The position numbers were made by a program, and so were the translations under genes. Below, one piece after another: positions 1 to 64,000 of a stretch of 64,000 bases of DNA (positions are counted from its first letter, which is position 1; each line of letters opens with the position of its first letter). The stretch comes from Bacillus sp. F19. Lineage in GTDB: Bacteria > Bacillota > Bacilli > Bacillales > Bacillaceae. The DNA lies in NCBI GenBank assembly GCA_023823795.1, contig CP085710.1, forward strand, positions 1,886,001 through 1,950,000. Reading direction: 5' to 3'. The notes beneath the pieces were generated by a model. That model had not been told where the DNA came from and did not search any database. It worked only from the letters and a program-made list of their open reading frames with translations.

Positions 1-95
1 TGTAAAGGGCAAAAAGTAAAGCTTCAATTTGTTTTAATAAGGAATAAAGTTATGTTAAAATTTGTTTATAGTATGATGGCTGGAGGAACGTACAT

Positions 96-758
96 ATGAA
101 AAAGGATTTTGCAGTTATTGGACTTGGGCGTTTTGGAGGCAGTATTTGCCGTGAGCTGAGCGAAGAGGGCATGGAAGTAATGGCCATCGATATGGATGAA
201 GATAGAGTGAATGAGTATGCCAATATTGCTTCCCATGCTGTTGTCGGAGATTCAACTGACGAAGCTGTTTTAAAAAGCCTGGGCATCCGCAACTTCGATC
301 ACGTCATCGTGGCAATTGGCGATAATATTCAGTCAAGTATTTTAACAACACTGATGCTGAAAGAGCTAGGCGTTAAATTTATTACTGTAAAAGCGCAAAA
401 CGATTATCATGAGAAAATTTTAAGGAAAATTGGAGCTGATCAAATCGTTCATCCAGAGAGAGATATGGGCCGAAGAATTGCTCATAATCTGATCTCCAAT
501 AACGTTCTTGATTACCTTGAACTTTCCGACGAACACAGTATTGTAGAGATTGCCGTAAATAATAAACTGTCAGGAAATACATTAATCGACCTTGATATTC
601 GCGCTAAATACGGAATTAACATAGTTGCCATAAAAAGAGGCAAAGAAATATTTGTTACTCCACAGGCTGATGAAGTGATTCAAAAAGACGATATTTTAAT
701 TGTTATTGGTGCAGATACAGATATCGACAGATTTGAAAAAAGGGTTTTAGAAGCTTAA
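96..758 (+). CDS. ktrC: Ktr potassium uptake system regulatory subunit KtrC (RCK protein)
   Basis: Cytoplasmic gating subunit that assembles as a ring on a KtrD-type membrane channel and controls K+ uptake. The 220 residues fit the family. An N-terminal RCK_N Rossmann domain carries the nucleotide motif GLGRFG at residues 9-14, followed by an acidic strand end (AIDMDED). A C-terminal RCK_C domain from about residue 135 is where family members bind c-di-AMP. The start is set by GGAGG at 82-86. No channel gene lies beside it, as for the unlinked ktrC/ktrD of B. subtilis. A terminator follows directly. Confidence 0.93.
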   Translation: MKKDFAVIGLGRFGGSICRELSEEGMEVMAIDMDEDRVNEYANIASHAVVGDSTDEAVLKSLGIRNFDHVIVAIGDNIQSSILTTLMLKELGVKFITVKAQNDYHEKILRKIGADQIVHPERDMGRRIAHNLISNNVLDYLELSDEHSIVEIAVNNKLSGNTLIDLDIRAKYGINIVAIKRGKEIFVTPQADEVIQKDDILIVIGADTDIDRFEKRVLEA

Positions 759-763
759 TCGGG

Positions 764-789
764 AAAAGACACTTGAAGGTGTCTTTTTT
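764..789 (+). terminator. ktrC intrinsic terminator
   Basis: AAAAGACAC and GTGTCTTTT form a hairpin with a short loop, followed by a T-run. It separates ktrC from the toxin gene downstream. Confidence 0.85.
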
Positions 790-802
790 GTTTTTTGCAA
801 TA

Positions 803-814
803 GAACGTTTGTTC
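803..814 (+). promoter_or_regulatory. LexA (DinR) box upstream of the toxin gene
   Basis: GAAC-GTTT-GTTC has the GAAC-N4-GTTC core of Gram-positive LexA operators, with A and T as symmetric flanks. It occupies the -35 area of the promoter whose -10 is at 829-834, so bound LexA would block RNA polymerase. No other full match was seen in the window. This implies SOS control of the downstream toxin, which is an inference from position. Confidence 0.65.
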
Positions 815-825
815 TTTGTAGATTG

Positions 826-834
826 TGGTATAAT
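826..834 (+). promoter_or_regulatory. Toxin promoter, extended -10
   Basis: TGTGG directly before a perfect TATAAT (829-834) makes a TRTGN extended -10 element. The -35 region is poor and is covered by the LexA box. Transcription would start near 841 and leave a leader of about 80 nt before the toxin start. Confidence 0.75.
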
Positions 835-880
835 GGAAGATGTATACATTCGTGAACATATGGGTGGTCGGCTAGCCCCT

Positions 881-913
881 GTCTCTTTTCTTTGTGAAGC
901 AAGGAAAGGGGGT
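881..913 (+). promoter_or_regulatory. Hairpin burying the toxin Shine-Dalgarno
   Basis: Bases 881-894 can pair with 900-913 around a five-base loop (895-899), allowing G-U pairs. The downstream arm contains most of the very strong ribosome site AAAGGGGGTGAT (905-916). Hiding the ribosome site in a stem is a known way of restraining type I toxin translation. The pairing is drawn by eye. Confidence 0.55.
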
Positions 914-922
914 GATGCCCGG

Positions 923-1006
923 GTGACAGTATATGAGAGCTTAACATTTGCTATTTCATTTGCTACGCTTATCATTTCAGTTCTGTCGTTTGACCAGAAA
1001 AAATAG
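923..1006 (+). CDS. Holin-like type I toxin peptide (27 aa)
   Basis: A GTG start at 923 sits behind the near-perfect ribosome site AAAGGGGGTGAT and gives a 27-residue peptide beginning MTVYESL, with a hydrophobic stretch (about residues 8-22) and the charged tail SFDQKK. This is the form of the putative holin-like toxin peptides common in Bacilli, which belong to antisense-RNA (type I) toxin-antitoxin loci such as bsrG/SR4 and are expected to act in the membrane. The gene has a LexA box, a structured leader and a convergent antisense RNA. A longer reading frame from 773 runs through the terminator and is not credible. Confidence 0.8.
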   Translation: MTVYESLTFAISFATLIISVLSFDQKK

Positions 1007-1046
1007 ACCTCCCAGCTTTGTCGATTGCGGGTGAGGTCTATTTTTT
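998..1046. terminator. Bidirectional terminator shared by toxin mRNA and antitoxin RNA
   Basis: AAAAAATAGACCTC (998-1011) and GAGGTCTATTTTTT (1033-1046) are perfectly complementary, giving a T-run on either strand. The toxin stop codon lies inside the left arm. Confidence 0.85.
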
Positions 1047-1095
1047 AATTGATTGATAAAAATGGCCGACCCCGAGCGTGGGACCGAATGTATGC

Positions 1096-1131
1096 ATGGC
1101 CGTAAGTGTTGCTGCACTTGCGGTCATTTTT
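1096..1131 (+). terminator. Second terminator of the toxin transcript
   Basis: A 13-bp stem (1096-1108 with 1115-1127, some G-U pairs) is followed by TTTTT. It stands in tandem with the bidirectional terminator. Its complement in the antisense RNA forms the same hairpin, suitable for loop-loop recognition. Confidence 0.65.
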
Positions 1132-1152
1132 ATGTTATTCAACTTTATGTGT

Positions 1153-1163
1153 ATCATACCACA
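1153..1163 (-). promoter_or_regulatory. Antitoxin RNA promoter, extended -10
   Basis: On the minus strand TGTGG precedes TATGAT, the same TRTGN extended -10 design as the toxin promoter. The predicted start is near 1146. Confidence 0.6.
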
Positions 1164-1196
1164 GAATAAATAATTATAAAACGAAAACAAAAACCG

Positions 1197-1225
1197 TTGA
1201 CTGCCGGTCAATTTACCATTACTAT
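1197..1225 (+). promoter_or_regulatory. adeC promoter
   Basis: TTGACT (1197-1202), a 17-bp spacer and TACTAT (1220-1225). It starts transcription just ahead of the riboswitch aptamer and diverges from the antitoxin promoter. Confidence 0.65.
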
Positions 1226-1242
1226 ATGTTACTAAATACTTA

Positions 1243-1327
1243 TATTCATGAACTCGTATAATATTGGAGATATGGTCCAAAAGTTTCTACCGAACTGCCG
1301 TAAAAAGTTTGACTACGGGGAATGAAT
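1243..1327 (+). ncRNA. Purine riboswitch aptamer, guanine/hypoxanthine class
   Basis: The three-way junction of purine riboswitches is visible. P1 pairs TATTCAT with ATGAATA and CTCGT with ACGGG. J1/2 reads ATAAT, P2 pairs TTGGA with TCCAA around loop GATATGG, J2/3 reads AGTTTCTACC, and P3 carries loop GCCGTAA. J3/1 reads GACTAC, with C at the specificity position (position 74 in xpt numbering), which marks guanine-type aptamers; adenine aptamers have U. Hypoxanthine, the product of the downstream adenine deaminase, is a ligand of this class. Confidence 0.88.
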
Positions 1328-1357
1328 AAAAAAGGCATTATTCCATTGCCTTTATTT
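1328..1357 (+). terminator. Riboswitch-controlled terminator (expression platform)
   Basis: AAAGGCA and TGCCTTT pair and are followed by TTTATTT. The P1 3' strand can instead pair with TTATTC in the terminator loop, which gives a mutually exclusive antiterminator. Ligand binding would therefore favour termination before adeC. Confidence 0.65.
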
Positions 1358-1391
1358 ATCTCACTCCTCCATAACAGCGAGGGGTTTTTTT

Positions 1392-3119
1392 ATGAAAAAA
1401 AATGAATTCATTCAATCAATAGAAGCAAGTACAAAAAGAAAAAAAGCCGATATCGTTTTTAAAAATGCTCAGATTGTCGATGTGTTTAATTCGGAGATTA
1501 TAAGCGGCGACGTAGCCGTCACAAATGGAAGAATTGTAGGTATAGGCGATTATGAAGGCAAGGAGGAAATTGATGTAAGCGGGAAGTATCTTTGTCCCGG
1601 ATTAATTGATGGTCATGTTCATATTGAATCGTCAATGGTACCGCCGCATGAATTTGCCAAAGTGGTGCTTCCTCATGGTGTAACAACGGTCATTGCAGAT
1701 CCTCACGAAATTGCGAATGTTTCCGGGGTAAAAGGGATTCAATATATGCTGGACAGTTCAGAAGGCATTTTGCTTGATGTATTTGTCATGCTGCCGTCCA
1801 GTGTGCCTGCAACAAGCTTTGAACATGCAGGAGCAAGGCTGGAAGCTTGTGATTTAGAACCCCTTTTTGACCATGAACGAGTCATTGGGCTTGCAGAAGT
1901 CATGGATTATGTTGCTGTTCAAACAGCTTCTGACAGCATGCTGAATAAACTTGAAATGACTTCACGGCACTCGCGCCTGATTGATGGACATATGGCTGGC
2001 CTTTCTGCAGATATGATCAATGTCTATCGCTCTGCGGGGATAATGACAGATCATGAGGTGACGAATGCGGCAGAGGCGAAGGAGAGAGTGCAGCGGGGCA
2101 TGTATGTGTTAATCAGACAGGGCTCCGTGGCAAAAGATCTTCCGAATGTAATAGGAGCTGTCAATGAACGTAATTCCGGACGGTTTTTATTCTGCACGGA
2201 TGATAAGCATTTGGATGATCTAGCAGCAGAAGGCAGCATCGATCATAATATTAGACTTGCTGTGCAGCATGGGGTTGATCCTATTACAGCTATACAAATG
2301 GCTACATTAAATGCGGCAGAATGCTATGAACTTAAGAATAAAGGGGCTGTGGCGCCTGGGTATGAAGCCGACCTGCTGATTCTAAACAGTCTCAGCGATT
2401 TTCAGATTGAGCAAGTTTATAAAGCTGGGAAATTAGCAGCACATGAGGGTGTGATAAAAACGGATGATCTGAGAACAGTGAAAACACCTTCTGCATTATT
2501 AAATACAGTTCATCTGCATGATTTGCAGCTTTCAGATCTTGAACTCTCTATAACGAAAGATCAGCCGGTACCGATTATTGAAATCATTCCAAATCAGCTT
2601 GTTACAAGAAAAATATTCGAGCAAACAAGTGTCAGCGATGGTATTTTCCATCCTTCCACTGAGCTTGATCATTTAAAGCTAATCATGGCTGAGCGTCATA
2701 AGAATACGGGATTAGTCGGAAAAGGAATTGTGAAAGGCTTTCAGCTGAAAAGAGGGGCACTCGCAACTTCGATTTCGCACGATTCACATAACCTCATTGC
2801 TGCCGGTACGAATGATTCAGACTTGCAGCTTGCTGTCAAAGCACTGAAAACCAATGCAGGAGGATTAGCCGTTGTACAGGATGGAAACATTCTAGCACAG
2901 CTTCCGCTCTCAATCTCGGGTTTAATATCTGATCAGCCGTATGAAGAAGTGCTTCACGGCCTAAAATCGATACATGAAGCATTAGAAATGATAGGACTGC
3001 CTGGCACCTTTAATCCATTCTTAACGTTATCTTTTCTTGGGCTTCCTGTCATTCCGGAATTAAAAATAACGTGTCAGGGAATCTTTGATGCCAATTCTTT
3101 TACACATTTAGAGTATTAA
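1392..3119 (+). CDS. adeC: Adenine deaminase
   Basis: Converts adenine to hypoxanthine and ammonia in purine salvage (EC 3.5.4.2); cytoplasmic metalloenzyme of the amidohydrolase superfamily. At 575 residues it has the usual AdeC length. The metal motif HVHIESS starts at His75, and DPHEIANVSG follows near residue 111. A C-terminal domain with SHDSHNL is typical of the family. Expression appears to be set by the guanine-type riboswitch and terminator in the 150-nt leader. A terminator follows the stop. Confidence 0.95.
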   Translation: MKKNEFIQSIEASTKRKKADIVFKNAQIVDVFNSEIISGDVAVTNGRIVGIGDYEGKEEIDVSGKYLCPGLIDGHVHIESSMVPPHEFAKVVLPHGVTTVIADPHEIANVSGVKGIQYMLDSSEGILLDVFVMLPSSVPATSFEHAGARLEACDLEPLFDHERVIGLAEVMDYVAVQTASDSMLNKLEMTSRHSRLIDGHMAGLSADMINVYRSAGIMTDHEVTNAAEAKERVQRGMYVLIRQGSVAKDLPNVIGAVNERNSGRFLFCTDDKHLDDLAAEGSIDHNIRLAVQHGVDPITAIQMATLNAAECYELKNKGAVAPGYEADLLILNSLSDFQIEQVYKAGKLAAHEGVIKTDDLRTVKTPSALLNTVHLHDLQLSDLELSITKDQPVPIIEIIPNQLVTRKIFEQTSVSDGIFHPSTELDHLKLIMAERHKNTGLVGKGIVKGFQLKRGALATSISHDSHNLIAAGTNDSDLQLAVKALKTNAGGLAVVQDGNILAQLPLSISGLISDQPYEEVLHGLKSIHEALEMIGLPGTFNPFLTLSFLGLPVIPELKITCQGIFDANSFTHLEY

Positions 3120-3124
3120 CCACG

Positions 3125-3156
3125 AACAACCGGTCTCGAAGTGAGGCCGGCTGTTT
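3125..3156 (+). terminator. adeC terminator
   Basis: AACAACCGGTCTC pairs with GAGGCCGGCTGTT (one G-U), followed by a short T-run. Confidence 0.75.
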
Positions 3157-3198
3157 AAATTTATGTATGATCGCCAGGGAGCTTCGTGCGAATAAATA

Positions 3199-3348
3199 TT
3201 ATTGCTCTAATGGAAATTGCTTCATTTGCTTGCCGTCTAATTGAAGGAGAGTCACTACTTTTTTTGTGGCAGGGCTGATCAGATCTGCTTTAACTCCTTT
3301 ATCCTTTAGACGCTGTACGAATTTTTCAAGAGAGGACGGCTTTTTCAT
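3199..3348 (-). CDS. Small basic protein of unknown function (49 aa)
   Basis: ATG at 3348 follows AAAGGTAG at a workable distance and opens a 49-codon frame, MKKPSSLEKFVQ to KQFPLEQ, rich in lysine and glutamine with no membrane segment. I do not recognise the family. It has its own well-formed promoter (TTGAAG-N17-TATAAT on the minus strand) with a palindromic operator at the start site, which supports it as a real regulated gene. It lies convergent to adeC and just downstream of the rnjA terminator. Confidence 0.6.
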   Translation of the reverse strand: MKKPSSLEKFVQRLKDKGVKADLISPATKKVVTLLQLDGKQMKQFPLEQ

Positions 3349-3383
3349 AGTTAGGCACTACCTTTCTTTCGTCTTAAAATTTG

Positions 3384-3433
3384 ACTGAACGGTCAGTTCA
3401 GTTTATTATACAGCATATTTTCTGATTCTTCAA
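3384..3433 (-). promoter_or_regulatory. Promoter with TetR-type operator for the 49-aa gene
   Basis: On the minus strand TTGAAG (3433-3428), 17 bp and TATAAT (3410-3405). Immediately downstream lies the palindrome ACTGAAC-GGTCA-GTTCAGT (3384-3402), which would overlap the start site. Its size and TGAC/GTCA core are like TetR-family operators; the regulator is unknown. Confidence 0.65.
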
Positions 3434-3470
3434 TATGATGGAGAATACTTGAAGACAGATCTTTTGATAC

Positions 3471-3495
3471 AAAAAAACTGCCGGATTTCCGGCAG
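3471..3495 (-). terminator. rnjA terminator
   Basis: On the minus strand CTGCCGG and CCGGCAG pair around AAAT and run into TTTTTTT. Confidence 0.9.
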
Positions 3496-3504
3496 CTCTG
3501 CTGA

Positions 3505-5172
3505 TTAAACCTCCATGATGATAGGTAAAATCATCGGGCGGCGTTTTGTTTTTTCGTATAGGAATGGTGCAAGTGTATCTGTAATTTCATTTTTAATTTC
3601 AGACCACTGGCTTGTGCGGCGTTCCATCACTTTATTTAAATGCTTAGTAATCAGCACTTGAGCATCATTAATAAGATCACCTGATTCTCTCATGTAGACG
3701 AATCCGCGTGAGATGATGTCAGGACCGGCAGAAATTTTAAATTCCTTCATATTAATGCTGACAACGACAATAACTAGTCCTTCTTCCGAAAGAATGCGGC
3801 GGTCACGAAGTACGATGTTTCCGATATCGCCAATTCCGCTCCCGTCAATATAGACAGAGCCAGAAGGAATTTTGCCTGCTACAGATACTTCGCGGTCACT
3901 GAGTGCAAGAACTTCTCCATTATCCATGATAAAGCAGTTTTCTTCAGCAACACCACAGTCCTTGGCAAGTCTTGAATGCATAATCTGCATGCGGTACTCA
4001 CCATGAATTGGCATGAAGTATTCAGGCTTCATTAGTCGAAGCATCAGCTTTTGCTCTTCCTGGCCGCCATGGCCAGACGTATGAACATCGCTTAAAGAAC
4101 CATGAATGACTTCTGCGCCTGCACGGTAAAGCTGGTTGATTGTTCTGCTTACGCTGATTGTGTTTCCAGGGATCGGCGAAGAAGAAAATACAACCGTATC
4201 TCCAGGAATGATCTGAATTTGACGGTGTGTTCCATTTGCAATACGGGATAGAGCTGCCATAGGCTCGCCCTGGCTTCCAGTACATAAAATAGTTACTTTA
4301 TTAGCAGGCAGGCGGTTAATTTCATGTGGTTCAACAAATGTTTCTTTTGGACATTGAATGTATCCAAGATCTTGTCCGATTGCAATTGCTGATTCCATAC
4401 TGCGGCCAAATACAGCAATTTTACGATTATGCTGAACAGCTGCTTCAACGACTTGCTGAAGTCTGTGAATGTTTGATGCAAAAGTTGCGAAGATGACACG
4501 TCCATCAACTTTGCGGAAGATCTCCTGAATGCTCTCGCCGACACGGCGCTCAGACATCGTAAAGTGAGGAATTTCACTGTTAGTGCTGTCTGAAAGCAGA
4601 CATAAAACGCCTTCTTTGCCGATTTCAGCCATTTTTGTTAAGTTTGCAGGTTCGCCGACCGGTGTAAAATCAAACTTGAAATCTCCAGTATGTACGATAT
4701 TTCCAGGCGGTGTCTTTACAACGATTCCGTACGAATCCGGGATGCTGTGTGTTGTTCTGAAGAAGGTAACAGACGTCTTTCTGAATTTAATGATGTCATC
4801 TTCTTTAATTTCATATAATTTAGCCTGACGCAATAAACCATGCTCTTCAAGTTTGTTGCGGATTAAGCCGAGTGCAAGCTTGCCTCCGTAAATTGGCACA
4901 TTTACTTGCTTCAATAGATAAGGAATCCCGCCGATATGGTCTTCATGGCCATGTGTAATGAAAAGACCTTTAATCTTATCTTCATTTTTGACTAAATACG
5001 TGTAATCCGGAATCACGTAATCAATTCCAAGCAATTCCTCTTCAGGGAATTTAATGCCGGCATCTATCATAATAATTTCATCCTGGAATTGGACACCGTA
5101 CGTGTTCTTGCCGATTTCTCCGAGTCCACCAAGTGCGAATACCGCAACTTGATCATTTTTAACAAATTTCAT
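3505..5172 (-). CDS. rnjA: Ribonuclease J1
   Basis: 5'-to-3' exoribonuclease and endonuclease of mRNA turnover and rRNA maturation. The 555 residues equal the B. subtilis protein. A metallo-beta-lactamase domain carries HGHEDH at residues 74-79, with a beta-CASP insert ([19 protein letters not shown]) and a C-terminal domain ending [11 protein letters not shown] start at ATG 5172, giving MKFVKNDQ, rather than an upstream TTG; GGAG in the end of rpoY serves as ribosome site. It lies 5 nt after rpoY and shares its promoter. Confidence 0.96.
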
Positions 5173-5177
5173 AAAAA

Positions 5178-5387
5178 TCAAATCTCCAATACTTTAAAGT
5201 TTTCGTTTTGTTTTTCATATTCAAGAAAAGCACCTTCTACTGATTGAATAAATTCAATGTTATAAAAGCGGTCTTTTAGTTTATTTCTTGCGTCACCTTC
5301 TGTTTTAGCTTCAACAAAAAGTGTTTTTGTTTTTTCGCGGACAGGAACCTGATTTAATTTCTCCTGATAATAAACTTTATATAGCAT
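5178..5387 (-). CDS. rpoY: RNA polymerase epsilon subunit
   Basis: Small accessory subunit of Firmicute RNA polymerase, formerly YkzG. The 69 residues from ATG 5387 match the family length, with the signatures [14 protein letters not shown] and [23 protein letters not shown] lies 10 nt upstream of this ATG and only 4 nt from an in-frame TTG at 5393, so the ATG is preferred. It is the first gene of a two-gene operon with rnjA. Confidence 0.93.
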
Positions 5388-5432
5388 TGCCAAATCTCTC
5401 CTTAACTGCCGTATGTTAGACTAACTTGTTCT

Positions 5433-5461
5433 ATTATATGCGATAATCGTCCCTAAGCCAA
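5433..5461 (-). promoter_or_regulatory. rpoY-rnjA promoter
   Basis: Minus strand TTGGCT (5461-5456), 17-bp spacer, perfect TATAAT (5438-5433). Confidence 0.75.
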
Positions 5462-5492
5462 CCCTCATGAGCTCTAGGCCCATTTCAATTAG

Positions 5493-5525
5493 AAAAAAAA
5501 CCCTCTGCATCTAGAAAGGGTTTTT
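5493..5525. terminator. Terminator of the 23-aa gene
   Basis: AAAACCCT (5497-5504) pairs with AGGGTTTT (5517-5524). The minus-strand reading ends in eight T, so it suits the small gene at 5527-5598; the plus reading also has a T-run. Confidence 0.7.
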
Positions 5526-5526
5526 G

Positions 5527-5598
5527 TTAAGCCATTGTTTTTCTGCCAAGAATACTATTCCATTGAGATCTTAATCTGCGCCGCAATCTTTTCATCAT
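5527..5598 (-). CDS. Candidate 23-aa basic peptide
   Basis: ATG 5598 (a second ATG follows at 5595) lies 10 nt after AAGGAG and opens 23 codons: MMKRLRRRLRS then QWNSILGRKTMA. It stops directly before a minus-strand terminator. Seven arginines or lysines in the first half make it very basic. The gene-sized package of ribosome site, frame and terminator in an otherwise empty gap argues for expression. I do not recognise the family. The region 5599-5755 upstream shows nothing else I can support. Confidence 0.45.
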   Translation of the reverse strand: MMKRLRRRLRSQWNSILGRKTMA

Positions 5599-5755
5599 AT
5601 CTGTCTCACTCCTTATCTTGTCCAATTCGATGTCTGCCGAGCCTTCGTGAATCTGCCAGACTTAGTATATGTGATATAGAGCAAAGTTAACATGGGTATT
5701 TGTGGAAAAGGTTTTGTGTTTTATGATTAAATAAGAAGAGATTAAAGAATTTCGG

Positions 5756-5784
5756 TTGAGAAGCTAAATTTTTTCCTTTATTAT
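5756..5784 (+). promoter_or_regulatory. ykrA promoter
   Basis: TTGAGA (5756-5761), 17-bp spacer, TATTAT (5779-5784). Confidence 0.65.
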
Positions 5785-5831
5785 GGGTCTAGTTATGGTT
5801 GATTAATTCAGGACAGGTTAGGAGACGTTTT

Positions 5832-6602
5832 ATGAATGGAAAAGTAATATTTTTTGATATTGACGGAACTTTATTAAATCACGATAAAGAAATACCGGAC
5901 TCCACACGGGCAGCCATCGAAGAGTTAAAAAAAGAGGGTCATCATGTTGCCATCGCGACAGGCAGGGCTCCTTTCATGTTTGAGGATCTTAGAAAAGAAC
6001 TTGGAATCGATTCCTTCGTCAGTTTTAATGGCCAGTTTGTAGTTTTTGAAGGAAATGTCATTTATAAAAATCCTCTTAATACAGAAAGACTTGAAGAATT
6101 ATATGAATTTGCACGCACGTCAAATCACCCGTTAGTTTTTATGAGTGATGACACTATGATGTCAACAGAAACGGATCATCCCTATATACACGAGAGTATG
6201 GGCAGCCTGAAGTTTATGCATCCGGAGCGGGATCCTGACTTTTACCGCCATCACGAAGTTTATCAAACGCTGCTTTTTTGTAAAGAGGGCGAAGAAGAAA
6301 ACTATAAAAAATATGAAGACTTCCATATCATCCGCTGGCATGGGCTTGCTACCGATATCCTTCCTTTTGGAGGTTCTAAGGCTGAAGGCATTAAAAAGCT
6401 GATGGAACGCCTGGAGATTGAGAAGAAAGATGTTTATGCATTCGGTGATGGATTGAATGATCTTGAAATGATTAAATATGCTGGTACAGGCGTAGCGATG
6501 GGGAATGCAGTGCCTGAACTGAAGGAGCTTGCAGATGAAGTGACATCAGATGTAAACCAGGACGGCATCCTTAATGGGCTGAAAAAAGTGGGACTGCTTT
6601 AG
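5832..6602 (+). CDS. ykrA: HAD superfamily (Cof-type) phosphatase YkrA
   Basis: Predicted cytoplasmic Mg2+-dependent phosphatase acting on small phosphorylated metabolites; the substrate is unknown. The 256 residues begin with the HAD motif DIDGT (catalytic Asp9, Asp11). A Cof-type C2 cap follows, and motif IV GDGLNDLEM lies near residue 200. The start at ATG 5832 follows AGGAGACG; an in-frame ATG 33 nt upstream lacks a ribosome site. The position between rpoY and def matches B. subtilis ykrA. Confidence 0.88.
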   Translation: MNGKVIFFDIDGTLLNHDKEIPDSTRAAIEELKKEGHHVAIATGRAPFMFEDLRKELGIDSFVSFNGQFVVFEGNVIYKNPLNTERLEELYEFARTSNHPLVFMSDDTMMSTETDHPYIHESMGSLKFMHPERDPDFYRHHEVYQTLLFCKEGEEENYKKYEDFHIIRWHGLATDILPFGGSKAEGIKKLMERLEIEKKDVYAFGDGLNDLEMIKYAGTGVAMGNAVPELKELADEVTSDVNQDGILNGLKKVGLL

Positions 6603-6667
6603 AAAAGCATAAGTTTATTGGTCTGCAATTAAAATAAGTAACAAGAATTAATCTTTCTTATGCCTAT

Positions 6668-6701
6668 AAAAAACCTGTCTGCTTTAGCAGACAGGTTTTT
6701 T
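6668..6701. terminator. Bidirectional terminator between ykrA and def
   Basis: AAAAAACCTGTCTGC and GCAGACAGGTTTTTT pair perfectly around TTTA. It serves both convergent genes. Confidence 0.92.
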
Positions 6702-7254
6702 AGCGCTCAATGGCAATGGCATCTTCGGGTTCTTGCATAGGATCTTTTTCATTCATATGATCATAAAACATGACTCCATTAAGATGGTCTATTTCATGCT
6801 GAAATACAATAGAAAGCATGCCGCGGAGTCTTAAGTCGAGTTCTTCTCCCTCAAGCGAAACCGCTTTGACGCGAATTCTTGCATAGCGGGGCACATATCC
6901 CGGTACAGGGCGATCAACTGACAGACAGCCTTCACCGCTTGTTAAGTAGCTTTTTTCAACGGAATGGCTGATAATTTTTGGATTAAATAAAGCGTAGCTG
7001 TGCAGTGTTCCTTTTTCATCTGTCAGCCGAATGGCAATCATCCGTTTTGAAACGTTTATTTGCGGTGCAGCAAGTCCTATACCAGGTCTTAAGCCGTACT
7101 TTTCGATCATTTCAGGATTTTGACTGTTTGAAACATATTCAAGCAAATCCTGCAATGTTTTTTTGTCTTCATCAGAAGGCGGCATTGCAACTTTTTCTGC
7201 CACTTTGCGAAGTGCCGGATGGCCTTCCCTGATAATATCATCCATTGTAATCAT
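6700..7254 (-). CDS. def: Peptide deformylase
   Basis: Removes the formyl group from the N-terminal methionine of new proteins; a metal hydrolase working at the ribosome. All three motifs are present: GIGLAAPQ (58-65), EGCLS with Cys110, and HEIDH with His153 and His157. The 184-residue length and the insert between motifs 1 and 2 mark a type 2 Gram-positive deformylase (YkrB/DefB of B. subtilis). It converges on ykrA through the shared terminator. Confidence 0.95.
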   Translation of the reverse strand: MITMDDIIREGHPALRKVAEKVAMPPSDEDKKTLQDLLEYVSNSQNPEMIEKYGLRPGIGLAAPQINVSKRMIAIRLTDEKGTLHSYALFNPKIISHSVEKSYLTSGEGCLSVDRPVPGYVPRYARIRVKAVSLEGEELDLRLRGMLSIVFQHEIDHLNGVMFYDHMNEKDPMQEPEDAIAIER

Positions 7255-7407
7255 GGGGACTCACACTCCATTTCTTGCTAAATCATCTATATAAGTATAA
7301 TGGAATTCCTTTAAAACGAAAAGTATTGCTTGTCCATACAGGATAAGCGTCATCAATTATGCGGCTTGCCCACATAAAATGTGGGCATCTTCGGCCGCAA
7401 TCATCCA

Positions 7408-7533
7408 TTAGTAGTGTCCTACGAAAGCTGCACCAACGATAATTAATAGAATAAACAATACTACAATTAAAGCGAAAGTGCGTCCGCAACCACCCGCGTG
7501 GCCGTAACCGTATCCAGGATAACATCCGTACAT
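7408..7533 (-). CDS. YjcZ-family tiny transmembrane protein (41 aa)
   Basis: ATG 7533 follows AAAGGAGG. The 41 residues start with a Gly/Tyr-rich segment ([17 protein letters not shown]) and continue into one hydrophobic helix, [18 protein letters not shown], ending VGHY. This is the signature of the tiny transmembrane YjcZ/YczO family, several of which are expressed during sporulation in Bacillus. The product should sit in the membrane by its single helix. The molecular function is unknown. It follows no operon partner. Confidence 0.85.
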
Positions 7534-7756
7534 GCAAAAACCTCCTTTAAATATGACCCTCACCTTCTGTGCATTAGCCTGAGTGTCTAATATAAACTAT
7601 GTCACGGCATGGGAAGTGTATAGACAAAAGCCCAGATATCCAATAAAAAATTGGGAAATGAAGATGATCAGAATAAGGGGATTTAACATTTAATTGTATA
7701 AAGTTTGATTTAACCTGCTAACCGCCTGAGTTTAGGCAAGATGGCTCAGTAGAAAG

Positions 7757-7896
7757 GCTGGTTCCAAATTTCTCACTGTCAAGCTCCATCTCCTGGCCCC
7801 TCGGCCAGAACAAATTCCCTCAGGAAAGTCAAACCCGGACTTTTCGGGTGATATCTTATCTGTCTGCCCGAGTCTTACCAGTCGGTTCCGCTTTTC
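7757..7896. repeat. Dispersed intergenic repeat, copy A
   Basis: Shares with 41226-41361 a chain of blocks: AGCTCCA, GGCCAGAAC, AAGTCAAA, CCGGACTTTTC, TATCTGTCTGCC and a closing CGGTTCCGCTTTTC. Each copy contains a hairpin from AAGTC and GACTT. No protein is encoded. Nothing else is evident in the gap 7534-7970 before ykyA. Confidence 0.7.
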
Positions 7897-7970
7897 TATT
7901 TAAAGAAGATATTGTAAAAAACCGAAGAACGTCTTATAGTTAAAGTGTTGAATGGTTAGGGGGACCCACG

Positions 7971-8657
7971 GTGACAAAACTTTCAAAAGCAATTTCAGCA
8001 GCAGCGGCAATCTTGATTGGTTCGGTATTATTATCTGGCTGTTCAGGCTCTTCGCCAGAAGAAGAAATGTACAGTGCTCTTGAGAAGGTAGTATCTCTTG
8101 AAGATACATTTGAGCAGCAGCAAAAGCCTCTAATTGAGCTTGAAAAAGAGGAAAATGAACTTTATGAAGAAATTATTTCTTTAGGTATGAAAGAGTACGA
8201 TAAGATTGTTTCTCTTTCAAAAGAAGCGTCAGCTGTTGTAGAAGAAAGAGAAAAGCGGTTAGAGGATGAAAGGCAAAGCATTCTTGATTCCGAGGAAGAA
8301 TTTAAAAAAATTGCAGATCTTTCAAAGGAGCTCAAAGAAGAAGGAGCGAAAGATAAGGCTGATAAGCTGCAGGGGCTGATGCAGAATCGCTATGATTCCT
8401 ACGATGCCCTTTATGCTTCATATAAAGAAGCGATTGTCCTTGATAAAGAGCTGTATCAAATGTTTCAAAAAAAGGATTTGAAGCTTGAAGAGCTTGAAGC
8501 GAAAATTACTGAAATTAACAGTACTTACGAAAAAGTATTGGCCGAAAATAAAAAATTTAATGAGTATACAGAACAGTATAATCAGGCAAAAATGGACTTT
8601 TATAAAGAAGCAGAGATTGAGGTAGAACAACCGGAAGAAAATGCATCAAAATCATAA
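7971..8657 (+). CDS. ykyA: YkyA-family cell-wall-binding lipoprotein
   Basis: Predicted secreted lipoprotein of the YkyA family (putative cell-wall binding). A GTG start follows TTAGGGGGA. The signal peptide ends in the lipobox LLSGC, with the lipidated Cys near residue 24. The rest is almost entirely charged helix, heavy in Glu and Lys (for example EEREKRLEDERQ), so long coiled coils are expected on the outer membrane face. The 228 residues fit the family. It lies between def and pdhA as in B. subtilis and has its own terminator. The function is unproven. Confidence 0.88.
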   Translation: MTKLSKAISAAAAILIGSVLLSGCSGSSPEEEMYSALEKVVSLEDTFEQQQKPLIELEKEENELYEEIISLGMKEYDKIVSLSKEASAVVEEREKRLEDERQSILDSEEEFKKIADLSKELKEEGAKDKADKLQGLMQNRYDSYDALYASYKEAIVLDKELYQMFQKKDLKLEELEAKITEINSTYEKVLAENKKFNEYTEQYNQAKMDFYKEAEIEVEQPEENASKS

Positions 8658-8685
8658 CCATAAAAGCTTGCTTTATAGAGTATGG

Positions 8686-8716
8686 CCTGCAGAGAGATCT
8701 TTCTCTGCAGGTTTTT
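8686..8716 (+). terminator. ykyA terminator
   Basis: CCTGCAGAGA and TCTCTGCAGG pair around GATCTT, then TTTTTT. Confidence 0.9.
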
Positions 8717-8904
8717 TGTTTTCAGCAGTAAACCGCTGTGTATAATGGCAGCTGCATCAGCATTTTTCGACATTCACTTACAAGGATAACTGTATCGATT
8801 TTTATAATACAGATAAAGAATTAGTTATAGTACAGATTGATAAATAGGGAATAAAAGTAAAATGAAAACACTTAATATCTTTTAAGAATATCGATATAAA
8901 TCAA

Positions 8905-8934
8905 TTGACGAACTTATTTTTTATGGTGTACACT
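8905..8934 (+). promoter_or_regulatory. pdhABCD promoter
   Basis: TTGACG (8905-8910), 18-bp spacer and TACACT (8929-8934). The start near 8941 leaves a leader of about 225 nt before pdhA. Confidence 0.7.
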
Positions 8935-8981
8935 AGGAAATGTTGAAACGAATTGTATTAATTTCTTTCATCACTTAAATT

Positions 8982-8999
8982 AGTACAGATATTTGTACT
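8982..8999. promoter_or_regulatory. Palindrome in the pdhA leader
   Basis: AGTACA-N6-TGTACT is a perfect inverted repeat some 40 nt after the predicted start. It could be a repressor operator or a small RNA hairpin. AGTACAGATT also occurs near 8830. Confidence 0.35.
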
Positions 9000-9058
9000 G
9001 TCCAATACATAGAAAACGTTTCGGCATTCTCTCAGGTGGTATAAAGATATATAGAGAA

Positions 9059-9102
9059 TAGCCTAAAAAAATGTGTCAGGCGTACTCATTTTGGGTAGGC
9101 TA
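9059..9102 (+). promoter_or_regulatory. Long hairpin in the pdhA leader RNA
   Basis: TAGCCTA (9059-9065) pairs with TAGGCTA (9096-9102), continued by AAAAATG with CATTTT inside. No T-run follows, so it is not a plain terminator. It may stabilise the mRNA or be a regulator site. I know of no named leader element of this form. Confidence 0.45.
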
Positions 9103-9161
9103 ATGCTGTATGTGTCAGTAATTATCTAGAACTATTTTTTTATAAGAGAAAGGATAGGTGA

Positions 9162-10283
<1,122 letters not shown>

Positions 10284-10286
10284 GCC

Positions 10287-11264
10287 ATGGCTCAAATGAC
10301 AATGATTCAAGCAATCACTGATGCGCTGCGCTCAGAATTAAAAAATGATTCTAACGTCTTAGTGTTTGGAGAAGATGTTGGTGTAAATGGCGGCGTATTC
10401 CGTGCTACTGAAGGATTACAAAAAGAATTCGGCGAAGACCGTGTATTTGATACACCTCTTGCTGAATCAGGAATCGGCGGTCTTGCGATCGGTCTTGGAT
10501 TAACAGGATTCCGTCCTGTAGCTGAAATTCAATTCTTCGGTTTCGTTTATGAAGTAATGGACTCTATTTCAGGCCAAATGGCTCGTATGCGCTACCGTTC
10601 AGGCGGACGCTGGTCTTCTCCAGTTACAATCCGTTCACCATTTGGCGGAGGCGTTCATACACCTGAACTACATGCTGACAGCTTAGAAGGCCTTATGGCT
10701 CAGCAGCCTGGTGTCAAAGTTGTTATTCCTTCAACTCCATACGACGCAAAAGGACTTTTAATCTCTGCTATTCGTGATAACGATCCTGTCGTTTTCCTTG
10801 AGCATATGAAGCTTTACCGTTCTTTCCGTCAGGAAGTTCCTGAAGAAGAATACACGATTGAAATCGGCAAAGCTGAAGTGAAAAGAGAAGGTACTGACCT
10901 TTCTATTATTACTTATGGCGCAATGGTGCATGAGTCATTAAAAGCAGCAGAAGAGCTTGAAAAAGAAGGGATTTCTGCTGAAGTGATCGACCTGCGCACA
11001 ATCAGCCCATTAGATATCGACACAATCATTGCATCTGTTGAAAAAACAGGACGTGCGATTGTTGTGCAAGAAGCTCAAAAGCAAGCTGGTATTGCAGCTA
11101 ACGTTGTTGCTGAAATCAATGACCGTGCAATCTTAAGCTTAGAAGCTCCTGTACTTCGCGTGACAGCTCCAGACACTGTATTTGCTTTCTCTCAAGCTGA
11201 AGGTGTATGGCTGCCAAACTTCAAAGATGTGATTGAAACAGCTAAAAAAGTCATGAATTTCTAA
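10287..11264 (+). CDS. pdhB: Pyruvate dehydrogenase E1 beta subunit
   Basis: Beta subunit of the E1 alpha2-beta2 heterotetramer. The 325 residues begin [14 protein letters not shown] and contain [13 protein letters not shown] and the transketolase-like segment [19 protein letters not shown]-terminal transketolase domain follows from about residue 200. The ribosome site GGAG lies in the end of pdhA, which couples the two genes. A 168-bp gap with a small hairpin separates it from pdhC. Confidence 0.97.
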
Positions 11265-11380
11265 TTATACATTCTGAGAAAAGAAATCAGAGGGCCCGGA
11301 AGAATGCGTGTTTATGTTCCATGATCAGCGCGGCAAGCTGCGTGAAAGCACTTGAACAAACATCAAATGGTAATTCTTTT

Positions 11381-11404
11381 GAAACCTGCAAACTGGTTTC
11401 TTTT
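11381..11404 (+). terminator. Weak hairpin between pdhB and pdhC
   Basis: GAAACC and GGTTTC pair around an 8-nt loop and run into TTTT. It may partly terminate or process the operon mRNA so that E1 and E2/E3 amounts differ. Confidence 0.4.
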
Positions 11405-11432
11405 CCATATGAAAAATAGGAGGTAATATACC

Positions 11433-12794
11433 GTGTCATTCGAATTTAAAATGCCGGATATCGGTGAGGGTATCCACGAAGGTGAAATTGTAAAGTGGTT
11501 TATCAAGCCAGGCGATGAAGTAAACGAAGATGATGTACTGGCTGAAATCCAGAACGATAAAGCTGTCGTTGAAATTCCTTCTCCTGTAAAAGGAAAAGTT
11601 ATTGAGCTTAAAGTTGAAGAGGGAACTATTGCGACAGTTGGACAAACTCTTATTACATTTGATGCTCCTGGTTATGAAAACCTTAAATTTAAAGGTGATG
11701 ACCATGGAGATGAGCCTGCTAAAGAAGAGAAAACAGAAGCACAAGTTCAATCTACAGCTGAAGCTGGCCAAGATGTGAAAAAAGAAGAAGCTCCTAAACA
11801 AGAAACAACAGAAGCTACAGGCGCAGGTGCACAGGATCAGGCTGAAGTCGATCCAGACCGCCGCATCATTGCAATGCCTTCTGTACGCAAATATGCCCGT
11901 GAAAAAGGCGTTGAAATCCGCCAAGTATCAGGATCAGGCAAAAACGGACGCATCGGCAAAGAGGACATTGATGCATTCTTAGAAGGCGGCTCTAAACCTG
12001 CTGAAACGCAAACTGTAGCTCCTCAAGCAGAAGCTAAAGAAGAAAAAGCAGAGCAGAAAGCACCTGCAAAACAAGCTGTTCCAGAAGGCGACTTCCCTGA
12101 AACACGCGAGAAAATGAGCCCAATGCGCAAAGCAATTGCTAAAGCAATGGTTAACTCAAAACAAACAGCTCCACACGTAACATTGATGGATGAAGTGGAT
12201 GTGACGAAACTAGTTTCTCACAGAAAACAGTTCAAAGGTGTTGCAGCCGAGCAGGGAATTAAGTTAACATATTTACCGTACGTAGTGAAAGCTCTTACAT
12301 CAGCGCTTAAGAAATATCCGGTTCTAAACACTTCTATCGACGACAAAACAGAAGAAGTGATTCAAAAGCATTACTACAACATCGGTATTGCTGCTGATAC
12401 AGAAAAAGGACTTATGGTTCCAGTTGTTAAAAATGCAGAACGCAAATCAATCTTTGACATTTCTGATGAAATTAACGGCTTAGCTACTAAAGCACGCGAC
12501 GGTAAACTTTCTGCTGCGGAAATGAAGGGCGCTTCTTGTACAATTACAAACATCGGCTCAGCTGGCGGACAATGGTTCACTCCAGTAATCAATCACCCAG
12601 AGGTTGCAATCCTTGGAATCGGCCGCATTGCTGAAAAAGCAATCGTAGTTGACGGTGAAATTGTTGCTGCTCCAGTGCTTGCTTTATCATTAAGCTTTGA
12701 CCACCGCATGATCGATGGTGCTACAGCACAAAATGCATTAAATCACATTAAGCGTTTATTGAACGACCCACAACTTATTTTAATGGAGGCGTAA
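11433..12794 (+). CDS. pdhC: Pyruvate dehydrogenase E2, dihydrolipoamide acetyltransferase
   Basis: Core of the complex, which carries acetyl groups on lipoate and transfers them to CoA. An N-terminal lipoyl domain has Lys43 in NDKAVVE. A Glu/Ala/Pro-rich linker leads to the peripheral subunit-binding domain near 147-183, and a second linker leads to the catalytic domain with SFDHRMIDG (His near 424). The 453 residues with a single lipoyl domain are normal for Bacillus. The ribosome site is GGAGG. Confidence 0.97.
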
Positions 12795-12797
12795 TCG

Positions 12798-14210
12798 ATG
12801 GTAGTAGGAGATTTCCCTATTGAAACAGATACTCTTGTCATTGGTGCGGGACCTGGTGGCTATGTAGCTGCCATCCGCGCTGCACAGCTAGGACAGAAAG
12901 TAACAATCGTAGAAAAAGCAAACCTTGGCGGTGTTTGCTTAAACGTTGGATGTATTCCTTCTAAAGCGTTAATCGCTGCTGGTCACCGTTTTGAGAATGC
13001 TAAGCATTCTGAAGACATGGGAATCAAAGCTGAAAACGTAACAGTTGATTTTACGAAAGTTCAAGAATTCAAAGCTGGCGTAGTGAAAAAGCTTGTCGGC
13101 GGTGTTGAAGGACTTCTTAAAGGCAACAAAGTTGAAATCGTTCGCGGCGAAGCTTATTTTGTAGACAGCGAATCTATTAAAGTAATGGATGATAACTCAT
13201 CTCAAACTTATAAATTCAAAAATGCAATCATTGCTACAGGTTCACGTCCGATTGAAATTCCAGGATTCAAATATTCTAAACGCGTTTTAGATTCAACAGG
13301 CGCGCTGAACTTAAATGAAATTCCTAAGAAAATTGTTGTTATTGGTGCAGGCTACATAGGCACTGAGCTTGGAACAGCTTACGCTAACTTCGGTTCTGAA
13401 GTCGTATTCATTGAAGCAATGGATGAGATCTTAATGGGCTTTGAAAAGCAAATGAGCTCACTAGTAAAACGCAACCTTAAGAAAAAGGGCAACGTTGAAA
13501 TCCATACAAAAGCTAAAGCTAAATCTGTTGAAGAAACAGAAAACGGCGTAAAAGTAACATTTGAAGTAAAAGGCGAAGAGCAGACAGTTGAAGCTGACTA
13601 CTTGTTAGTAACAGTTGGTCGCCGTGCTAACACAGACGAACTTGGCCTTGAGCAAGTAGGCGTTGAAATGTCAGACCGCGGCGTGATTAAAATTGATAAG
13701 CAGTGCCGCACAAGCGTTTCTAACATCTTTGCAATCGGTGATATCGTTGAAGGTCCTCCTCTTGCACACAAAGCTTCTTATGAAGGCAAAATTGCTGCAG
13801 AGGTAATCGCTGGCGAACATGCTGAAATTGATTACTTAGGAATTCCTGCTGTTGTATTCTCTGAGCCTGAACTTGCTTCAGTAGGCTACACAGAAGCACA
13901 AGCTAAAGAAGAAGGACTTGAGGTTGTTGCTGCTAAGTTCCCATTTGCTGCAAATGGACGGGCACTATCTCTTAACCAGACAGACGGATTCTTAAAACTA
14001 GTTACACGTAAAGAAGACGGTCTTGTTATTGGAGCGCAGATTGCTGGTGCTGCAGCTTCTGATATGATTTCAGAGCTAAGCCTTGCAATTGAAGCCGGCA
14101 TGACTGCTGAAGATATCGCGATGACAATTCATGCGCATCCAACATTGGGAGAAATCACAATGGAAGCTGCTGAAGTTGCAATCGGAAGCCCGATTCACAT
14201 CGTGAAATAA
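12798..14210 (+). CDS. pdhD: Dihydrolipoamide dehydrogenase (E3)
   Basis: FAD flavoprotein that reoxidises dihydrolipoamide with NAD+. Its 470 residues show the FAD motif [10 protein letters not shown], the redox disulfide Cys47/Cys52 in [10 protein letters not shown], an NAD motif [10 protein letters not shown] and the C-terminal catalytic HAHPTLGE. It is last in the operon and starts 3 nt after pdhC. Its terminator stem is now split by the inserted element that begins 26 nt after the stop codon. Confidence 0.97.
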
Positions 14211-14217
14211 TAAGAGT

Positions 14218-14231
14218 AAAACCCCCTTAAT
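14218..14231 (+). terminator. Left half of the split pdhD terminator
   Basis: AAAACCCCCTTAAT is the exact reverse complement of the arm at 16094-16107, now 1.86 kb away. Removing 14237-16087 and one TTT duplicate restores a 14-bp stem with loop GCTTTATG and a T-run, that is, an ordinary terminator for pdhD. Confidence 0.8.
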
Positions 14232-14269
14232 GCTTTTGAAGTGAACCCAAAAAGTTAGACACTTTATTA

Positions 14270-14518
14270 TTAGGCAACGGGTAGGGCATGAGTTCGGTAT
14301 TCAACCGGACTCATGCCTTTTAATTTTGCTTTAATCCGCTCATGATTGTCATAGTGGATATATGCTTTAAGCTCATGCTTAAAATGTTCAATATCCTTAA
14401 ATTCTTGAAGATATACCAGTTCTGATTTAAAAGCCCGAAAAAGTTTTCAATGACCGCATTATCCAAGCAATTTCCCTTTCGGGACATACTTTGAATAACA
14501 CCGTGTTGTTTCAATGTT
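14270..14518 (-). pseudogene. IS3-family transposase OrfB, C-terminal remnant
   Basis: The minus strand encodes [19 protein letters not shown], the hallmark of the last part of the IS3 OrfB DDE domain including its Glu. One base is missing in the A-run after FFGLL; in the shifted frame it continues [32 protein letters not shown] and VEYR to a stop at 14270. The N-terminal two thirds are absent, with the break near 14518 where IS6-like sequence begins on the other strand. Confidence 0.85.
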
Positions 14519-14780
14519 GTGGTGATTGATGCACTAATCGCTTTTGGTATTTCACGGCATCATCTTAAGCCAACCAATGATTCTTGGCGGGTCGATGAGA
14601 CATATGTGAAAGTCAAAGATCAATGGATGTACCTATATCGTGCCGTTGATTCAGAAGGAAATACGATTGATTTTTATTTAAGTAAAACAAGAGATCATAA
14701 GGCTGCAAAGCGCTTTTTCAAGAAAGCTTTGCGGTCTTTTCATGTTTCAAAGCCCCGTGTTATCACAGTAGACAAGAACC
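14519..14780 (+). pseudogene. IS6-family transposase fragment
   Basis: Frame 14519 onward carries LKPTNDSWRVDETYVKVKD, WMYLYRAVDSEGNTIDFYL and KPRVITVDKN, the middle of the IS6 (IS26/IS240-like) DDE transposase including the first Asp. The N-terminal helix-turn-helix and the C-terminus are missing. Similarity stops sharply at about 14780, where the repeat that opens the DUF3995 module begins. The reading frame continues for 15 codons of unrelated sequence. Confidence 0.8.
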
Positions 14781-14794
14781 GCTTTTTTAATATT

Positions 14795-14825
14795 GTTCAG
14801 CAATCGGGCCATTTAATGGAGTAAG
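14795..14825 (+). repeat. Left direct repeat of the DUF3995 module
   Basis: GTTCAGCAATCGGGCC and the following 15 bases match 15681-15711 at 24 of 31 positions, same orientation, and both are preceded by GCTTTTTT. The pair brackets the DUF3995 gene. Confidence 0.55.
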
Positions 14826-15071
14826 AGTTTGCATAAAATCTCACTTTTTTATTAGTTATCAGGTGTAGTTGAGCATGTGCAAACGTTGATTTATCAACAA
14901 TATATAATATCATGCATAACTATAAATTGTGACAAGTTGAAATCCCTTGGCGCAAAGGGTGTTTGTGATAGGCCGATGGGAATCATTATGTAAAATTCAC
15001 GTGATATTAGTGACATCACTCATTTTCATGATAAAATGGAATAAAAAGGTATATGAGGAGTGGATCTATTG

Positions 15072-15614
15072 ATGTTTCAAAGGAAGATAGCCCAACAAGT
15101 AAAAACGAAATCAACAACTTGGAGTTATGTGGCATGCATTTCGGCACTCTTATTCGCAGCACCACATCTTTGGTGGGGGATGGGAGTATCTGTAGCTTTC
15201 CCAGGCGACTATAAATCATTCCCTGATAACGTTTGGTCAGTAGCTATTGGATTTTGGACAATGGGTTTCTTAGCGATTCTTGCAGCACTCTTTGCACTTT
15301 CTTTTATACAACCATGGGGTCGAAGAATTCCTCGTTCAATGCTACTCATACTCGGATGGATTGCATCAGTCGGGTTGACGTTTTGGGGTCTCGGTTTTTT
15401 TTACTTAAGATTTTTTATAGAAATTGGTCGCGTGATATCTTCCCAACAGTTTACTTATCAAGATTCAAATATTTACCCTATAATTTGGGGTTACATTTGG
15501 TATTCATTGTTCTTAGTTTGGGGCATCTCGCTAGGTCTTACCGTTTTGCAGTATCAAAGAAGATCTCGTGTACAGAGTGAGGAAGTTAATAAATCCATAT
15601 CTATAGACAACTAA
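15072..15614 (+). CDS. Small integral membrane protein, DUF3995-like
   Basis: About 180 residues with four predicted membrane helices. The segments SALLFAAPHLWWGMG and FPGDYKSFPDNVW resemble the HxxWG-type opening of DUF3995 proteins, whose function is unknown. GAGGAG at 15055-15060 suits ATG 15072 or the TTG just before it. The gene lies inside the mobile mosaic between 31-bp direct repeats, so it looks like a passenger gene. The region 14826-15071 before it holds no other recognisable gene. Confidence 0.6.
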   Translation: MFQRKIAQQVKTKSTTWSYVACISALLFAAPHLWWGMGVSVAFPGDYKSFPDNVWSVAIGFWTMGFLAILAALFALSFIQPWGRRIPRSMLLILGWIASVGLTFWGLGFFYLRFFIEIGRVISSQQFTYQDSNIYPIIWGYIWYSLFLVWGISLGLTVLQYQRRSRVQSEEVNKSISIDN

Positions 15615-15661
15615 ATGAGTAATGGCAGTTATAATAACGAATTTTATGTTAAAAAGACATG

Positions 15662-15683
15662 GGGAACAAAAAGCTTTTTTGTT
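15662..15683 (+). terminator. Possible terminator of the DUF3995 gene
   Basis: GAACAAAAA and TTTTTTGTTC flank GC in a near-perfect hairpin, with T-rich content in the second arm. Confidence 0.4.
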
Positions 15684-15711
15684 CAACAATCGAGCCAAAT
15701 AGTGAAGTGAG
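15681..15711 (+). repeat. Right direct repeat of the DUF3995 module
   Basis: GTTCAACAATCGAGCC and following bases; partner of 14795-14825. The IS3 OrfA similarity on the minus strand begins exactly at its outer edge. Confidence 0.55.
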
Positions 15712-16032
15712 GCGTCAACACCTCCACTTTCGTAAAGAGTTATCCATCTACGAATTGTACTTGGATCCTTGATGCCTGAAAACAGCAGCTGTCACTCTTG
15801 TTGACTTCCTATGTTCGTGCATATAGTTAAGTACGTTCAGTTTATCGCTTGCAGAATAGATTGTATATGCCTTTTCAAATGCTTCTTCCCCGTAATATTC
15901 AAATCGTTTAAGCCAAGTACGTAAATCCCCTGTATCTGCACCAATAGAATTAGCGATTCCCTTAAAAGAATCTTCACCTGCTAGATATCTTTTAACGGCC
16001 ATTATTTTTTCTTCTTTTGAAAATTCAGCCAT
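15712..16032 (-). pseudogene. IS3-family OrfA (helix-turn-helix) remnant
   Basis: ATG 16032 opens MAEFSKEEKIMAVKRYL, then GIANSIGADTGDLRTWLKRF and STRVTAAVF, the DNA-binding OrfA of IS150-group elements. One base change in length after AVF shifts the frame and yields a stop at 15748; in the next frame the homology continues as GIKDPSTIRRWITLYESGGV. The gene is cut at about 15712 by the DUF3995 module, so no functional product is expected. Confidence 0.85.
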
Positions 16033-16039
16033 AGAAAAA

Positions 16040-16087
16040 CTGCACCTCCAATTGTTAGATTATGTCTAACAATTGGGGTGCAGTTCA
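16040..16087. repeat. Terminal hairpin of the IS3 element
   Basis: The outer terminal repeat (16065-16087) is repeated inverted just inside it, so CTGCACC..AATTGTTAGA and TCTAACAATTGGGGTGCAG fold together. The OrfA ribosome site GGAGGTG (minus strand) is inside the inner arm, so transcripts entering from slp would have it masked. Confidence 0.6.
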
Positions 16088-16093
16088 TTTATG

Positions 16094-16109
16094 ATTAAGG
16101 GGGTTTTTT
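16094..16109 (+). terminator. Right half of the split pdhD terminator
   Basis: ATTAAGGGGGTTTT plus TT. It is the second arm and T-run of the pdhD terminator, separated from the first arm by the inserted element. Confidence 0.8.
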
Positions 16110-16111
16110 GA

Positions 16112-16147
16112 CAAAATAAAAAGGCGGCTAATTAAATAGAACCACCT
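16112..16147 (-). terminator. slp terminator
   Basis: Minus strand AGGTGG..CTA pairs with TAG..CCGCCT and is followed by TTTTT. Confidence 0.65.
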
Positions 16148-16154
16148 AAAACAC

Positions 16155-16544
16155 TTAACGCTGTCCGCTGCTCTTAGACAGAGCTTTAATGACAGGATTA
16201 ATAATCTCCTCTTTATTACCTACATGCCCTTCAATTTGGAAGATCACTTGATTATCATCCACAACAACAAGAGAAGGATATTTGTCTACATCAAACGGAT
16301 AATTTTCTTCCGCACTTGACTCGATAAATTGCAAACCTTCAATTTCTTCTGGGAAATCCCGTTTTAAATCGATGAGTGCGTCATAATAAACGGATTCCCG
16401 ATATTCATCCTGTTCATCTGAGAAGAATAATAGCTTTCTTTCTTCCGGTTCCGGCTGTTTAATCGCTTCAGAAGTGAAATTCAAACTGCAAGATGATAGA
16501 AGAAATACTGGCATGATGAAGGCGACAATAACCGACTTTGCCAT
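16155..16544 (-). CDS. slp: Small peptidoglycan-associated-type lipoprotein
   Basis: Secreted lipoprotein of 129 residues. The signal MAKSVIVAFIMPVF ends in the lipobox LLSSC (Cys19). The body has a thioredoxin-like feel (KLLFFSD near the start, YPSLVVVDDN later) but no CxxC, so no redox activity is implied. I start at ATG 16544 behind AGAGGTG instead of an upstream frame extension. The place directly after pdhD and the size fit slp of B. subtilis; the assignment rests mostly on that order. Confidence 0.7.
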   Translation of the reverse strand: MAKSVIVAFIMPVFLLSSCSLNFTSEAIKQPEPEERKLLFFSDEQDEYRESVYYDALIDLKRDFPEEIEGLQFIESSAEENYPFDVDKYPSLVVVDDNQVIFQIEGHVGNKEEIINPVIKALSKSSGQR

Positions 16545-16783
16545 ATTGCCCACCTCTTTAAAATGAAATGGTCTAAACATACCGCTCTATTTGTGAATGA
16601 AAACCAATACTTACTACCCAGTTTTAGTGTGCCGTCATGCTAAATTAATGCTATTCTATCATGTTTTCCGAATATTCCCCTGAATGTTACCTATTTGTTA
16701 CATAAATGAAAAATATACAGTAGGAATGTCGCATAACCTAAATATAGGAGATAAAGCGGCTGAGTCAAAGAAGGGGAGTAAAG

Positions 16784-17035
16784 ATGAAATGGCCAATGAT
16801 TATTATTCTGCAATGTTTCATGTGGGGCGGTTATGTATTGGTGGAATGGATATCTGAAAAAGATTCGCTGCAGGCTAAATTGATCTTGCTTGGGGTCTTT
16901 CTCTACATAGCATATATTGTGGCAGCATCTTTTTCACAATCTAAAAAAATCGCTCTATTCGTGACGGCTGCAACTGCAGCAGCGGCATTTTTATGCAAGG
17001 ATGAATTCTTACTGCTTATTAGGACGTTTATTTAA
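16784..17035 (+). CDS. Hypothetical membrane protein (83 aa)
   Basis: Begins MKWPMIIILQ and has three hydrophobic stretches (about residues 4-20, 31-48 and 55-70) with a short charged loop SEKDSLQ. GGGGAG precedes the ATG. It has its own terminator. I do not recognise the family; a small inner-membrane protein is all that can be said. The gap 16581-16783 before it shows no other gene. Confidence 0.65.
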   Translation: MKWPMIIILQCFMWGGYVLVEWISEKDSLQAKLILLGVFLYIAYIVAASFSQSKKIALFVTAATAAAAFLCKDEFLLLIRTFI

Positions 17036-17054
17036 TAACACTGTCAGAATAATC

Positions 17055-17090
17055 AAAAAACACTTTTCCCCAAACTAGAAAGTGTTTTTT
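17055..17090 (+). terminator. Terminator after the 83-aa gene
   Basis: AAAAAACACTTT and AAAGTGTTTTTT pair perfectly. Confidence 0.9.
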
Positions 17091-17217
17091 GATATTTTCT
17101 TTTATATAGAATTATTCACAGTAAGCAGGTGCTTTTGTTAATTAATTCCTCTTTTTATATAGTGAAGCAATCAGCCTTATATTATACTTATAAAGGAGAA
17201 TGATTGGGGGATACATA

Positions 17218-18060
17218 ATGAAGCATTTGCTTTGCGTCTTGGCTGCGATCTGTTTACTTGCAGCGTGCAGCTCAGATCAAACTGTTAATCAAGCAGCGAA
17301 ACATGAAGAAGCGGACAAGGAAAAGGAAAAGGAAGGACAAAAGAGTGACAAGGCACCAGAAGAGCCTGCACCTGAGGAAGAGGAAAAAGAAAGCGCGAAG
17401 ACCGCAGCTGAACCAGAAGCTCTTCCTAAATACAAGATAAATCCGGCCAATTGGACAATTGAGCCTCTGAGTGCAAATATCAATGCAAAGGCTGTCCTGA
17501 TTACGATTGATGATGCTCCTGATAAACACAGTCTGGAAATGGCTCATACGCTAAAAGATCTTGGTATAAATGCGATTTTTTTCGTTAATGGCCACTTCTT
17601 AGATTCAGATGAAGAAAAAAAGACACTGAAAGATATTCATAACCTCGGGTTTCCGATCGGCAACCATACGATGACACATGCTAATTTGAAAGCTCTTTCT
17701 GCAGAAGAGCAGCGAAATGAAATCGTTCGGCTGAATGATCTAGTTGAAGCGACAATTGGAGAAAGACCTCGTTTTTTCCGTGCTCCATTCGGGAGCAACA
17801 CAGACGAAAGCCGGAAGCTTGCAGAGGAAGAAAAGATGGTTTTGATGAACTGGACATACGGTTATGATTGGGAAAAGGCGTATCAATCAAAAGATGCCCT
17901 TACAGACATTATGGTCAATTCACCGTTCCTGACAGATGGAGCGAATCTGCTAATGCATGACAGGGAATGGACAAACGAAGCATTAAAGGGGATTGTAGAA
18001 GGATTAAAAGCTAAGGGATATGAAATAGCTGATCCCCATTCAATCGAAAAAATTTCATAA
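17218..18060 (+). CDS. Lipoprotein polysaccharide deacetylase
   Basis: Predicted surface-anchored NodB-type deacetylase, likely acting on peptidoglycan or another cell-wall glycan. The signal ends LLAAC (Cys17), and a Glu/Lys/Pro-rich linker of about 55 residues spans the wall. The NodB domain has ITIDDAPD (catalytic and metal Asp), IGNHTMTHANL (two metal His) and FRAPFGSN. Start ATG 17218 is preferred because GGGGG lies 8 nt before it, while an ATG at 17200 abuts its ribosome site. 280 residues. Confidence 0.82.
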   Translation: MKHLLCVLAAICLLAACSSDQTVNQAAKHEEADKEKEKEGQKSDKAPEEPAPEEEEKESAKTAAEPEALPKYKINPANWTIEPLSANINAKAVLITIDDAPDKHSLEMAHTLKDLGINAIFFVNGHFLDSDEEKKTLKDIHNLGFPIGNHTMTHANLKALSAEEQRNEIVRLNDLVEATIGERPRFFRAPFGSNTDESRKLAEEEKMVLMNWTYGYDWEKAYQSKDALTDIMVNSPFLTDGANLLMHDREWTNEALKGIVEGLKAKGYEIADPHSIEKIS

Positions 18061-18061
18061 A

Positions 18062-18087
18062 AAAGCGGTCCTAATAAGGATCGCTTT
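18062..18087. terminator. Bidirectional terminator between deacetylase and DUF1885 gene
   Basis: AAAGCGGTCCT pairs with AGGATCGCTTT (one G-U) around AATA. Convergent genes share it. Confidence 0.7.
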
Positions 18088-18485
18088 CATCTTTTATAAT
18101 AGTACATTTTTCTGCCGTTAAATAAGGTTAATTCGCCTTTAAGTTTTTTTGCAAGGAACTTTGAAAACTCATTTGCTTTATTCTTGTCGCCGTATTTTGA
18201 ATCAGAGGGGAGGGTGATTTGCAGAAAAGAAGGCTGCTCATTACCGGCTGAACTGACTCCGACATACATTTTGGAATATCCTCGTTCATCTGACGATAAG
18301 GAAAGATATCCATCCACTTGTTTACATTCATAAGGGAAAGCAGAGCTTTCATATTCGAAGTTTAATTGCTGGCCGGTTTTACCCGTTATGTCCTTGTAAT
18401 AGTGAAAAAGCTCTTCTACTTCATCAACCGTTATATGCTGTTTAATGGATCCGCCGACTAATTTAATAAATGCGTGAGAGGCCAT
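18087..18485 (-). CDS. DUF1885 family protein
   Basis: 132 residues, soluble, starting MASHAFIKLVGGSIKQHITV with DEVEELFHYYKDITGKTGQQ and a later FLAKKLKGELTLFNGRKMYY. This resembles the DUF1885 family, known only from Bacillus relatives and of unknown function. The ribosome site TTAGGAGTTG precedes the ATG. It diverges from the DUF3055 gene. Confidence 0.65.
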   Translation of the reverse strand: MASHAFIKLVGGSIKQHITVDEVEELFHYYKDITGKTGQQLNFEYESSAFPYECKQVDGYLSLSSDERGYSKMYVGVSSAGNEQPSFLQITLPSDSKYGDKNKANEFSKFLAKKLKGELTLFNGRKMYYYKR

Positions 18486-18567
18486 TCTGTCAACTCCTAA
18501 TATTTCTGACTGATTAAATTAAATTTTACAAATATTTAAACAGTCTGACAAGATAAAGGTGAAATAA

Positions 18568-18596
18568 TTGTGCTGAGACACAATGTAGGGTATAAT
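18568..18596 (+). promoter_or_regulatory. Promoter of the DUF3055 gene
   Basis: TTGTGC (18568-18573), 17-bp spacer, TATAAT (18591-18596). Confidence 0.7.
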
Positions 18597-18635
18597 TAAT
18601 CTGAATAATCAGATAACAAACAGGAGGAGGCCGTC

Positions 18636-18935
18636 ATGAACGCTTTAGAAAAGTTTTATGATGATACCGAGCAGGCTAACGTAAGGTATGTGGGATTTGC
18701 TTCAAGTGACCGGAGGTATGATTTGGCCATTGTTTACTCAAGTATGTTTTTTGGCAAACCGCTCGTCATATGTCTCCAAACCGGTAAAGCAGCTCTCCTT
18801 GACTCGTCTGATATCGAAGACCTCGAACTCCTCAAGCACACATTTCGCACTGAAACCCTGCAGCAGGCATCAGAACTCTCTGATTTCTTCAAAGAAGTGA
18901 TCCCTGCCGTCCAATTGACCACCCAATATGAATAA
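18636..18935 (+). CDS. DUF3055 family protein
   Basis: 99 residues, cytoplasmic, with VRYVGFASSDRRYDLAIVYS and FFGKPLVICLQTGKAALLD, the conserved core of DUF3055. Function unknown. A strong ribosome site AGGAGGAGG precedes the ATG; its own promoter and terminator make it a single-gene unit. Confidence 0.75.
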   Translation: MNALEKFYDDTEQANVRYVGFASSDRRYDLAIVYSSMFFGKPLVICLQTGKAALLDSSDIEDLELLKHTFRTETLQQASELSDFFKEVIPAVQLTTQYE

Positions 18936-18942
18936 GAAAAAG

Positions 18943-18968
18943 ACTGGCGTATTTCAGCCAGTTTTTTT
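18943..18968 (+). terminator. DUF3055 gene terminator
   Basis: ACTGGC and GCCAGT around an 8-nt loop, then seven T. Confidence 0.88.
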
Positions 18969-19018
18969 ATATGCTTATATTAAAAGAAAGATACATAAAT
19001 TGATAGAAAATGCATAAA

Positions 19019-19029
19019 TGTGTTATACA
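19019..19029 (+). promoter_or_regulatory. CcpN box 1 of the SR1 promoter
   Basis: TGTGTTATACA fits the CcpN consensus TRTGHYATAYW at every position. It lies upstream of the -35 element. CcpN represses sr1, gapB and pckA of B. subtilis under glycolytic conditions. Confidence 0.75.
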
Positions 19030-19037
19030 ATTTAGGC

Positions 19038-19066
19038 TTGACGAATTAAATGTGTTATATTATTAT
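19038..19066 (+). promoter_or_regulatory. SR1 promoter
   Basis: TTGACG (19038-19043), 17-bp spacer, TATTAT (19061-19066). Confidence 0.75.
19051..19061 (+). promoter_or_regulatory. CcpN box 2 of the SR1 promoter
   Basis: TGTGTTATATT fits TRTGHYATAYW fully and sits between -35 and -10, where bound CcpN would contact polymerase. It starts 32 bp after box 1. Confidence 0.75.
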
Positions 19067-19136
19067 AGAGTTACAAAGTATTAAGCGTTTTCAATAATTC
19101 TTAAAGCGCTAATCCATTCAAAAAAGGGGTATGGAA

Positions 19137-19277
19137 ATGGGAACAATCGTATGTCAAACATGCAATGGTACTATCGATCATTTTGAGGACGAAAAGGTCA
19201 GTGTTTTGTATGGGAAGTGCACAAGCTGCGATTGCCAAGTACTCGAGAGAGAAATTACAGTTATTAAAGGGGTTTAA
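19137..19277 (+). CDS. GapA-binding peptide SR1P
   Basis: 46 residues beginning MGTIVCQTCNGTIDHFEDEK and containing YGKCTSCDC, with CxxC pairs as in SR1P peptides. SR1P binds the glycolytic GAPDH GapA and, in B. subtilis, promotes its interaction with RNase J1. AAAGGGG 7 nt upstream favours ATG 19137 over the in-frame ATG at 19131. The peptide is somewhat longer than the 39-residue B. subtilis one. RNase J1 itself is encoded at 3505-5172. Confidence 0.88.
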   Translation: MGTIVCQTCNGTIDHFEDEKVSVLYGKCTSCDCQVLEREITVIKGV

Positions 19278-19291
19278 ATAGAGGATAGATG

Positions 19292-19328
19292 AAAGCATGC
19301 GGGATTTCCTGCATGCTTTTATTTTTTT
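19292..19328 (+). terminator. SR1 terminator
   Basis: AAAGCATGC and GCATGCTTT flank the loop, followed by TATTTTTTT. Confidence 0.9.
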
Positions 19329-19388
19329 AGATGATGTCTGCCCTTCGTTTCTGCGCGCATTCATGCTGCAGTCAGTTTCTTATACCCG

Positions 19389-19420
19389 CAAAAAAGACGA
19401 TTCATAAAAGAATCGCCTTT
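19389..19420 (-). terminator. speA terminator
   Basis: Minus strand GGCGATTC pairs with GAATCGTC (one mismatch) and runs into TTTTTT. Confidence 0.75.
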
Positions 19421-19426
19421 TTACTA

Positions 19427-20899
19427 TTATCTGATTGCTTTATGCTCTTTAATCACTCTCAAATAGTTAAGCTCTGGATCTTCTGGTCCTTGTACAGGGA
19501 GACCAACTTCCAGGTTCTTGCGCACATATGCAAGATTTTCTTCAGATATGATTTCACCAGGGATGAAAATTGGAATTCCTGGGGGATAAACCATGATAAA
19601 CTCAGCAATGATGCGTCCTGCTGATTCACTGAAAGGGACAACTTCCGTTTCCGCGTAAAATGCATCACGGGGTGTCAGTGCTAAAACAGGAATATCAGGC
19701 AGCATGACAGTCGGTTTTACCAAGTCTGCAGATGCATTCATAAATTCTGTAGACAGAGCCTGCAGCGCTTCAACCAAAATGCCTGTTTCTCTTTCAGAAT
19801 CCCCTGGTGTAATGATGCAAAGAATGTTATATAAATCTGACATTTCAACTTCAATATTATAGTTTTCACGCAGCCATTTTTCTACATCATAGCCATTTAA
19901 GCCGAGCTCTTTAATGGAAATGATCAGCTTCGTCGGATCGTAATCAAATGCCGCTTTGGTGCCGACAATCTCCTCGCCGATGCACTCGATTTTATCAATC
20001 TCATTAATCTTTCTGCGTGTATCCTCTGCAAGCCGGATTGCCCGTTCGACGAGCTCGCGGCCTTCTGTTGCCAAACGTTTTCTTGCTACATCAAGTGAAG
20101 CTAAAAGAAGATATGACGTAGATGTTGTTGTCAGCATGCTCAGGATGGTTTGAACTCTTTGAACAGATACCAATCCTTCGCGGACGTTTAACACAGAGCT
20201 TTGTGTCATTGATCCGCCCAGCTTATGAACACTTGTTGCTGCCATGTCTGCACCTGCCTGCATGGCTGACATCGGGAGGTCCTCATGAAAATGTATATGA
20301 ACTCCATGTGCCTCATCGACAAGAACAGGGACATTGTACGAATGGGCAATTTCTACGATTTTCTTTAAATCAGCCGAGACTCCAAAATAAGTAGGGTTGA
20401 TGACAAGCAGTCCTTTTGCATCTGGATGCTGCTCAAGGGCATGTTCAACAGATTCAGTTGTAATACCGTGTGAAATGCCGAGCTCTTTATCAATTTCAGG
20501 GTGAATAAAGATTGGTGTAGCCCCCGAGAAAACGACAGCGGACATAACCGACTTATGAACATTGCGGGGAACAAGGATTTTATCTCCAGGTCCGCAAACA
20601 GCCATCACCATTGTCATGATCGCACCGCTTGTTCCCTGTACAGAGAAGAATGTATAATCTGCTCCAAATGCTTCAGCTGCCAAGTCTTGAGCTTTTTTGA
20701 TCATTCCTTTTGGAGAATGAAGATCATCCAAAGGTCCAATGTTGATTAAATCTATGGAAAGAGCAGGGTCCCCGATAAACGAGCGGAATTCAGGATCAAT
20801 TCCTGCACCTTTTTTATGTCCTGGGATATGGAATTGAACAGGATCTTTTTTTGCATGCTCTTTTAATCCTGTAAATAAGGGTGTTTCATATTGCGACAA
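19427..20899 (-). CDS. speA: Arginine decarboxylase (Orn/Lys/Arg decarboxylase family)
   Basis: PLP enzyme that makes agmatine from arginine, the first step of the agmatine route to putrescine and spermidine. The 490 residues match B. subtilis SpeA and lack the long response-regulator-like domain of enterobacterial enzymes. The PLP site is SVHKLGGS with Lys226, and DEAHG lies at 195-199. Start TTG 20899 follows AGAAGGTGG. Substrate could be lysine or arginine by family; arginine is preferred from synteny. Confidence 0.9.
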   Translation of the reverse strand: MSQYETPLFTGLKEHAKKDPVQFHIPGHKKGAGIDPEFRSFIGDPALSIDLINIGPLDDLHSPKGMIKKAQDLAAEAFGADYTFFSVQGTSGAIMTMVMAVCGPGDKILVPRNVHKSVMSAVVFSGATPIFIHPEIDKELGISHGITTESVEHALEQHPDAKGLLVINPTYFGVSADLKKIVEIAHSYNVPVLVDEAHGVHIHFHEDLPMSAMQAGADMAATSVHKLGGSMTQSSVLNVREGLVSVQRVQTILSMLTTTSTSYLLLASLDVARKRLATEGRELVERAIRLAEDTRRKINEIDKIECIGEEIVGTKAAFDYDPTKLIISIKELGLNGYDVEKWLRENYNIEVEMSDLYNILCIITPGDSERETGILVEALQALSTEFMNASADLVKPTVMLPDIPVLALTPRDAFYAETEVVPFSESAGRIIAEFIMVYPPGIPIFIPGEIISEENLAYVRKNLEVGLPVQGPEDPELNYLRVIKEHKAIR

Positions 20900-20974
20900 T
20901 TTGTATTCCCACCTTCTTTAATTAAAAATAGTATCTATTTTCATCATTTCAATTTAGTTATTTACACATAAAAC

Positions 20975-20992
20975 AAGTGAATTATATCACTT
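20975..20992 (-). promoter_or_regulatory. speA promoter region with palindrome over the -10
   Basis: AAGTGA-ATTATA-TCACTT is a perfect palindrome whose middle reads TATAAT on the minus strand, a -10 for speA; the -35 (TTTTCA) is weak. A repressor dimer bound here would cover the -10. The regulator is unknown. Confidence 0.45.
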
Positions 20993-21073
20993 AATAAATA
21001 GATTGAAAAGGTATTTTTCAAAAGGGGAAAACCGTGCAAAATAATTAATTTGGCAGAATTTTTAGAATAATGG

Positions 21074-21103
21074 TTGTCTTTTTTGCCAGTTACATATTAT
21101 GAT
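21074..21103 (+). promoter_or_regulatory. Promoter of the acyl-CoA cluster
   Basis: TTGTCT (21074-21079), 18-bp spacer, TATGAT (21098-21103). Confidence 0.55.
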
Positions 21104-21118
21104 AGAAGCAGCTTTACA

Positions 21119-21134
21119 TACCAACCGGTTAGTA
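21119..21134. promoter_or_regulatory. TetR-type operator 1 (acyl-CoA dehydrogenase promoter)
   Basis: TACCAACCGGTTAGTA is a 16-bp near-perfect palindrome with an ACCGGT centre, 15 bp after the -10. The same motif recurs at 24185-24200. Likely target of the TetR regulator at 23581-24144. Confidence 0.7.
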
Positions 21135-21157
21135 AGTTATTAGAAAGGGTGATTTAG

Positions 21158-22384
21158 TTGAACTTTACTTACTCAGATAAAGTGATTGACTTACAAAAAC
21201 AAGCAGCATCTTTTATGGAAGAATTCGTTTATCCAAATGAGAAAAAGTACGAAGAACAATTAAATGCGCAGGAATCCAGATGGTCTGAGATTCCGGCCAT
21301 AATGGAAGAGCTGAAAACCAAGGCAAAGAAAAGAGGATTATGGAATTTATTTTTGCCTGAGAGCGAGTACGGGGCAGGACTTACAAATTTAGAATATGCT
21401 CCGCTTTGTGAAATTATGGGACGCTCATTGCTTGCACCTGAAGTGTTTAACTGTGCAGCACCTGATACAGGAAACATGGAGGTACTTGTGCGCTACGGCA
21501 CAGAAGAACAAAAAGAGAAATGGCTGAAGCCTCTGCTTGCCGGAGAAATCCGTTCATGCTTTTCCATGACTGAGCCTGATGTTGCCTCAGCAGATGCGAC
21601 GAATATTGGAGCAAGCATCATCCGGGACGGGGATGAGTATGTCATTAACGGAAGAAAATGGTGGTCTTCAGGAGCCGGCGATCCCCGCTGCAAGATTGCA
21701 ATTGTGATGGGAAAATCCAATTTTCAAGCCCCTAAATATGAACAGCAGTCGATGATTTTAGTGCCGCTTGATGCTGAAGGCGTCAAGATTGAAAGAGTGC
21801 TGCCTGTTTTCGGCTACGATCACGCTCCTCACGGTCATGCTGAAATTACATTTGATAACGTAAGGGTGCCGGTTTCTAATATGCTGCTCGGAGAAGGAAG
21901 AGGATTTGAAATTGCCCAGGGCCGACTTGGACCAGGAAGAATGCATCACTGCATGAGATTGATCGGGGCTGCAGAACGAGCTCTTGAGGAATTGTGTAAG
22001 CGTGTACAAACCAGAGAGGCGTTTGGCAAACCGATTTCAAGCCAGGGTGTCATCAGAGAATGGATCGCAGACTCCCGCATCGAAATTGAGCAGGCGCGCT
22101 TGCTTACTTTAAAAGCCGCCTACATGATGGATACGGTCGGAAATAAAGCGGCTAAAACGGAAATCGCGATGATTAAAGTCATTGCTCCGAATATGGCACT
22201 GAAAGTAATCGACAGGGCCATTCAGGCATTTGGTGCTGCTGGAGTCAGCGAAGATACTCCGCTTGCTGCTCAATGGGCAAGTGCAAGAACCTTGAGAATC
22301 GCTGACGGACCGGATGAAGTGCATCGTGCTCAGCTGGCAAGGCTTGAGCTGAAAAAATACGATGTGAATATGCAGACAGTATAA
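21158..22384 (+). CDS. ACAD10/11-type acyl-CoA dehydrogenase
   Basis: FAD flavoprotein of 408 residues with the usual acyl-CoA dehydrogenase fold. The block [20 protein letters not shown] and the tail [19 protein letters not shown] are those of mammalian ACAD10/ACAD11 and bacterial LvaC-like proteins, not of ordinary fatty-acyl dehydrogenases. Where MCAD has its catalytic Glu in YEGT, this protein reads ADGP by eye. In known systems this subgroup works on 4-phosphoacyl-CoA made by a partner kinase; such a kinase is encoded at 26329-27387. Start TTG 21158 follows AAAGGGTGAT. First gene of the cluster, behind operator 1. Confidence 0.85.
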
Positions 22385-22395
22385 GGAGGGGTAGT

Positions 22396-23172
22396 ATGCA
22401 TGTGAAAGAAATGTTTGATCTGACAGATAAAGTAGCTATCATCACGGGCGGAGGACGAGGACTTGGCGAGCAGATGGCTGAGGGATTTGCACAGGCAGGC
22501 GCATCTCTTGTCCTCTGTTCCAGAAAAGCCGCAGCCTGTGAAGATGCAGCTGCCCGTTTAAGCAGGGAGTATGGAGTAAAAGCCATCGCTTTATCATGTG
22601 ATGTGACAAACAGTGAAGATGTAAAAAATGTTGTAAAAACTACAATCGAAAAGTATGGAAAGATTGATATTTTAGTCAATAACAGCGGAGCAACATGGGG
22701 CGCGCCTGTTCAGGAAATGCCGCTTGAAGCGTGGAATAAAGTTATGAATGTGAATGTTACCGGCACATTTCTAATGTCCCAGGAAGCCGGCAAACAAATG
22801 ATCAAGCAAAAGAGCGGGAAAATCATTAATATCGCCTCTGTTGCAGGACTTGGCGGAACAGACCCTCGCTATATGGATACCATTGCCTACAACACAAGCA
22901 AGGGCGCTGTCATCACTTTTACAAAGGACCTGGCTGTGAAGTGGGGACAGTACAACATTAATGTTAATGCCATTGCACCCGGTTTTTTTCCTACTAAAAT
23001 GTCTCAGGTGATCATAGAAAACGGGAGAGATCATTTCCTGAATATCACACCGCTTAAACGATTCGGAACAGATCAGGATTTAAAAGGCGCTGCCCTGTTT
23101 TTGGCGGCAAGAGCTTCTGATTTTATCACAGGTGATGTTCTTGTCGTAGACGGCGGAACACATGCCATGTAA
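22396..23172 (+). CDS. SDR family oxidoreductase
   Basis: 258 residues of a classical short-chain dehydrogenase: GGGRGLGEQMAEGFA cofactor motif (TGGGRGLG), NNSGATWG, the Ser of NIASVAG, the YNTSK catalytic Tyr/Lys and IAPGFFPTKMS. Likely NAD(P)-dependent oxidation or reduction of a hydroxyacyl/ketoacyl intermediate. It starts 12 nt after the dehydrogenase with AAGGAGGGG, so it is co-transcribed. LvaD of the P. putida levulinate pathway is also an SDR, but the direct role is unproven. Confidence 0.85.
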   Translation: MHVKEMFDLTDKVAIITGGGRGLGEQMAEGFAQAGASLVLCSRKAAACEDAAARLSREYGVKAIALSCDVTNSEDVKNVVKTTIEKYGKIDILVNNSGATWGAPVQEMPLEAWNKVMNVNVTGTFLMSQEAGKQMIKQKSGKIINIASVAGLGGTDPRYMDTIAYNTSKGAVITFTKDLAVKWGQYNINVNAIAPGFFPTKMSQVIIENGRDHFLNITPLKRFGTDQDLKGAALFLAARASDFITGDVLVVDGGTHAM

Positions 23173-23188
23173 GAAAGGGGGAAGTTAA

Positions 23189-23540
23189 ATGAATCGTGAT
23201 CCGGTCATCGCAGCTGCCGTCAGAACCCCAATTGGGAGACAGGGCGGTGCACTTTCATCAATAGAAGCCAATGAATTTGGGGCAATTGTAATAAAAGAGG
23301 CAATGAACAGAGCAAAGGTATCAGCAGACATGATCGATGATGTCATTTTTGGAAATGTCCTCTAAGGCGGAGAAAATATTGCAAGATTAACAGCCTTGTC
23401 CACCGGACTATCACTGGATATACCGGGGCTGACAGTTGACCGTCAATGCTGCTCAGGGATTAATGCTGTGAATCTAGCAGCACAGGCGATCAAAGCAGGT
23501 GATGGTGATATCTATATGCAAGGGGGCACTAGGGCTTATG
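23189..23540 (+). pseudogene. Thiolase (acetyl-CoA acetyltransferase) remnant
   Basis: A frame from ATG 23189, with ribosome site AAAGGGGG, encodes the N-terminus of a thiolase: VIAAAVRTPIGRQGGALS, DDVIFGNVL, then DRQCCSGINAVNLAAQAI with the nucleophilic Cys. Codon 59 is TAA (23363-23365), one base from CAA, and after DGDIYMQGG near residue 115 the homology ends. About 270 C-terminal residues with the other active-site groups are gone, apparently by deletion up to the TetR promoter. No functional enzyme. Confidence 0.88.
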
Positions 23541-23547
23541 GTATAAT
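23536..23547 (+). promoter_or_regulatory. TetR gene promoter, extended -10
   Basis: TTATGG followed by TATAAT (23542-23547) forms an extended -10. It sits exactly at the deletion joint of the thiolase remnant. Confidence 0.5.
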
Positions 23548-23580
23548 CTCTTTAATCTAGGCTAGAGAGGATTAGGCATA

Positions 23581-24144
23581 ATGAAAGAAAAAATCATACA
23601 GCAAAGCATACAGCTATTCGGAGAAAAAGGATTTAAAGAAACATCCATACAGGATATTGTTGACAGCCTGAGTGTAACTAAAGGCACCTTTTATTATTAC
23701 TACAAAAGCAAAACAGAGCTGTTAATGGCGATTCACTTAAAGTACATTGACGATCTTCTGCGAAAACAGGAAGAAATCATCCGGGATAATGATAAAATGT
23801 ACAAAGATAAACTGCATGAAATTGTTTATATGCTGATTCATGACATCGAAAAAGAAGGATTAAGCGCGAAGGTCTTCTTCAGGGAAATGAGAAATTTAAG
23901 TGAAGAGGATATGGCGGAAGTAGTAGCCAAAAGAGATCTTTTCAGAGTGAAGATTCAGCAGGTTATTGAAGCGGGAATTGCTGCCGGAGAATTCCGTTCA
24001 GATCTCCCGATAGATATTGTCACATTCGGGATATTGGGCATGACGAACTGGAGTTACTTCTGGTTTGATCCGAACGGCCGTGTATCTGATCGTGAAGTAT
24101 CGGGAATTTTTCTGAAAATGGTGCTTGAAGGACTAAATATGTAA
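23581..24144 (+). CDS. TetR family transcriptional regulator
   Basis: 187 residues. The N-terminal helix-turn-helix is clear (LFGEKGFKETSIQDIVDSL then VTKGTFYYYYKSKTELL). The C-terminal ligand domain resembles FadR-like regulators that sense acyl-CoA. It is embedded in the acyl-CoA cluster and two identical-type palindromes (21119, 24185) flank it, so it most likely represses this cluster until an acyl-CoA intermediate is bound. The ligand is not known. Confidence 0.85.
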   Translation: MKEKIIQQSIQLFGEKGFKETSIQDIVDSLSVTKGTFYYYYKSKTELLMAIHLKYIDDLLRKQEEIIRDNDKMYKDKLHEIVYMLIHDIEKEGLSAKVFFREMRNLSEEDMAEVVAKRDLFRVKIQQVIEAGIAAGEFRSDLPIDIVTFGILGMTNWSYFWFDPNGRVSDREVSGIFLKMVLEGLNM

Positions 24145-24184
24145 AGGGATTTTCGGGAGACCGGGAATTTCTTCGCCTGAAACA

Positions 24185-24200
24185 TACCGACTGGTTAGTA
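24185..24200. promoter_or_regulatory. TetR-type operator 2 (hydroxyacyl-CoA dehydrogenase promoter)
   Basis: TACCGACTGGTTAGTA matches operator 1 at 14 of 16 positions and is preceded by the same ACA. It lies 20 bp before the start codon at 24221. Confidence 0.7.
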
Positions 24201-24220
24201 GTCATTGAGGGAGGATAATC

Positions 24221-25098
24221 ATGAAAAAAGAGGACATTCAGCAAATTTCGGTCATTGGAGCAGGACAAATGGGACATCAAATAGCTATGCTGTGCGCGCT
24301 TGGCGGCTATGAAACCATCCTTCAGGATGTTCAGGAAACCGCCTTGGAAAAAGCCGAGTCGACCTTGCATTCCATCATGGATAAATGGGTGAAAAAAGCT
24401 GACAGAAGAAGCGAAACAGGCTGCTTTTGCAAGACTGAAATTCACATCTTCACTTGAGCGGGCAGCAAGTCATGCAGATTTTATTATTGAAGCTGTAGTA
24501 GAGAGACTGGATGTGAAGAGGGAACTCTTTGCAAGGCTTGATCAGCTTGCGAAGCCTCATGCTATTTTCGCTTCAAACAGCTCAACGATTGTCAATTCTC
24601 TGATCGCATCAGCGACAAATCGGGAAGACAAAGTCGTGAACATGCATTTCTTTTTCCCTCCGCTTGTCATGGATTGTGTAGAGGTTGTTATGAGTGAGCA
24701 GACTTCAGGTGAAACTGCCGAGTTAACAATGGAAGTCTGCAAAATAATCAACCGCACCTGTGCTTTTGAAGAAAGAAATTTCAGGATTTATCGCCAATCG
24801 CATTTTAGGAGCACTACAAAGGGAAGCGGTTTTCCTATATGAAGAGGGATATGCAAGTTATGAAGATATTGACATTATTTGCCGCAAAGCCTTAAACCAT
24901 CCAATCGGTCCGTTTGAATTAATGGACTTATCCGGCATAGATGTTGGCTATTACGTTATGCAGCAGCGGTTTGCAGAGTCGGGAGATCCTGCAGATAAAC
25001 CGTTTGCCTGCATTGAGCAAAAGGTAAGGCAAGGCGAGCTTGGCAGAAAAACGGGCAAAGGCTGGTACGAGTATCAAAAAGAAGAGGTGAAAATATGA
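24221..25098 (+). pseudogene. 3-hydroxyacyl-CoA dehydrogenase, two frameshifts
   Basis: Three consecutive frames together make one HADH-type enzyme. The first carries the NAD motif VIGAGQMGHQIA; the second SNSSTIVNSLIA and HFFFPPLVMDCVEVV; the third KKEISGFIANRILGAL and NHPIGPFELMDLSG to the stop at 25098. Breaks lie in the A-run near 24397 and near 24763. In full it would be about 290 residues. Either a recent pseudogene or sequence errors; resequencing would tell. The following crotonase overlaps its stop by 4 nt. Confidence 0.82.
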
Positions 25099-25877
25099 TG
25101 AATTCTGTGGTCACTTCAGAAAAAAATGGATCAATTGCGATTGTCACAATTAACAATCCTCCTTTGAACGTCATGAATCAGCAAGTAACTAGGGAACTGA
25201 AAGAATGCTTTCGGGCTTTGAAAGAGGACAGTGAGGTTGTCGCCGTTATTTTAACAGGTGCGGGCGAGCGGGCTTTCATGGCCGGAGCAGATATTAAGGA
25301 ATTTCCGCAGCTGATCGGGAAAAAAGGCATCAAAGCAAATTTCCTTGAAGGACACGCATTTTTAAATGAAATTGATCAGTTTCCAAAGCCTACAATCGCT
25401 GTTTTAAACGGGGTAACGTTTGGAGGCGGATGTGAGCTTGCGTTAACATGTGATCTTAGAATTGCAGAAGAGCATGCTCAAATAGGGCTCCCTGAAATTA
25501 AGCTTGGTTTATTCCCGGGCGGAGGCGGAACGCAAAGACTGCCAAGAATTGTGGGCGATGCAAAAGCAAAAGAATTGATGTTCACTGGCGACCCAATTGA
25601 GGCAGAAGAAGCGAAAAGGTTAGGGCTTGTATCCTATGTTGTTTCTAAAGGGGAAGGACTTCAAAAAGCGCTGGAGCTTGCAAACCGCATCAGCCGTCAT
25701 TCTCTGCCTGCTCTCTCAAAAATTAAGAAAGCAGTCGATCAAGGTTTAAACAGCACTCTGGAGGAAGGTCTTGACCTTGAAGCCGGTTTGTTTGAAGAGG
25801 TGTTTCAGACAGAAGATATTAAAGAAGGCGTACAGGCTTTTATTGAAAAAAGAAAACCAGCGTTCAGCCATAAATAA
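25095..25877 (+). CDS. Enoyl-CoA hydratase (crotonase family)
   Basis: 260 residues. The oxyanion-hole segments AFMAGADIKEF and GGGCELALTCD are present, as is the catalytic Glu in LPEIKLGLFPGGGGTQRLPR, so hydratase activity on trans-2-enoyl-CoA is expected. Its ATG overlaps the stop of the preceding hydroxyacyl-CoA dehydrogenase frame (ATGA), which implies translational coupling. It keeps an intact frame although both neighbours are broken. Confidence 0.88.
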   Translation: MMNSVVTSEKNGSIAIVTINNPPLNVMNQQVTRELKECFRALKEDSEVVAVILTGAGERAFMAGADIKEFPQLIGKKGIKANFLEGHAFLNEIDQFPKPTIAVLNGVTFGGGCELALTCDLRIAEEHAQIGLPEIKLGLFPGGGGTQRLPRIVGDAKAKELMFTGDPIEAEEAKRLGLVSYVVSKGEGLQKALELANRISRHSLPALSKIKKAVDQGLNSTLEEGLDLEAGLFEEVFQTEDIKEGVQAFIEKRKPAFSHK

Positions 25878-25894
25878 GGCGATGGGGGTGATCC

Positions 25895-26304
25895 ATGCAC
25901 GAAGCAAAAATGAGAGTGCGATTTTGTGAGACAGATGCGCAGGGTCATGTGAATAATACAAGCTACTTTATCTATTTAGAGGATACGCGCGTTCAATTTT
26001 TTGAAGCTCTTGGCTATACAATGACTTCTGGAGACTGGCCATTTATATTAGCACGCGCAACATGTGATTTCCGCGGTCAGGCTTATTTTAACAATCATTT
26101 AATTATTAAAACCGCAGTTCAGAAAATCGGCTCAAAAAAAGCTTCACTGTTTCCCATGAAATCACTGAAGAGCAATCGGGACGACTAATTGCAAAAGGAG
26201 AAGCTGTTATTGTAACATTCAATTTTAAGACACAGGAATCGGAATGGATGTCTGAAGAGCTTAAAGATCAATTGAAGAGGTTTGCTGCGGAAGTAAAAAT
26301 CTGA
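25895..26304 (+). pseudogene. 4HBT-type acyl-CoA thioesterase, one frameshift
   Basis: Frame 1 starts MHEAKMRVRFCETDAQGHVN with the hotdog-fold thioesterase motif (catalytic Asp in ETDAQGHVNN) and YLEDTRVQFFEALG. In the run of seven A after KIGS the frame is lost; in the next frame SFTVSHEITEEQSGRLIAKG continues to LKRFAAEVKI and a stop at 26302-26304. One extra A would restore a normal protein of about 136 residues. Homopolymer slippage or sequencing error are both possible. Confidence 0.8.
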
Positions 26305-26328
26305 ATATTTAAATAAAGGGGTGATACG

Positions 26329-27387
26329 ATGTCTCAAATTATACCTGTCCAAACCGGGGAAGAACTCAATGCCCAGATTCTAGAAGAGTGTTTACGAGCA
26401 GAAATCCCTTCACTTCCTGCTGGTACATTACATATTGAACAATTTGGGACCGGCGCTTCAAATTTAACCTATGCCCTGAGAATAGGAGAGTGGGAGGCTG
26501 TTTTAAGACGGCCGCCGCTCGGACCAGTGGCGCCTAAAGCTCATGATATGGAGAGAGAGTATAAAATCCTGAAAGATCTGAATCCTCTCTTTCCACTAGC
26601 TCCAAAGCCATATTTTTTCAGCGGTGATGATTCCGTGACAGGCAGTACGTTCTTTGTAATGGAAAGACGGCACGGTTTTCTCGTCGATACAGAACTGCCT
26701 GAAAATAGTGAATGTACGGTTGAAATAGGCCATTCTCTTTCCGAAGTCATGGTTGATACGCTTGTAAAGCTTCATGATGTTCCTTACAAAGGAACGGCGC
26801 TCGAAACATTAAGCAAGCCTGAGGGATTCATGGAAAGGCAGGTGCACGGATGGATTGGCAGATATCACAAGGCAAAAACAGACAAAATCTTTGAAATTGA
26901 GCTGCTGACAAAGTGGCTGCAGGCGAATTTGCCCGTTTCAGGAGAGCCAGCTGTCATTCATTATGACTTTAAATTCAATAATGCCTTGTTCTCTCAAAAT
27001 CTGAAAGAAATGACGGGATTGTTTGACTGGGAGATGACAACGATCGGAGATCCGCTTGCAGACCTTGGCGCTGCCATGAGCTACTGGATGGAGAAGGATG
27101 ATCCTGAGTCTCTTAAAAAAGGAATGGGCAAACCTTCAATCACAACAAGCGGGAAGTTCTATACAAGAGATCAGTTTATAGAGAGCTATGCGAGGAAAAG
27201 CGGAAGAGATGTTACAAATATTCACTATTACACAACATTCGCAACGTTTAAACTGGCGGTAATTTGTCAGCAAATCTACTATCGCTACAAAAAAGGCCAG
27301 ACTAATGATCAGCGTTTTGCCCGCTTTGGGCCATTTACGCAAATCCTCATTCAGCATGCCCTTCGCATGGCACATAAGGAGTCATGA
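26329..27387 (+). CDS. ACAD10/11-type phosphotransferase (APH-fold kinase)
   Basis: 352 residues of the aminoglycoside-phosphotransferase fold but of the acyl-CoA branch: FGTGASNLTYAL, VLRRPPLGPVAPKAHDMERE, then the catalytic loop HYDFKFNN (Asp and Asn kept, Gly replaced by Tyr) and LFDWEMTTIGDPLADLG with the metal Asp. It matches the N-terminal kinase domain of mammalian ACAD10/11 and resembles LvaA, which phosphorylates 4-hydroxyacyl-CoA. Here kinase and dehydrogenase are separate genes. The stop overlaps the start of the phosphatase gene. Confidence 0.82.
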   Translation: MSQIIPVQTGEELNAQILEECLRAEIPSLPAGTLHIEQFGTGASNLTYALRIGEWEAVLRRPPLGPVAPKAHDMEREYKILKDLNPLFPLAPKPYFFSGDDSVTGSTFFVMERRHGFLVDTELPENSECTVEIGHSLSEVMVDTLVKLHDVPYKGTALETLSKPEGFMERQVHGWIGRYHKAKTDKIFEIELLTKWLQANLPVSGEPAVIHYDFKFNNALFSQNLKEMTGLFDWEMTTIGDPLADLGAAMSYWMEKDDPESLKKGMGKPSITTSGKFYTRDQFIESYARKSGRDVTNIHYYTTFATFKLAVICQQIYYRYKKGQTNDQRFARFGPFTQILIQHALRMAHKES

Positions 27388-28127
27388 TGGGGAAAATTCA
27401 TGTTATTACAAGAAAAGAAGAGATTGATTCTGTAAAAATGGAAAACAAAATTGCTGTTGTCTTCGACGTTCTGCTTGCAACATCAGCTATTACAACTGTT
27501 CTGCATCACGGTGCCCTATCAGTTATTCCTGTACTGGATGGGCAGCAAGCAAATGAACGTGCCAAACGGTTAAACAAGGATGAATACATTCTCGTGGGTG
27601 AGTATGAAGGGAAGACCATCGAAGGGTTTCTTGATCCGAATCCGTCTACACTTAAGGATGCTGCAGCCGGAAAAAAGGTGATTCTATCGACAACAAACGG
27701 CACGGTTGCTGTTCATAAAAGCAGCTCAGGTCTTAGGGTATTTGCATGTTCATTATTAAATGCACGGGCTGTCTCAGAAAAATTGATAGCTGAAAATGCG
27801 AATGAAACGATTGTAATTGTCTGTTCGGGGTCGTCCGGTCATTTTAGTTTAGAAGATTTCTATGGTGCGGGATATTTGATTGAGCTGCTGACCTCTCTGG
27901 CTGACTGGGATTTAAGCGACTCCGCAAGAACAGCCAAATTATTTTACGAAGGCAATCGCGAGGATCCAGTTCAAGTGCTTTCTCAGTCAAGGGTAGGAAA
28001 AATGCTTTTGAGATACGGTTTTGGAGAGGAAATTCAGTTTATCAGCAGGCGCAGCTGTTTTGATGTTGTCCCAATCCTTAAGGGGGATGGGCTTGTGAAC
28101 ATCGGGAAGGCCATAACCAGCATCTGA
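27384..28127 (+). CDS. ComB-family (2-phosphosulfolactate phosphatase-like) protein
   Basis: 247 residues with the ComB signatures AVVFDVLLATSAITTVLHHG, GEYEGKTIEGFLDPNPS and LSTTNGTVAVH. Known members dephosphorylate 2-phosphosulfolactate (coenzyme M pathway; YitC for spore sulfolactate in Bacillus). Its ATG overlaps the kinase stop by 4 nt, which suggests a function tied to a phosphorylated intermediate of this cluster, not necessarily sulfolactate. The substrate is unknown. Confidence 0.75.
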   Translation: MMGKIHVITRKEEIDSVKMENKIAVVFDVLLATSAITTVLHHGALSVIPVLDGQQANERAKRLNKDEYILVGEYEGKTIEGFLDPNPSTLKDAAAGKKVILSTTNGTVAVHKSSSGLRVFACSLLNARAVSEKLIAENANETIVIVCSGSSGHFSLEDFYGAGYLIELLTSLADWDLSDSARTAKLFYEGNREDPVQVLSQSRVGKMLLRYGFGEEIQFISRRSCFDVVPILKGDGLVNIGKAITSI

Positions 28128-28152
28128 ACAATCTGGGAAAGGAAGTGAATAC

Positions 28153-28917
28153 ATGAGATTTCAGCAGCAAATCGCCGTCGTAACAGGTGCCGGAAGCGGC
28201 ATCGGCAAAGAAACGGCAAGAAGACTTACCTTAGAAGGTGCCAAAGTGATTTTGGTTGGCAGAAATGAGAAGAAATTAACATCAGCAGCTGAAGAGCTGA
28301 ACCGGGAAGAAAAAGCGGCATTTCCTTTCACAGCTGATGTGACGAAGGAAGAAGATGCAGCTTCTCTACTTACTTATGTAAAAGAAGAATTCGGGAATTT
28401 GCATGTGCTTGTGAATAATGCAGGAGGGTCTGTTCATTCGAGAATTATGGATACTACTTCTGATCAGTGGGATTTCGTCCAAAATGTGAATTTGAAAAGT
28501 GTCTTTCTTATTTCTAAAGCACTTGGAGGCTATATGGCAGAAAAAAGTGCGGTTCAGTCTGAGTGCAGGGCCATAGTGAATGTAGCTTCTCTCTCTGGCT
28601 ATAAAGCGGGAGCAGAAATTCCGCATTACAGCTCAGCAAAAGCAGCTGTGATCAATTTTACGAGAGCGCTCGCCTATGAGTTTGCCCCTCACGGAATAAG
28701 AGTCAACTCGGTCTCACCAGGATTTATTGAAACACCTCTTACTGAAAAAGGTCTCCAAAATGAGAGATTTACACAAGCCATTAAAAGGAATACAGCGCTA
28801 AAGCGTGTAGGAAGACCCGAGGAAATTGCAAACATTATTGCGTTTGCCGCTTCACACGAGGCGTCTTATATGACTGGCTCCGATTTGCTTGCAGACGGCG
28901 GCTGGCTGATTACATAA
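28153..28917 (+). CDS. SDR family oxidoreductase
   Basis: 254 residues: cofactor motif VTGAGSGIGKETARRL, NNAGGSVHS, active-site Ser in NVASLSGY, Tyr/Lys in YSSAKAAV and VSPGFIETPL. NAD(P)H enzyme of the FabG-like group, probably acting on a hydroxy- or keto-acyl-CoA. Ribosome site AAAGGAAG. Co-directional with the genes before and after, 25 nt from the ComB-like gene. Confidence 0.85.
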   Translation: MRFQQQIAVVTGAGSGIGKETARRLTLEGAKVILVGRNEKKLTSAAEELNREEKAAFPFTADVTKEEDAASLLTYVKEEFGNLHVLVNNAGGSVHSRIMDTTSDQWDFVQNVNLKSVFLISKALGGYMAEKSAVQSECRAIVNVASLSGYKAGAEIPHYSSAKAAVINFTRALAYEFAPHGIRVNSVSPGFIETPLTEKGLQNERFTQAIKRNTALKRVGRPEEIANIIAFAASHEASYMTGSDLLADGGWLIT

Positions 28918-28934
28918 ATTTTTAAGGAGGAATT

Positions 28935-29711
28935 ATGATGAGTGATTTATTGACAGAAAAAAATGGGCATGTCCTGTTTTTAACGTTAAACAGGCCTGAA
29001 AGATTGAATGCATTCAGTGCCGATATGATTCTTGCCCTGACAAATGAATTAAATAATGCTAAACAGGATGACAGCGTGAGGGTTGTTGTATTAAGCGGAT
29101 CCGGAAGGTCATTCAGTGCCGGAGGAGATGTGAAAACAATGGGTGAAGCAGACGGCAAGCAAGTATATGATCATATTGGACGCCTGAACGGATGCATCAA
29201 AGCTTTTAAGGAATTAGACAAACCGATTATCGCAGCTGTGCATGGATTTGCAGCAGGAGCTGCCTTTAATCTGGCCCTCGCATGCGATCAGATCCTGGCT
29301 GCGGAAGACAGCAAATTTGTCATGAGCTTTTCGCAGGTAGGGCTCATTTCAGATGGAGGCGGTTTGTACTTTCTTCCACGCATCATCGGTCCCTATAAAG
29401 CAAAGCAGTTATTTTTCAACGCAGAGCCAATCACTGCAAACCAGGCGCTTGAATACGGCATCGTAAATAAAGTTGTCCCTTTAGAACAGCTGAAAGATGA
29501 AGCTGTATCTTATGCTCATAAGCTATCGCAAGGTCCGGTCAAAGCGTACGGGATGATGAAAAAAATCATTAACTCCTCAGCTGTTTCAACACTTGAAGAG
29601 ATTTTGGAGCAAGAACGGATTGTCCAGACACTGATGATTTCAACGGAGGATCATCAGGAAGGCATCCATGCATTTAAAGAAAAACGCAAGCCAGTCTTTC
29701 AAGGGAAGTGA
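28935..29711 (+). CDS. Crotonase-family protein, probably enoyl-CoA isomerase-like
   Basis: 258 residues with the oxyanion-hole segments SFSAGGDVKTM and HGFAAGAAFNLALACD. The hydratase Glu of the PEIKLG motif is absent: the aligned stretch reads MSFSQVGLISDGGGLYFLPR, with Asp in SDGGG as in PaaG-like and delta3-delta2-enoyl-CoA isomerases. An isomerase role therefore seems more likely than hydration. AAGGAGG precedes the ATG. The stop overlaps the next gene region. Confidence 0.82.
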   Translation: MMSDLLTEKNGHVLFLTLNRPERLNAFSADMILALTNELNNAKQDDSVRVVVLSGSGRSFSAGGDVKTMGEADGKQVYDHIGRLNGCIKAFKELDKPIIAAVHGFAAGAAFNLALACDQILAAEDSKFVMSFSQVGLISDGGGLYFLPRIIGPYKAKQLFFNAEPITANQALEYGIVNKVVPLEQLKDEAVSYAHKLSQGPVKAYGMMKKIINSSAVSTLEEILEQERIVQTLMISTEDHQEGIHAFKEKRKPVFQGK

Positions 29712-29716
29712 TGATG

Positions 29717-30703
29717 ATGATGAGAGCGATCCAATTAGTAGAATACGGCGGTCCAGAGGTTTTAAAAGTGGTGGAAATGGAAGTTCCGGAGCCTGCAGCA
29801 AAGGAAGTTTTAATTAAAATAGAAGCAATCGGCGTTAACTATGCAGATACAGCGAGGAGGGAAGGACAATATGTGATTGATACACCTCTCCCGTTTGTTC
29901 CGGGTGCAGAGGTGGCGGGAACGGTTGAGGAAATCGGCAGTGATGTCACCCGCTTTAAAAAAGGAGATAAAGTCGTCACACTTCTTGGATCCAGCCGAGC
30001 GACAGGCTATGCGGAGTTCACTGTAGCTGAAGAAAAGGGATTAATTCCTGTTCCAGACGGTGTGGATGTTAAACAAGCGGTGTCGCTTCCTCTTCAAGGG
30101 CTCAGTGCTTATCATATTTTAAAAACAATGGGGCGGATTGAACAGGGAGAAATCGTTCTGATTCATGCAGCTGCAGGTGGAGTTGGGACAATTGCCGTAC
30201 AGCTTGCAAAGCTATTTGGAGCATCTAAAGTCATCGCAACGGCGAGCACACCTGAAAAAAGAAGCCTTGCCATTGAAATGGGTGCAGACGAAACGGTTGA
30301 TTATACTCAAGAAGGCTGGGAAAAGGAAGTTCTTCATCTGACTGGAGGAAAAGGTGTAGATGTAGCCCTTGAAATGGCTGGAGGCGATGTTTTCAGAAAA
30401 ACATTATCTTGCATGGCGCCGTTTGGCCGTCTTGTGATCTATGGAGTGGCGAGCGGTGAACAATCACGGCTATACCCTTCTTCACTCATGGCACAAAATC
30501 TGTCAGTCATCGGGTTTTTCCTTCCGCAGATTATGAGAAAGAAAGAGTTATATTTACGAAGTCTGTCAGATCTGCTCGGCTATCTTCAAAATGGAGAGTT
30601 AAAGCTGACAATCGGGGGCGTCTATCCTTTGGAAAGTGCGAAAGAAGTACATGAGATGCTCCAGGGAAGACAAACAAAAGGGAAACTGATTTTAGTTCCC
30701 TAA
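29717..30703 (+). CDS. Quinone oxidoreductase-like NADPH dehydrogenase (zinc-free MDR)
   Basis: About 330 residues of the medium-chain dehydrogenase family: GVNYADTARREG, PFVPGAEVAGTVEEIG, nucleotide motif AAAGGVGTIAVQLAK and a C-terminal EVHEMLQGRQTKGKLIL. No structural zinc cysteines are seen, as in quinone oxidoreductase/crotonyl-CoA reductase-like members; it probably reduces an enone or enoyl thioester. Four ATG codons in a row follow a GTG at 29708, so the exact start is uncertain. A terminator closes this transcript. Confidence 0.78.
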   Translation: MMRAIQLVEYGGPEVLKVVEMEVPEPAAKEVLIKIEAIGVNYADTARREGQYVIDTPLPFVPGAEVAGTVEEIGSDVTRFKKGDKVVTLLGSSRATGYAEFTVAEEKGLIPVPDGVDVKQAVSLPLQGLSAYHILKTMGRIEQGEIVLIHAAAGGVGTIAVQLAKLFGASKVIATASTPEKRSLAIEMGADETVDYTQEGWEKEVLHLTGGKGVDVALEMAGGDVFRKTLSCMAPFGRLVIYGVASGEQSRLYPSSLMAQNLSVIGFFLPQIMRKKELYLRSLSDLLGYLQNGELKLTIGGVYPLESAKEVHEMLQGRQTKGKLILVP

Positions 30704-30798
30704 AATCATTAAAATCTGCAAATCCTTCTACTTAATCCGCCTATGTGCTGAAACCCGTCGAAGATGGAAAGCTTGTCAATATCAAAAAATAACAGCTG

Positions 30799-30831
30799 GA
30801 GTTTCCCGGTTATCTTTAGGGAAACTCTATT
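30799..30831 (+). terminator. Terminator after the oxidoreductase gene
   Basis: GAGTTTCCC and GGGAAACTC pair, followed by TATTTC, a weak T-run. Confidence 0.6.
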
Positions 30832-30907
30832 TCATTGCCTAGATCAGAAATTTTTAAAAATAGTTTAATTAGAAAAAGGTATTTATCAGAAAAGTTAGAA
30901 ATTAAAC

Positions 30908-30921
30908 TGTAAGCGTTACCA
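30908..30921. promoter_or_regulatory. cre site (CcpA) before the acyl-CoA ligase gene
   Basis: TGTAAGCGTTACCA matches the cre consensus TGWAANCGNTNWCA in all but one position. It sits 26 bp before the start codon, so CcpA would block initiation or elongation and place the ligase gene under glucose repression. Confidence 0.6.
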
Positions 30922-30946
30922 ATAAAGGGGAAGAGGTGTGATAACG

Positions 30947-32620
30947 ATGATTCAATCTCATTTTGAACATTGGCCGGTAAGAGTGCCGTATACGTTAACA
31001 GTTCCCGAAACGACGCTTTATGACAATCTGGAAATTTCGGCGAGGAGATACCCTGAAAAAACAGCGGTTTATTATTATGGTGCAGAAATTACATACAGGC
31101 ATTTAATGCGTGAGGTTGATTCGCTTGCAGGGTTTCTGGAAAATAAATTATCCGTTGCCAAGGGAGAAAAAGTCCTGTTATTTGTACAAAATTCCCCTCA
31201 GTTTGTCATCGGTTATTATGCCATTCTGAGAGCGGGCGGGGTTGTTGTTCCGATAAATCCTATGAATACGGCAGAGGAACTCAGGTTTTATATTCATGAC
31301 TGTCAGATGAAGACAGGTATTATTGGACAGGAGCTTTACGAACGAATACAGCCTGTTTTTGATTCGACCACACTGAAAAATGTTATTGTCGCTGCTTACT
31401 CTGATTATCTTTCTCAAGATTCTCTGAATGAGGACATCCCGGAAGAGGTAAAAAAAGGAGCGATAGAGCTTTTAAATCATGATCATATGAACTGGAAAGA
31501 TGCTGTGCAGGGATTATTTGCACCTTCTGAAATGGCTTCTCTTGCAGATGATCTGGCTGTTTTGCCTTACACTTCCGGGACAACCGGACTGCCAAAAGGA
31601 TGCATGCATACGCATCGGACAGTTCAGGCTAATACGTTTGGAGGCTATCATTGGCTGAACGCTGCTTCTGACGCGATCTGCTTAGCAACTTTGCCTCTTT
31701 TTCATGTGACAGGAATGGTTCACAGCATGCATATACCTATTCTATCAGGAGCAACGGTCGTGATGATGACTAGATGGGATAGGGAATATGCAAGAAAAAT
31801 CATTCACGATTTAAGAGTGACACACTGGATTAACATCAGCACGATGCTGATTGACTTTTTGGCAAATCCCGCGCTTGTAAAGGAAGATATGACATCCTTG
31901 ATGAACCTTGCCGGAGGAGGAGCAGCTCTCCCTGCGGCTGTAGGAGAAAAGCTGTATAAAATGACCGGTCTCAAATTTATTGAAGGATATGGGCTGTCAG
32001 AGACAATTGCCCAGACTCACTTCAATCCGCCTGATCGTTCTAAGCTCCAATGTCTTGGTATTCCATCGTTTGATGTGGATGCAAGAGTAATCGATCCAGT
32101 TCATCTAACGGAGCTTGGAACAGGTCAGGAAGGAGAGATAGTTGTTTCCGGCCCGCAGATTTTCCTCGGCTATTATAATCGCGAACTGGAAAATGAAAAG
32201 TCTTTTATTGATATTGAGGGCAAAAAGTTCTTCAGAACAGGTGATATCGGCAAACGTGATGAGGAGGGGTATTACTTCATTGTGGACCGTGTCAAACGGA
32301 TGATCAACGCATCAGGATTCAAAGTGTGGCCGACGGAGATTGAAGGTGTCCTGTATCAGCATCCAGCTGTCCAGCAGGCATGCGTCGTAGGAGTACCTGA
32401 TAAAAGACGGGGTGAAACTGTAAAAGCATTTATCATATTAAATAAAGAGTTTGAAGGTGAAATTGATGCAGAGGAAATCGTGAACTGGGCAAAAGAAAAA
32501 ATGGCGGCTTATAAATATCCAAGACTCATTGAATTCAGAAAAAGCCTGCCAATGACATCAAGCGGAAAACTGCTGTGGAGAAAGCTCCAGGAAGAAGAAA
32601 AACAAAAGGTTTTGGGGTGA
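30947..32620 (+). CDS. AMP-forming acyl-CoA ligase
   Basis: 557 residues of the ANL superfamily that activate a carboxylic acid with ATP and CoA. Visible are the P-loop PYTSGTTGLPKG, the motif GYGLSETIAQTH, the YFRTGD-type region FFRTGDIGKRDEEGYYFIVD and the C-terminal PMTSSGKLLWRKL with the catalytic Lys. ATG 30947 lies 8 nt after GAGGTG; a GTG nine bases earlier overlaps that site. Candidate for loading the opened hydroxy acid onto CoA. Starts a second transcript, 5 nt ahead of the lactonase-like gene. Confidence 0.87.
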   Translation: MIQSHFEHWPVRVPYTLTVPETTLYDNLEISARRYPEKTAVYYYGAEITYRHLMREVDSLAGFLENKLSVAKGEKVLLFVQNSPQFVIGYYAILRAGGVVVPINPMNTAEELRFYIHDCQMKTGIIGQELYERIQPVFDSTTLKNVIVAAYSDYLSQDSLNEDIPEEVKKGAIELLNHDHMNWKDAVQGLFAPSEMASLADDLAVLPYTSGTTGLPKGCMHTHRTVQANTFGGYHWLNAASDAICLATLPLFHVTGMVHSMHIPILSGATVVMMTRWDREYARKIIHDLRVTHWINISTMLIDFLANPALVKEDMTSLMNLAGGGAALPAAVGEKLYKMTGLKFIEGYGLSETIAQTHFNPPDRSKLQCLGIPSFDVDARVIDPVHLTELGTGQEGEIVVSGPQIFLGYYNRELENEKSFIDIEGKKFFRTGDIGKRDEEGYYFIVDRVKRMINASGFKVWPTEIEGVLYQHPAVQQACVVGVPDKRRGETVKAFIILNKEFEGEIDAEEIVNWAKEKMAAYKYPRLIEFRKSLPMTSSGKLLWRKLQEEEKQKVLG

Positions 32621-32624
32621 GAGA

Positions 32625-33626
32625 ATGAAACATATGGTTGAAACAGTTACTGGGCCAATAGCAGCCGATCAGCTTGGCAAAACACTAATTCATGAACATT
32701 TTGTATTTGGCTATCCCGGATTCCACGGTGATGACTCTCTTTTGGGATTTGATGAACAGGATGCTCTTGAGACAGGGATTACCATTGCCCTTCAGCTCTT
32801 GAGCTTCGGGGTTGACACGGTGGTCGATCCAACCCCGAATGAATGCGGCAGAAACCCTGAACTATTAAAGGAAATCTCTGAACGTACAGGACTGCAAATT
32901 GTGTGCGCAACAGGTTTTTATTATGAGGGAGAAGGTGCAGCTCCTTTTTTAAAATTCAGGCAGGGACTCGGTACAGCTGAAGAAGAAATATATGAAATGT
33001 TTAAGAAGGAAATAACAGAAGGAATCAGGAATACCGGAATAAAGCCAGGTATTATTAAGCTTGCTTCAAGAAAAGGTGTCATTACCGAATATGAACGAAT
33101 GTTCTTTAAAGCCGCTGCAAGGGTACACTTGGAGGAAGGCACGGTCATCCTGACGCATACACAAGAAGGAACAATGGGGCCTGATCAAGTGGAATTATTG
33201 ATTGATCTTGGATGTGATCCTAAAAAAATAGTGATTGGCCACATGTGCGGCAATACGGATACAGATTATCATGAGAAGGTTTTGGAAAAAGGAGTATTCA
33301 TCGCATTTGACAGGTTTGGCATACAGGGCATGGGAGGGGCTCCGAACGATAACGAAAGAATAAGAACCCTTATCAAATTAGTATCCCTTGGCTACACAAA
33401 TCAAATCATGCTGTCTCATGACACGGTTAATCATTGGATGGGACGGCCGTTAATTCTGCCTGAGGTGATACAGGGAAAAATGAAAAACTGGCATCCTGTT
33501 CACCTTTTTGAAAATATTATCCCTGAGCTTCGGGAACAGGGGATGCCTGAAGAAAACATCCGAACAATGCTTGAAACCAATCCGTCAAGACTGTTTTTTC
33601 ATCAGGAAGCTAAAATCAATTCTTAA
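32625..33626 (+). CDS. Phosphotriesterase-like lactonase/hydrolase
   Basis: 333 residues of the phosphotriesterase family (binuclear metal amidohydrolase). His23 and His25 lie in LIHEHFVF, the bridging Lys in GIIKLAS, and the other ligands in ILTHTQEG, IVIGHMCGN and the Asp of MLSHDT. Family members with a known reaction in Bacillus relatives hydrolyse lactones (acyl-homoserine lactones, gamma- and delta-lactones). It starts 5 nt after the acyl-CoA ligase stop, so lactone opening and CoA activation appear coupled. A terminator follows. Confidence 0.82.
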   Translation: MKHMVETVTGPIAADQLGKTLIHEHFVFGYPGFHGDDSLLGFDEQDALETGITIALQLLSFGVDTVVDPTPNECGRNPELLKEISERTGLQIVCATGFYYEGEGAAPFLKFRQGLGTAEEEIYEMFKKEITEGIRNTGIKPGIIKLASRKGVITEYERMFFKAAARVHLEEGTVILTHTQEGTMGPDQVELLIDLGCDPKKIVIGHMCGNTDTDYHEKVLEKGVFIAFDRFGIQGMGGAPNDNERIRTLIKLVSLGYTNQIMLSHDTVNHWMGRPLILPEVIQGKMKNWHPVHLFENIIPELREQGMPEENIRTMLETNPSRLFFHQEAKINS

Positions 33627-33633
33627 TTTTTTG

Positions 33634-33657
33634 AGGCAGCCAGAGCTGCCTTTTTTT
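33634..33657 (+). terminator. Terminator after the lactonase-like gene
   Basis: AGGCAGC and GCTGCCT around CAGA, then seven T. Confidence 0.9.
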
Positions 33658-33742
33658 ATTGCCTTTAAAAAAGGAGTTGAAACAGAAAAAGAGAATTTGA
33701 ATAACACAAGGGATTTCTGCATCAAAGAAAGGGGATTTTTAA

Positions 33743-34699
33743 ATGGAATGGAAGACTAGAATTACAGAGCTTTTAAACATTCAATACCCAATTATTCAGG
33801 GAGGACTTGCATACCTTGCATATTCTGATTTGGCAGCTGCTGTATCAAACGCTGGCGGACTGGGCCAAATAACAGCGATGTCTCTTGGGGAACCTGAACT
33901 GCTTCGGGAAGAGATTGCAAAAGTCCGCAAAAAAACAGATAAGCCGTTTGGTTTGAATTTTGCGGTAGGCCAGCACGGAAGACCATTCTCAGATCTGCTG
34001 GATGTGGCAATTGAAGAAAAAGTACCTGTCATTTCTATGACAGGAGGCAATCCTTCCGCTATCTTTCATCAATTAAAAGGGGCAAACGTAAAAAAGCTTG
34101 TTCTGGTGGCTGCCAGAAGGCAAGCTGAAAAAGCAGAAGAACTTGGAGCAGATGCTGTTATGGTTGTAGGACAAGAAGGAGGAGGCCACCTTGGAAGAGA
34201 TGACACCGGAACGTTCGTTTTAATACCTCAAGTGGTTGATTCTGTGTCCATTCCTGTTATTGCATCCGGAGGAATTGGTGACGGCAGAGGATTGATGGCT
34301 GCACTCAGTCTCGGAGCAGAAGGAATTGAAATGGGAACGAGGTTTATTGCTACACAGGAATGTGTACATGCGCATTCAGAATACAAACATGCCCTTGTAA
34401 ACAGTTCAGAACGGGATACTGTTGTCATTAAACGCAGTATTGGAGCGCCGGCTAGAGCACTAGCGGGACCTTGGACAGCTAAAATATTGGAGATGGAGCA
34501 AAAACAAGCTGATTATGAGCAGCTAAAAGATTATATTAGCGGCCATGCTAACAAAAGATACATATATGATGGTATGATAGACAATGGTTTTGCGTGGGCT
34601 GGACAAGTTACAGGCTTAATCCGCGACGTACCGAGCGTTGAACAGCTTCTCTCGAGGATGATAGCTGAGGCCAGCGAGATAAGACAAAGATGGACTTAA
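33743..34699 (+). CDS. FMN-dependent nitronate monooxygenase / FabK-like oxidoreductase
   Basis: 318 residues of the NMO/2-nitropropane dioxygenase TIM-barrel family: IQYPIIQGGLAYLA, VGQEGGGHLGRDD and IASGGIGDGRG bind FMN phosphate. The family includes nitronate monooxygenases and the enoyl-ACP reductase FabK, and the sequence does not decide between them by eye. AAAGGGGA precedes the ATG. It is the last gene of the accessory cluster. No terminator separates it from yktA, so readthrough into yktA is likely. Confidence 0.8.
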   Translation: MEWKTRITELLNIQYPIIQGGLAYLAYSDLAAAVSNAGGLGQITAMSLGEPELLREEIAKVRKKTDKPFGLNFAVGQHGRPFSDLLDVAIEEKVPVISMTGGNPSAIFHQLKGANVKKLVLVAARRQAEKAEELGADAVMVVGQEGGGHLGRDDTGTFVLIPQVVDSVSIPVIASGGIGDGRGLMAALSLGAEGIEMGTRFIATQECVHAHSEYKHALVNSSERDTVVIKRSIGAPARALAGPWTAKILEMEQKQADYEQLKDYISGHANKRYIYDGMIDNGFAWAGQVTGLIRDVPSVEQLLSRMIAEASEIRQRWT

Positions 34700-34734
34700 T
34701 AACTAATCAAGCAGGAAATGGCAGGTGAGGAACA

Positions 34735-35004
34735 ATGGATTATCAATATCCGATTCAGCCTGATTGGAGCACAAATGAAATCATTGATGTGATTGCATTT
34801 TTCCAATCGATTGAAAAAGCATATGAGAGCGGGATCAGCCGGGAAGACTTGATGAAAGCATATCGGAGATTCAAGGAGATTGTCCCAAGCAAAGCAGAAG
34901 AGAAGAATCTCTGTGATGATTTTGAAGAAATGAGCGGGTATTCTTCTTACCGCGCCATTAAAAAAAGCAGAGAAAGCAGCGATGCTGATAAAATTAAAAT
35001 GTAA
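34735..35004 (+). CDS. yktA: UPF0223 family protein YktA
   Basis: 89 residues as in B. subtilis YktA. It starts [20 protein letters not shown] and has a helical body with [17 protein letters not shown]. Cytoplasmic, function unknown. GGTGAGG precedes the ATG. It marks the return to the conserved backbone after the accessory cluster and faces yktB through a bidirectional terminator. Confidence 0.88.
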
Positions 35005-35029
35005 AAGGACGGGTTCATCCCGTCCTTTT
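35003..35029. terminator. Bidirectional terminator between yktA and yktB
   Basis: AAAAGGACGGG and CCCGTCCTTTT pair perfectly around TTCAT. Confidence 0.92.
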
Positions 35030-35038
35030 GTGTATTTC

Positions 35039-35677
35039 TTATGACACAGCAGCCTTTTGAGCAATAGTATATAGAGGAAGCAGCGTTTTAAATGTCTCTT
35101 CCATTTTGTCTGTAAATTCTTTTCCGCTCATTTTAACGGCATCTTCTCTGTCAATTTTTATTCCGCATAATAATTCCGCTTTTTTGACATTTTCAACGCG
35201 TTTAAACATTTCTTGGAAGTCTTCTTGGCTCATGTCTTTTTGAACAGATACTTCCGGTTTTGTATGGTCCCCAGACCAGACGAAATGGTCGGGGATTTGT
35301 GAACGCAGCCTGGTCCAGTTTTTTGCAAGCCCAGCTCCGTATTGGTCTTTTACAGGAGACTCATAAATAACCGCAAACCAGGCGAAAGCGTGAGTTTCCC
35401 ATAAGCCGATTTGAAAGTGGGGAAGCATTTTATATCCGCGCTTATTGCTTGCGAATGCAACCCAAGTATCTTTAGGCGGGTTAACCGACCGGCGTGCGTG
35501 CTTTGCAACGTGTGCAAACATTTCATCCCCCGTCATTCCTGAGAGTTCTGAGGAAAATTTTTCACCTAACTGCTCAAGCTTTGGCCTTACTGTATGAATT
35601 AATGCTTCCATTCGCTCATCTAAGCCGTCAATTTTAAAAACATCGAAATCTTCATTTGTAAATCCTTTGAAGTCCAT
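35039..35677 (-). CDS. yktB: UPF0637 (DUF1054) family protein YktB
   Basis: 212 residues, equal to B. subtilis YktB. The family core MLPHFQIGLWETHAFAWFAV and the start MDFKGFTNEDFDVFKIDGLD are clear. Soluble alpha/beta protein without known function. AGGAGGTAG precedes the ATG. Confidence 0.9.
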   Translation of the reverse strand: MDFKGFTNEDFDVFKIDGLDERMEALIHTVRPKLEQLGEKFSSELSGMTGDEMFAHVAKHARRSVNPPKDTWVAFASNKRGYKMLPHFQIGLWETHAFAWFAVIYESPVKDQYGAGLAKNWTRLRSQIPDHFVWSGDHTKPEVSVQKDMSQEDFQEMFKRVENVKKAELLCGIKIDREDAVKMSGKEFTDKMEETFKTLLPLYTIAQKAAVS

Positions 35678-35930
35678 TTCTTACTACCTCCTGATCGCGT
35701 TGCATGCCAACATTTTAGCATATCAGCCAGCATATCCGAAAGAAACTTGCACGTTTCGACACTATGAAAATGTGGTATTAACTAAATAATAGGTAAATAC
35801 ACAATTTTCACTTCCAAGTTGCATCCTATTTTCAAGTTTCATATCATATATAAAAATATCAGAAAATTACGTTAAACGAAAAGTCGCTGGTTAACAATTA
35901 TAGACAATATTTGAAAGGGGCGGTAGAAAG

Positions 35931-36119
35931 ATGAAGCAAATTGTGAAAACTACTGGACAAAAGGAATCGGATAATCGTATTGGGGTGCTGAAACTTGAAT
36001 TAGATTACGAATTGGCCACCCTTTATGACGCCATGAGCGAAAATAATGAAACAAAGAAGAATGAATGTAAACGGAAGCTTGAGAGACTAAGAAAAGAATG
36101 GCTCAGACTGCAGGCTTAA
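35931..36119 (+). CDS. ykzI: Small charged protein YkzI
   Basis: 62 residues, mostly charged helix (ELDYELATLYDAMSENNETK, then KKNECKRKLERLRKEWLRL), likely a short coiled coil. The place between yktB and the suhB homologue matches ykzI. GAAAGGGGCGG precedes the ATG. Function unknown. Has its own terminator. Confidence 0.75.
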   Translation: MKQIVKTTGQKESDNRIGVLKLELDYELATLYDAMSENNETKKNECKRKLERLRKEWLRLQA

Positions 36120-36131
36120 ATGCAGCATACA

Positions 36132-36160
36132 AAGCGAACCGCGCATAAGGGTTCGTTTTT
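36132..36160 (+). terminator. ykzI terminator
   Basis: GCGAACC and GGTTCGT pair (one G-U), then TTTTT. Confidence 0.78.
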
Positions 36161-36276
36161 ATCTGAGTAGCTGATTTTTGAACAGATGAGTGCGCCATTT
36201 GCTTGCTTTCCATATTTTCCTTGCGTTATTCTTATTTTATATAAATAGCTTACCTACATAGAAAGAAGGTTTATAC

Positions 36277-37068
36277 ATGGCAAATTGGTCTAAGATCGAA
36301 AGTGATGCAAAAACATGGATTTACGCGGCAGGAGAAACGATCAGACAGTCGTTTCAAAATGTGCTGCAGATCCAGTCAAAATCTAATCCGGATGATCTTG
36401 TTACCAATATGGATAAAGAAACCGAGCAATATTTAATTTCGAAAATTAATGAAACATACCCGGAACACAGGATCCTTGGGGAAGAAGGATTTGGTCACGA
36501 CATACAATCTTTAGAAGGAATTGTCTGGATTGTGGACCCGATTGACGGAACAATGAATTTTGTTCATCAGCAAAGGAATTTCGCCATTTCAATCGGAATT
36601 TATGAAGATGGGGTGGGACAAGTCGGTTTGATCTATGATGTTGTTCATGACGAGCTGTACCATGCAGTCAAGGGCAAAGGAGCCTATATGAATGATTACA
36701 GACTCCCCGAGCTGAAGGATGTTCCTTTAAACCAGGCTGTGATTGCTTTGAATGCAACATGGGTCATGGAAAATAAACGATTTGATCATAACTTATTAGT
36801 TCCAGTTGCAAAAGCGGTCAGAGGAACACGGTCATATGGTTCTGCCACACTAGAATTTGCCTATGTTGCATCAGGAAGGCTTGACGCTTATATTACGCTG
36901 AGACTTGCTCCATGGGATTTTGCTGCCGGTCTGATTTTACTCGATGAAGTTGGGGCTAAAGCAACAACGTTAGATGGTGAAAAAATAAATCTGATTGGAC
37001 AAAACAGTATTTTCGTTGCAAAAAAAGAGATTCACTCCACTATTCTAAAGGATTATCTGCATAAGTAG
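36277..37068 (+). CDS. suhB: Inositol-1-monophosphatase family protein (YktC)
   Basis: 263 residues of the lithium-sensitive sugar phosphatase family, which hydrolyses inositol monophosphates and related substrates with Mg2+. Metal ligands are visible as GEEG (near residue 70), WIVDPIDGTMNFVH and the C-terminal LAPWDFAAG. AGAAAGAAGG precedes the ATG. The GNAT gene begins directly after the stop codon, so the two are co-translated. In B. subtilis this locus is yktC. Confidence 0.9.
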   Translation: MANWSKIESDAKTWIYAAGETIRQSFQNVLQIQSKSNPDDLVTNMDKETEQYLISKINETYPEHRILGEEGFGHDIQSLEGIVWIVDPIDGTMNFVHQQRNFAISIGIYEDGVGQVGLIYDVVHDELYHAVKGKGAYMNDYRLPELKDVPLNQAVIALNATWVMENKRFDHNLLVPVAKAVRGTRSYGSATLEFAYVASGRLDAYITLRLAPWDFAAGLILLDEVGAKATTLDGEKINLIGQNSIFVAKKEIHSTILKDYLHK

Positions 37069-37524
37069 ATGCTGAATTACCGTTTATTTGAAGAGAAAGA
37101 TTATTCTTTCTTTGCAGAGCTGATTTCAGCAAGCGAAGTTTGGCAAGAAGAGGAATGCAGGCCAGATCAGGCAGAAGAATACATGACATCATATAAAATG
37201 TATAACGGCACTTGGCTCATTTGGATGAAGTCAGCAGAAAAAATTGGCATCTCCTTTCATCTTAACTGGGCTCCTTCCAATGAGAAGGCGTGGATTGGAA
37301 CGGTCCTGATTCATCCTCAGCACCGTAATCAAGGTCTCGGTATGAAAATAATCGAGCAGATATCGGCACAATTAAAAGACGATGGCCATAAAGCAGTATT
37401 CGCTGGCTGTCCGGCTTCGAGGCTCGACTGGCTGAAGTTTTTAGGGACATGCGGATTTGAACAGCTTAAATCAGAAAAAGATTCTGAAGGCAAAGAATAT
37501 ATAATCACTGTAAAACCTGTATAG
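37069..37524 (+). CDS. GNAT family N-acetyltransferase
   Basis: 151 residues. The acetyl-CoA site reads VLIHPQHRNQGLGMKIIEQI (RxxGxG/A form: RNQGLG). Substrate unknown. The ATG abuts the suhB stop and relies on AAGGATT inside suhB, suggesting coupling to it. A terminator follows. Confidence 0.82.
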   Translation: MLNYRLFEEKDYSFFAELISASEVWQEEECRPDQAEEYMTSYKMYNGTWLIWMKSAEKIGISFHLNWAPSNEKAWIGTVLIHPQHRNQGLGMKIIEQISAQLKDDGHKAVFAGCPASRLDWLKFLGTCGFEQLKSEKDSEGKEYIITVKPV

Positions 37525-37545
37525 CCCCTTATTTAGGGGTTTTTT
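37525..37545 (+). terminator. Terminator after the GNAT gene
   Basis: CCCC and GGGG around TTATTTA with TTTTTT. Confidence 0.65.
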
Positions 37546-37552
37546 AATGTGG

Positions 37553-37582
37553 AAAAGCCTGGGAATCAGAGCCCAGGCTTTT
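37553..37582. terminator. Terminator of ylaF (minus strand), also usable on plus
   Basis: AAAAGCCTGGG and CCCAGGCTTTT pair around the loop. Confidence 0.85.
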
Positions 37583-37583
37583 G

Positions 37584-37769
37584 TTAAAGAATTCCTTTAT
37601 CCCGCATTTTCTTTTTTGTAGCAAATCCAAATCCCATTGCCGCAATAAGGGCAATAATAGAGATCACTATGCCTAAAATACTTCTTTCACCAACCGCTAT
37701 GCCTACGCTTACCATCGAGGCAGCTGCAATGAATGCTAAAAGAAAGAAGACCCATTTTCCAGATTTCAT
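37584..37769 (-). CDS. ylaF: YlaF-like (DUF5325) membrane protein
   Basis: From ATG 37769 the protein has 61 residues: MKSGKWVFFLLAFIAAASM, a second hydrophobic helix IVISIIALIAAMGFGFATKK and a basic tail. Two membrane helices and the position before typA fit YlaF. AAAGGG lies about 12 nt upstream; starts at 37781 or 37808 are possible. Function unknown. Confidence 0.7.
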   Translation of the reverse strand: MKSGKWVFFLLAFIAAASMVSVGIAVGERSILGIVISIIALIAAMGFGFATKKKMRDKGIL

Positions 37770-37862
37770 CTGATATTTCATCCCTTTCAAGAACCGTTTG
37801 GACAGCAAATTTTGTCCCTTTTATCAGTTTACATAAAATGATTCCTTTTTTCTATAAAAGTT

Positions 37863-37873
37863 TGTGGTATAAT
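37863..37873 (+). promoter_or_regulatory. typA promoter, extended -10
   Basis: TGTGG followed by TATAAT (37868-37873), a TRTGN extended -10; no good -35. Confidence 0.65.
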
Positions 37874-37909
37874 ACATAAGGTTATTTTAATTTTTTAGGA
37901 GATGAAAAT

Positions 37910-39754
37910 GTGAAACTTCGAAATGATATTCGAAACATTGCTATTATTGCCCACGTAGACCACGGAAAAACGACCCTAGTCGACAAAATGCTTCATCAGG
38001 CTGGTACGTTCCGTGCGAACGAACAAGTTGCTGAAAGAGCGATGGATTCCAATGATTTAGAGCGCGAGCGCGGAATTACGATCTTAGCAAAAAATACGGC
38101 AATTAATTATAAAGATACACGCATCAACATAATGGATACACCAGGACATGCCGACTTTGGCGGCGAAGTTGAGCGCATCATGAAAATGGTTGACGGCGTA
38201 TTACTTGTTGTCGACGCTTATGAAGGCTGTATGCCTCAAACACGCTTTGTGCTTAAAAAAGCACTTGAGCAAAATTTAACGCCTATCGTAGTAGTTAACA
38301 AAATTGACCGTGATTTTGCCCGTCCAGAGGAAGTAGTGGATGAAGTTCTTGACTTATTTATTGAACTTGATGCATCAGAAGAGCAGCTTGAGTTCCCGGT
38401 TATTTTTGCTTCAGCTATGAACGGAACAGCAAGCACTAGCCCGGACCCTGCTGATCAGGAAGAAAACATGGTTTCATTGTTTGATTCTATTGTTGAGCAC
38501 ATTCCAGCTCCTGTTGATAACACAGATGAGCCTCTTCAATTCCAGGTAGCTCTTCTTGATTACAATGATTATGTTGGACGAATTGGAATCGGCCGCGTAT
38601 TCCGCGGAACGATGGAAGTTGGCCAGCAGGTTTCATTAATGAAAATTGACGGTTCCTTCAAAAACTTCCGTGTAACAAAATTATTCGGTTTCCAAGGGTT
38701 AAAACGCGTTGAAATTGAAAGCGCAAAAGCAGGAGATCTAGTTGCTGTTTCCGGAATGGAAGATATAAACGTAGGAGAAACAGTCTGCCCGGTTGAACAT
38801 CAGGAAGCATTGCCAATCCTTCGTATTGATGAGCCGACTCTTCAAATGACATTTGTTGTAAACAACAGTCCATTTGCAGGCCGCGAAGGAAAATATGTCA
38901 CTTCACGTAAAATTGAAGAGCGTTTAATGGCTCAATTACAGACAGATGTAAGTTTGCGTGTTGAAAACACGGAATCTCCGGATGCATGGATCGTTTCAGG
39001 CCGCGGAGAACTTCATCTTTCAATCTTAATCGAAAATATGCGCCGCGAAGGCTTTGAGCTTCAAGTATCTAAACCTGAAGTTATCGTGAAAGAAATTGAC
39101 GGAGTCAGATGTGAGCCAGTTGAGCGCGTTCAAATTGATGTGCCTGAGGAGCATACTGGTTCTGTTATGGAATCAATTGGTGCCCGTAAAGGTGAAATGC
39201 TCGATATGATTAACAATGGAAACGGTCAAGTTCGTTTAATTTTCAACGTGCCTGCACGCGGATTAATCGGTTACTCTACAGAATTCATGTCAATCACCCG
39301 CGGATTCGGTATCATCAACCATACATTCGACAGCTATCAGCCAATGCAGCCTGGTCAAGTTGGAGGACGTCGTCAAGGCGTGCTTATCTCCATGGAAAAC
39401 GGAAAATCAACAACTTACGGTATTCAAGGTGTTGAAGACCGCGGAATTATTTTCCTTGATGCTGGTAAAGACGTATATGAAGGTATGATCGTTGGAGAGC
39501 ACAATCGTGAAAATGATCTGGTTGTCAACATCTGCAGAATGAAACAGCAAACAAATATCCGCTCTGCAAATAAAGACCAAACAAGCACAATGAAAAAACC
39601 ACGCATCATGTCTCTTGAGGAATCTCTTGAATACTTGAACGATGATGAGTACTGTGAGCTTACTCCAACATCTATCCGTTTAAGAAAGAAAATTCTTGAT
39701 AAGAATGAGCGCGAAAAACAAGCTAAGAAGAAAAAATTAGCTGGCTTACTGTAA
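37910..39754 (+). CDS. typA: Translational GTPase TypA/BipA
   Basis: Ribosome-binding GTPase related to EF-G, involved in ribosome assembly and stress adaptation. 614 residues. G1 AHVDHGKTT (15-23), the switch II/G3 region [15 protein letters not shown]4 NKID and the C-terminal BipA-specific domain with [10 protein letters not shown] are present. GTG start after AGGAGATG. In B. subtilis it is ylaG. ylaH follows with a 37-nt gap. Confidence 0.95.
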
Positions 39755-39791
39755 GAGATAACCCTAGACATGCAATGGAGGGGAACACGGG

Positions 39792-40115
39792 ATGAACGTT
39801 TACGAAAGTATGTGGCCGGTTGCGTATTCCATCTATACAGCAACTGAACCTGATACTCAAATGGGGGCAAATATTTTATACTTGGTCATTCTCGGATTAT
39901 CAATTGTCGTATTTAAGCTGGGGTTTGCTAAAAAGCTGCCCCTTCTAAAGGCAATTGTCATCTATTTGTTCTTAATGTTCGGGTGTACAGTTTTAACCTT
40001 TTTAGGTGCATTTCTTCCTGTCGCTGAAGGACTCATTGTTGCAGCACTCATCTTAATCATCTATAAGATCCGTCTGCATCAGTCCAAAAAAGCTGAGCGG
40101 GATGCCGCAACATGA
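39792..40115 (+). CDS. ylaH: YlaH-like membrane protein
   Basis: 107 residues with three hydrophobic helices (about 25-43, 53-72 and 76-91), beginning [20 protein letters not shown]; typical of the YlaH-like family. GGAGGGGAACACGGG precedes the ATG. Unknown function. The next gene starts inside its last codons (4-nt overlap). Confidence 0.88.
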
Positions 40116-40396
40116 GATCACTTCAGGACTCTCTTTATAATTGGCTTTCCATTAAAGTTGTAGCGGATGCCCGTCCTGAAGATACTGCTGCAGGTGATAC
40201 ATTCAGGCTGTTTGATGAATTGCTGAAGGAAAACCATGATTTGAACGATGTTCAAGTTCAGAAAGATGAAGTCATGTATCTTGTGTGCTACACACTGAAT
40301 GGCGAGTCTAAATCATTCAGATTTCCGGTAGAATTAATTGACAGCATGATTGATCAAATCGAAGCAGAACCTGAAAAATATGTGAATTATAAATAA
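40112..40396 (+). CDS. Conserved hypothetical protein (94 aa)
   Basis: Soluble, acidic protein starting [20 protein letters not shown], with [16 protein letters not shown] and a C-terminal [13 protein letters not shown] do not recognise a named domain. Its ATG overlaps the ylaH stop (ATGA), so it is translationally coupled and belongs to the typA-ylaH transcript, which ends at the terminator just downstream. Confidence 0.75.
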
Positions 40397-40424
40397 AAAC
40401 ACCTCTTAATGAGGTGTTTTTTTG
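40396..40424 (+). terminator. Terminator after the 94-aa gene
   Basis: AAAACACCTC and GAGGTGTTTT pair around TTAAT, then TTT. Confidence 0.9.
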
Positions 40425-40480
40425 TGCATAATTTGAGCTGAGGCAGCCATTACAGCTGCAAACAGGATGTGACCTAACGT

Positions 40481-40753
40481 TCACCAGGCAATCGCTTCAA
40501 AGTCGTTAATTGCTGGCGTCTCTCTTACGGCAAGTATAGTTAAAGGCAAATATAATAATAAGGCCGTCAGAGTAAGTGCAAATGATGTCAGCCATTTAAT
40601 CAGAATAGCTGAGATATTAAAAAAGTTCAAAGTGAAAATATACAGAATTCCTATAACAACAGCAACAGCTAAATGAAGAACAAATTCATAAAGCTCAGGG
40701 AGAGGCTCTCTGTAAATAAAATCAATGTTAAGTAAAAGCACATACACTTTCAC
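40481..40753 (-). CDS. Hypothetical membrane protein downstream of ylaI
   Basis: The frame from GTG 40753 gives 90 residues with two to three hydrophobic helices (HLAVAVVIGILYIFTLNFF, LTSFALTLTALLLYLPLTIL). The open frame continues upstream without a stop to the end of ylaI and encodes another helix, GALIGLFSGIVLGLFLKFAE, so the true start is probably about 80 nt further up, near 40840, though no standard start with a ribosome site is seen there. Family not recognised. Confidence 0.55.
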   Translation of the reverse strand: MKVYVLLLNIDFIYREPLPELYEFVLHLAVAVVIGILYIFTLNFFNISAILIKWLTSFALTLTALLLYLPLTILAVRETPAINDFEAIAW

Positions 40754-40836
40754 TTCACTGACTATTTCAGCGAATTTCAGAAAAAGACCAAGAACAATAC
40801 CGCTGAACAGGCCAATAAGAGCTCCCCGTTTAACAA

Positions 40837-41037
40837 CTACCAGTTTTCTTCTGTTTTTTTATCTCTGTACAATCTGAAATTACCCGTGTTTGCCCGTTCA
40901 ATCGTCCGATTTTCAATCCTCAGATCGCATTCATTGCACATATACGTATGGATCGGGCGGTTTCTCAGCCTCTTCGCCTGAAGCGTTTCGTCACTAATGG
41001 TTTCGACTTTATCGCATAAAACACATTTTACTCTCAT
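40837..41037 (-). CDS. ylaI: YlaI zinc-finger protein (DUF2197)
   Basis: 66 residues from ATG 41037: MRVKCVLCDKVETIS with CxxC, then HTYMCNECDLRI with a second CxxC, giving a four-Cys zinc site. RLRNRPIHTYMC is the family hallmark. GAGGTG lies just upstream and overlaps an ATG 12 nt earlier, so 41037 is chosen. Function unknown, possibly nucleic-acid binding. Confidence 0.85.
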   Translation of the reverse strand: MRVKCVLCDKVETISDETLQAKRLRNRPIHTYMCNECDLRIENRTIERANTGNFRLYRDKKTEENW

Positions 41038-41207
41038 GGTACACCTCATTATTCTTTTATGATAAATACATTTAGTTAAGTTTCTTTTTTAGTTTTGGTG
41101 AATTAACCTTAGATCAATTTTTATTGTCAAAACAGGTTGAAAAGATTCTGAAGCCGGCTGATAAAAATGAATTGTGATTTATGAACCGCTACTGTATATA
41201 TGTTTTT

Positions 41208-41361
41208 CTGCCTGAACTAAACAGGCGGTTCCGCTTTTCTGTGTGTCTAGCTCCACCGCCTAACTCCTTGGCCAGAACGGATTCACCAAAAAAGTCAAAA
41301 CCGGACTTTTCCGGTGAATCTTTATCTGTCTGCCTGCGCTAAACAGGCGGTTCCGCTTTTC
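41208..41361. repeat. Dispersed intergenic repeat, copy B, with terminal direct repeats
   Basis: From 41226 it matches the repeat at 7757-7896. This copy is bounded by two 32-bp direct repeats (41208-41239 and 41330-41361) containing AAACAGGCGGTTCCGCTTTT and differing at two positions. It is non-coding. The rest of the gap 41038-41207 shows nothing I can name. Confidence 0.75.
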
Positions 41362-41436
41362 CATGTGATTTTACAGTTGGAAACAAAAATAAAAAAAGGT
41401 ATGATAGCATTATACAACTTTAATGGAGGGAAGAAA

Positions 41437-41892
41437 ATGGCTAATAAGGTAGAAACAAAATTGATTCAGCCTTTGTTTGACAATCTCCAAAAAGAAAGAT
41501 TTGCTGTTTTTGCAACTCTTGATCATGAAACAGGATCTCCGAATGTATCAGCCGTTTCGTGGGTGTATGCACCCGATTTAGAACGGGTTTACCTGGCTGT
41601 TGACAATCGTTCCAGAATCGTTGAAAACGTCAAAAAGCATCCGGCTGCGGCCATTACGCTGCTTGCAAATGAGTCTACATATTCTATTAATGGAAATGCC
41701 CATGTAAAAATTGAAAAGCTTGAGGGAGTCCCGTTAAAGCTTGCATTAATTGAGCTTAGCATTTCTGAAGTCCGGGATGTAATGTTTTACGGCTCAAAAA
41801 TTTCAGCTGAACCTGCATATGAAAAAACATATGATGAAAAAGCAGCAGCAAAGCTTGACAGCCAGGTTTTAGAAGCAATGAAAAAAGCTTAG
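41437..41892 (+). CDS. Pyridoxamine 5'-phosphate oxidase family protein
   Basis: 151 residues of the split-barrel FMN-binding fold: FAVFATLDHETGSPNVSAVS, VYLAVDNRSRIVENVKKHP and a closing helical segment. It may be an FMN or heme-related oxidoreductase rather than a true pyridoxamine phosphate oxidase. ATG 41437 follows GGAGGGAAG; an upstream ATG in frame lies in the repeat and is not used. A terminator overlaps its stop. Confidence 0.8.
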   Translation: MANKVETKLIQPLFDNLQKERFAVFATLDHETGSPNVSAVSWVYAPDLERVYLAVDNRSRIVENVKKHPAAAITLLANESTYSINGNAHVKIEKLEGVPLKLALIELSISEVRDVMFYGSKISAEPAYEKTYDEKAAAKLDSQVLEAMKKA

Positions 41893-41916
41893 AAAGATAC
41901 GCTCTAAGCTTTTTTT
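41881..41916 (+). terminator. Terminator after the PNPOx-like gene
   Basis: AAAAAAGCTTAG and CTAAGCTTTTTT pair; the stem includes the stop codon region. Confidence 0.85.
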
Positions 41917-41958
41917 AAGTGCATTTTTTTTTATCCTTGGACCTTGAGCATTTGGTCA

Positions 41959-42576
41959 TCAGTTTTGATTTAAATGATCCTGAGATTGATCTTCCTGTTC
42001 ACGATCAAGCTCTTTTTGCTCCTTTTCATTCAGCTGATCGTTATCTTGTTCCGTTGGTCTGTTTTGATTATTATTATTATTATTCAGCATATCATTTGGA
42101 ATTTCAGGCATGACGCGGCCTACTATTGCGGCAAGCTCGTCAAGAATGCCTCCAACTGGCTGTCCTTGCTGAAGATCTTTACCCATTTCCCGCAGTCTGA
42201 CTGTTGTATCCGCATCAGCAATGATCACCGCGTTTGCTCCATATGGATCATGCTGAATGCTTTCAGCAACAGCATATTTAATGGATTCGACTTTGTTGCG
42301 GTCAAGTTCAGAATTTACATCAATGCCTACTACTGCATACTTGCCAAGAACAACTGCGCTGACGTCATTTACACCTGGAACACGTCCTGCAAGATTGACC
42401 AGGCGCTTAGAAATCTGTTCACCTGATTTTTTTTCCACTGGTTCATTTACTGTGTTTCTGACATTAATGGGCTTTCCGTTTTGATCTTCGGGTGTGTCGC
42501 CCTGAGAGCCCTGATTCACTGAGCATGCTGTTAAAGCGAGCAGAATAAACAGTGCTGAAAAAACAAAGTTGCGCAT
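41959..42576 (-). CDS. ylaJ: YhcN/YlaJ family sporulation lipoprotein
   Basis: 205 residues from ATG 42576, behind AAAGGAGTGA. The signal MRNFVFSALFILLALTAC ends in a lipobox (Cys18). The conserved domain has LVNLAGRVPGVNDVSAVVLG and VVGIDVNSELDR; the C-terminus is Asn/Gln/Glu-rich low-complexity. YhcN/YlaJ proteins occur in spore-forming Bacilli, often on the forespore or spore membrane, and affect outgrowth. An upstream ATG at 42663 lacks a ribosome site. Confidence 0.88.
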   Translation of the reverse strand: MRNFVFSALFILLALTACSVNQGSQGDTPEDQNGKPINVRNTVNEPVEKKSGEQISKRLVNLAGRVPGVNDVSAVVLGKYAVVGIDVNSELDRNKVESIKYAVAESIQHDPYGANAVIIADADTTVRLREMGKDLQQGQPVGGILDELAAIVGRVMPEIPNDMLNNNNNNQNRPTEQDNDQLNEKEQKELDREQEDQSQDHLNQN

Positions 42577-42747
42577 GAAATCACTCCTTTTTAGACCATG
42601 CTTTTTAATTTTATTGTCTAATAAATCTTCTATCTTTATGCACCATTTCATATATTTTAGCAACGCTTCAATTACAGCTTGATTATCTTAGTCTGACATT
42701 TAAGTGCAGTACACTATAAAAACCTGAACTGGGTAGGAGGCGGAAGG

Positions 42748-44076
42748 TTGAGTAAAATCTATGTTTTGGATACGAATGTCTTACTGCAAGATCCGAATTC
42801 CATTTTTTCTTTTGAAGAAAACGAAGTAGTGATTCCGGCAGTCGTTCTTGAAGAGGTCGATTCAAAAAAGCGGTATATGGATGAAATAGGACGAAATGCA
42901 AGACATGTTTCCAAACTGATTGATAGCCTAAGGCTGATTGGAAAGCTTCATGAAAAAATCCCTTTGCCAAGCGGCGGTTTTTTAAGGATTGAGCTGAATC
43001 ATCGCTCTTTTCATGAACTTCAGGAGATTTTTATAGAAAAAACAAATGATAATCGCATTCTTGCAGTGGCGAAAAATCTTTCAATTGAAGAGGAAACAAC
43101 GGAAAACGGAAGACCTGTCATTTTAGTGAGCAAAGATACGCTGGTCAGGGTAAAAGCTGATGCAATCGGACTGCTTGCAGAGGATTTTCTTAGTGACAGA
43201 GTCGTTGAAATTGACAGAATCTATACGGGATATCTTGATTTGTATATAAGCGGTGATGATTTGAATCGATTTTATGAGAAAAATGAATTGATTTTGTCTG
43301 AGGTAACAAATCATCCATTTTATCCGAATCAATTTGTCATTATGAAAAATGCGCTTGGCGGCTCTGCTTCTGCGATAGGAACCGTGGATAAAACCGGAAA
43401 AAAGGTAAAAAGACTCGTTTTTGATCACGATCACATATGGGGGATTCGGCCAAGAAATGTTCAGCAGACGATGGCGATGGAGCTGCTTCTCAGAAATGAC
43501 ATGCCTCTGGTCACATTAATTGGAAAAGCAGGCACCGGGAAAACGCTGCTTGCTTTAGCTGCAGGTCTGATGCAGACAGAAGATTTAGGCACTTTTAAAA
43601 AACTGCTCGTTGCAAGGCCAATTGTTCCTGTTGGGAAGGATATTGGCTATCTGCCTGGTGAAAAACAGGAAAAATTAAGGCCTTGGATGCAGCCGATTTA
43701 TGATAATCTAGAATATCTTTTTAATGCTAAAAAACCTGGGGAGCTGGATGCCATTTTAGCAGGCATGGGATCAATTGAAGTAGAGGCCCTCACGTATATT
43801 CGCGGAAGAAGCATCCCTGAGCAGTTCATTATTATTGATGAAGCCCAGAATTTAACAAAACACGAAGTTAAGACGATTTTGACCAGAGTAGGGGAAAAAA
43901 GCAAAATTGTATTAATGGGGGATCCTGAACAAATTGATCATCCTTACCTTGATGAATACAATAATGGTTTAACCTATGTTGTTGAGAAGTTTAAAGATCA
44001 GCATATTGCGGGTCATGTAAGATTAGTAAAAGGAGAGCGCTCAGGTCTTGCGCAGCTCGCCGCAGATTTATTGTGA
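42748..44076 (+). CDS. ylaK: PhoH-like ATPase with PIN domain (YlaK)
   Basis: 442 residues. An N-terminal PIN ribonuclease domain starts IYVLDTNVLLQDPNSIFSF (first metal Asp) and includes DNRILAVAKN. The C-terminal PhoH P-loop domain has Walker A GKAGTGKT and Walker B FIIIDEAQN. PIN-PhoH proteins are predicted RNA helicase/nucleases. TTG start behind GGAGGCGG. B. subtilis YlaK has the same layout. A bidirectional terminator follows. Confidence 0.9.
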   Translation: MSKIYVLDTNVLLQDPNSIFSFEENEVVIPAVVLEEVDSKKRYMDEIGRNARHVSKLIDSLRLIGKLHEKIPLPSGGFLRIELNHRSFHELQEIFIEKTNDNRILAVAKNLSIEEETTENGRPVILVSKDTLVRVKADAIGLLAEDFLSDRVVEIDRIYTGYLDLYISGDDLNRFYEKNELILSEVTNHPFYPNQFVIMKNALGGSASAIGTVDKTGKKVKRLVFDHDHIWGIRPRNVQQTMAMELLLRNDMPLVTLIGKAGTGKTLLALAAGLMQTEDLGTFKKLLVARPIVPVGKDIGYLPGEKQEKLRPWMQPIYDNLEYLFNAKKPGELDAILAGMGSIEVEALTYIRGRSIPEQFIIIDEAQNLTKHEVKTILTRVGEKSKIVLMGDPEQIDHPYLDEYNNGLTYVVEKFKDQHIAGHVRLVKGERSGLAQLAADLL

Positions 44077-44083
44077 AAAATGG

Positions 44084-44111
44084 GAAAAGCCGCTGATAAT
44101 AGCGGCTTTTC
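44084..44111. terminator. Bidirectional terminator between ylaK and ylaL
   Basis: GAAAAGCCGCT and AGCGGCTTTTC pair around GATAAT. Confidence 0.85.
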
Positions 44112-44606
44112 TTACTCAATTATTATTTCTCTTGTGTTTGTAATAGGGTTATCCCTGTTGCTGCCATCACCATAATAAAGGGTAACAGGTCCTTCGTCAG
44201 TCAGCGGTTTCCCATTTTTACTGAATCCAAGGATGAGGGCTGATGCTTCCTCCAGTGTCATTCTAACCTCTCCTTGATTGGTTTTAAATACAGCATATTC
44301 AGCTGTTGGAGCAGGCTCGGCATTTCTTAGGAAAGGAAGCAGCGGAATTCCGAAAGTTCCGTTTAAGATTCTTTCTTTTTCGGTGCGCTTTTCGTTTTTG
44401 CTGTCTGGGAGCTTTGCTCCTTCGCGTATTTCCTGGTCCCAGTGTTTTGAGACGGCCTTCGTATACTCTTCTAGTTCGTTTCTCTCTTTGTTATTCTCAT
44501 CAAAATAAACAGTCAGATCGACTTTTCTGTCGTCAAAAATCCATACACCGGGATCCAGTGTGATTGGAAAGGCGATATTTCCTTTTATCATAATGATTGA
44601 GTGCAT
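44112..44606 (-). CDS. ylaL: YlaL-like protein
   Basis: 164 residues from ATG 44606, behind AAAGGACG. It begins MHSIIMIKGNIAFPITLDPG and has VDLTVYFDENN, then EYAVFKTNQGEVRMTLEEA near the C-terminus. Soluble; position between ylaK and the glutaminase supports YlaL. Function is not established. It diverges from glsA. Confidence 0.7.
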   Translation of the reverse strand: MHSIIMIKGNIAFPITLDPGVWIFDDRKVDLTVYFDENNKERNELEEYTKAVSKHWDQEIREGAKLPDSKNEKRTEKERILNGTFGIPLLPFLRNAEPAPTAEYAVFKTNQGEVRMTLEEASALILGFSKNGKPLTDEGPVTLYYGDGSNRDNPITNTREIIIE

Positions 44607-44631
44607 TGCTACACGTCCTTTCATAAAAAAT

Positions 44632-44645
44632 TATAAGCGCTTTCT
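44632..44645. promoter_or_regulatory. Possible cre site between ylaL and glsA
   Basis: TATAAGCGCTTTCT matches the cre consensus at 12 of 14 positions. It lies about 80 bp before the glsA start. Confidence 0.35.
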
Positions 44646-44723
44646 GTGATTTTGTCATGGGGGTCATTGGCATGAAGTTTGGGCAAACTAACACCTCATA
44701 CTGAAAGAAGAGGTGAACGGGTC

Positions 44724-45653
44724 ATGCCATGTCAAACTAACGAAGAGCTTGAGCGGCTTGTGAGCATTGCGAGGGAGGTTACGAAGGAAGGAAAGATAGC
44801 TGACTATATTCCCGCACTTGGCGAAGCAGATCAAAATGATTTGTCTGTTGCGATTTATCATGTTGAAAACACATGTATGTCAGCAGGGGATATTGAAAAA
44901 AGCTTTACCCTGCAAAGTATATCAAAAGTGCTGACTCTTGCACTTGTGCTAATGGATCATGGTGAATCCTTTGTGTTTGATAGAGTGGGCATGGAGCCGA
45001 CGGGAGATCCGTTTAACTCAATCGTCAAGCTTGAAACTCATGAAAATCAGCGGCCGCTTAATCCGATGATCAACGCAGGCGCTCTTGCGGTTACGAATAT
45101 GATTAAAGGATCTGACAAGGAAGAAAAATTATCCCGTTTTTTAGCATTCACAAAAGAATTAACCTTCAATAAAGATATTAAAGTCTGTCATGAAATAGCT
45201 TCTTCTGAATTTGAAAATGCGTGGCTGAACCGGTCACTTTGCTACTTCATGAAGAAAGACGGAATCATTGACGGTGATGTTGAGGACTTAATTGATTTAT
45301 ATTCAAAGCAATGTGCCCTACAAATGCACAGTCTCGATCTTGCAAAAATCGGAGCAGTCTTCGCTCTTGACGGCAAGCATCCTCAAACAGAAAAACAAAT
45401 TATCCCCAAAGATATTGCCCGTATTTGCAAAACGTTTATGGTGACATGCGGAATGTACAATGCATCAGGGGAATTTGCAATAAAAGTTGGAATACCTGCT
45501 AAAAGCGGAGTATCAGGAGGTATTATGGGAATCGTGCCTTATCATTTTGGAATCGGAATTTTTGGACCATCTCTTGATAAAAAAGGGAACAGTATTGCAG
45601 GCATTAAGCTACTTCATCTTTTGTCTGAAAAGTATGAATTGAGCATTTTCTGA
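44724..45653 (+). CDS. glsA: Glutaminase A
   Basis: Hydrolyses glutamine to glutamate and ammonia; beta-lactamase-like serine enzyme. ATG 44724, behind AAGAGGTGAAC, gives 309 residues, the same as GlsA2 (YlaM) of B. subtilis. The catalytic SxxK is in TLQSISKV. Other motifs are PTGDPFNS, LNPMINAGAL, FMVTCGMYNASGEFAIKVG and KSGVSGGIMG. An in-frame ATG at 44679 has no ribosome site. Confidence 0.94.
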   Translation: MPCQTNEELERLVSIAREVTKEGKIADYIPALGEADQNDLSVAIYHVENTCMSAGDIEKSFTLQSISKVLTLALVLMDHGESFVFDRVGMEPTGDPFNSIVKLETHENQRPLNPMINAGALAVTNMIKGSDKEEKLSRFLAFTKELTFNKDIKVCHEIASSEFENAWLNRSLCYFMKKDGIIDGDVEDLIDLYSKQCALQMHSLDLAKIGAVFALDGKHPQTEKQIIPKDIARICKTFMVTCGMYNASGEFAIKVGIPAKSGVSGGIMGIVPYHFGIGIFGPSLDKKGNSIAGIKLLHLLSEKYELSIF

Positions 45654-45777
45654 TGTATCTTTGTCCGGGAACAAGTTCACTTAAGAATAACACCTTGTTT
45701 TTTCTTGATTTTTTACTGTTTTCACTATAATATTAATAGATAGATTAGGGTATTCGCTCGGGAACGGAGGGGTTCAA

Positions 45778-46059
45778 TTGGCGTCTGAGATTGCAATTGA
45801 TCATCGAGAAAAAGCACTTGCGCTCTTAAAGGCAGATGCTGATAAAATTACGAAGCTGATTCAAGTCCAAATGGACAATTTGACGATGCCTCAATGTCCT
45901 CTTTATGAAGAGGTTTTAGATACACAAATGTTTGGATTATCAAGAGAAATTGATTTTGCCGTCAGGCTTAATCTGATTGATGAACGTGAAGGAAAAGTAA
46001 TCCTTGACACACTCGAAAGAGAAATGTCGGCATTGCATGAAGCGTTCACAAAGAAATAA
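45778..46059 (+). CDS. ylaN: YlaN family protein
   Basis: 93 residues, all helical and acidic: [20 protein letters not shown] and [20 protein letters not shown]. YlaN is required under iron limitation in B. subtilis and is reported to bind Fur and relieve its repression. TTG start behind GGAGGGG. Promoter-like TATAAT near 45727. Strong terminator after the stop. Confidence 0.92.
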
Positions 46060-46063
46060 CAAT

Positions 46064-46102
46064 AAAACTCAAACTGTTCATTTAGACAGTTTGAGTTTTT
46101 TT
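46064..46102 (+). terminator. ylaN terminator
   Basis: AAAACTCAAACTGT and ACAGTTTGAGTTTT pair, then TTT. Confidence 0.92.
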
Positions 46103-46439
46103 ATAAAGCACTTATCGTAAACTTTGCTGTTTTCACCAGTCAGTAATAAATCTGCTTTTGCATTTTCATGAAATAGGACACGAATGGATCTGCCGTAAAA
46201 AACTTCTGCGTAAAAAACAATTTATGCGAAAACAGCATATTATTAGCCGTAAAACAAACCATAACAAAAGACCTACATACTTTTTTAACTTGTTTGCGCA
46301 CGTTTGCCGGGTTACCATAAGGCGTGCGTTCGGAAGAAGAAAACATAATGGAAGGAATTTTCGCTTAAATCTCGAATTTCTAACTAGGAAAATAAAATCA
46401 TCCAGAATGCAGCAACAAGTCACGATAGGAAGCGATAAA
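46103..46439. other. Gap before ftsW
   Basis: Lys/Arg-rich open frames cross this stretch, including one in frame with ftsW (from 46158), but none has a ribosome site or resembles a known protein. A GCCGTAAAA sequence recurs at 46191 and 46246. I see no terminator or known riboswitch. Confidence 0.4.
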
Positions 46440-47642
46440 ATGATAAAAAAAATTCTAAAATCATATGATTATTCACTACTTCTTGCTGTTATCCTCTTAT
46501 GCGGGTTTGGTCTCGTGATGGTGTACAGTTCAAGTATGATTTCTGCCGTTGCCAGGTGGGGCTATGAAAGTGATCACTTTTTCCAAAGGCAGGCAATTTT
46601 TATTGCACTGGGGTTTGTGGCCCTTCTAATTACCATGTTCTTTCCTTACAGAGCTTATTTAAATCCTTTTTTTATCAGGGGCGTAGTCATGCTTTCCATC
46701 CTGATGCTCCTTGCTATTTTCGTATTCGGCTCTGTTGCAGGCGGTGCAAGAAGCTGGTTTTCGCTGTTCGGATTTAAGCTTCAGCCGGCAGAATTTGTAA
46801 AGCTCAGCGTCATCCTTTATCTTGCAGCGGTGTACGAAAAAAAACAATCCTACATTGATCATTTCGGAAGAGGTGTGCTGCCTCCCATTATTTTTACAGG
46901 GTTTATATGTGTACTGATTATCCTCCAGCCTGACATTGGCTCGGCATCTATCATTGGCATGATTGCTCTTTCAATGGTCGTTTGTTCGGGACTTGGCATG
47001 AAAAATATTTTCAAGCTTATTATATTGGGGCTTGCCGGTCTTGTAGCGATCAGCCCTTTAGTTTTGCTGAAATGGGACAAGATTTTTACAACAGAGCGGG
47101 TCAGCCGGTTTGTAGGATTTATGGATCCTTTCGGAGATGCAGCGGACTCGGGCTTCCATTTAATAAATTCTTATTATGCCATTGGTTCTGGCGGATTGAC
47201 TGGGCTTGGCCTAGGGGAAAGCGTTCAAAAATACGGCTATTTGCCTGAATCGCACACAGATTTTATTCTGGCAATCATCTCTGAAGAGCTGGGGATATTT
47301 GGAGTGGCGTTTGTCCTGATCCTACTTGCTTTTATCGTGCTGAAAGGTTTGCACATTGCCAGAAACTGTGAAGATGCATTTGGAACGCTGCTTGCAATTG
47401 GCATTTCAAGTATGATTGGTATACAGACAGCGATTAACGTTGGAGGAGTAACGGGGCTGTTGCCAATCACAGGAGTTACGCTTCCATTTATCAGCTACGG
47501 AGGCTCTTCTATGATCCTATTAATGCTTTCAATGGGGATTCTCATTAACATCTCCATGTTTATTAAATACCGGGCTACCTATCAGAAGACTGAACCTAAG
47601 CCGGTAAGTGAAATACACGGAAATACAGTCCCATTTCAATAG
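46440..47642 (+). CDS. ftsW: Peptidoglycan glycosyltransferase FtsW
   Basis: SEDS-family membrane enzyme that polymerises septal peptidoglycan with a class B PBP. ATG 46440, behind TAGGAAG, gives 400 residues, close to B. subtilis FtsW. About ten helices; signatures are YDYSLLLAVILLCGFGLVMV, LQPDIGSASIIGM, GLGLGESVQKYGYLPESHTD (with the catalytic Asp region) and GVTLPFISYGGSSM. A frame extension to 46158 would add 94 basic residues and is rejected. pycA follows. Confidence 0.93.
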   Translation: MIKKILKSYDYSLLLAVILLCGFGLVMVYSSSMISAVARWGYESDHFFQRQAIFIALGFVALLITMFFPYRAYLNPFFIRGVVMLSILMLLAIFVFGSVAGGARSWFSLFGFKLQPAEFVKLSVILYLAAVYEKKQSYIDHFGRGVLPPIIFTGFICVLIILQPDIGSASIIGMIALSMVVCSGLGMKNIFKLIILGLAGLVAISPLVLLKWDKIFTTERVSRFVGFMDPFGDAADSGFHLINSYYAIGSGGLTGLGLGESVQKYGYLPESHTDFILAIISEELGIFGVAFVLILLAFIVLKGLHIARNCEDAFGTLLAIGISSMIGIQTAINVGGVTGLLPITGVTLPFISYGGSSMILLMLSMGILINISMFIKYRATYQKTEPKPVSEIHGNTVPFQ

Positions 47643-47648
47643 AATAAA

Positions 47649-47679
47649 AGTGTTATACTAATTATAAATGTGTTATACT
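47649..47679 (+). promoter_or_regulatory. Two CcpN-like boxes at the pycA promoter
   Basis: AGTGTTATACT (47649-47659) and TGTGTTATACT (47669-47679), 20 bp apart; the second fits TRTGHYATAYW fully and the first misses one position. The second also reads as an extended -10 (TGTGT-TATACT), so it may be the promoter itself, with or without CcpN control. Confidence 0.5.
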
Positions 47680-47717
47680 TTTAGTGATGCAAGTGATGAA
47701 GCTTAAGGAGGATTCGT

Positions 47718-50700
47718 ATGTCGCAGAAAAACATTCAGAAAATACTTGTTGCAAACCGCGGTGAAATTGCCATCCGTGTATTCCGTGCCTGCACGGAGCT
47801 TAATATCCGGACAGTAGCTATCTATTCTAAAGAAGATTCAGGATCGTTTCACCGGTACAAAGCAGACGAAGCATACATAGTTGGCGAAGGGAAAAAACCG
47901 ATCGATGCTTATTTGGATATTGATGGCATTATTGAGATTGCCAAAGCCAATCATGTGGATGCCATCCATCCTGGCTATGGATTTTTATCGGAAAATATTC
48001 ACTTTGCGAGAAGATGCGAGGAAGAGGGAATCATCTTCATTGGCCCAAAATCCAAGCATCTCGATATGTTTGGGGACAAAGTTAAAGCAAGAAAGCAGGC
48101 GGAGCTTGCAAATATTCCGGTCATTCCGGGCAGCAACGGACCTGTGCAAAGCTTAGAGGATGTTGTAGAGTTTGGCCGTGAAAATGGCTATCCTTTCATA
48201 ATTAAAGCTTCACTTGGAGGCGGCGGACGCGGCATGAGAATTGTGCGCAGCGCTGCAGCTGTTAAAGAATCCTATGAACGTGCCAAATCTGAAGCGAAAG
48301 CTGCATTTGGCAACGATGAAGTTTACGTTGAGAAGCTAATTGAAAACCCTAAGCACATTGAAGTGCAAATTATTGGTGATGAACACGGCAATATCATTCA
48401 TTTGTATGAACGTGATTGTTCCGTGCAAAGACGTCATCAAAAAGTGGTTGAAGTAGCTCCAAGCGTCTCTGTTGATGAAAAATTAAGACAAGACATTTGT
48501 GATGCTGCCGTTAAACTGATGAACAAAGTTGATTATGTAAACGCAGGAACCGTGGAATTTTTAGTTGCAAAAGGAGAGTATTACTTCATTGAAGTCAACC
48601 CGCGTGTTCAAGTAGAACATACGATTACCGAAATGGTCACAGGAATTGATATTGTACAGACTCAAATTATGGTCGCAGAAGGCTATCCCCTACACGGAGA
48701 AAAAATTGGCATTCCTGCACAAGATCAAATCAGAGTAACAGGCTATGCCATTCAATCAAGGGTTACAACAGAAGATCCGCTGAATAATTTTATGCCGGAT
48801 ACTGGGAAAATCATGGCTTATCGCTCAGGCGGGGGCTTTGGAGTAAGGCTTGATGCAGGGAACGGATTCCAGGGAGCTGTTATCACTCCGCATTATGATT
48901 CATTGCTCGTTAAGCTTTCGACACAGGCACTGACGTTTGAACAGGCTGCTGCAAAAATGATCAGAAACTTAAGGGAATTCAGAATCAGAGGAATTAAAAC
49001 CAATATTCCATTTTTAGAAAATGTCATCAAACATGAGAAATTCATGTCAGGTGAATACGATACATCTTTTATTGATTCATCACCAGAGCTATTCGTATTT
49101 TCAAAGAAAAAAGACCGCGGAACGAAAATGCTTTCCTACATTGGAAATGTAACAGTTAATGGCTTCCCGGGCATTGAAAAGAAAAAGAAGCCGGTCTTTG
49201 ATAAACTTTACATTCCTAAAGTTAAGCTTTCAGAGCCGATTCCAAGCGGAACAAAGCAGATTCTTGACGAACAGGGTCCGGAAGGTCTTGTGAAATGGCT
49301 GAAAGAGCAAAATGAAGTGCTATTAACAGATACTACGTTCCGTGACGCTCACCAATCGCTGCTTGCAACACGCTTAAGAACAAATGACATCAAACATATT
49401 GCGGAACCTACGGCAAGACTTCTGCCTAATTTATTTTCGCTTGAAATGTGGGGCGGAGCAACATTTGATGTAGCATACCGTTTTTTAAAAGAAGATCCTT
49501 GGGACAGACTTCTCACGGTCAGAAAACAAGTTCCGAATATTCTCCTGCAAATGCTGCTTCGTGCATCTAACGCAGTAGGCTATAAAAATTATCCGGATAA
49601 TGTTATTGAAGAATTTGTGGAGAAGTCCTCCTATGCAGGAATAGATGTATTCCGTATTTTCGACAGCTTGAATTGGGTTGAAGGAATGCGGCCTGCGATT
49701 GAAGCGGTCAGAAAATCAAATAAAATTGCTGAGGCTGCGATCTGCTATACCGGAGATATTTTAGATCCATCCCGCAGAAAGTATGATCTTGAATACTATA
49801 AAAATCTTGCTAAAGAACTCGAAGAATCAGGTTCTCATATCTTAGGAATTAAAGATATGGCAGGATTGCTTAAGCCGCAGGCTGCTTATGACTTAATTTC
49901 TGCTTTAAAGGAAACAATTTCGATTCCTATTCACCTGCACACACATGATACGAGCGGAAATGGTATTTTCACTTATGCAAAAGCAATTGAAGCGGGAGTA
50001 GATGTGGTGGATGTAGCAGTAAGCTCAATGTCCGGCTTAACTTCACAGCCGAGCGCCAATTCTCTCTATCATGCTCTTCAAGGAATGGACCATCGGCCAA
50101 AAGCAGATATTGAAGCATTAGAAGAGCTGTCTCAATATTGGGAAGGCGTGCGCCACTACTATCAGGATTTTGAGAGCGGAATGAATTCTCCTCACTCAGA
50201 AGTTTACATGCATGAAATGCCGGGAGGACAATACAGCAATCTTCAGCAGCAGGCAAAAGCTGTCGGACTTGATGACCGCTGGAACGAAGTCAAAGAAATG
50301 TATCGCCGCGTAAATGATCTGTTCGGAGATATAGTCAAGGTAACACCTTCTTCGAAAGTAGTCGGCGACATGGCCCTCTTTATGGTCCAGAATAATTTGA
50401 TAGAAGACGATATTTATGAGCGGGGAGAAACGCTTGATTTCCCTGATTCCGTTGTTGAATTATTTGAAGGATACCTTGGACAGCCTCACGGAGGTTTTCC
50501 AAAAGAGCTTCAGCGCATTATCTTAAAAGGCCGTGAGCCTATTTTGGTCAGACCTGGTGAATTATTGGAGCCGGTTAACTTCAAAGCATTGAAGGAAGAG
50601 CTTTTCCAAAGCTTAAACAGACAAGTGACAAGTTTTGATGCTATAGCGCATGCACTATATCCAAAAGTGTTCATGGACTACACAAAGACATTTGAACAAT

Positions 50701-51161
50701 TTGGAGATATTTCAGTTCTCGATACGCCAACCTTCTTATATGGAATGAGACTTGGCGAAGAAATTGAAGTTGAAATTGAACAGGGGAAAACATTAATTGT
50801 AAAGCTTGTTTCAATTGGGGAGCCTCAGCCTGATGGAACACGTGTTGTCTACTTTGAATTAAACGGTCAGCCTCGTGAGGTCATTATTCGTGATGAAAGC
50901 ATTAAAGCTACGATCACAGCGAAAATGAAAGCTGATAAAGGCAATAAAGATCATATTGGGGCGACAATGCCTGGTACAGTCATCAAGGTTTTGGTTGAAA
51001 AGGGCGAAAAGGTCAGCAAGGGCGATCATTTGCTCCTGACTGAAGCGATGAAAATGGAAACGACCGTACAGGCGCCATTCTCAGGTACAATTAAGGATAT
51101 TCACGTATCGAACGGTGAAGCGATTCAAACTGGAGATTTATTAATTGAATTAACCCATTAA
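47718..51161 (+). CDS. pycA: Pyruvate carboxylase
   Basis: Biotin enzyme making oxaloacetate from pyruvate and bicarbonate with ATP, refilling the TCA cycle. 1147 residues. Order: biotin carboxylase domain (ANRGEIAIRVFRACTEL, GGGGRGMRIV, FIEVNPRVQVEHTITE), carboxyltransferase domain (TTFRDAHQSLLATRLRT, HTHDTSG) and C-terminal biotin domain with Lys1112 in EAMKMET. AAGGAGG precedes the ATG. Its product supports gluconeogenesis and amino-acid synthesis. Confidence 0.97.
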   Translation: MSQKNIQKILVANRGEIAIRVFRACTELNIRTVAIYSKEDSGSFHRYKADEAYIVGEGKKPIDAYLDIDGIIEIAKANHVDAIHPGYGFLSENIHFARRCEEEGIIFIGPKSKHLDMFGDKVKARKQAELANIPVIPGSNGPVQSLEDVVEFGRENGYPFIIKASLGGGGRGMRIVRSAAAVKESYERAKSEAKAAFGNDEVYVEKLIENPKHIEVQIIGDEHGNIIHLYERDCSVQRRHQKVVEVAPSVSVDEKLRQDICDAAVKLMNKVDYVNAGTVEFLVAKGEYYFIEVNPRVQVEHTITEMVTGIDIVQTQIMVAEGYPLHGEKIGIPAQDQIRVTGYAIQSRVTTEDPLNNFMPDTGKIMAYRSGGGFGVRLDAGNGFQGAVITPHYDSLLVKLSTQALTFEQAAAKMIRNLREFRIRGIKTNIPFLENVIKHEKFMSGEYDTSFIDSSPELFVFSKKKDRGTKMLSYIGNVTVNGFPGIEKKKKPVFDKLYIPKVKLSEPIPSGTKQILDEQGPEGLVKWLKEQNEVLLTDTTFRDAHQSLLATRLRTNDIKHIAEPTARLLPNLFSLEMWGGATFDVAYRFLKEDPWDRLLTVRKQVPNILLQMLLRASNAVGYKNYPDNVIEEFVEKSSYAGIDVFRIFDSLNWVEGMRPAIEAVRKSNKIAEAAICYTGDILDPSRRKYDLEYYKNLAKELEESGSHILGIKDMAGLLKPQAAYDLISALKETISIPIHLHTHDTSGNGIFTYAKAIEAGVDVVDVAVSSMSGLTSQPSANSLYHALQGMDHRPKADIEALEELSQYWEGVRHYYQDFESGMNSPHSEVYMHEMPGGQYSNLQQQAKAVGLDDRWNEVKEMYRRVNDLFGDIVKVTPSSKVVGDMALFMVQNNLIEDDIYERGETLDFPDSVVELFEGYLGQPHGGFPKELQRIILKGREPILVRPGELLEPVNFKALKEELFQSLNRQVTSFDAIAHALYPKVFMDYTKTFEQFGDISVLDTPTFLYGMRLGEEIEVEIEQGKTLIVKLVSIGEPQPDGTRVVYFELNGQPREVIIRDESIKATITAKMKADKGNKDHIGATMPGTVIKVLVEKGEKVSKGDHLLLTEAMKMETTVQAPFSGTIKDIHVSNGEAIQTGDLLIELTH

Positions 51162-51188
51162 AAAGACAGCCTACGGGCTGTCTTTTTT
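51161..51188 (+). terminator. pycA terminator
   Basis: AAAAGACAGC and GCTGTCTTTT pair around CTACGG, then TTTT. Confidence 0.9.
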
Positions 51189-51312
51189 TTGACTCTGCGG
51201 CTAAGTTCCATGGCCTATCCGTTTGGCGGCAGGATTGGCTAGGACTATCAAGAGCCTACAGTCGAACACAGCGAGCAAAGAAAGAGAGCCATAGAAATGT
51301 TTAAGGGTATGT

Positions 51313-51345
51313 AAAAAGAGGGGCGCACATGGCGTCCCTCTTTTT
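51313..51345. terminator. ctaA terminator (works on both strands)
   Basis: AAAAAGAGGGGCGC and GCGTCCCTCTTTTT pair around ACATG (one G-U). Confidence 0.85.
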
Positions 51346-52285
51346 AGATTACTTTTTTATTATCCTTATTCAATTGAGCCTGCCGGTTTATTTTATTTCT
51401 GCTTATAAGCAGGATGAAATAGCTGAGAACCCCGAAAAGACAAGAGATAATTAAAGCGTGGGCTAGTGCGACAGCCAAATTTAAACCGGTCAGTACTACT
51501 AGAGCTCCTGACACTACTTGCATGGAAATTAGCGCAAAAGCAATCATCCAGCCATAATAAACGACTTTTTGATGTTTATAGTATTTAAAAGCTTTGTAGG
51601 CAGCTATGGCAACCCAGATAAAGATTAATGCGGCCGCAAATCTGTGGCCCATTTGAATCCACTCATGCAGGGTGGCCGGAAGACCATATGTCCTGTTACT
51701 GCACATTGGCCAATTTGGGCATGCAAGACTTGCTTCTTTATGCCTTACAAATGCGCCGGTATACACAACAATATAGCAGTAGGATATAATGCCGATCATA
51801 TGAAACTTCATTCTTTTATCAATTATCAAGGATTCCGTATCAAACTTTTTATCTACTTCAAAAATAAGCAAAGTAAGAAGCAGAACGGATGCAAATGATA
51901 TAAGCGATATCCCGAAATGCAGGGCAAGAACAGCATCGGACTGTCCCCACTTAACTGCGGCAGCGCCAATCAATGCCTGCAGAACCAGGAAAAAGAATGA
52001 TAAAGCAGCAAGAAACTTTGTCTCGCGTTTATGTCCAATCAAAATCCATGATGAAACAGCTAATAGAAGGACGAGAATGCCTGCTAGCCCGCTTACAACC
52101 CGGTGACTGAGCTCAATGACAAGCTCAGGGGTAATCTCTGACGGAATCAGTTCGCCATGACATAGCGGCCAGGAATCGCCGCATCCTGCTCCGGATTCCG
52201 TTTTTGTAACTAAAGCTCCTCCTAAGAGTACGAGAAGCATAACGATAGATGTGAGCACGCCTAAACCTTTTAATGCTCGCTGCAA
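51344..52285 (-). CDS. ctaA: Heme A synthase
   Basis: Membrane enzyme that oxidises the C8 methyl of heme O to the heme A formyl group for cytochrome aa3. Eight hydrophobic helices in two four-helix halves. The periplasmic-side loop after helix 1 has [13 protein letters not shown], with the two conserved Cys, and the second half [12 protein letters not shown] 52285, behind AAGAAGGTG, is preferred (313 aa); a GTG at 52294 is embedded in that site. Divergent to ctaB. Confidence 0.93.
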
Positions 52286-52294
52286 GATGTTCAC

Positions 52295-52703
52295 CTTCTT
52301 ATTCGTAATAATGAGTTTATCTAAATCGACAAAAATCGAGGGCAGGCGCTTGATTTTAAAGCGGCAGCCTCAGCCGATCAGGCAACAAAAAACATGACTG
52401 ATATCATCTCTGTTTATTATAGTAGAAAAACAGGCACATTAATAAGGAATTATATGGGGGATTCTTCTGCCGATGTTTTTTTCGCAAAAGATTCCATAAT
52501 CTATAAAAAATTCCTAATAATTATGATAGAATGTTATCGTGGTCAAAAAGTTATGCCATCATTTTTTAGAGTATCAGTGAATGGGCTGCTTTTCAATTAA
52601 TTAACCTGTGCAGCTCATCTGCTTCACAATTTCGACATAACTTCTTCATAATTTGTTCACAAAACATTTGCTGATTATGGTTTAATATCAAGAAGGAAGC
52701 ATT
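52295..52703. other. ctaA-ctaB divergent control region
   Basis: About 400 bp, AT-rich, without a credible gene; an open frame at 52394-52600 has no ribosome site or recognisable sequence. TTCACAAAAC near 52659 resembles A/T-rich ResD-type contacts, and ResD controls this interval in B. subtilis. I could not define boxes with confidence. Confidence 0.35.
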
Positions 52704-52731
52704 TTGTAAATATTGTTTTATTTAGTATGAT
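52704..52731 (+). promoter_or_regulatory. ctaB promoter
   Basis: TTGTAA (52704-52709), 16-bp spacer, TATGAT (52726-52731). Confidence 0.6.
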
Positions 52732-52800
52732 ATAGAAAGTCTCCATCCTACAGAAGATTCTTTCTATTAGAAACAGAATTGAAAAGGAGGTCTATAAAAC

Positions 52801-53730
52801 GTGCCTGATTCAAGGACCTTATCAGAAACACATCTGAGCGGACACCGCCCGGAAGAAATCCATGAAACGACAGCTCTTAAAGACTTCTTAAGTCTCATTA
52901 AAATGGGAATTGTCAATTCTAACATGATTACTACCTTCACGGGACTGTGGCTTGCCTTGCATTTTACAGGACAAAGCTTTCTGCAGAATATAGATAGTGT
53001 TTTATTTGTTTTACTTGGTTCATCTTTAATTATTGCTGGTTCATGTGCCATTAATAACTTTTACGACCGTGATATTGATCATATCATGGAAAGAACAAAA
53101 ATGAGACCGACAGTTACAGGGAAAATGAACCCAATTCAGGCTTTGTGGATTGGTATTTTATTGCTTACGTTCGGCTTTATTCTTCTGCTGATGACAACTG
53201 TAACAGCCACGTTAATCGGGTTGATCGGCGTAATTACATACGTCTTTTTATATACAATGTGGACTAAACGCCATTATACACTGAACACTGTTGTAGGAAG
53301 TGTATCCGGTGCGGTTCCGCCGCTTATCGGCTGGGCTGCAATCGATGCTGACCTGAGTGTGATTGCTTGGGTATTGTTTATGATTATGTTCATATGGCAG
53401 CCTCCGCATTTTCTTGCTCTTGCAATGAAAAGAGTGGAAGAATACCGTGCTGCAGGCATTCCTATGCTGCCGGTCGTTCATGGTTTTGCCATTACAAAAA
53501 GGCAAATGATGGTTTGGGTGATCTGTCTCCTGCCTTTGCCGTTTTACTTATTTCAGCTCGGGGTTCCTTTCATTATTCTTGCAACTGCACTGAACATCGG
53601 GTGGCTTGTGCTTGCTTTATCTGGCATGAAGATGAAGGATGATCTGAAGTGGGCAAAGTGGATGTTTATTTATTCACTGAATTACTTAACGATCCTTTTT
53701 GTGGCGATGGTACTTTTCACGATCAACTAA
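52801..53730 (+). CDS. ctaB: Protoheme IX farnesyltransferase (heme O synthase)
   Basis: UbiA-family membrane prenyltransferase that makes heme O from heme B, feeding CtaA. 309 residues. The prenyl-diphosphate motif is [20 protein letters not shown] and the second Asp-rich region is in the helical C-half near [12 protein letters not shown] start behind AAAGGAGG. First of the ctaBCDEF genes; a 98-bp gap with small hairpins precedes ctaC. Confidence 0.94.
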
Positions 53731-53828
53731 GTTAGAAATTCTTTCTTTTAGGAATTTACATAGAAGGAATTATCGATTCCTGTGAAACTACGGGAATTAA
53801 TTTACTGAAAGAGGGGTTTGATTTAGCT

Positions 53829-54908
53829 ATGGAAAAGAGGCTGACAAAATTGCGTCTCGTTGCCATTTTTGCAATGTTGACACTTGTCCTAGCCGGCTGT
53901 GGTGAACCATATCTTTCCGCTCTTCAACCAGCTGGTGAAGTTGCGGATATGCAGTACTCATTAATGGTGCTGAGTACACTCATCATGGTCATTGTAATCG
54001 CAGTCGTAACTGTGATCTTCATTTATGTAGTTCTGAAATTCAGACGGCGCAAAGGTGAGGAAAATAAAATTCCTGAGCAAGTAGAGGGAAGTCATAAACT
54101 TGAAATCATTTGGACTGTTATTCCTATTCTTTTACTACTTGTGTTAGCGGTTCCAGTTGTATCTGCAACATTTGAACTCGCAGATGTGAAACCAATGGAA
54201 AAGAAGGACCGCAAACCTGAAGATGCAGTTGTTATTAATGTCAGAGCGAATCTTTACTGGTGGGAATTCGAATATCCTGATGCTGGGGTAATCACAAGCC
54301 AGGATTTAGTTGTTCCATCAGATGAAAGGGTTTACTTTAATCTGATTGCTTCTGATGTGAAGCATTCTTTCTGGATTCCGCCAGCAGGCGGCAAGATGGA
54401 TACAAACACTGAAAACATAAATCAGTTCTGGCTTAATTTTGACAGCAAACGTGCAGAAAAAGCCGGAGAATATTTTTACGGGAAATGTGCTGAGCTTTGC
54501 GGCCCTTCACATGCTTTAATGGATTTTAAAGTGAAAACAAAATCCCGCGAAGAGTTTGATCAATGGCTTGAAGAAATGAAAAATGCTAAAGCGGTTGCAG
54601 ATTCAGATTTAGCTAAACAGGGTGAAAAATTGTTCCAGGAGAAAAGCTGCATCGGCTGTCATGCTGTGACACCTGCTGATAAGCGTCCAAAAGAAGCAAG
54701 AACAGCACCTAACTTAGCTACCTTTGGAGAGCGTGCCAGAGTAGCGGGCATTCTGCCTCATAATGAAGAAAATATCAGAAACTGGCTGAAAGATCCTGAA
54801 CAGTACAAACCAGGAAACAAGATGACAAAAACGTATCCTGAACTTAACGATGAGGAACTTGATGCACTTACTGAATACTTAAGCGGCTTAAAAGTCGAAA
54901 CGAAGTAA
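53829..54908 (+). CDS. ctaC: Cytochrome caa3 oxidase subunit II
   Basis: Electron-entry subunit with CuA centre plus fused cytochrome c domain. Lipobox LVLAGC (Cys24), two helices, then the CuA site CAELCGPSHALM (Cys220, Cys224, His228). The C-terminal domain has CIGCH near residues 274-278 for covalent heme c, the mark of caa3-type enzymes. 359 residues. The ribosome site GAGGGG is about 12 nt from the ATG. Confidence 0.95.
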   Translation: MEKRLTKLRLVAIFAMLTLVLAGCGEPYLSALQPAGEVADMQYSLMVLSTLIMVIVIAVVTVIFIYVVLKFRRRKGEENKIPEQVEGSHKLEIIWTVIPILLLLVLAVPVVSATFELADVKPMEKKDRKPEDAVVINVRANLYWWEFEYPDAGVITSQDLVVPSDERVYFNLIASDVKHSFWIPPAGGKMDTNTENINQFWLNFDSKRAEKAGEYFYGKCAELCGPSHALMDFKVKTKSREEFDQWLEEMKNAKAVADSDLAKQGEKLFQEKSCIGCHAVTPADKRPKEARTAPNLATFGERARVAGILPHNEENIRNWLKDPEQYKPGNKMTKTYPELNDEELDALTEYLSGLKVETK

Positions 54909-54941
54909 GATGTCTCAGCAGAATAAAAGGGAGGTAACACT

Positions 54942-56813
54942 GTGAGTACGTTAACTCAGAAAAAGGGGTTCGGCGCTGTGCTATGGGACTACTTAACAAC
55001 AGTAGACCATAAAAAAATCGCCATCCTTTACCTGATTTCCGGCGGCTTCTTCTTCCTCGTAGGTGGATTAGAAGCGATGCTTATCAGAATTCAGCTCGCT
55101 GTGCCAAATAACGATTTTATCGCAGCTGGCCTTTACAACGAAATCTTAACTATGCATGGAACGACCATGATTTTCCTGGCAGCCATGCCGCTCATATTTG
55201 CTTTTATGAATGCCGTCGTACCGATTCAGATCGGAGCGCGTGACGTTGCATTTCCATTTTTGAACTCATTGGGTTTCTGGCTGTTTTTCTTTGGAGGACT
55301 ATTCCTGAACCTAAGCTGGTTTTTAGATGGAGCTCCTGATGCAGGCTGGACGAATTATGCTTCACTTGCACTGAACTCGCCTGGACATGGAATAGATTTT
55401 TATTTGCTGGGACTTCAGATATCAGGAATTGGTACGTTGATTGCGGGTATTAACTTCCTTGCAACAATTATTAACATGCGTGCACCTGGTATGACTTACA
55501 TGCGCATGCCGTTGTTCACTTGGACAACATTTGTAGCTTCAGCACTTATCCTATTTGCTTTTCCACCGCTTACAGTTGGGTTAGCAATTATGATGTTTGA
55601 CCGATTATTCGGTACAGGATTCTTTGTTCCGGCACTTGGAGGAAATACGATCATCTGGGAGCATTTATTCTGGATTTTCGGACATCCTGAGGTTTACATC
55701 TTAATTCTTCCTGCTTTCGGGATTTTCTCAGATGTTCTTCCTCACTTCTCGAAAAAGCGCTTATTTGGATATTCATCAATGGTTTTTGCTACAGTTCTAA
55801 TCGGATTTTTAGGGTTTATGGTGTGGGCGCATCACATGTTCACAACTGGTCTTGGACCAATCGCAAATGCGATTTTCGCAGTAGCAACAATGGCCATTGC
55901 CGTTCCGACAGGCATTAAAATTTTCAACTGGATGTTTACAATGTGGGGCGGAAGCATCCGCTTTACAGTACCAATGATCTGGTCAGTTGCTTTCATTCCT
56001 ACGTTTGTAATGGGCGGAGTAACAGGAATCATGCTTGCAGCTGCACCGACAGATTATCAGTATCATGACACCTATTTCGTAGTTGCGCATTTCCACTATG
56101 TTATCGTAGGCGGAGTGGTTATAGGATTATTCGCTGGCCTGCACTACTGGTGGCCAAAAATGTTCGGAAGAATGCTTGGTGAAAAATTAGGTGTTGTTAC
56201 GTTCGTATTATTCTTTATAGGCTTCCATTTAACGTTCTTTATCCAGCATTTCCTTGGATTGATGGGTATGCCGCGACGCATTTTCACATTCCTTCCTGGA
56301 CAGGGTCTTGAAACGGGGAACCTGATCAGTACCGCTGGTGCTTTCTTGATGGCTGCCGGTACAATCGTATTGCTGTACAATATCGTTATTTCTTCTATAA
56401 AAGGAGAAAAAGCAGCAGGAGATGCATGGGGAGATGGACGCAACCTGGAATGGGCTGTATCATCACCTGCACCTGAATATAACTTTAAACAAACACCGCT
56501 AGTACGCGGTCTTGACGCTTTATGGGTTGAAAGAATGGAAGGAAACAAAGGAATGACTCCTGCTGAACCGCTTGGAGACATCCATATGCCTAACGGATCA
56601 ATTCTGCCTCTGATCATGTCTTTTGGACTTTTTGTTGCAGCATTCGGATTGTTATATCGAGAGGATTTCGCTTGGGGACTTCCAGTCATCATTATCGGAT
56701 TCTTAATCACATTAGGGTCTATGTTCCTTCGTTCAATAATTGATGATCACGGTTATCATATTCACAAAGAAGATTTAATGAATGATGATGAAGATAAGGG
56801 GGTAAAGGCATAA
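54942..56813 (+). CDS. ctaD: Cytochrome caa3 oxidase subunit I
   Basis: Catalytic subunit with heme a, heme a3 and CuB; reduces O2 to water and pumps protons. 623 residues, 12 or more helices. Conserved are TMHGTTMIF (heme a ligand), WIFGHPEVYILILPAFG (CuB His and Tyr crosslink), MVWAHHMFTTG and FHYVIVGG. It lies 33 nt after ctaC and overlaps the ctaE start by one base. Confidence 0.97.
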   Translation: MSTLTQKKGFGAVLWDYLTTVDHKKIAILYLISGGFFFLVGGLEAMLIRIQLAVPNNDFIAAGLYNEILTMHGTTMIFLAAMPLIFAFMNAVVPIQIGARDVAFPFLNSLGFWLFFFGGLFLNLSWFLDGAPDAGWTNYASLALNSPGHGIDFYLLGLQISGIGTLIAGINFLATIINMRAPGMTYMRMPLFTWTTFVASALILFAFPPLTVGLAIMMFDRLFGTGFFVPALGGNTIIWEHLFWIFGHPEVYILILPAFGIFSDVLPHFSKKRLFGYSSMVFATVLIGFLGFMVWAHHMFTTGLGPIANAIFAVATMAIAVPTGIKIFNWMFTMWGGSIRFTVPMIWSVAFIPTFVMGGVTGIMLAAAPTDYQYHDTYFVVAHFHYVIVGGVVIGLFAGLHYWWPKMFGRMLGEKLGVVTFVLFFIGFHLTFFIQHFLGLMGMPRRIFTFLPGQGLETGNLISTAGAFLMAAGTIVLLYNIVISSIKGEKAAGDAWGDGRNLEWAVSSPAPEYNFKQTPLVRGLDALWVERMEGNKGMTPAEPLGDIHMPNGSILPLIMSFGLFVAAFGLLYREDFAWGLPVIIIGFLITLGSMFLRSIIDDHGYHIHKEDLMNDDEDKGVKA

Positions 56814-57436
56814 TGCATGTTGAGGAAAAATTGACAGCTGAAACGTTCCCTGCCTCTCCTGAAAAGGCGACCCTTGAAGGTAAGAATAAATTTTTAGGCT
56901 TCTGGCTTTTTCTTGGAGGAGAGACTGTCCTGTTTGCTTCTCTGTTTGCAACGTTTTTAGCTTTAAAAGATTCAAACAACGGCGGTGCGACTACTCAGGA
57001 AATGTTTGAACTTCCGCTTGTTTTTGCAGCAACTATGCTCCTTTTGACGAGTTCGTTAACAAGTGTGTACGCTATGTATCACATGAAGAACTTCCAATTT
57101 AAAAAAATGCAGCTTTGGATGGGAATTACCGTTCTGCTAGGAGCGGGATTCCTGGCTCTTGAGATTTATGAATTCAATCATTATATTCATCATTTTGAAT
57201 TTACTATTACAAGCAGTTCTCTTGGATCCGCTTTTTACACGCTGGTCGGAACACATGGCGCCCACGTTACATTTGGTTTACTTTGGATCACTACTTTGAT
57301 GGTACGCAATGCAAAAAGAGGATTGAATTTATACAACGCGCCTAAATATTACGTTGCAAGTTTATACTGGCATTTTATCGACGTTGTATGGGTGTTCATC
57401 TTTACAGTTGTATACTTAATGGGAATGGTGGGATAA
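56813..57436 (+). CDS. ctaE: Cytochrome caa3 oxidase subunit III
   Basis: 207 residues with five helices and the subunit III motifs KFLGFWLFLGGETVLFASLF and LVGTHGAHVTFGLLWI, ending YWHFIDVVWVFIFTVVYL. It stabilises proton pumping of subunit I. The ATG overlaps the end of ctaD (TAATG), so translation is coupled. Confidence 0.95.
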   Translation: MHVEEKLTAETFPASPEKATLEGKNKFLGFWLFLGGETVLFASLFATFLALKDSNNGGATTQEMFELPLVFAATMLLLTSSLTSVYAMYHMKNFQFKKMQLWMGITVLLGAGFLALEIYEFNHYIHHFEFTITSSSLGSAFYTLVGTHGAHVTFGLLWITTLMVRNAKRGLNLYNAPKYYVASLYWHFIDVVWVFIFTVVYLMGMVG

Positions 57437-57440
57437 ACTG

Positions 57441-57773
57441 ATGGCAGCTAATCAAAATTCAGGTAACCCAAAAGTTGATCTTGCATATCGCCGCAAGAAA
57501 AATAAAGAAGATATGAAGTTTCAAGTTGTTACGTTTGCATTAATGATTTTCCTTACAGTCATTGCATTTGTAGCAATTGGCTATGATGGCATTGCAGAAT
57601 GGTTTAAAGTTCCGTTTATTCTATTGCTTGCTGTTATCCAGGTTATTTTCCAGCTTTACTACTTTATGCATATGAGCCATAAAGGCCATGAAGTGCCAGC
57701 GCTCTTCCTTTACTCTGGGATCGGTGTAGCATTTCTGACAGTTCTTGCATTCGTAACAATTATTTGGTGGTAA
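57441..57773 (+). CDS. ctaF: Cytochrome caa3 oxidase subunit IV
   Basis: 110 residues with three helices; YYFMHMSHKGHEVPALFLYS is typical of subunit IV of Bacillus oxidases. It starts 4 nt after ctaE, and the operon terminator follows the stop. Confidence 0.92.
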   Translation: MAANQNSGNPKVDLAYRRKKNKEDMKFQVVTFALMIFLTVIAFVAIGYDGIAEWFKVPFILLLAVIQVIFQLYYFMHMSHKGHEVPALFLYSGIGVAFLTVLAFVTIIWW

Positions 57774-57779
57774 TCTGAA

Positions 57780-57807
57780 AATCGGCTGAATTCTCAGCCG
57801 GTTTTTT
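57780..57807 (+). terminator. ctaBCDEF terminator
   Basis: ATCGGCTGA and TCAGCCGGT pair around ATTC, then TTTTT. Confidence 0.88.
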
Positions 57808-57914
57808 GTATGTTTAGAGGTAAAAAATGAATGTGGCTGTAAAAGTGCATGGATCACTCTATTCAAGGAGCTGAATCTAAGTGCTTCCGCTGTTCTAATG
57901 TCATAGAACGTTCA

Positions 57915-57943
57915 TTGATAGCGCTTCATTGAAGGTGTATAAT
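57915..57943 (+). promoter_or_regulatory. ctaG promoter
   Basis: TTGATA (57915-57920), 17-bp spacer, TATAAT (57938-57943). Confidence 0.75.
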
Positions 57944-57982
57944 AGTTTGCAGGAGTTATAGCAGAAATAGGAGATGAACTCA

Positions 57983-58888
57983 TTGTTAAATTTAGAAATG
58001 TTTGGTTTTAGAGCAATGTGGAGCCCTTATTTTTTCCTGTTTGTTGCGGTCATTCTTGGCATTTATTTTCTATTAATCGGACCTCTTCGAAATCGATTTC
58101 ATGATAGCCAGCCTGTCCCGTTCAAACAGAAGGCACTTTTTTCAGGCAGCATGATCCTTTTATATGCTGTAAAAGGCAGTCCGCTGGATCTAATGGGACA
58201 TATAATGTTCAGTGCACATATGACACAAATGGCCCTTTTATATTTGCTGATTCCGCCTCTGATGATCTATGGCATTCCGGTCTGGATGTGGAGAGCAATG
58301 ATTTACAGACGGGGCGTAAAGCAAATCGTATCATTTTTGTCTAAGCCGCTGATCGCTTTAATTGTTTTTAACGGTGTTTTCTCACTCTATCATATTCCGC
58401 TTGTCTTTGATTTTGTGAAGACAGATCATATCATTCATGCCTCAGTAACGATTTTTATTTTTATTGCGGCGATGCTGATGTGGTGGCCATTGTTAAATGA
58501 ATTGCCTGAATGGAGAGAGCTTGGCGGAATTAAAAAAATCGGATACATATTTGCCAATGGAATGCTGTTAACACCGGCTTGTGCCCTTATCATATTTGCT
58601 GAAACTTCTCTTTATTCCACGTATTCGGATCCTAGGGCATGGACGAGCGCCCTTGAACTTTGCGTTCCGGCAAGTATGCTGTCAGGTCTGAATTTGACAG
58701 GTCCGGAAATGTTCAATACATTGCCTCTTGTAGAAGATCAGCAGCTTGGGGGCATCATGATGAAAATTATCCAGGAGTTTGTTTATGGAATCCTCCTTGG
58801 AATTATTTTCTTTAAATGGGCCCGGCAGGAGAGAGAGCGCGATGATCTTGAGGAAAGAAAGAGATTTACTCCGCAGCCCATTAAGTAA
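57983..58888 (+). CDS. ctaG: Cytochrome caa3 assembly factor CtaG
   Basis: Polytopic membrane protein of the caa3_CtaG family, needed for active caa3 oxidase, probably in copper-site formation. 301 residues from TTG 57983, starting LNLEMFGFRAMWSPYFF; about seven helices and conserved HIMFSAHMTQMALLYLL. AGGAG ends one base before an in-frame ATG (57974), so the TTG 9 nt downstream is preferred. Own promoter after the cta operon terminator. Confidence 0.9.
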   Translation: MLNLEMFGFRAMWSPYFFLFVAVILGIYFLLIGPLRNRFHDSQPVPFKQKALFSGSMILLYAVKGSPLDLMGHIMFSAHMTQMALLYLLIPPLMIYGIPVWMWRAMIYRRGVKQIVSFLSKPLIALIVFNGVFSLYHIPLVFDFVKTDHIIHASVTIFIFIAAMLMWWPLLNELPEWRELGGIKKIGYIFANGMLLTPACALIIFAETSLYSTYSDPRAWTSALELCVPASMLSGLNLTGPEMFNTLPLVEDQQLGGIMMKIIQEFVYGILLGIIFFKWARQERERDDLEERKRFTPQPIK

Positions 58889-58946
58889 TTTCCGCTCTCA
58901 TTTTCTGCTTATCAATTTATAATATTTATTTTTAGGAGCTGCAAAA

Positions 58947-59408
58947 ATGAATGTACCTATTTTACCTACTATTAGTACAGCCTTTATTGTTTTAAGTGCT
59001 GTTTCTGTTGCTGTTGGCTGGTATTTGATCAAGCAGCGCAAAATTGAGGCACATCAGAAGGCGATGCTTACCGCAGCTGTTTTTGCGATTATCTTCTTTG
59101 CCGTGTACGCCTCAAGAACGATCTTTGTAGGAAACACTGCGTTTGGAGGACCCGATCATATTAAAGTCTATTATACTGTTTTCCTGATTTTTCATATTAC
59201 TCTAGCAACAGTAGGTGCAGTCTTTGGAATTATCACCTTGATATCAGGTTATAAAAACAATCTCTCAAAGCACAGAAAATTAGGTCCTGTTACGAGCCTG
59301 ATCTGGTTTTTCACCGCGATTACCGGGGTGGCTGTCTATTATCTGCTTTATATTCAGTATAAAGGCGGAGAGACGACTTCCGTATTCAAAGCGATTTTAG
59401 GTTTTTAA
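58947..59408 (+). CDS. ctaM: DUF420 protein, cytochrome oxidase maturation factor CtaM
   Basis: 153 residues with four helices, starting MNVPILPTISTAFIVLSAVS and containing HQKAMLTAAVFAIIFFAVYA and HITLATVGAVFGIITL with conserved His. DUF420 proteins (YozB of B. subtilis) include CtaM of Staphylococcus aureus, required for an aa3-type oxidase. TTTTAGGAG precedes the ATG. Its place after ctaG agrees with a role in oxidase assembly. Confidence 0.82.
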   Translation: MNVPILPTISTAFIVLSAVSVAVGWYLIKQRKIEAHQKAMLTAAVFAIIFFAVYASRTIFVGNTAFGGPDHIKVYYTVFLIFHITLATVGAVFGIITLISGYKNNLSKHRKLGPVTSLIWFFTAITGVAVYYLLYIQYKGGETTSVFKAILGF

Positions 59409-59418
59409 TGATGGCATG

Positions 59419-59456
59419 AGATGTTATGGAATTTATCATTCTATAACATCTTTTTT
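59419..59456 (+). terminator. ctaG-ctaM terminator
   Basis: AGATGTTAT and ATAACATCT pair with further pairing of GAAT and ATTC inside, then TTTTTT. Confidence 0.88.
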
Positions 59457-59542
59457 GTTTCTTTTTTTCTTTAAGTATAGGACGTACAGAATGGCCATAA
59501 AATGAAAGTAACAGACGGTTTATGAAAGGGAGTGACTGTAAG

Positions 59543-60052
59543 ATGATTGAAATTGTAACAGATCGGCTCCTCATTATCCCCTGTTCTTTGGATATTGCAA
59601 AATCTTTAGTCTTTCACCGAAAAGAACTGGAAAGCCGCTCCCCAATTGGAATACCTGTTACTTGGCCTTCAATTGCGGTCAAAGGAATGCTCCCGCTCTA
59701 TATTGAAAGACTTGAGAGAAATGAAAAAGAATATGGCTGGGGACTTTGGCTCATTATTTTATATCATGAAAAGAGAATTGTAGGCGACTTATTCATTCAG
59801 GGCATGCCGGATGAGCATGGCTGTGTGGAACTATGCTACAACATCCACGAGGTCGATGATGAGGAAAGTTTAACATATGAAGCGATTGATGCAGTTATTG
59901 AATGGCTGACAAGTGAAAAATCAGTCAAACAAATCAGCATGGAATGCATCGATCATAATAAAAAATCTATCCGCCTATTTGAGAAGCTTGGCATGATCTG
60001 CACCAAAAAAGAGGACGTTTTTTTATCCTGGGAACTTAAAAAGAAAGCATAG
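59543..60052 (+). CDS. GNAT family N-acetyltransferase
   Basis: 169 residues from ATG 59543, behind AAAGGGAGTGA. ELCYNIHEVDDEESLTYEAI and SIRLFEKLGM are like RimJ/RimL-type acetyltransferases that modify protein N-termini or small molecules. Substrate unknown. The next acetyltransferase follows after 16 nt, so they form an operon. An in-frame ATG at 59522 overlaps the ribosome site. Confidence 0.8.
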   Translation: MIEIVTDRLLIIPCSLDIAKSLVFHRKELESRSPIGIPVTWPSIAVKGMLPLYIERLERNEKEYGWGLWLIILYHEKRIVGDLFIQGMPDEHGCVELCYNIHEVDDEESLTYEAIDAVIEWLTSEKSVKQISMECIDHNKKSIRLFEKLGMICTKKEDVFLSWELKKKA

Positions 60053-60068
60053 CTCAGAAGGAGACGTT

Positions 60069-61229
60069 ATGATTCGTAAAGCAGAAGAGACCGATTATGA
60101 AGAGGTTGTCCGTTTATCACAATACTCATCGAAGAACGATCAGACAGAAATAAGCCGCTTCCCGAAGGAAATGATATTGGGTGACTTTGACAGTGAGAGG
60201 CTTATTGCTAAAGTCCACATTCTGGATCTTGATATCTATTTTTCAGGGAAAAAAGTAAAGATGGGAGGGCTGTCATCTATTTCTTTTTTGCCGGAAGAGC
60301 GGCGCAAGCAAAAAATGGACAGGCTTCTTTTTGAAGCTTTACTCAGGATGAAGAATCAAGGCTGTTCCATTTCGTATCTGAATCCCTTCTCCATCCCTTT
60401 TTACAGAAAATTAGGATGGGAATTGATTTCAAATGAAAAAAAATGGACGATGAACAAGAAAGGTCACCACCTTCGTACATTTGGCGGAAGCAGCAATGTT
60501 AAAGAGCTTAGCCGGGATCTCGCTTTGCCGTTCCTGCAAACGGTTTATGACCGTTTCAGCAAAGAAAATAACGGTATGATCGGCAGATCGGAAGAATGGT
60601 GGAAAAAAGGAATATTAAAAGAAAATCATTTTATTTACCTTCATTTCCTTAAGGATGGCAGCGCTGATGGGTATATGATTTATAGGCTTGAAAATCATAA
60701 TCTGTATGTAGATGAGTGTATCGCCCTTAACGATGCTGCCAAAAAATCACTTTGGACTTGTATCTGTCAGAAGGAATTTAGTTATGAGCAGCTGATTTGG
60801 CGTACATTCGAGCGGGATCATTTTTCTTTTTTCCTGAAAAATCCTTTCATTCTATCAGAGGTTAAGCCCACGATAATGGGGAGAATTGTGGATGTCGAAT
60901 CTTTTTTAAAGCAATACATATTTGAGCCTCATGAGAAACCGCTTTTTTTGCACATCCATGATTCCTTTGCAGCCTGGAACAGCGGAACGTATCTTATAAA
61001 AAAAGACGAGACCACTCATTTTCGGAAGTCTTCTGCTGGAAGCGTCTGTACACACCCTCCCAAACGCGGCCTTCAGCTGGATGTAGCCACATTAACAGCC
61101 GTTCTTTTCGGATACATGAAACCTGCCTCTCTCTATGATGCAGGTCTTATTAAAGGACCAAATGAAGATCTGCATTTGCTTGTGCAAATGATTCCATCAA
61201 AAAAATCCATGTGCATGGATCGAATTTGA
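60069..61229 (+). CDS. Eis-like GNAT acetyltransferase with SCP2-type C-terminal domain
   Basis: 386 residues, the size of Eis-family proteins (two GNAT-like domains plus a sterol-carrier-like domain). MGGLSSISFLPEERRKQKMD is the acetyl-CoA loop region, and YLNPFSIPFYRKLGWELIS is typical of the family. The C-terminal LQLDVATLTAVLFGYMKPAS is the SCP2-like end. Members acetylate amines including some antibiotics; the substrate here is unknown. AGAAGGAGA precedes the ATG. Confidence 0.8.
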   Translation: MIRKAEETDYEEVVRLSQYSSKNDQTEISRFPKEMILGDFDSERLIAKVHILDLDIYFSGKKVKMGGLSSISFLPEERRKQKMDRLLFEALLRMKNQGCSISYLNPFSIPFYRKLGWELISNEKKWTMNKKGHHLRTFGGSSNVKELSRDLALPFLQTVYDRFSKENNGMIGRSEEWWKKGILKENHFIYLHFLKDGSADGYMIYRLENHNLYVDECIALNDAAKKSLWTCICQKEFSYEQLIWRTFERDHFSFFLKNPFILSEVKPTIMGRIVDVESFLKQYIFEPHEKPLFLHIHDSFAAWNSGTYLIKKDETTHFRKSSAGSVCTHPPKRGLQLDVATLTAVLFGYMKPASLYDAGLIKGPNEDLHLLVQMIPSKKSMCMDRI

Positions 61230-61263
61230 AAAGGGCTGTTCGATAAACATTCAGCCCTTTTTT
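61229..61263. terminator. Terminator shared by the Eis-like gene and the AI-2E gene
   Basis: AAAAGGGCTG and CAGCCCTTTT pair, with T-runs on both strands. Confidence 0.85.
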
Positions 61264-61268
61264 ACTGC

Positions 61269-62327
61269 CTATAATTTAAAATGAAAACGGATAATGCCTG
61301 CTTCTCTCGCGGAATTATACACAATCAAAATCATCGGGCCGATGAAAAAACCAAGGACACCAAACAGCTTTAATCCAAGGTACATTGAGATAAGAGTCGC
61401 AAGAGGGGATAACTCAATATGGCTTCCCATCACTTTAGGCTCAATTGTACGTCTGATAATCAAAAGAACAGCTGTCAGAATGCCAAGCTTTGCTGCAAGC
61501 ACCAGATCGCCCGAGATGAGATGATAGAGGGTCCAGGGGCCCATAATAATGATCGATCCAATGATAGGTATGACATCAATAATCCAAATAATAATTGACA
61601 TAACAAGCGCAATTTCAGGCGCTATCAGGAGAAGTCCAATAAAGGATGCCACAAAGATAATAATGCTGACTAAAAACTGAGCTTTTGCAAAACCAAAAAT
61701 GACATAAGACATGCGAGTAACCATAAAATTTACTTTTTGAGCAGTATTTTCCTTCATATGTTTATACATTCGTATTTTAAGGTGCGGGAGCTCAATCATA
61801 AACAGGAATAATGCAATTAAGTAAACCAGCATGTTTACCATATAATTAGGAATGTTTGTAAAGATGCTTTTAACATTATCTATATTAACTGAGCTTGCAA
61901 GATCGGTTTTTGTTTTTTCAAGAAACTCTTCTATCTGATTGCTGATTTCATTTACAAACTTCGGCGGAAGATCCTTTGCAGAATTCGTAATCCGTTTTTC
62001 AATATTGTTCCACGCTATCGTAATTTCATTTATGTAGCTTGGTGCATTTTCAATTGTCCTAATGCCTTCGCCTACTACTTTAGTAGTAATAAAGTAACTG
62101 CTGATGGAAATGGTAAACAGAAAGATTAAAAATGCTGCCAATACGGCCATTTTCCGATTGAGCTTAACGTGGTTTTGGAATTGCCTTACGAGAGGTTCCA
62201 ATAATAACGCTGTGATAAAAGCCATAATCAAGGGAATCGAAAGGGGCAGAAGAAAATAAACAATCAGCCCTATCACAATAATGGATGAAATGATGAGGAA
62301 ATTTCGTTTTGAGAGTATTGTATACAA
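61269..62327 (-). CDS. AI-2E family membrane protein (YtvI-like)
   Basis: 352 residues with about eight helices: an N-terminal pair (LIISSIIVIGLIVYFLLPLS), a large extracytoplasmic loop, and a C-terminal block (IIIWIIDVIPIIGSIIIMGP, TIEPKVMGSHIELSPLATLI). The AI-2E superfamily exports or exchanges small solutes; members in Bacillus include sporulation-linked YtvI. TTG 62327 follows AAAGGAGCAAGGG. A frame start at 62384 lacks such a site. Confidence 0.82.
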   Translation of the reverse strand: MYTILSKRNFLIISSIIVIGLIVYFLLPLSIPLIMAFITALLLEPLVRQFQNHVKLNRKMAVLAAFLIFLFTISISSYFITTKVVGEGIRTIENAPSYINEITIAWNNIEKRITNSAKDLPPKFVNEISNQIEEFLEKTKTDLASSVNIDNVKSIFTNIPNYMVNMLVYLIALFLFMIELPHLKIRMYKHMKENTAQKVNFMVTRMSYVIFGFAKAQFLVSIIIFVASFIGLLLIAPEIALVMSIIIWIIDVIPIIGSIIIMGPWTLYHLISGDLVLAAKLGILTAVLLIIRRTIEPKVMGSHIELSPLATLISMYLGLKLFGVLGFFIGPMILIVYNSAREAGIIRFHFKL

Positions 62328-62454
62328 TCCCTTGCTCCTTTCAATGGTTCTCTTTAAATTATAGTACGAAAGGACAGTGTGCAAAAAGGCTTTTTAATAC
62401 AATTATGAAAATATAATTGTCAATATGAGGAGAATGATGGTTTATTAAATCAAA

Positions 62455-62484
62455 TAAAAAAGCAAAAGCAGTGAATGCTTTTGC
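62455..62484 (-). terminator. ylbA terminator
   Basis: Minus strand GCAAAAGCA and TGCTTTTGC pair around TTCAC, then TTTTTT. Confidence 0.9.
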
Positions 62485-62494
62485 GTGTATGGCT

Positions 62495-62851
62495 TTAAAC
62501 GATTCGTCCAATTTCTTCTTTCAGCTGCTTAAGCAATTTCTGGCTTGTACTTAAAACGGCATTTGGGAAGTTTTCGCCTTCGCCATATTCTACTCCGTGC
62601 GGATAATAGTGCTTGCCGAGAAGCGGTGTCATTATTTTAACTACTGCATGCTTTCCGCCAATGTCGCCTTCAACGGCATATCCCGGAATGCGAAGATAAA
62701 ACGTCTCATCTTTGTTTTCGAATTTACGATCATATGTAACACGCTCATAATCCCACTGACCGGCACGAACAATGCCAAGCTCATCCATAATTTCATCCAG
62801 TCTTGCTAATTCAACTGTCAATCCATCCAGTCCTGTGTTTTCCAATTTCAT
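62495..62851 (-). CDS. ylbA: YugN-like family protein YlbA
   Basis: 118 residues from ATG 62851, behind TTAGGAGGG. MKLENTGLDGLTVELARLDE and WDYERVTYDRKFENKDETFY, with PYLLGKHYYPHG-like HYYPHGVEYGEGENFP, match the YugN-like family. Soluble, function unknown. In B. subtilis ylbA also lies between the cta genes and ylbB. An upstream in-frame start at 62920 lacks a ribosome site. Confidence 0.85.
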   Translation of the reverse strand: MKLENTGLDGLTVELARLDEIMDELGIVRAGQWDYERVTYDRKFENKDETFYLRIPGYAVEGDIGGKHAVVKIMTPLLGKHYYPHGVEYGEGENFPNAVLSTSQKLLKQLKEEIGRIV

Positions 62852-63041
62852 TATGTATTCCCTCCTAAACCTTCTAACGGCATTTTCATTAGTAAAGCGC
62901 TTTAATGAACTCCCCTTCAATCATAGTACGAATGCATGGAACTTTCAATCTTTACCTGATAATTTACATCTTTATCTTATTTTGGGCCAAACTACATTAG
63001 CAGAATGAACATTTTTTATTTACTATCAGGGAGGTTTTTTT

Positions 63042-63473
63042 ATGCAGAAGGTTCGAGATATTATGTCTAATGACATCCAGGCATGTACGCCGCTTGATAA
63101 TGTATTCGAGGTAGCGGTCAAAATGAAAGAATGGAACGTAGGATCCATTCCAATCGTTGAAAACAATCAATTGCTCGGGATGATTACGGATCGTGACTTA
63201 GTCGTGAGAGGGATCGCAGAAAAACATCCTGGATCTTATCAAGTGACGAAGGTTATGAGTGATCATCTTTGCACCATCAGTCCGGATGCATCTGCAGATG
63301 AAGCAGCACAGCTTATGGCGGAGCATCAAATCAGAAGGCTTCCAGTTGTAGAAAATGGACATATAGTCGGAATGGTCTCACTTGGAGACTTATCCCTAAA
63401 TCAGCTGACAGATCAGCAGGCTGGGGCAGCCCTGACGACAATTTCCGAAAAGAATGATCATCATCTTCATTAA
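63042..63473 (+). CDS. ylbB: CBS-domain protein YlbB
   Basis: 143 residues made of two CBS motifs: VRDIMSNDIQACTPLDNVFE to LLGMITDRDLVVRG, and VMSDHLCTISPDASADEAAQ to IVGMVSLGDLSL. CBS pairs bind adenosine ligands and regulate partners; stand-alone ones are of unknown role. GGGAGG precedes the ATG. A terminator follows, and ylbC comes next. Confidence 0.9.
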   Translation: MQKVRDIMSNDIQACTPLDNVFEVAVKMKEWNVGSIPIVENNQLLGMITDRDLVVRGIAEKHPGSYQVTKVMSDHLCTISPDASADEAAQLMAEHQIRRLPVVENGHIVGMVSLGDLSLNQLTDQQAGAALTTISEKNDHHLH

Positions 63474-63479
63474 GCGATG

Positions 63480-63510
63480 AAAGAACATGCCATTGATTGG
63501 GCATGTTCTT
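63480..63510 (+). terminator. ylbB terminator
   Basis: AAGAACATGCC and GGCATGTTCTT pair around a 7-nt loop. Confidence 0.85.
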
Positions 63511-63712
63511 ATTTATATGGAAGGAAAAACTGGTGAATCATGAGCTGGAAAAATTTTATTTCAAACATCTTAATTGAAAAAAGCTGCCATTTTTGATTAA
63601 ATGACCTATAAAAGGATATACTATCTGCCAATCTTGTGAAATACTGTTTAGTAGTATAATGAATCTAATGGATCATATAATGGTAGAAATGAGTGACCTG
63701 GAGGGATTTAAG

Positions 63713-64000
63713 CTGAGCAGTATATTAAAAACCGTTTTTTTATTGCTGGTTATTTTTATTACTTATATTCTTTTTATTCAATATGGAAATAAGGAACCGA
63801 TCAAACAAATAGATGAAAATGAACAAATTGCAAAAGAATCAAATGAAGAATTAAATATGCCGGATTCAGGAGTTCTTTCTTTTGTCGGAAAATCTTCCAG
63901 TGAGATCATTGAAACGCTTGGGGAACCTGCAAGGAAAGATCCTTCATCCTATGACTACGAATGGTGGATTTATAACCAGAACGATCAGCAGTACCTTCAG
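63713..64000 (+). CDS. ylbC: YlbC CAP-domain protein, N-terminal part (cut by window end)
   Basis: The open frame runs off the window after 96 codons. It begins with a signal anchor (SILKTVFLLLVIFITYILFI), an acidic linker, then the CAP-associated domain: SFVGKSSSEIIETLGEPARK and DYEWWIYN. GGAGGG at 63700-63705 is spaced 7 nt from CTG 63713 and no ATG, GTG or TTG fits, so a CTG start is inferred. Full-length YlbC ends in a CAP/SCP domain; that part is outside. Confidence 0.8.
   Translation, partial: MSSILKTVFLLLVIFITYILFIQYGNKEPIKQIDENEQIAKESNEELNMPDSGVLSFVGKSSSEIIETLGEPARKDPSSYDYEWWIYNQNDQQYLQ

Follow-up and report, generated by a model that had tools for sequence, protein, structure and literature searches.

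Between positions 21158 and 34699 of the window (the whole stretch of 64,000 nucleotides that was analysed, from Bacillus sp. F19, a genome that is Metabacillus-like), genes for an acyl-CoA dehydrogenase (ACAD), an APH-fold kinase, an acyl-CoA ligase and a lactonase are found together with SDR, crotonase and TetR genes (Table 1). The cluster genes listed in an earlier note on this DNA are all open and belong to the families it gave them, as seen from their reading frames and Pfam matches, and the ligase and lactonase genes, which it placed side by side, are separated by 4 bp. It had passed over the gene of a ComB-like protein, the broken genes of a 3-hydroxyacyl-CoA dehydrogenase (HADH) and of a thioesterase, and deletions specific to this strain. 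Twelve of the 13 query proteins of the cluster are recovered in unchanged order, at 72-97% protein identity, in three near loci (L032, 'Bacillus sp. PAMC26568'; L033, labelled Peribacillus frigoritolerans; L034, Metabacillus idriensis), the NMO-like protein at the far end being the only one outside the conserved order; additional genes are interspersed among the ordered matches in all three. Because this order is kept and because kinase and ACAD occur in the identical set of 22 of the 81 family genomes, the association of these genes goes beyond chance.

Table 1. Genes and other features of the cluster (positions in the window).
Feature	Position	Strand	Remarks
Putative palindromic operator, ATACCAACCGGTTAGTA	21118..21134	+	23 bp 5' of ACAD start
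ACAD11-type acyl-CoA dehydrogenase, proposed 4-phosphoacyl-CoA eliminase	21158..22384	+	PF00441/02770/02771
SDR oxidoreductase 1 (SDR1)	22396..23172	+	Proposed 4-oxo/4-hydroxyacyl-CoA reductase; LvaD-like solely by position
Thiolase gene, 5' remnant	23189..23530	+	Comparison with sister genome
TetR-family regulator	23581..24144	+	PF00440, PF17932
Putative second operator copy	24184..24200	+	Precedes HADH gene
HADH gene, broken	24221..25098	+	Two small deletions giving two frameshifts; intact in relatives
Enoyl-CoA hydratase 1	25095..25877	+	PF00378
4HBT_2 thioesterase gene, frameshifted	25895..26304	+	Intact in relatives
APH-fold kinase, proposed 4-hydroxyacyl-CoA kinase	26329..27387	+	PF01636, E 1.8e-38
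ComB-like phosphatase homologue	27384..28127	+	PF04029; start overlaps kinase gene by 4 bp
SDR oxidoreductase 2	28153..28917	+	Profile match
Enoyl-CoA hydratase 2	28935..29711	+	PF00378
Quinone oxidoreductase-like protein	29708..30703	+	Top NCBIfam match PIG3 family, under model cut-off
Deletion site, about 4.6 kb absent relative to sister genome	30704..30937	+	Liv-type ABC transporter, five genes in relatives
Acyl-CoA ligase	30938..32620	+	PF00501; PRK08314 subfamily, above NCBIfam cut-off
Phosphotriesterase-like lactonase, close to GkaP	32625..33626	+	PF02126, E 1.4e-56
Nitronate monooxygenase (NMO)/FabK-like flavoprotein, far end of cluster	33743..34699	+	NCBIfam/Pfam profile matches

The same palindrome precedes both halves of the cluster, the ACAD unit and the second unit. 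The motif, which was derived from inverted repeats, is expected by chance zero times (100 shuffles). A symmetric form of it lies 10-110 bp 5' of the ACAD gene in 42 of 64 loci, while none was found at that place in the other 22, and over all 80 loci the forward sites number 107, against nine in a control read backward. The cluster is probably under the control of its own TetR regulator. An operator of the FadR type, in its Bacillus form, was dropped as a candidate, since its two matches, each with three mismatches, are at chance level. Promoter-like sites are at the level of shuffled sequence and terminator-like sites about one standard deviation above it, and neither kind was taken as evidence.

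The ACAD of the window is far closer to human ACAD11 (2wbi; E 8.4e-141 with phmmer) than to the best ordinary ACAD (9.2e-41). The available text of PMC12440821 gives R626, H634, R637 and D753 as the marker residues of 4-phosphoacyl-CoA eliminases, and all four are kept here, as R256, H264, R267 and D383, with R, H and R on one helix and the catalytic Asp in place of Glu. All 96 aligned rows with at least 50% identity have the complete set, against six of 81 rows below that value, near-duplicate rows being retained and gapped rows removed. In a tree made by a quick method, rooted at the midpoint and with a long branch for the human row, a group of 32 rows (SH-aLRT 97) holds the window ACAD together with human ACAD11, apart from ordinary ACADs. 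The assignment to the ACAD10/11 type made earlier is borne out by this grouping and by the four residues, and the predicted reaction is removal of phosphate from 4-phosphoacyl-CoA, with no need of an external electron acceptor. One long frame in a myxobacterial contig had raised the suspicion of a kinase-ACAD fusion, which was rejected, as the two lie in different frames.

The kinase matches 9o56 (E 1.1e-139) and, at a greater distance, mouse ACAD11 (E 7.5e-38). Both the catalytic Asp and the Mg-binding Asp motifs of the APH family are present, the former (D213) being kept in 146 of 147 rows, the remaining one being truncated. In the kinase tree, which had no outgroup, was made by a quick method and drew long-branch warnings, a supported branch (97) parts ACAD11, 3dxp, a Sulfuritalea-type kinase and three plasmid kinases from the window kinase, which groups among those of Bacillales; like the ACAD tree, it was built without the LvaA and LvaC sequences. 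The ACAD10/11 label given to the kinase earlier therefore holds for homology, fold and catalytic Asp, but the supported branch sets the protein apart from the ACAD11 kinase.

The lactonase matches 3orw (E 4.1e-139, phmmer) and has all its binuclear metal ligands (H23, H25, K145, H178, H206 and D266) and, with the PLL Tyr kept, Y99, R230 and W271; all of these residues are shared with GkaP of Geobacillus kaustophilus. Its distribution is uneven. A match of at least 60% is found in 16 of the 22 kinase genomes, against none of the 59 others; it was not found in the remaining six, lies far from the kinase in three genomes, and, when 40 additional ComB genomes were searched, gave no match in 31. 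Lactones would therefore be at most one entry into the pathway. One of the 16, in G048, is in two pieces and apparently broken.

The ComB-like protein is a clear member of PF04029 (217 bits, cut-off 26.4), with a match to 1VR0 (E 2.1e-35) and a predicted structure of high confidence (pLDDT 93.6), and stays under the cut-off in all eight NCBIfam models that it matched (TIGR00298, for example, 101 of 175 bits). It has its family in common with the 2-phosphosulfolactate phosphatases ComB (1VR0, 2YYV, 2Z0J), yet differs from them in motifs, grouping and setting, here one of acyl-CoA catabolism. The Arg of the DxxRA motif is present in 13 of 13 rows taken as canonical ComB but missing from every kinase-linked row shown, where Leu, Ile, Met or Phe replaces it and the NSP motif is lost. 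In the ComB tree 27 Arg-less rows lie together across one branch from canonical ComB, with a support (92/89) below the star limit. A role as a marker of sulfolactate metabolism was set aside on the lost motifs, the separate grouping and the gene context. Across 24 Arg-less members there is no variation at D28, G72-E73, TTNGT (103-107) or E157-D158, which suggests that the active site works. The gene lies immediately 3' of the kinase in 58 of 80 ComB loci. Of the 22 kinase genomes 19 possess it; it was not found in the other three, and none is listed beside the kinase at the kinase locus of Cytobacillus spongiae. In ten of 17 kinase loci viewed, the slot beside the kinase is occupied by a histidine phosphatase.

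These families, residues and gene neighbours give good support to the inference, which we consider probable, that this catabolic cluster channels gamma-lactones and 4-hydroxy (perhaps 4-oxo) fatty acids to beta-oxidation, the ComB-like protein clearing stray phosphoesters. The lactonase would open the lactone ring and the ligase form 4-hydroxyacyl-CoA, SDR1 interconverting 4-oxo and 4-hydroxy forms; the kinase would then make 4-phosphoacyl-CoA, from which the ACAD11-type enzyme would eliminate phosphate to yield 2-enoyl-CoA, and the hydratases, with HADH and thiolase in relatives, would complete beta-oxidation. Produced together with the kinase, the ComB-like protein would dephosphorylate stray phosphoesters, either free 4-phospho-acids left after loss of the thioester or phosphoacyl-CoAs that the ACAD refuses. 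The route from lactone to 4-phosphoacyl-CoA put forward earlier thus retains families for four steps and the catalytic residues of lactonase, kinase and ACAD; the grouping of the kinase with that of ACAD11 is the part that did not stand.

The substrate could be another hydroxylated or branched acid, for example delta-lactone derived or isoprenoid, the kinase then phosphorylating a hydroxyacyl-CoA with its hydroxyl elsewhere than at position 4. The frequent lack of the lactonase and the separate branch of the kinase are in line with this, and the Liv-type transporter of relatives, the two crotonases and the quinone oxidoreductase may suggest a substrate of greater complexity. In the available part of PMC4338136, moreover, GkaP, with 7.3e4 /s/M on gamma-decalactone, favours delta-decanolactone about 14-fold, and this weighs against the main reading as well, since a 5-hydroxyacyl-CoA would have no need of a kinase. 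Still, all four eliminase residues are retained, and cells with ACAD10 phosphorylated 4-hydroxyhexanoate and not 5- or 6-hydroxyhexanoate, according to the available sections of PMC12440821 and PMC11342911; we find this alternative rather improbable. Less probable again is a lactonase for quorum quenching or detoxification that is a mere neighbour of the pathway. The phosphotriesterase-like QsdA of Rhodococcus does cleave acyl-homoserine lactones as well as gamma-caprolactone, but it also supplies a catabolic ligase (PMC6476934 and PMC6262395, in part), and the window lactonase directly follows the ligase gene, its close homologues within the family being limited to genomes that have the kinase.

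It is also worth asking whether the ComB-like protein is a phosphatase at all; it might instead bind the kinase or hold it in check, comparable to LvaB or the ACAD10 HAD domain. The loss of the canonical Arg and NSP motif and the overlap of the two genes would fit such a role, as would two precedents in the accessible parts of the reports: LvaB, of 12 kDa, interacts with LvaA (PMC6692424), and the HAD domain, whose phosphatase activity is negligible, acts as a brake that restrains the kinase without clear catalysis (PMC12440821, PMC11342911). We regard a purely non-catalytic role as unlikely, given the invariant residues and the occupation of the same slot by histidine phosphatases, an unrelated family. 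The HAD domain, for its part, is unrelated to the ComB family. It may well be, though we say so tentatively, that users of kinase-elimination chemistry have repeatedly enlisted phosphatases of unrelated families (histidine phosphatase, ComB-like protein and, in mammals, the HAD domain) as partners of the kinase in repair or control, a ComB relative having become in Bacillales a dedicated phosphatase of 4-phospho-acids or 4-phosphoacyl-CoA. In the available text, P. citronellolis has a histidine phosphatase in this very slot (PMC6692424), and free 4-phosphohexanoate is formed in cells possessing ACAD10 (PMC12440821, PMC11342911).

The cluster has been eroded in this strain. Compared with its sister genome, about 97% identical in nucleotides, where thiolase, second ligase, transporter and both frameshifted genes are intact, 3.3 kb is missing at the thiolase remnant, with the rest of thiolase, an SDR and the second ligase; the remainder of this strain's genome holds no near copy of these genes, nor were those of the transporter found there. 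Such losses, together with the frameshifts and the dN/dS of 0.42 of the lactonase, would agree with a cluster that has already ceased to function. We doubt that it has, since every core gene is open and dN/dS is 0.09-0.24 in the other ten of the 11 genes compared, although most of this divergence may have built up before the damage; enzymes of beta-oxidation from elsewhere may also stand in. On the core genes, all of them open, purifying selection seems to act.

Each half of the system has a known counterpart. As described in the available part of PMC6692424, the lva operon of P. putida KT2440 and P. citronellolis LA18T shares kinase, ACAD, SDR, CoA ligase and the 4-phosphoacyl-CoA route with the window, and in LA18T a gene of a phosphatase family adjoins the kinase; the window differs in having a ComB-like protein instead of histidine phosphatase or LvaB, and in its lactonase, TetR regulator and, in relatives, Liv-type transporter. 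The qsd genes of Rhodococcus erythropolis offer a TetR regulator, a phosphotriesterase-like lactonase and an acyl-CoA ligase for the assimilation of gamma-caprolactone, whereas the available sections of PMC6476934 and PMC6262395 describe them as qsdR, qsdA and qsdC, with no mention of kinase or ACAD. From mammalian ACAD10 and ACAD11, with which it shares a homologous kinase, the diagnostic ACAD residues and, in ACAD10, a phosphatase-superfamily domain, the window differs in that its proteins are separate and its kinase lies across the supported branch (PMC12440821, PMC11342911, in part). The claim that no such operon is known in Bacillus agrees with the literature searched, which left out most subscription papers and in which no linkage of lactonase, ligase, kinase and ACAD was found in Bacillus, but must be tempered, both halves being on record in Pseudomonas and Rhodococcus. 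A further difference from lva, on the host side, concerns the DUF6285 protein (PF19802), which we take to be the LvaB family: it was found in none of the 81 family genomes, with two of 14 control genomes positive.

If the proposed pathway is right, the newly described ACAD10/11 chemistry extends to Gram-positive Bacillales, where it is joined to lactone catabolism. The phosphatase-like partner of the kinase, common to ACAD10, P. citronellolis and the window, would become a testable hypothesis of metabolite repair, and the ComB-like subfamily would gain a function, its library name of 2-phosphosulfolactate phosphatase being probably misleading. GkaP was studied as an isolated enzyme, as far as the available part of PMC4338136 goes, whereas the window lactonase sits in a cluster. 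Homologues of GkaP co-occur, at the level of the genome, with kinase and ComB-like genes in four Geobacillus/Parageobacillus genomes.

The pairing of a lactonase with a ligase is already known from qsd, the Rhodococcus lactonase operon, and that of a kinase with an acyl-CoA dehydrogenase (ACAD) from the Pseudomonas lva operon and from ACAD10/11; the present cluster has both in common with them. What appears new here is the union of these two halves in Bacillales, together with a ComB-like partner of the kinase: neither was found in the literature searched, a coverage from which subscription papers were mostly absent. All the genes named in the earlier note were found, with the families it gave; the ComB-like gene (PF04029) that overlaps the kinase gene was overlooked there. 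The window spans bases 1886001-1950000 of contig 1 in a genome of 5.59 Mb, and the host genus is probably Metabacillus, because the nearest named ComB loci are those of 'Bacillus sp. PAMC26568', of a genome labelled Peribacillus frigoritolerans and of Metabacillus idriensis. The flavoprotein gene immediately 3' of the lactonase gene is present in the sister genome, G050, too.

Genes of the cluster, in window coordinates
Gene	Start	End
ACAD	21158	
SDR1	22396	
TetR	23581	
HADH (3-hydroxyacyl-CoA dehydrogenase), broken	24221	
Enoyl-CoA hydratase	25095	
Thioesterase, broken	25895	
Kinase	26329	
ComB-like	27384	
SDR2	28153	
Second hydratase	28935	
Quinone oxidoreductase	29708	
Ligase	30938	
Lactonase	32625	33626
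Nitronate-monooxygenase/FabK-like flavoprotein	33743	34699

The solved structures closest to the ACAD are 4hr3 (2.8e-144) and human ACAD11, 2wbi (8.4e-141), the top ordinary ACAD following at 9.2e-41. Residues R626, H634, R637 and D753 of mouse ACAD11 (one less in the numbering of the solved chain) are common to LvaC and are linked to phosphorylated substrates in PMC12440821. By alignment their counterparts are R256, H264, R267 and D383, conserved in 96 of 96 rows of at least 50% identity against 6 of 81 below 50%, rows gapped at these columns being left out and near-duplicates retained. A quick tree of 65 rows, rooted at midpoint and with the human row on a long branch, places the window ACAD and human ACAD11 in one 32-row group (support 97), separated from seven further ACADs encoded in the window's genome (support 100). 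For the kinase, the closest solved chain is 9o56 (1.1e-139), then mouse ACAD11 (7.5e-38), and D213 aligns with the catalytic Asp reported as D220 in that paper. A 60-row kinase tree, made by a quick method without outgroup, sets it among Bacillales kinases and 9o56 (support 98-99), while the ACAD11 kinase goes with 3dxp, Sulfuritalea-type and three plasmid kinases (support 97). Because of this grouping the window kinase is, judging by sequence, a homologue of the ACAD11 kinase yet set apart from it by supported branches. The ACAD10/11 label of the earlier note is thus borne out by phylogeny for the dehydrogenase and not for the kinase.

The top match of the lactonase is the Geobacillus enzyme GkaP (3orw, 4.1e-139), whose metal ligands H23, H25, K145, H178, H206 and D266 are all conserved, as are Y99, Y100, R230, W271 and P275. 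According to PMC4338136, GkaP acts on gamma-hexyl-gamma-butyrolactone (gamma-decalactone) at 7.3e4 /s/M, so that activity of the window enzyme on gamma-lactones is likely; the rate on delta-decanolactone is 9.9e5 /s/M, and a preference for delta-lactones is possible. Across 81 Bacillaceae genomes, the set of 22 that have the kinase (E up to 1e-40) is identical to the set that have the ACAD (E up to 1e-100). A lactonase of at least 60% identity accompanies them in 16 of these 22, including one that is in two pieces and apparently broken (G048), against none of the other 59, where matches reach 30-36% identity only; these counts ignore kinship. In G054, G058 and G068 one contig carries both lactonase and kinase, but at a great distance from each other, and co-occurrence is therefore more than linkage. 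Our sample of ComB loci comprised the best 80 of 164 confirmed relatives: the fetched stretch holds a lactonase in 13 of these 80 and a ligase of at least 45% in 27. Nine of 40 further genomes have the lactonase, in two just beyond the fetched stretch, provided contig C1 is the locus record. A second, divergent locus (L150) in G046, of the same genus, combines ligase, ACAD (69%), ComB-like protein (39%), kinase (42-44%), thiolase and an apparent TRAP-type transporter, and is apparently a paralogous system.

The ComB-like protein matches PF04029 (E 2.1e-64) and 1VR0 (2.1e-35), its AlphaFold model has a pLDDT of 93.6, and it scores under the cut-off of all eight NCBIfam ComB models matched. The Arg of the DxxRA motif occurs in all 13 rows that we treated as canonical (1VR0, 2YYV, 2Z0J, three further proteins from Bacillaceae and seven which we take to be YitC-like); in kinase-linked rows its place is taken by Leu, Ile, Met or Phe, and the NSP motif is missing. 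Arg-less rows fall on one side of a branch (support 92/89), and D28, E73, T103-T107, E157 and D158 are invariant across 24 Arg-less members. Among the same best 80 of 164, the kinase is present in 66 loci, immediately upstream of the ComB-like gene in 58; for the 14 loci without it, a search of 13 of their genomes found a homologous kinase elsewhere in 11 (L109, run as positive, was left out of the count, and L108 out of the search). A PF04029 gene is found in 19 of the 22 kinase-bearing family genomes. Arg-retaining ComB genes were seen in other Bacillaceae genomes (L112, L113, L117), one being a second locus of G050. An Arg-less ComB-like gene (L088, 10001-10720) and similar Sulfuritalea/Rhodocyclales loci belong to a thioesterase-ComB-ligase-hydratase cluster without adjoining kinase; eight of ten searched genomes of this type have an ACAD11-side kinase elsewhere.

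Canonical ComB acts on a small phosphorylated hydroxy-acid. As hydrolysis of 4-phosphoacyl-CoA would only reverse the kinase, the ComB-like protein is unlikely to be a straight pathway step; its most sensible use would be to recycle free 4-phospho-acids or poorly eliminated stereoisomers. Free 4-phosphohexanoate is produced in cells (PMC11342911), and the ACAD10 kinase favours R about fourfold. The main rival is a brake or partner of the kinase; PMC11342911 describes the ACAD10 HAD domain as holding the kinase back, with negligible phosphatase activity. Our best reason for believing that the position beside the kinase matters is the recurrence of phosphatases there. In 18 annotated regions, hand-picked and non-random among listed rows (40 of 123 and 40 of 246 records), 17 had an annotated kinase, and in nine of the 17 the gene after it encodes a histidine phosphatase (Deinococcus radiodurans, gobiensis, deserti and QL22, Azospirillum, Pseudoalteromonas, Rhodobacteraceae S2214, Streptomyces, Ideonella). 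It follows with one gene in between in Deinococcus NW-56, and none is listed adjoining the kinase in seven of the 17, the plasmid gene table being incomplete. Two such proteins were checked, both PF00300. In P. citronellolis, too, PMC6692424 places a histidine phosphatase beside the kinase, reports no lvaB found, and suggests that it removes phosphate from 4-phosphovaleryl-CoA. On the kinase tree, ComB neighbours amount to two changes and histidine-phosphatase neighbours to two; the second ComB case, a deltaproteobacterial locus (L109), adjoins the second histidine-phosphatase group.

An inverted-repeat scan revealed a palindrome 5' of the ACAD gene. The motif ACATACCRACYGGTTAGTA occurs with zero mismatches at 21116 and 24182 (0 expected, 100 shuffles), the former matching the opposite strand as well with 3 mismatches. 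Of 64 loci with an ACAD of at least 60% and with upstream sequence, 42 carry its symmetric form (at most 2 mismatches allowed) 10-110 bp 5' of the ACAD start and 22 do not; all 80 loci give 107 forward sites, against 9 when read backwards as a control. Loci such as L032-L035 have the second site between TetR and HADH; in L063 it is found 5' of the kinase. The cluster TetR would be the natural candidate to bind it.

The sister genome, about 97% identical, has the cluster complete. Compared with it, the window lacks two stretches, one of 3.3 kb at 23530 with most of a thiolase, an SDR and a second ligase, the other of about 4.6 kb at 30754 with a Liv-type transporter; indels have frameshifted HADH and the thioesterase. 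A search for the missing pieces elsewhere in the genome gave only short matches of 66-74%, plus one of 32 bases at 91%. This damage may be assembly error, but the large deletions and those in HADH are not of the homopolymer type. In a comparison with the sister genome that omitted HADH, thioesterase and quinone oxidoreductase, dN/dS is 0.09-0.24 in ten genes; that of the lactonase, 0.42, is above all ten and points to relaxed or changed selection.
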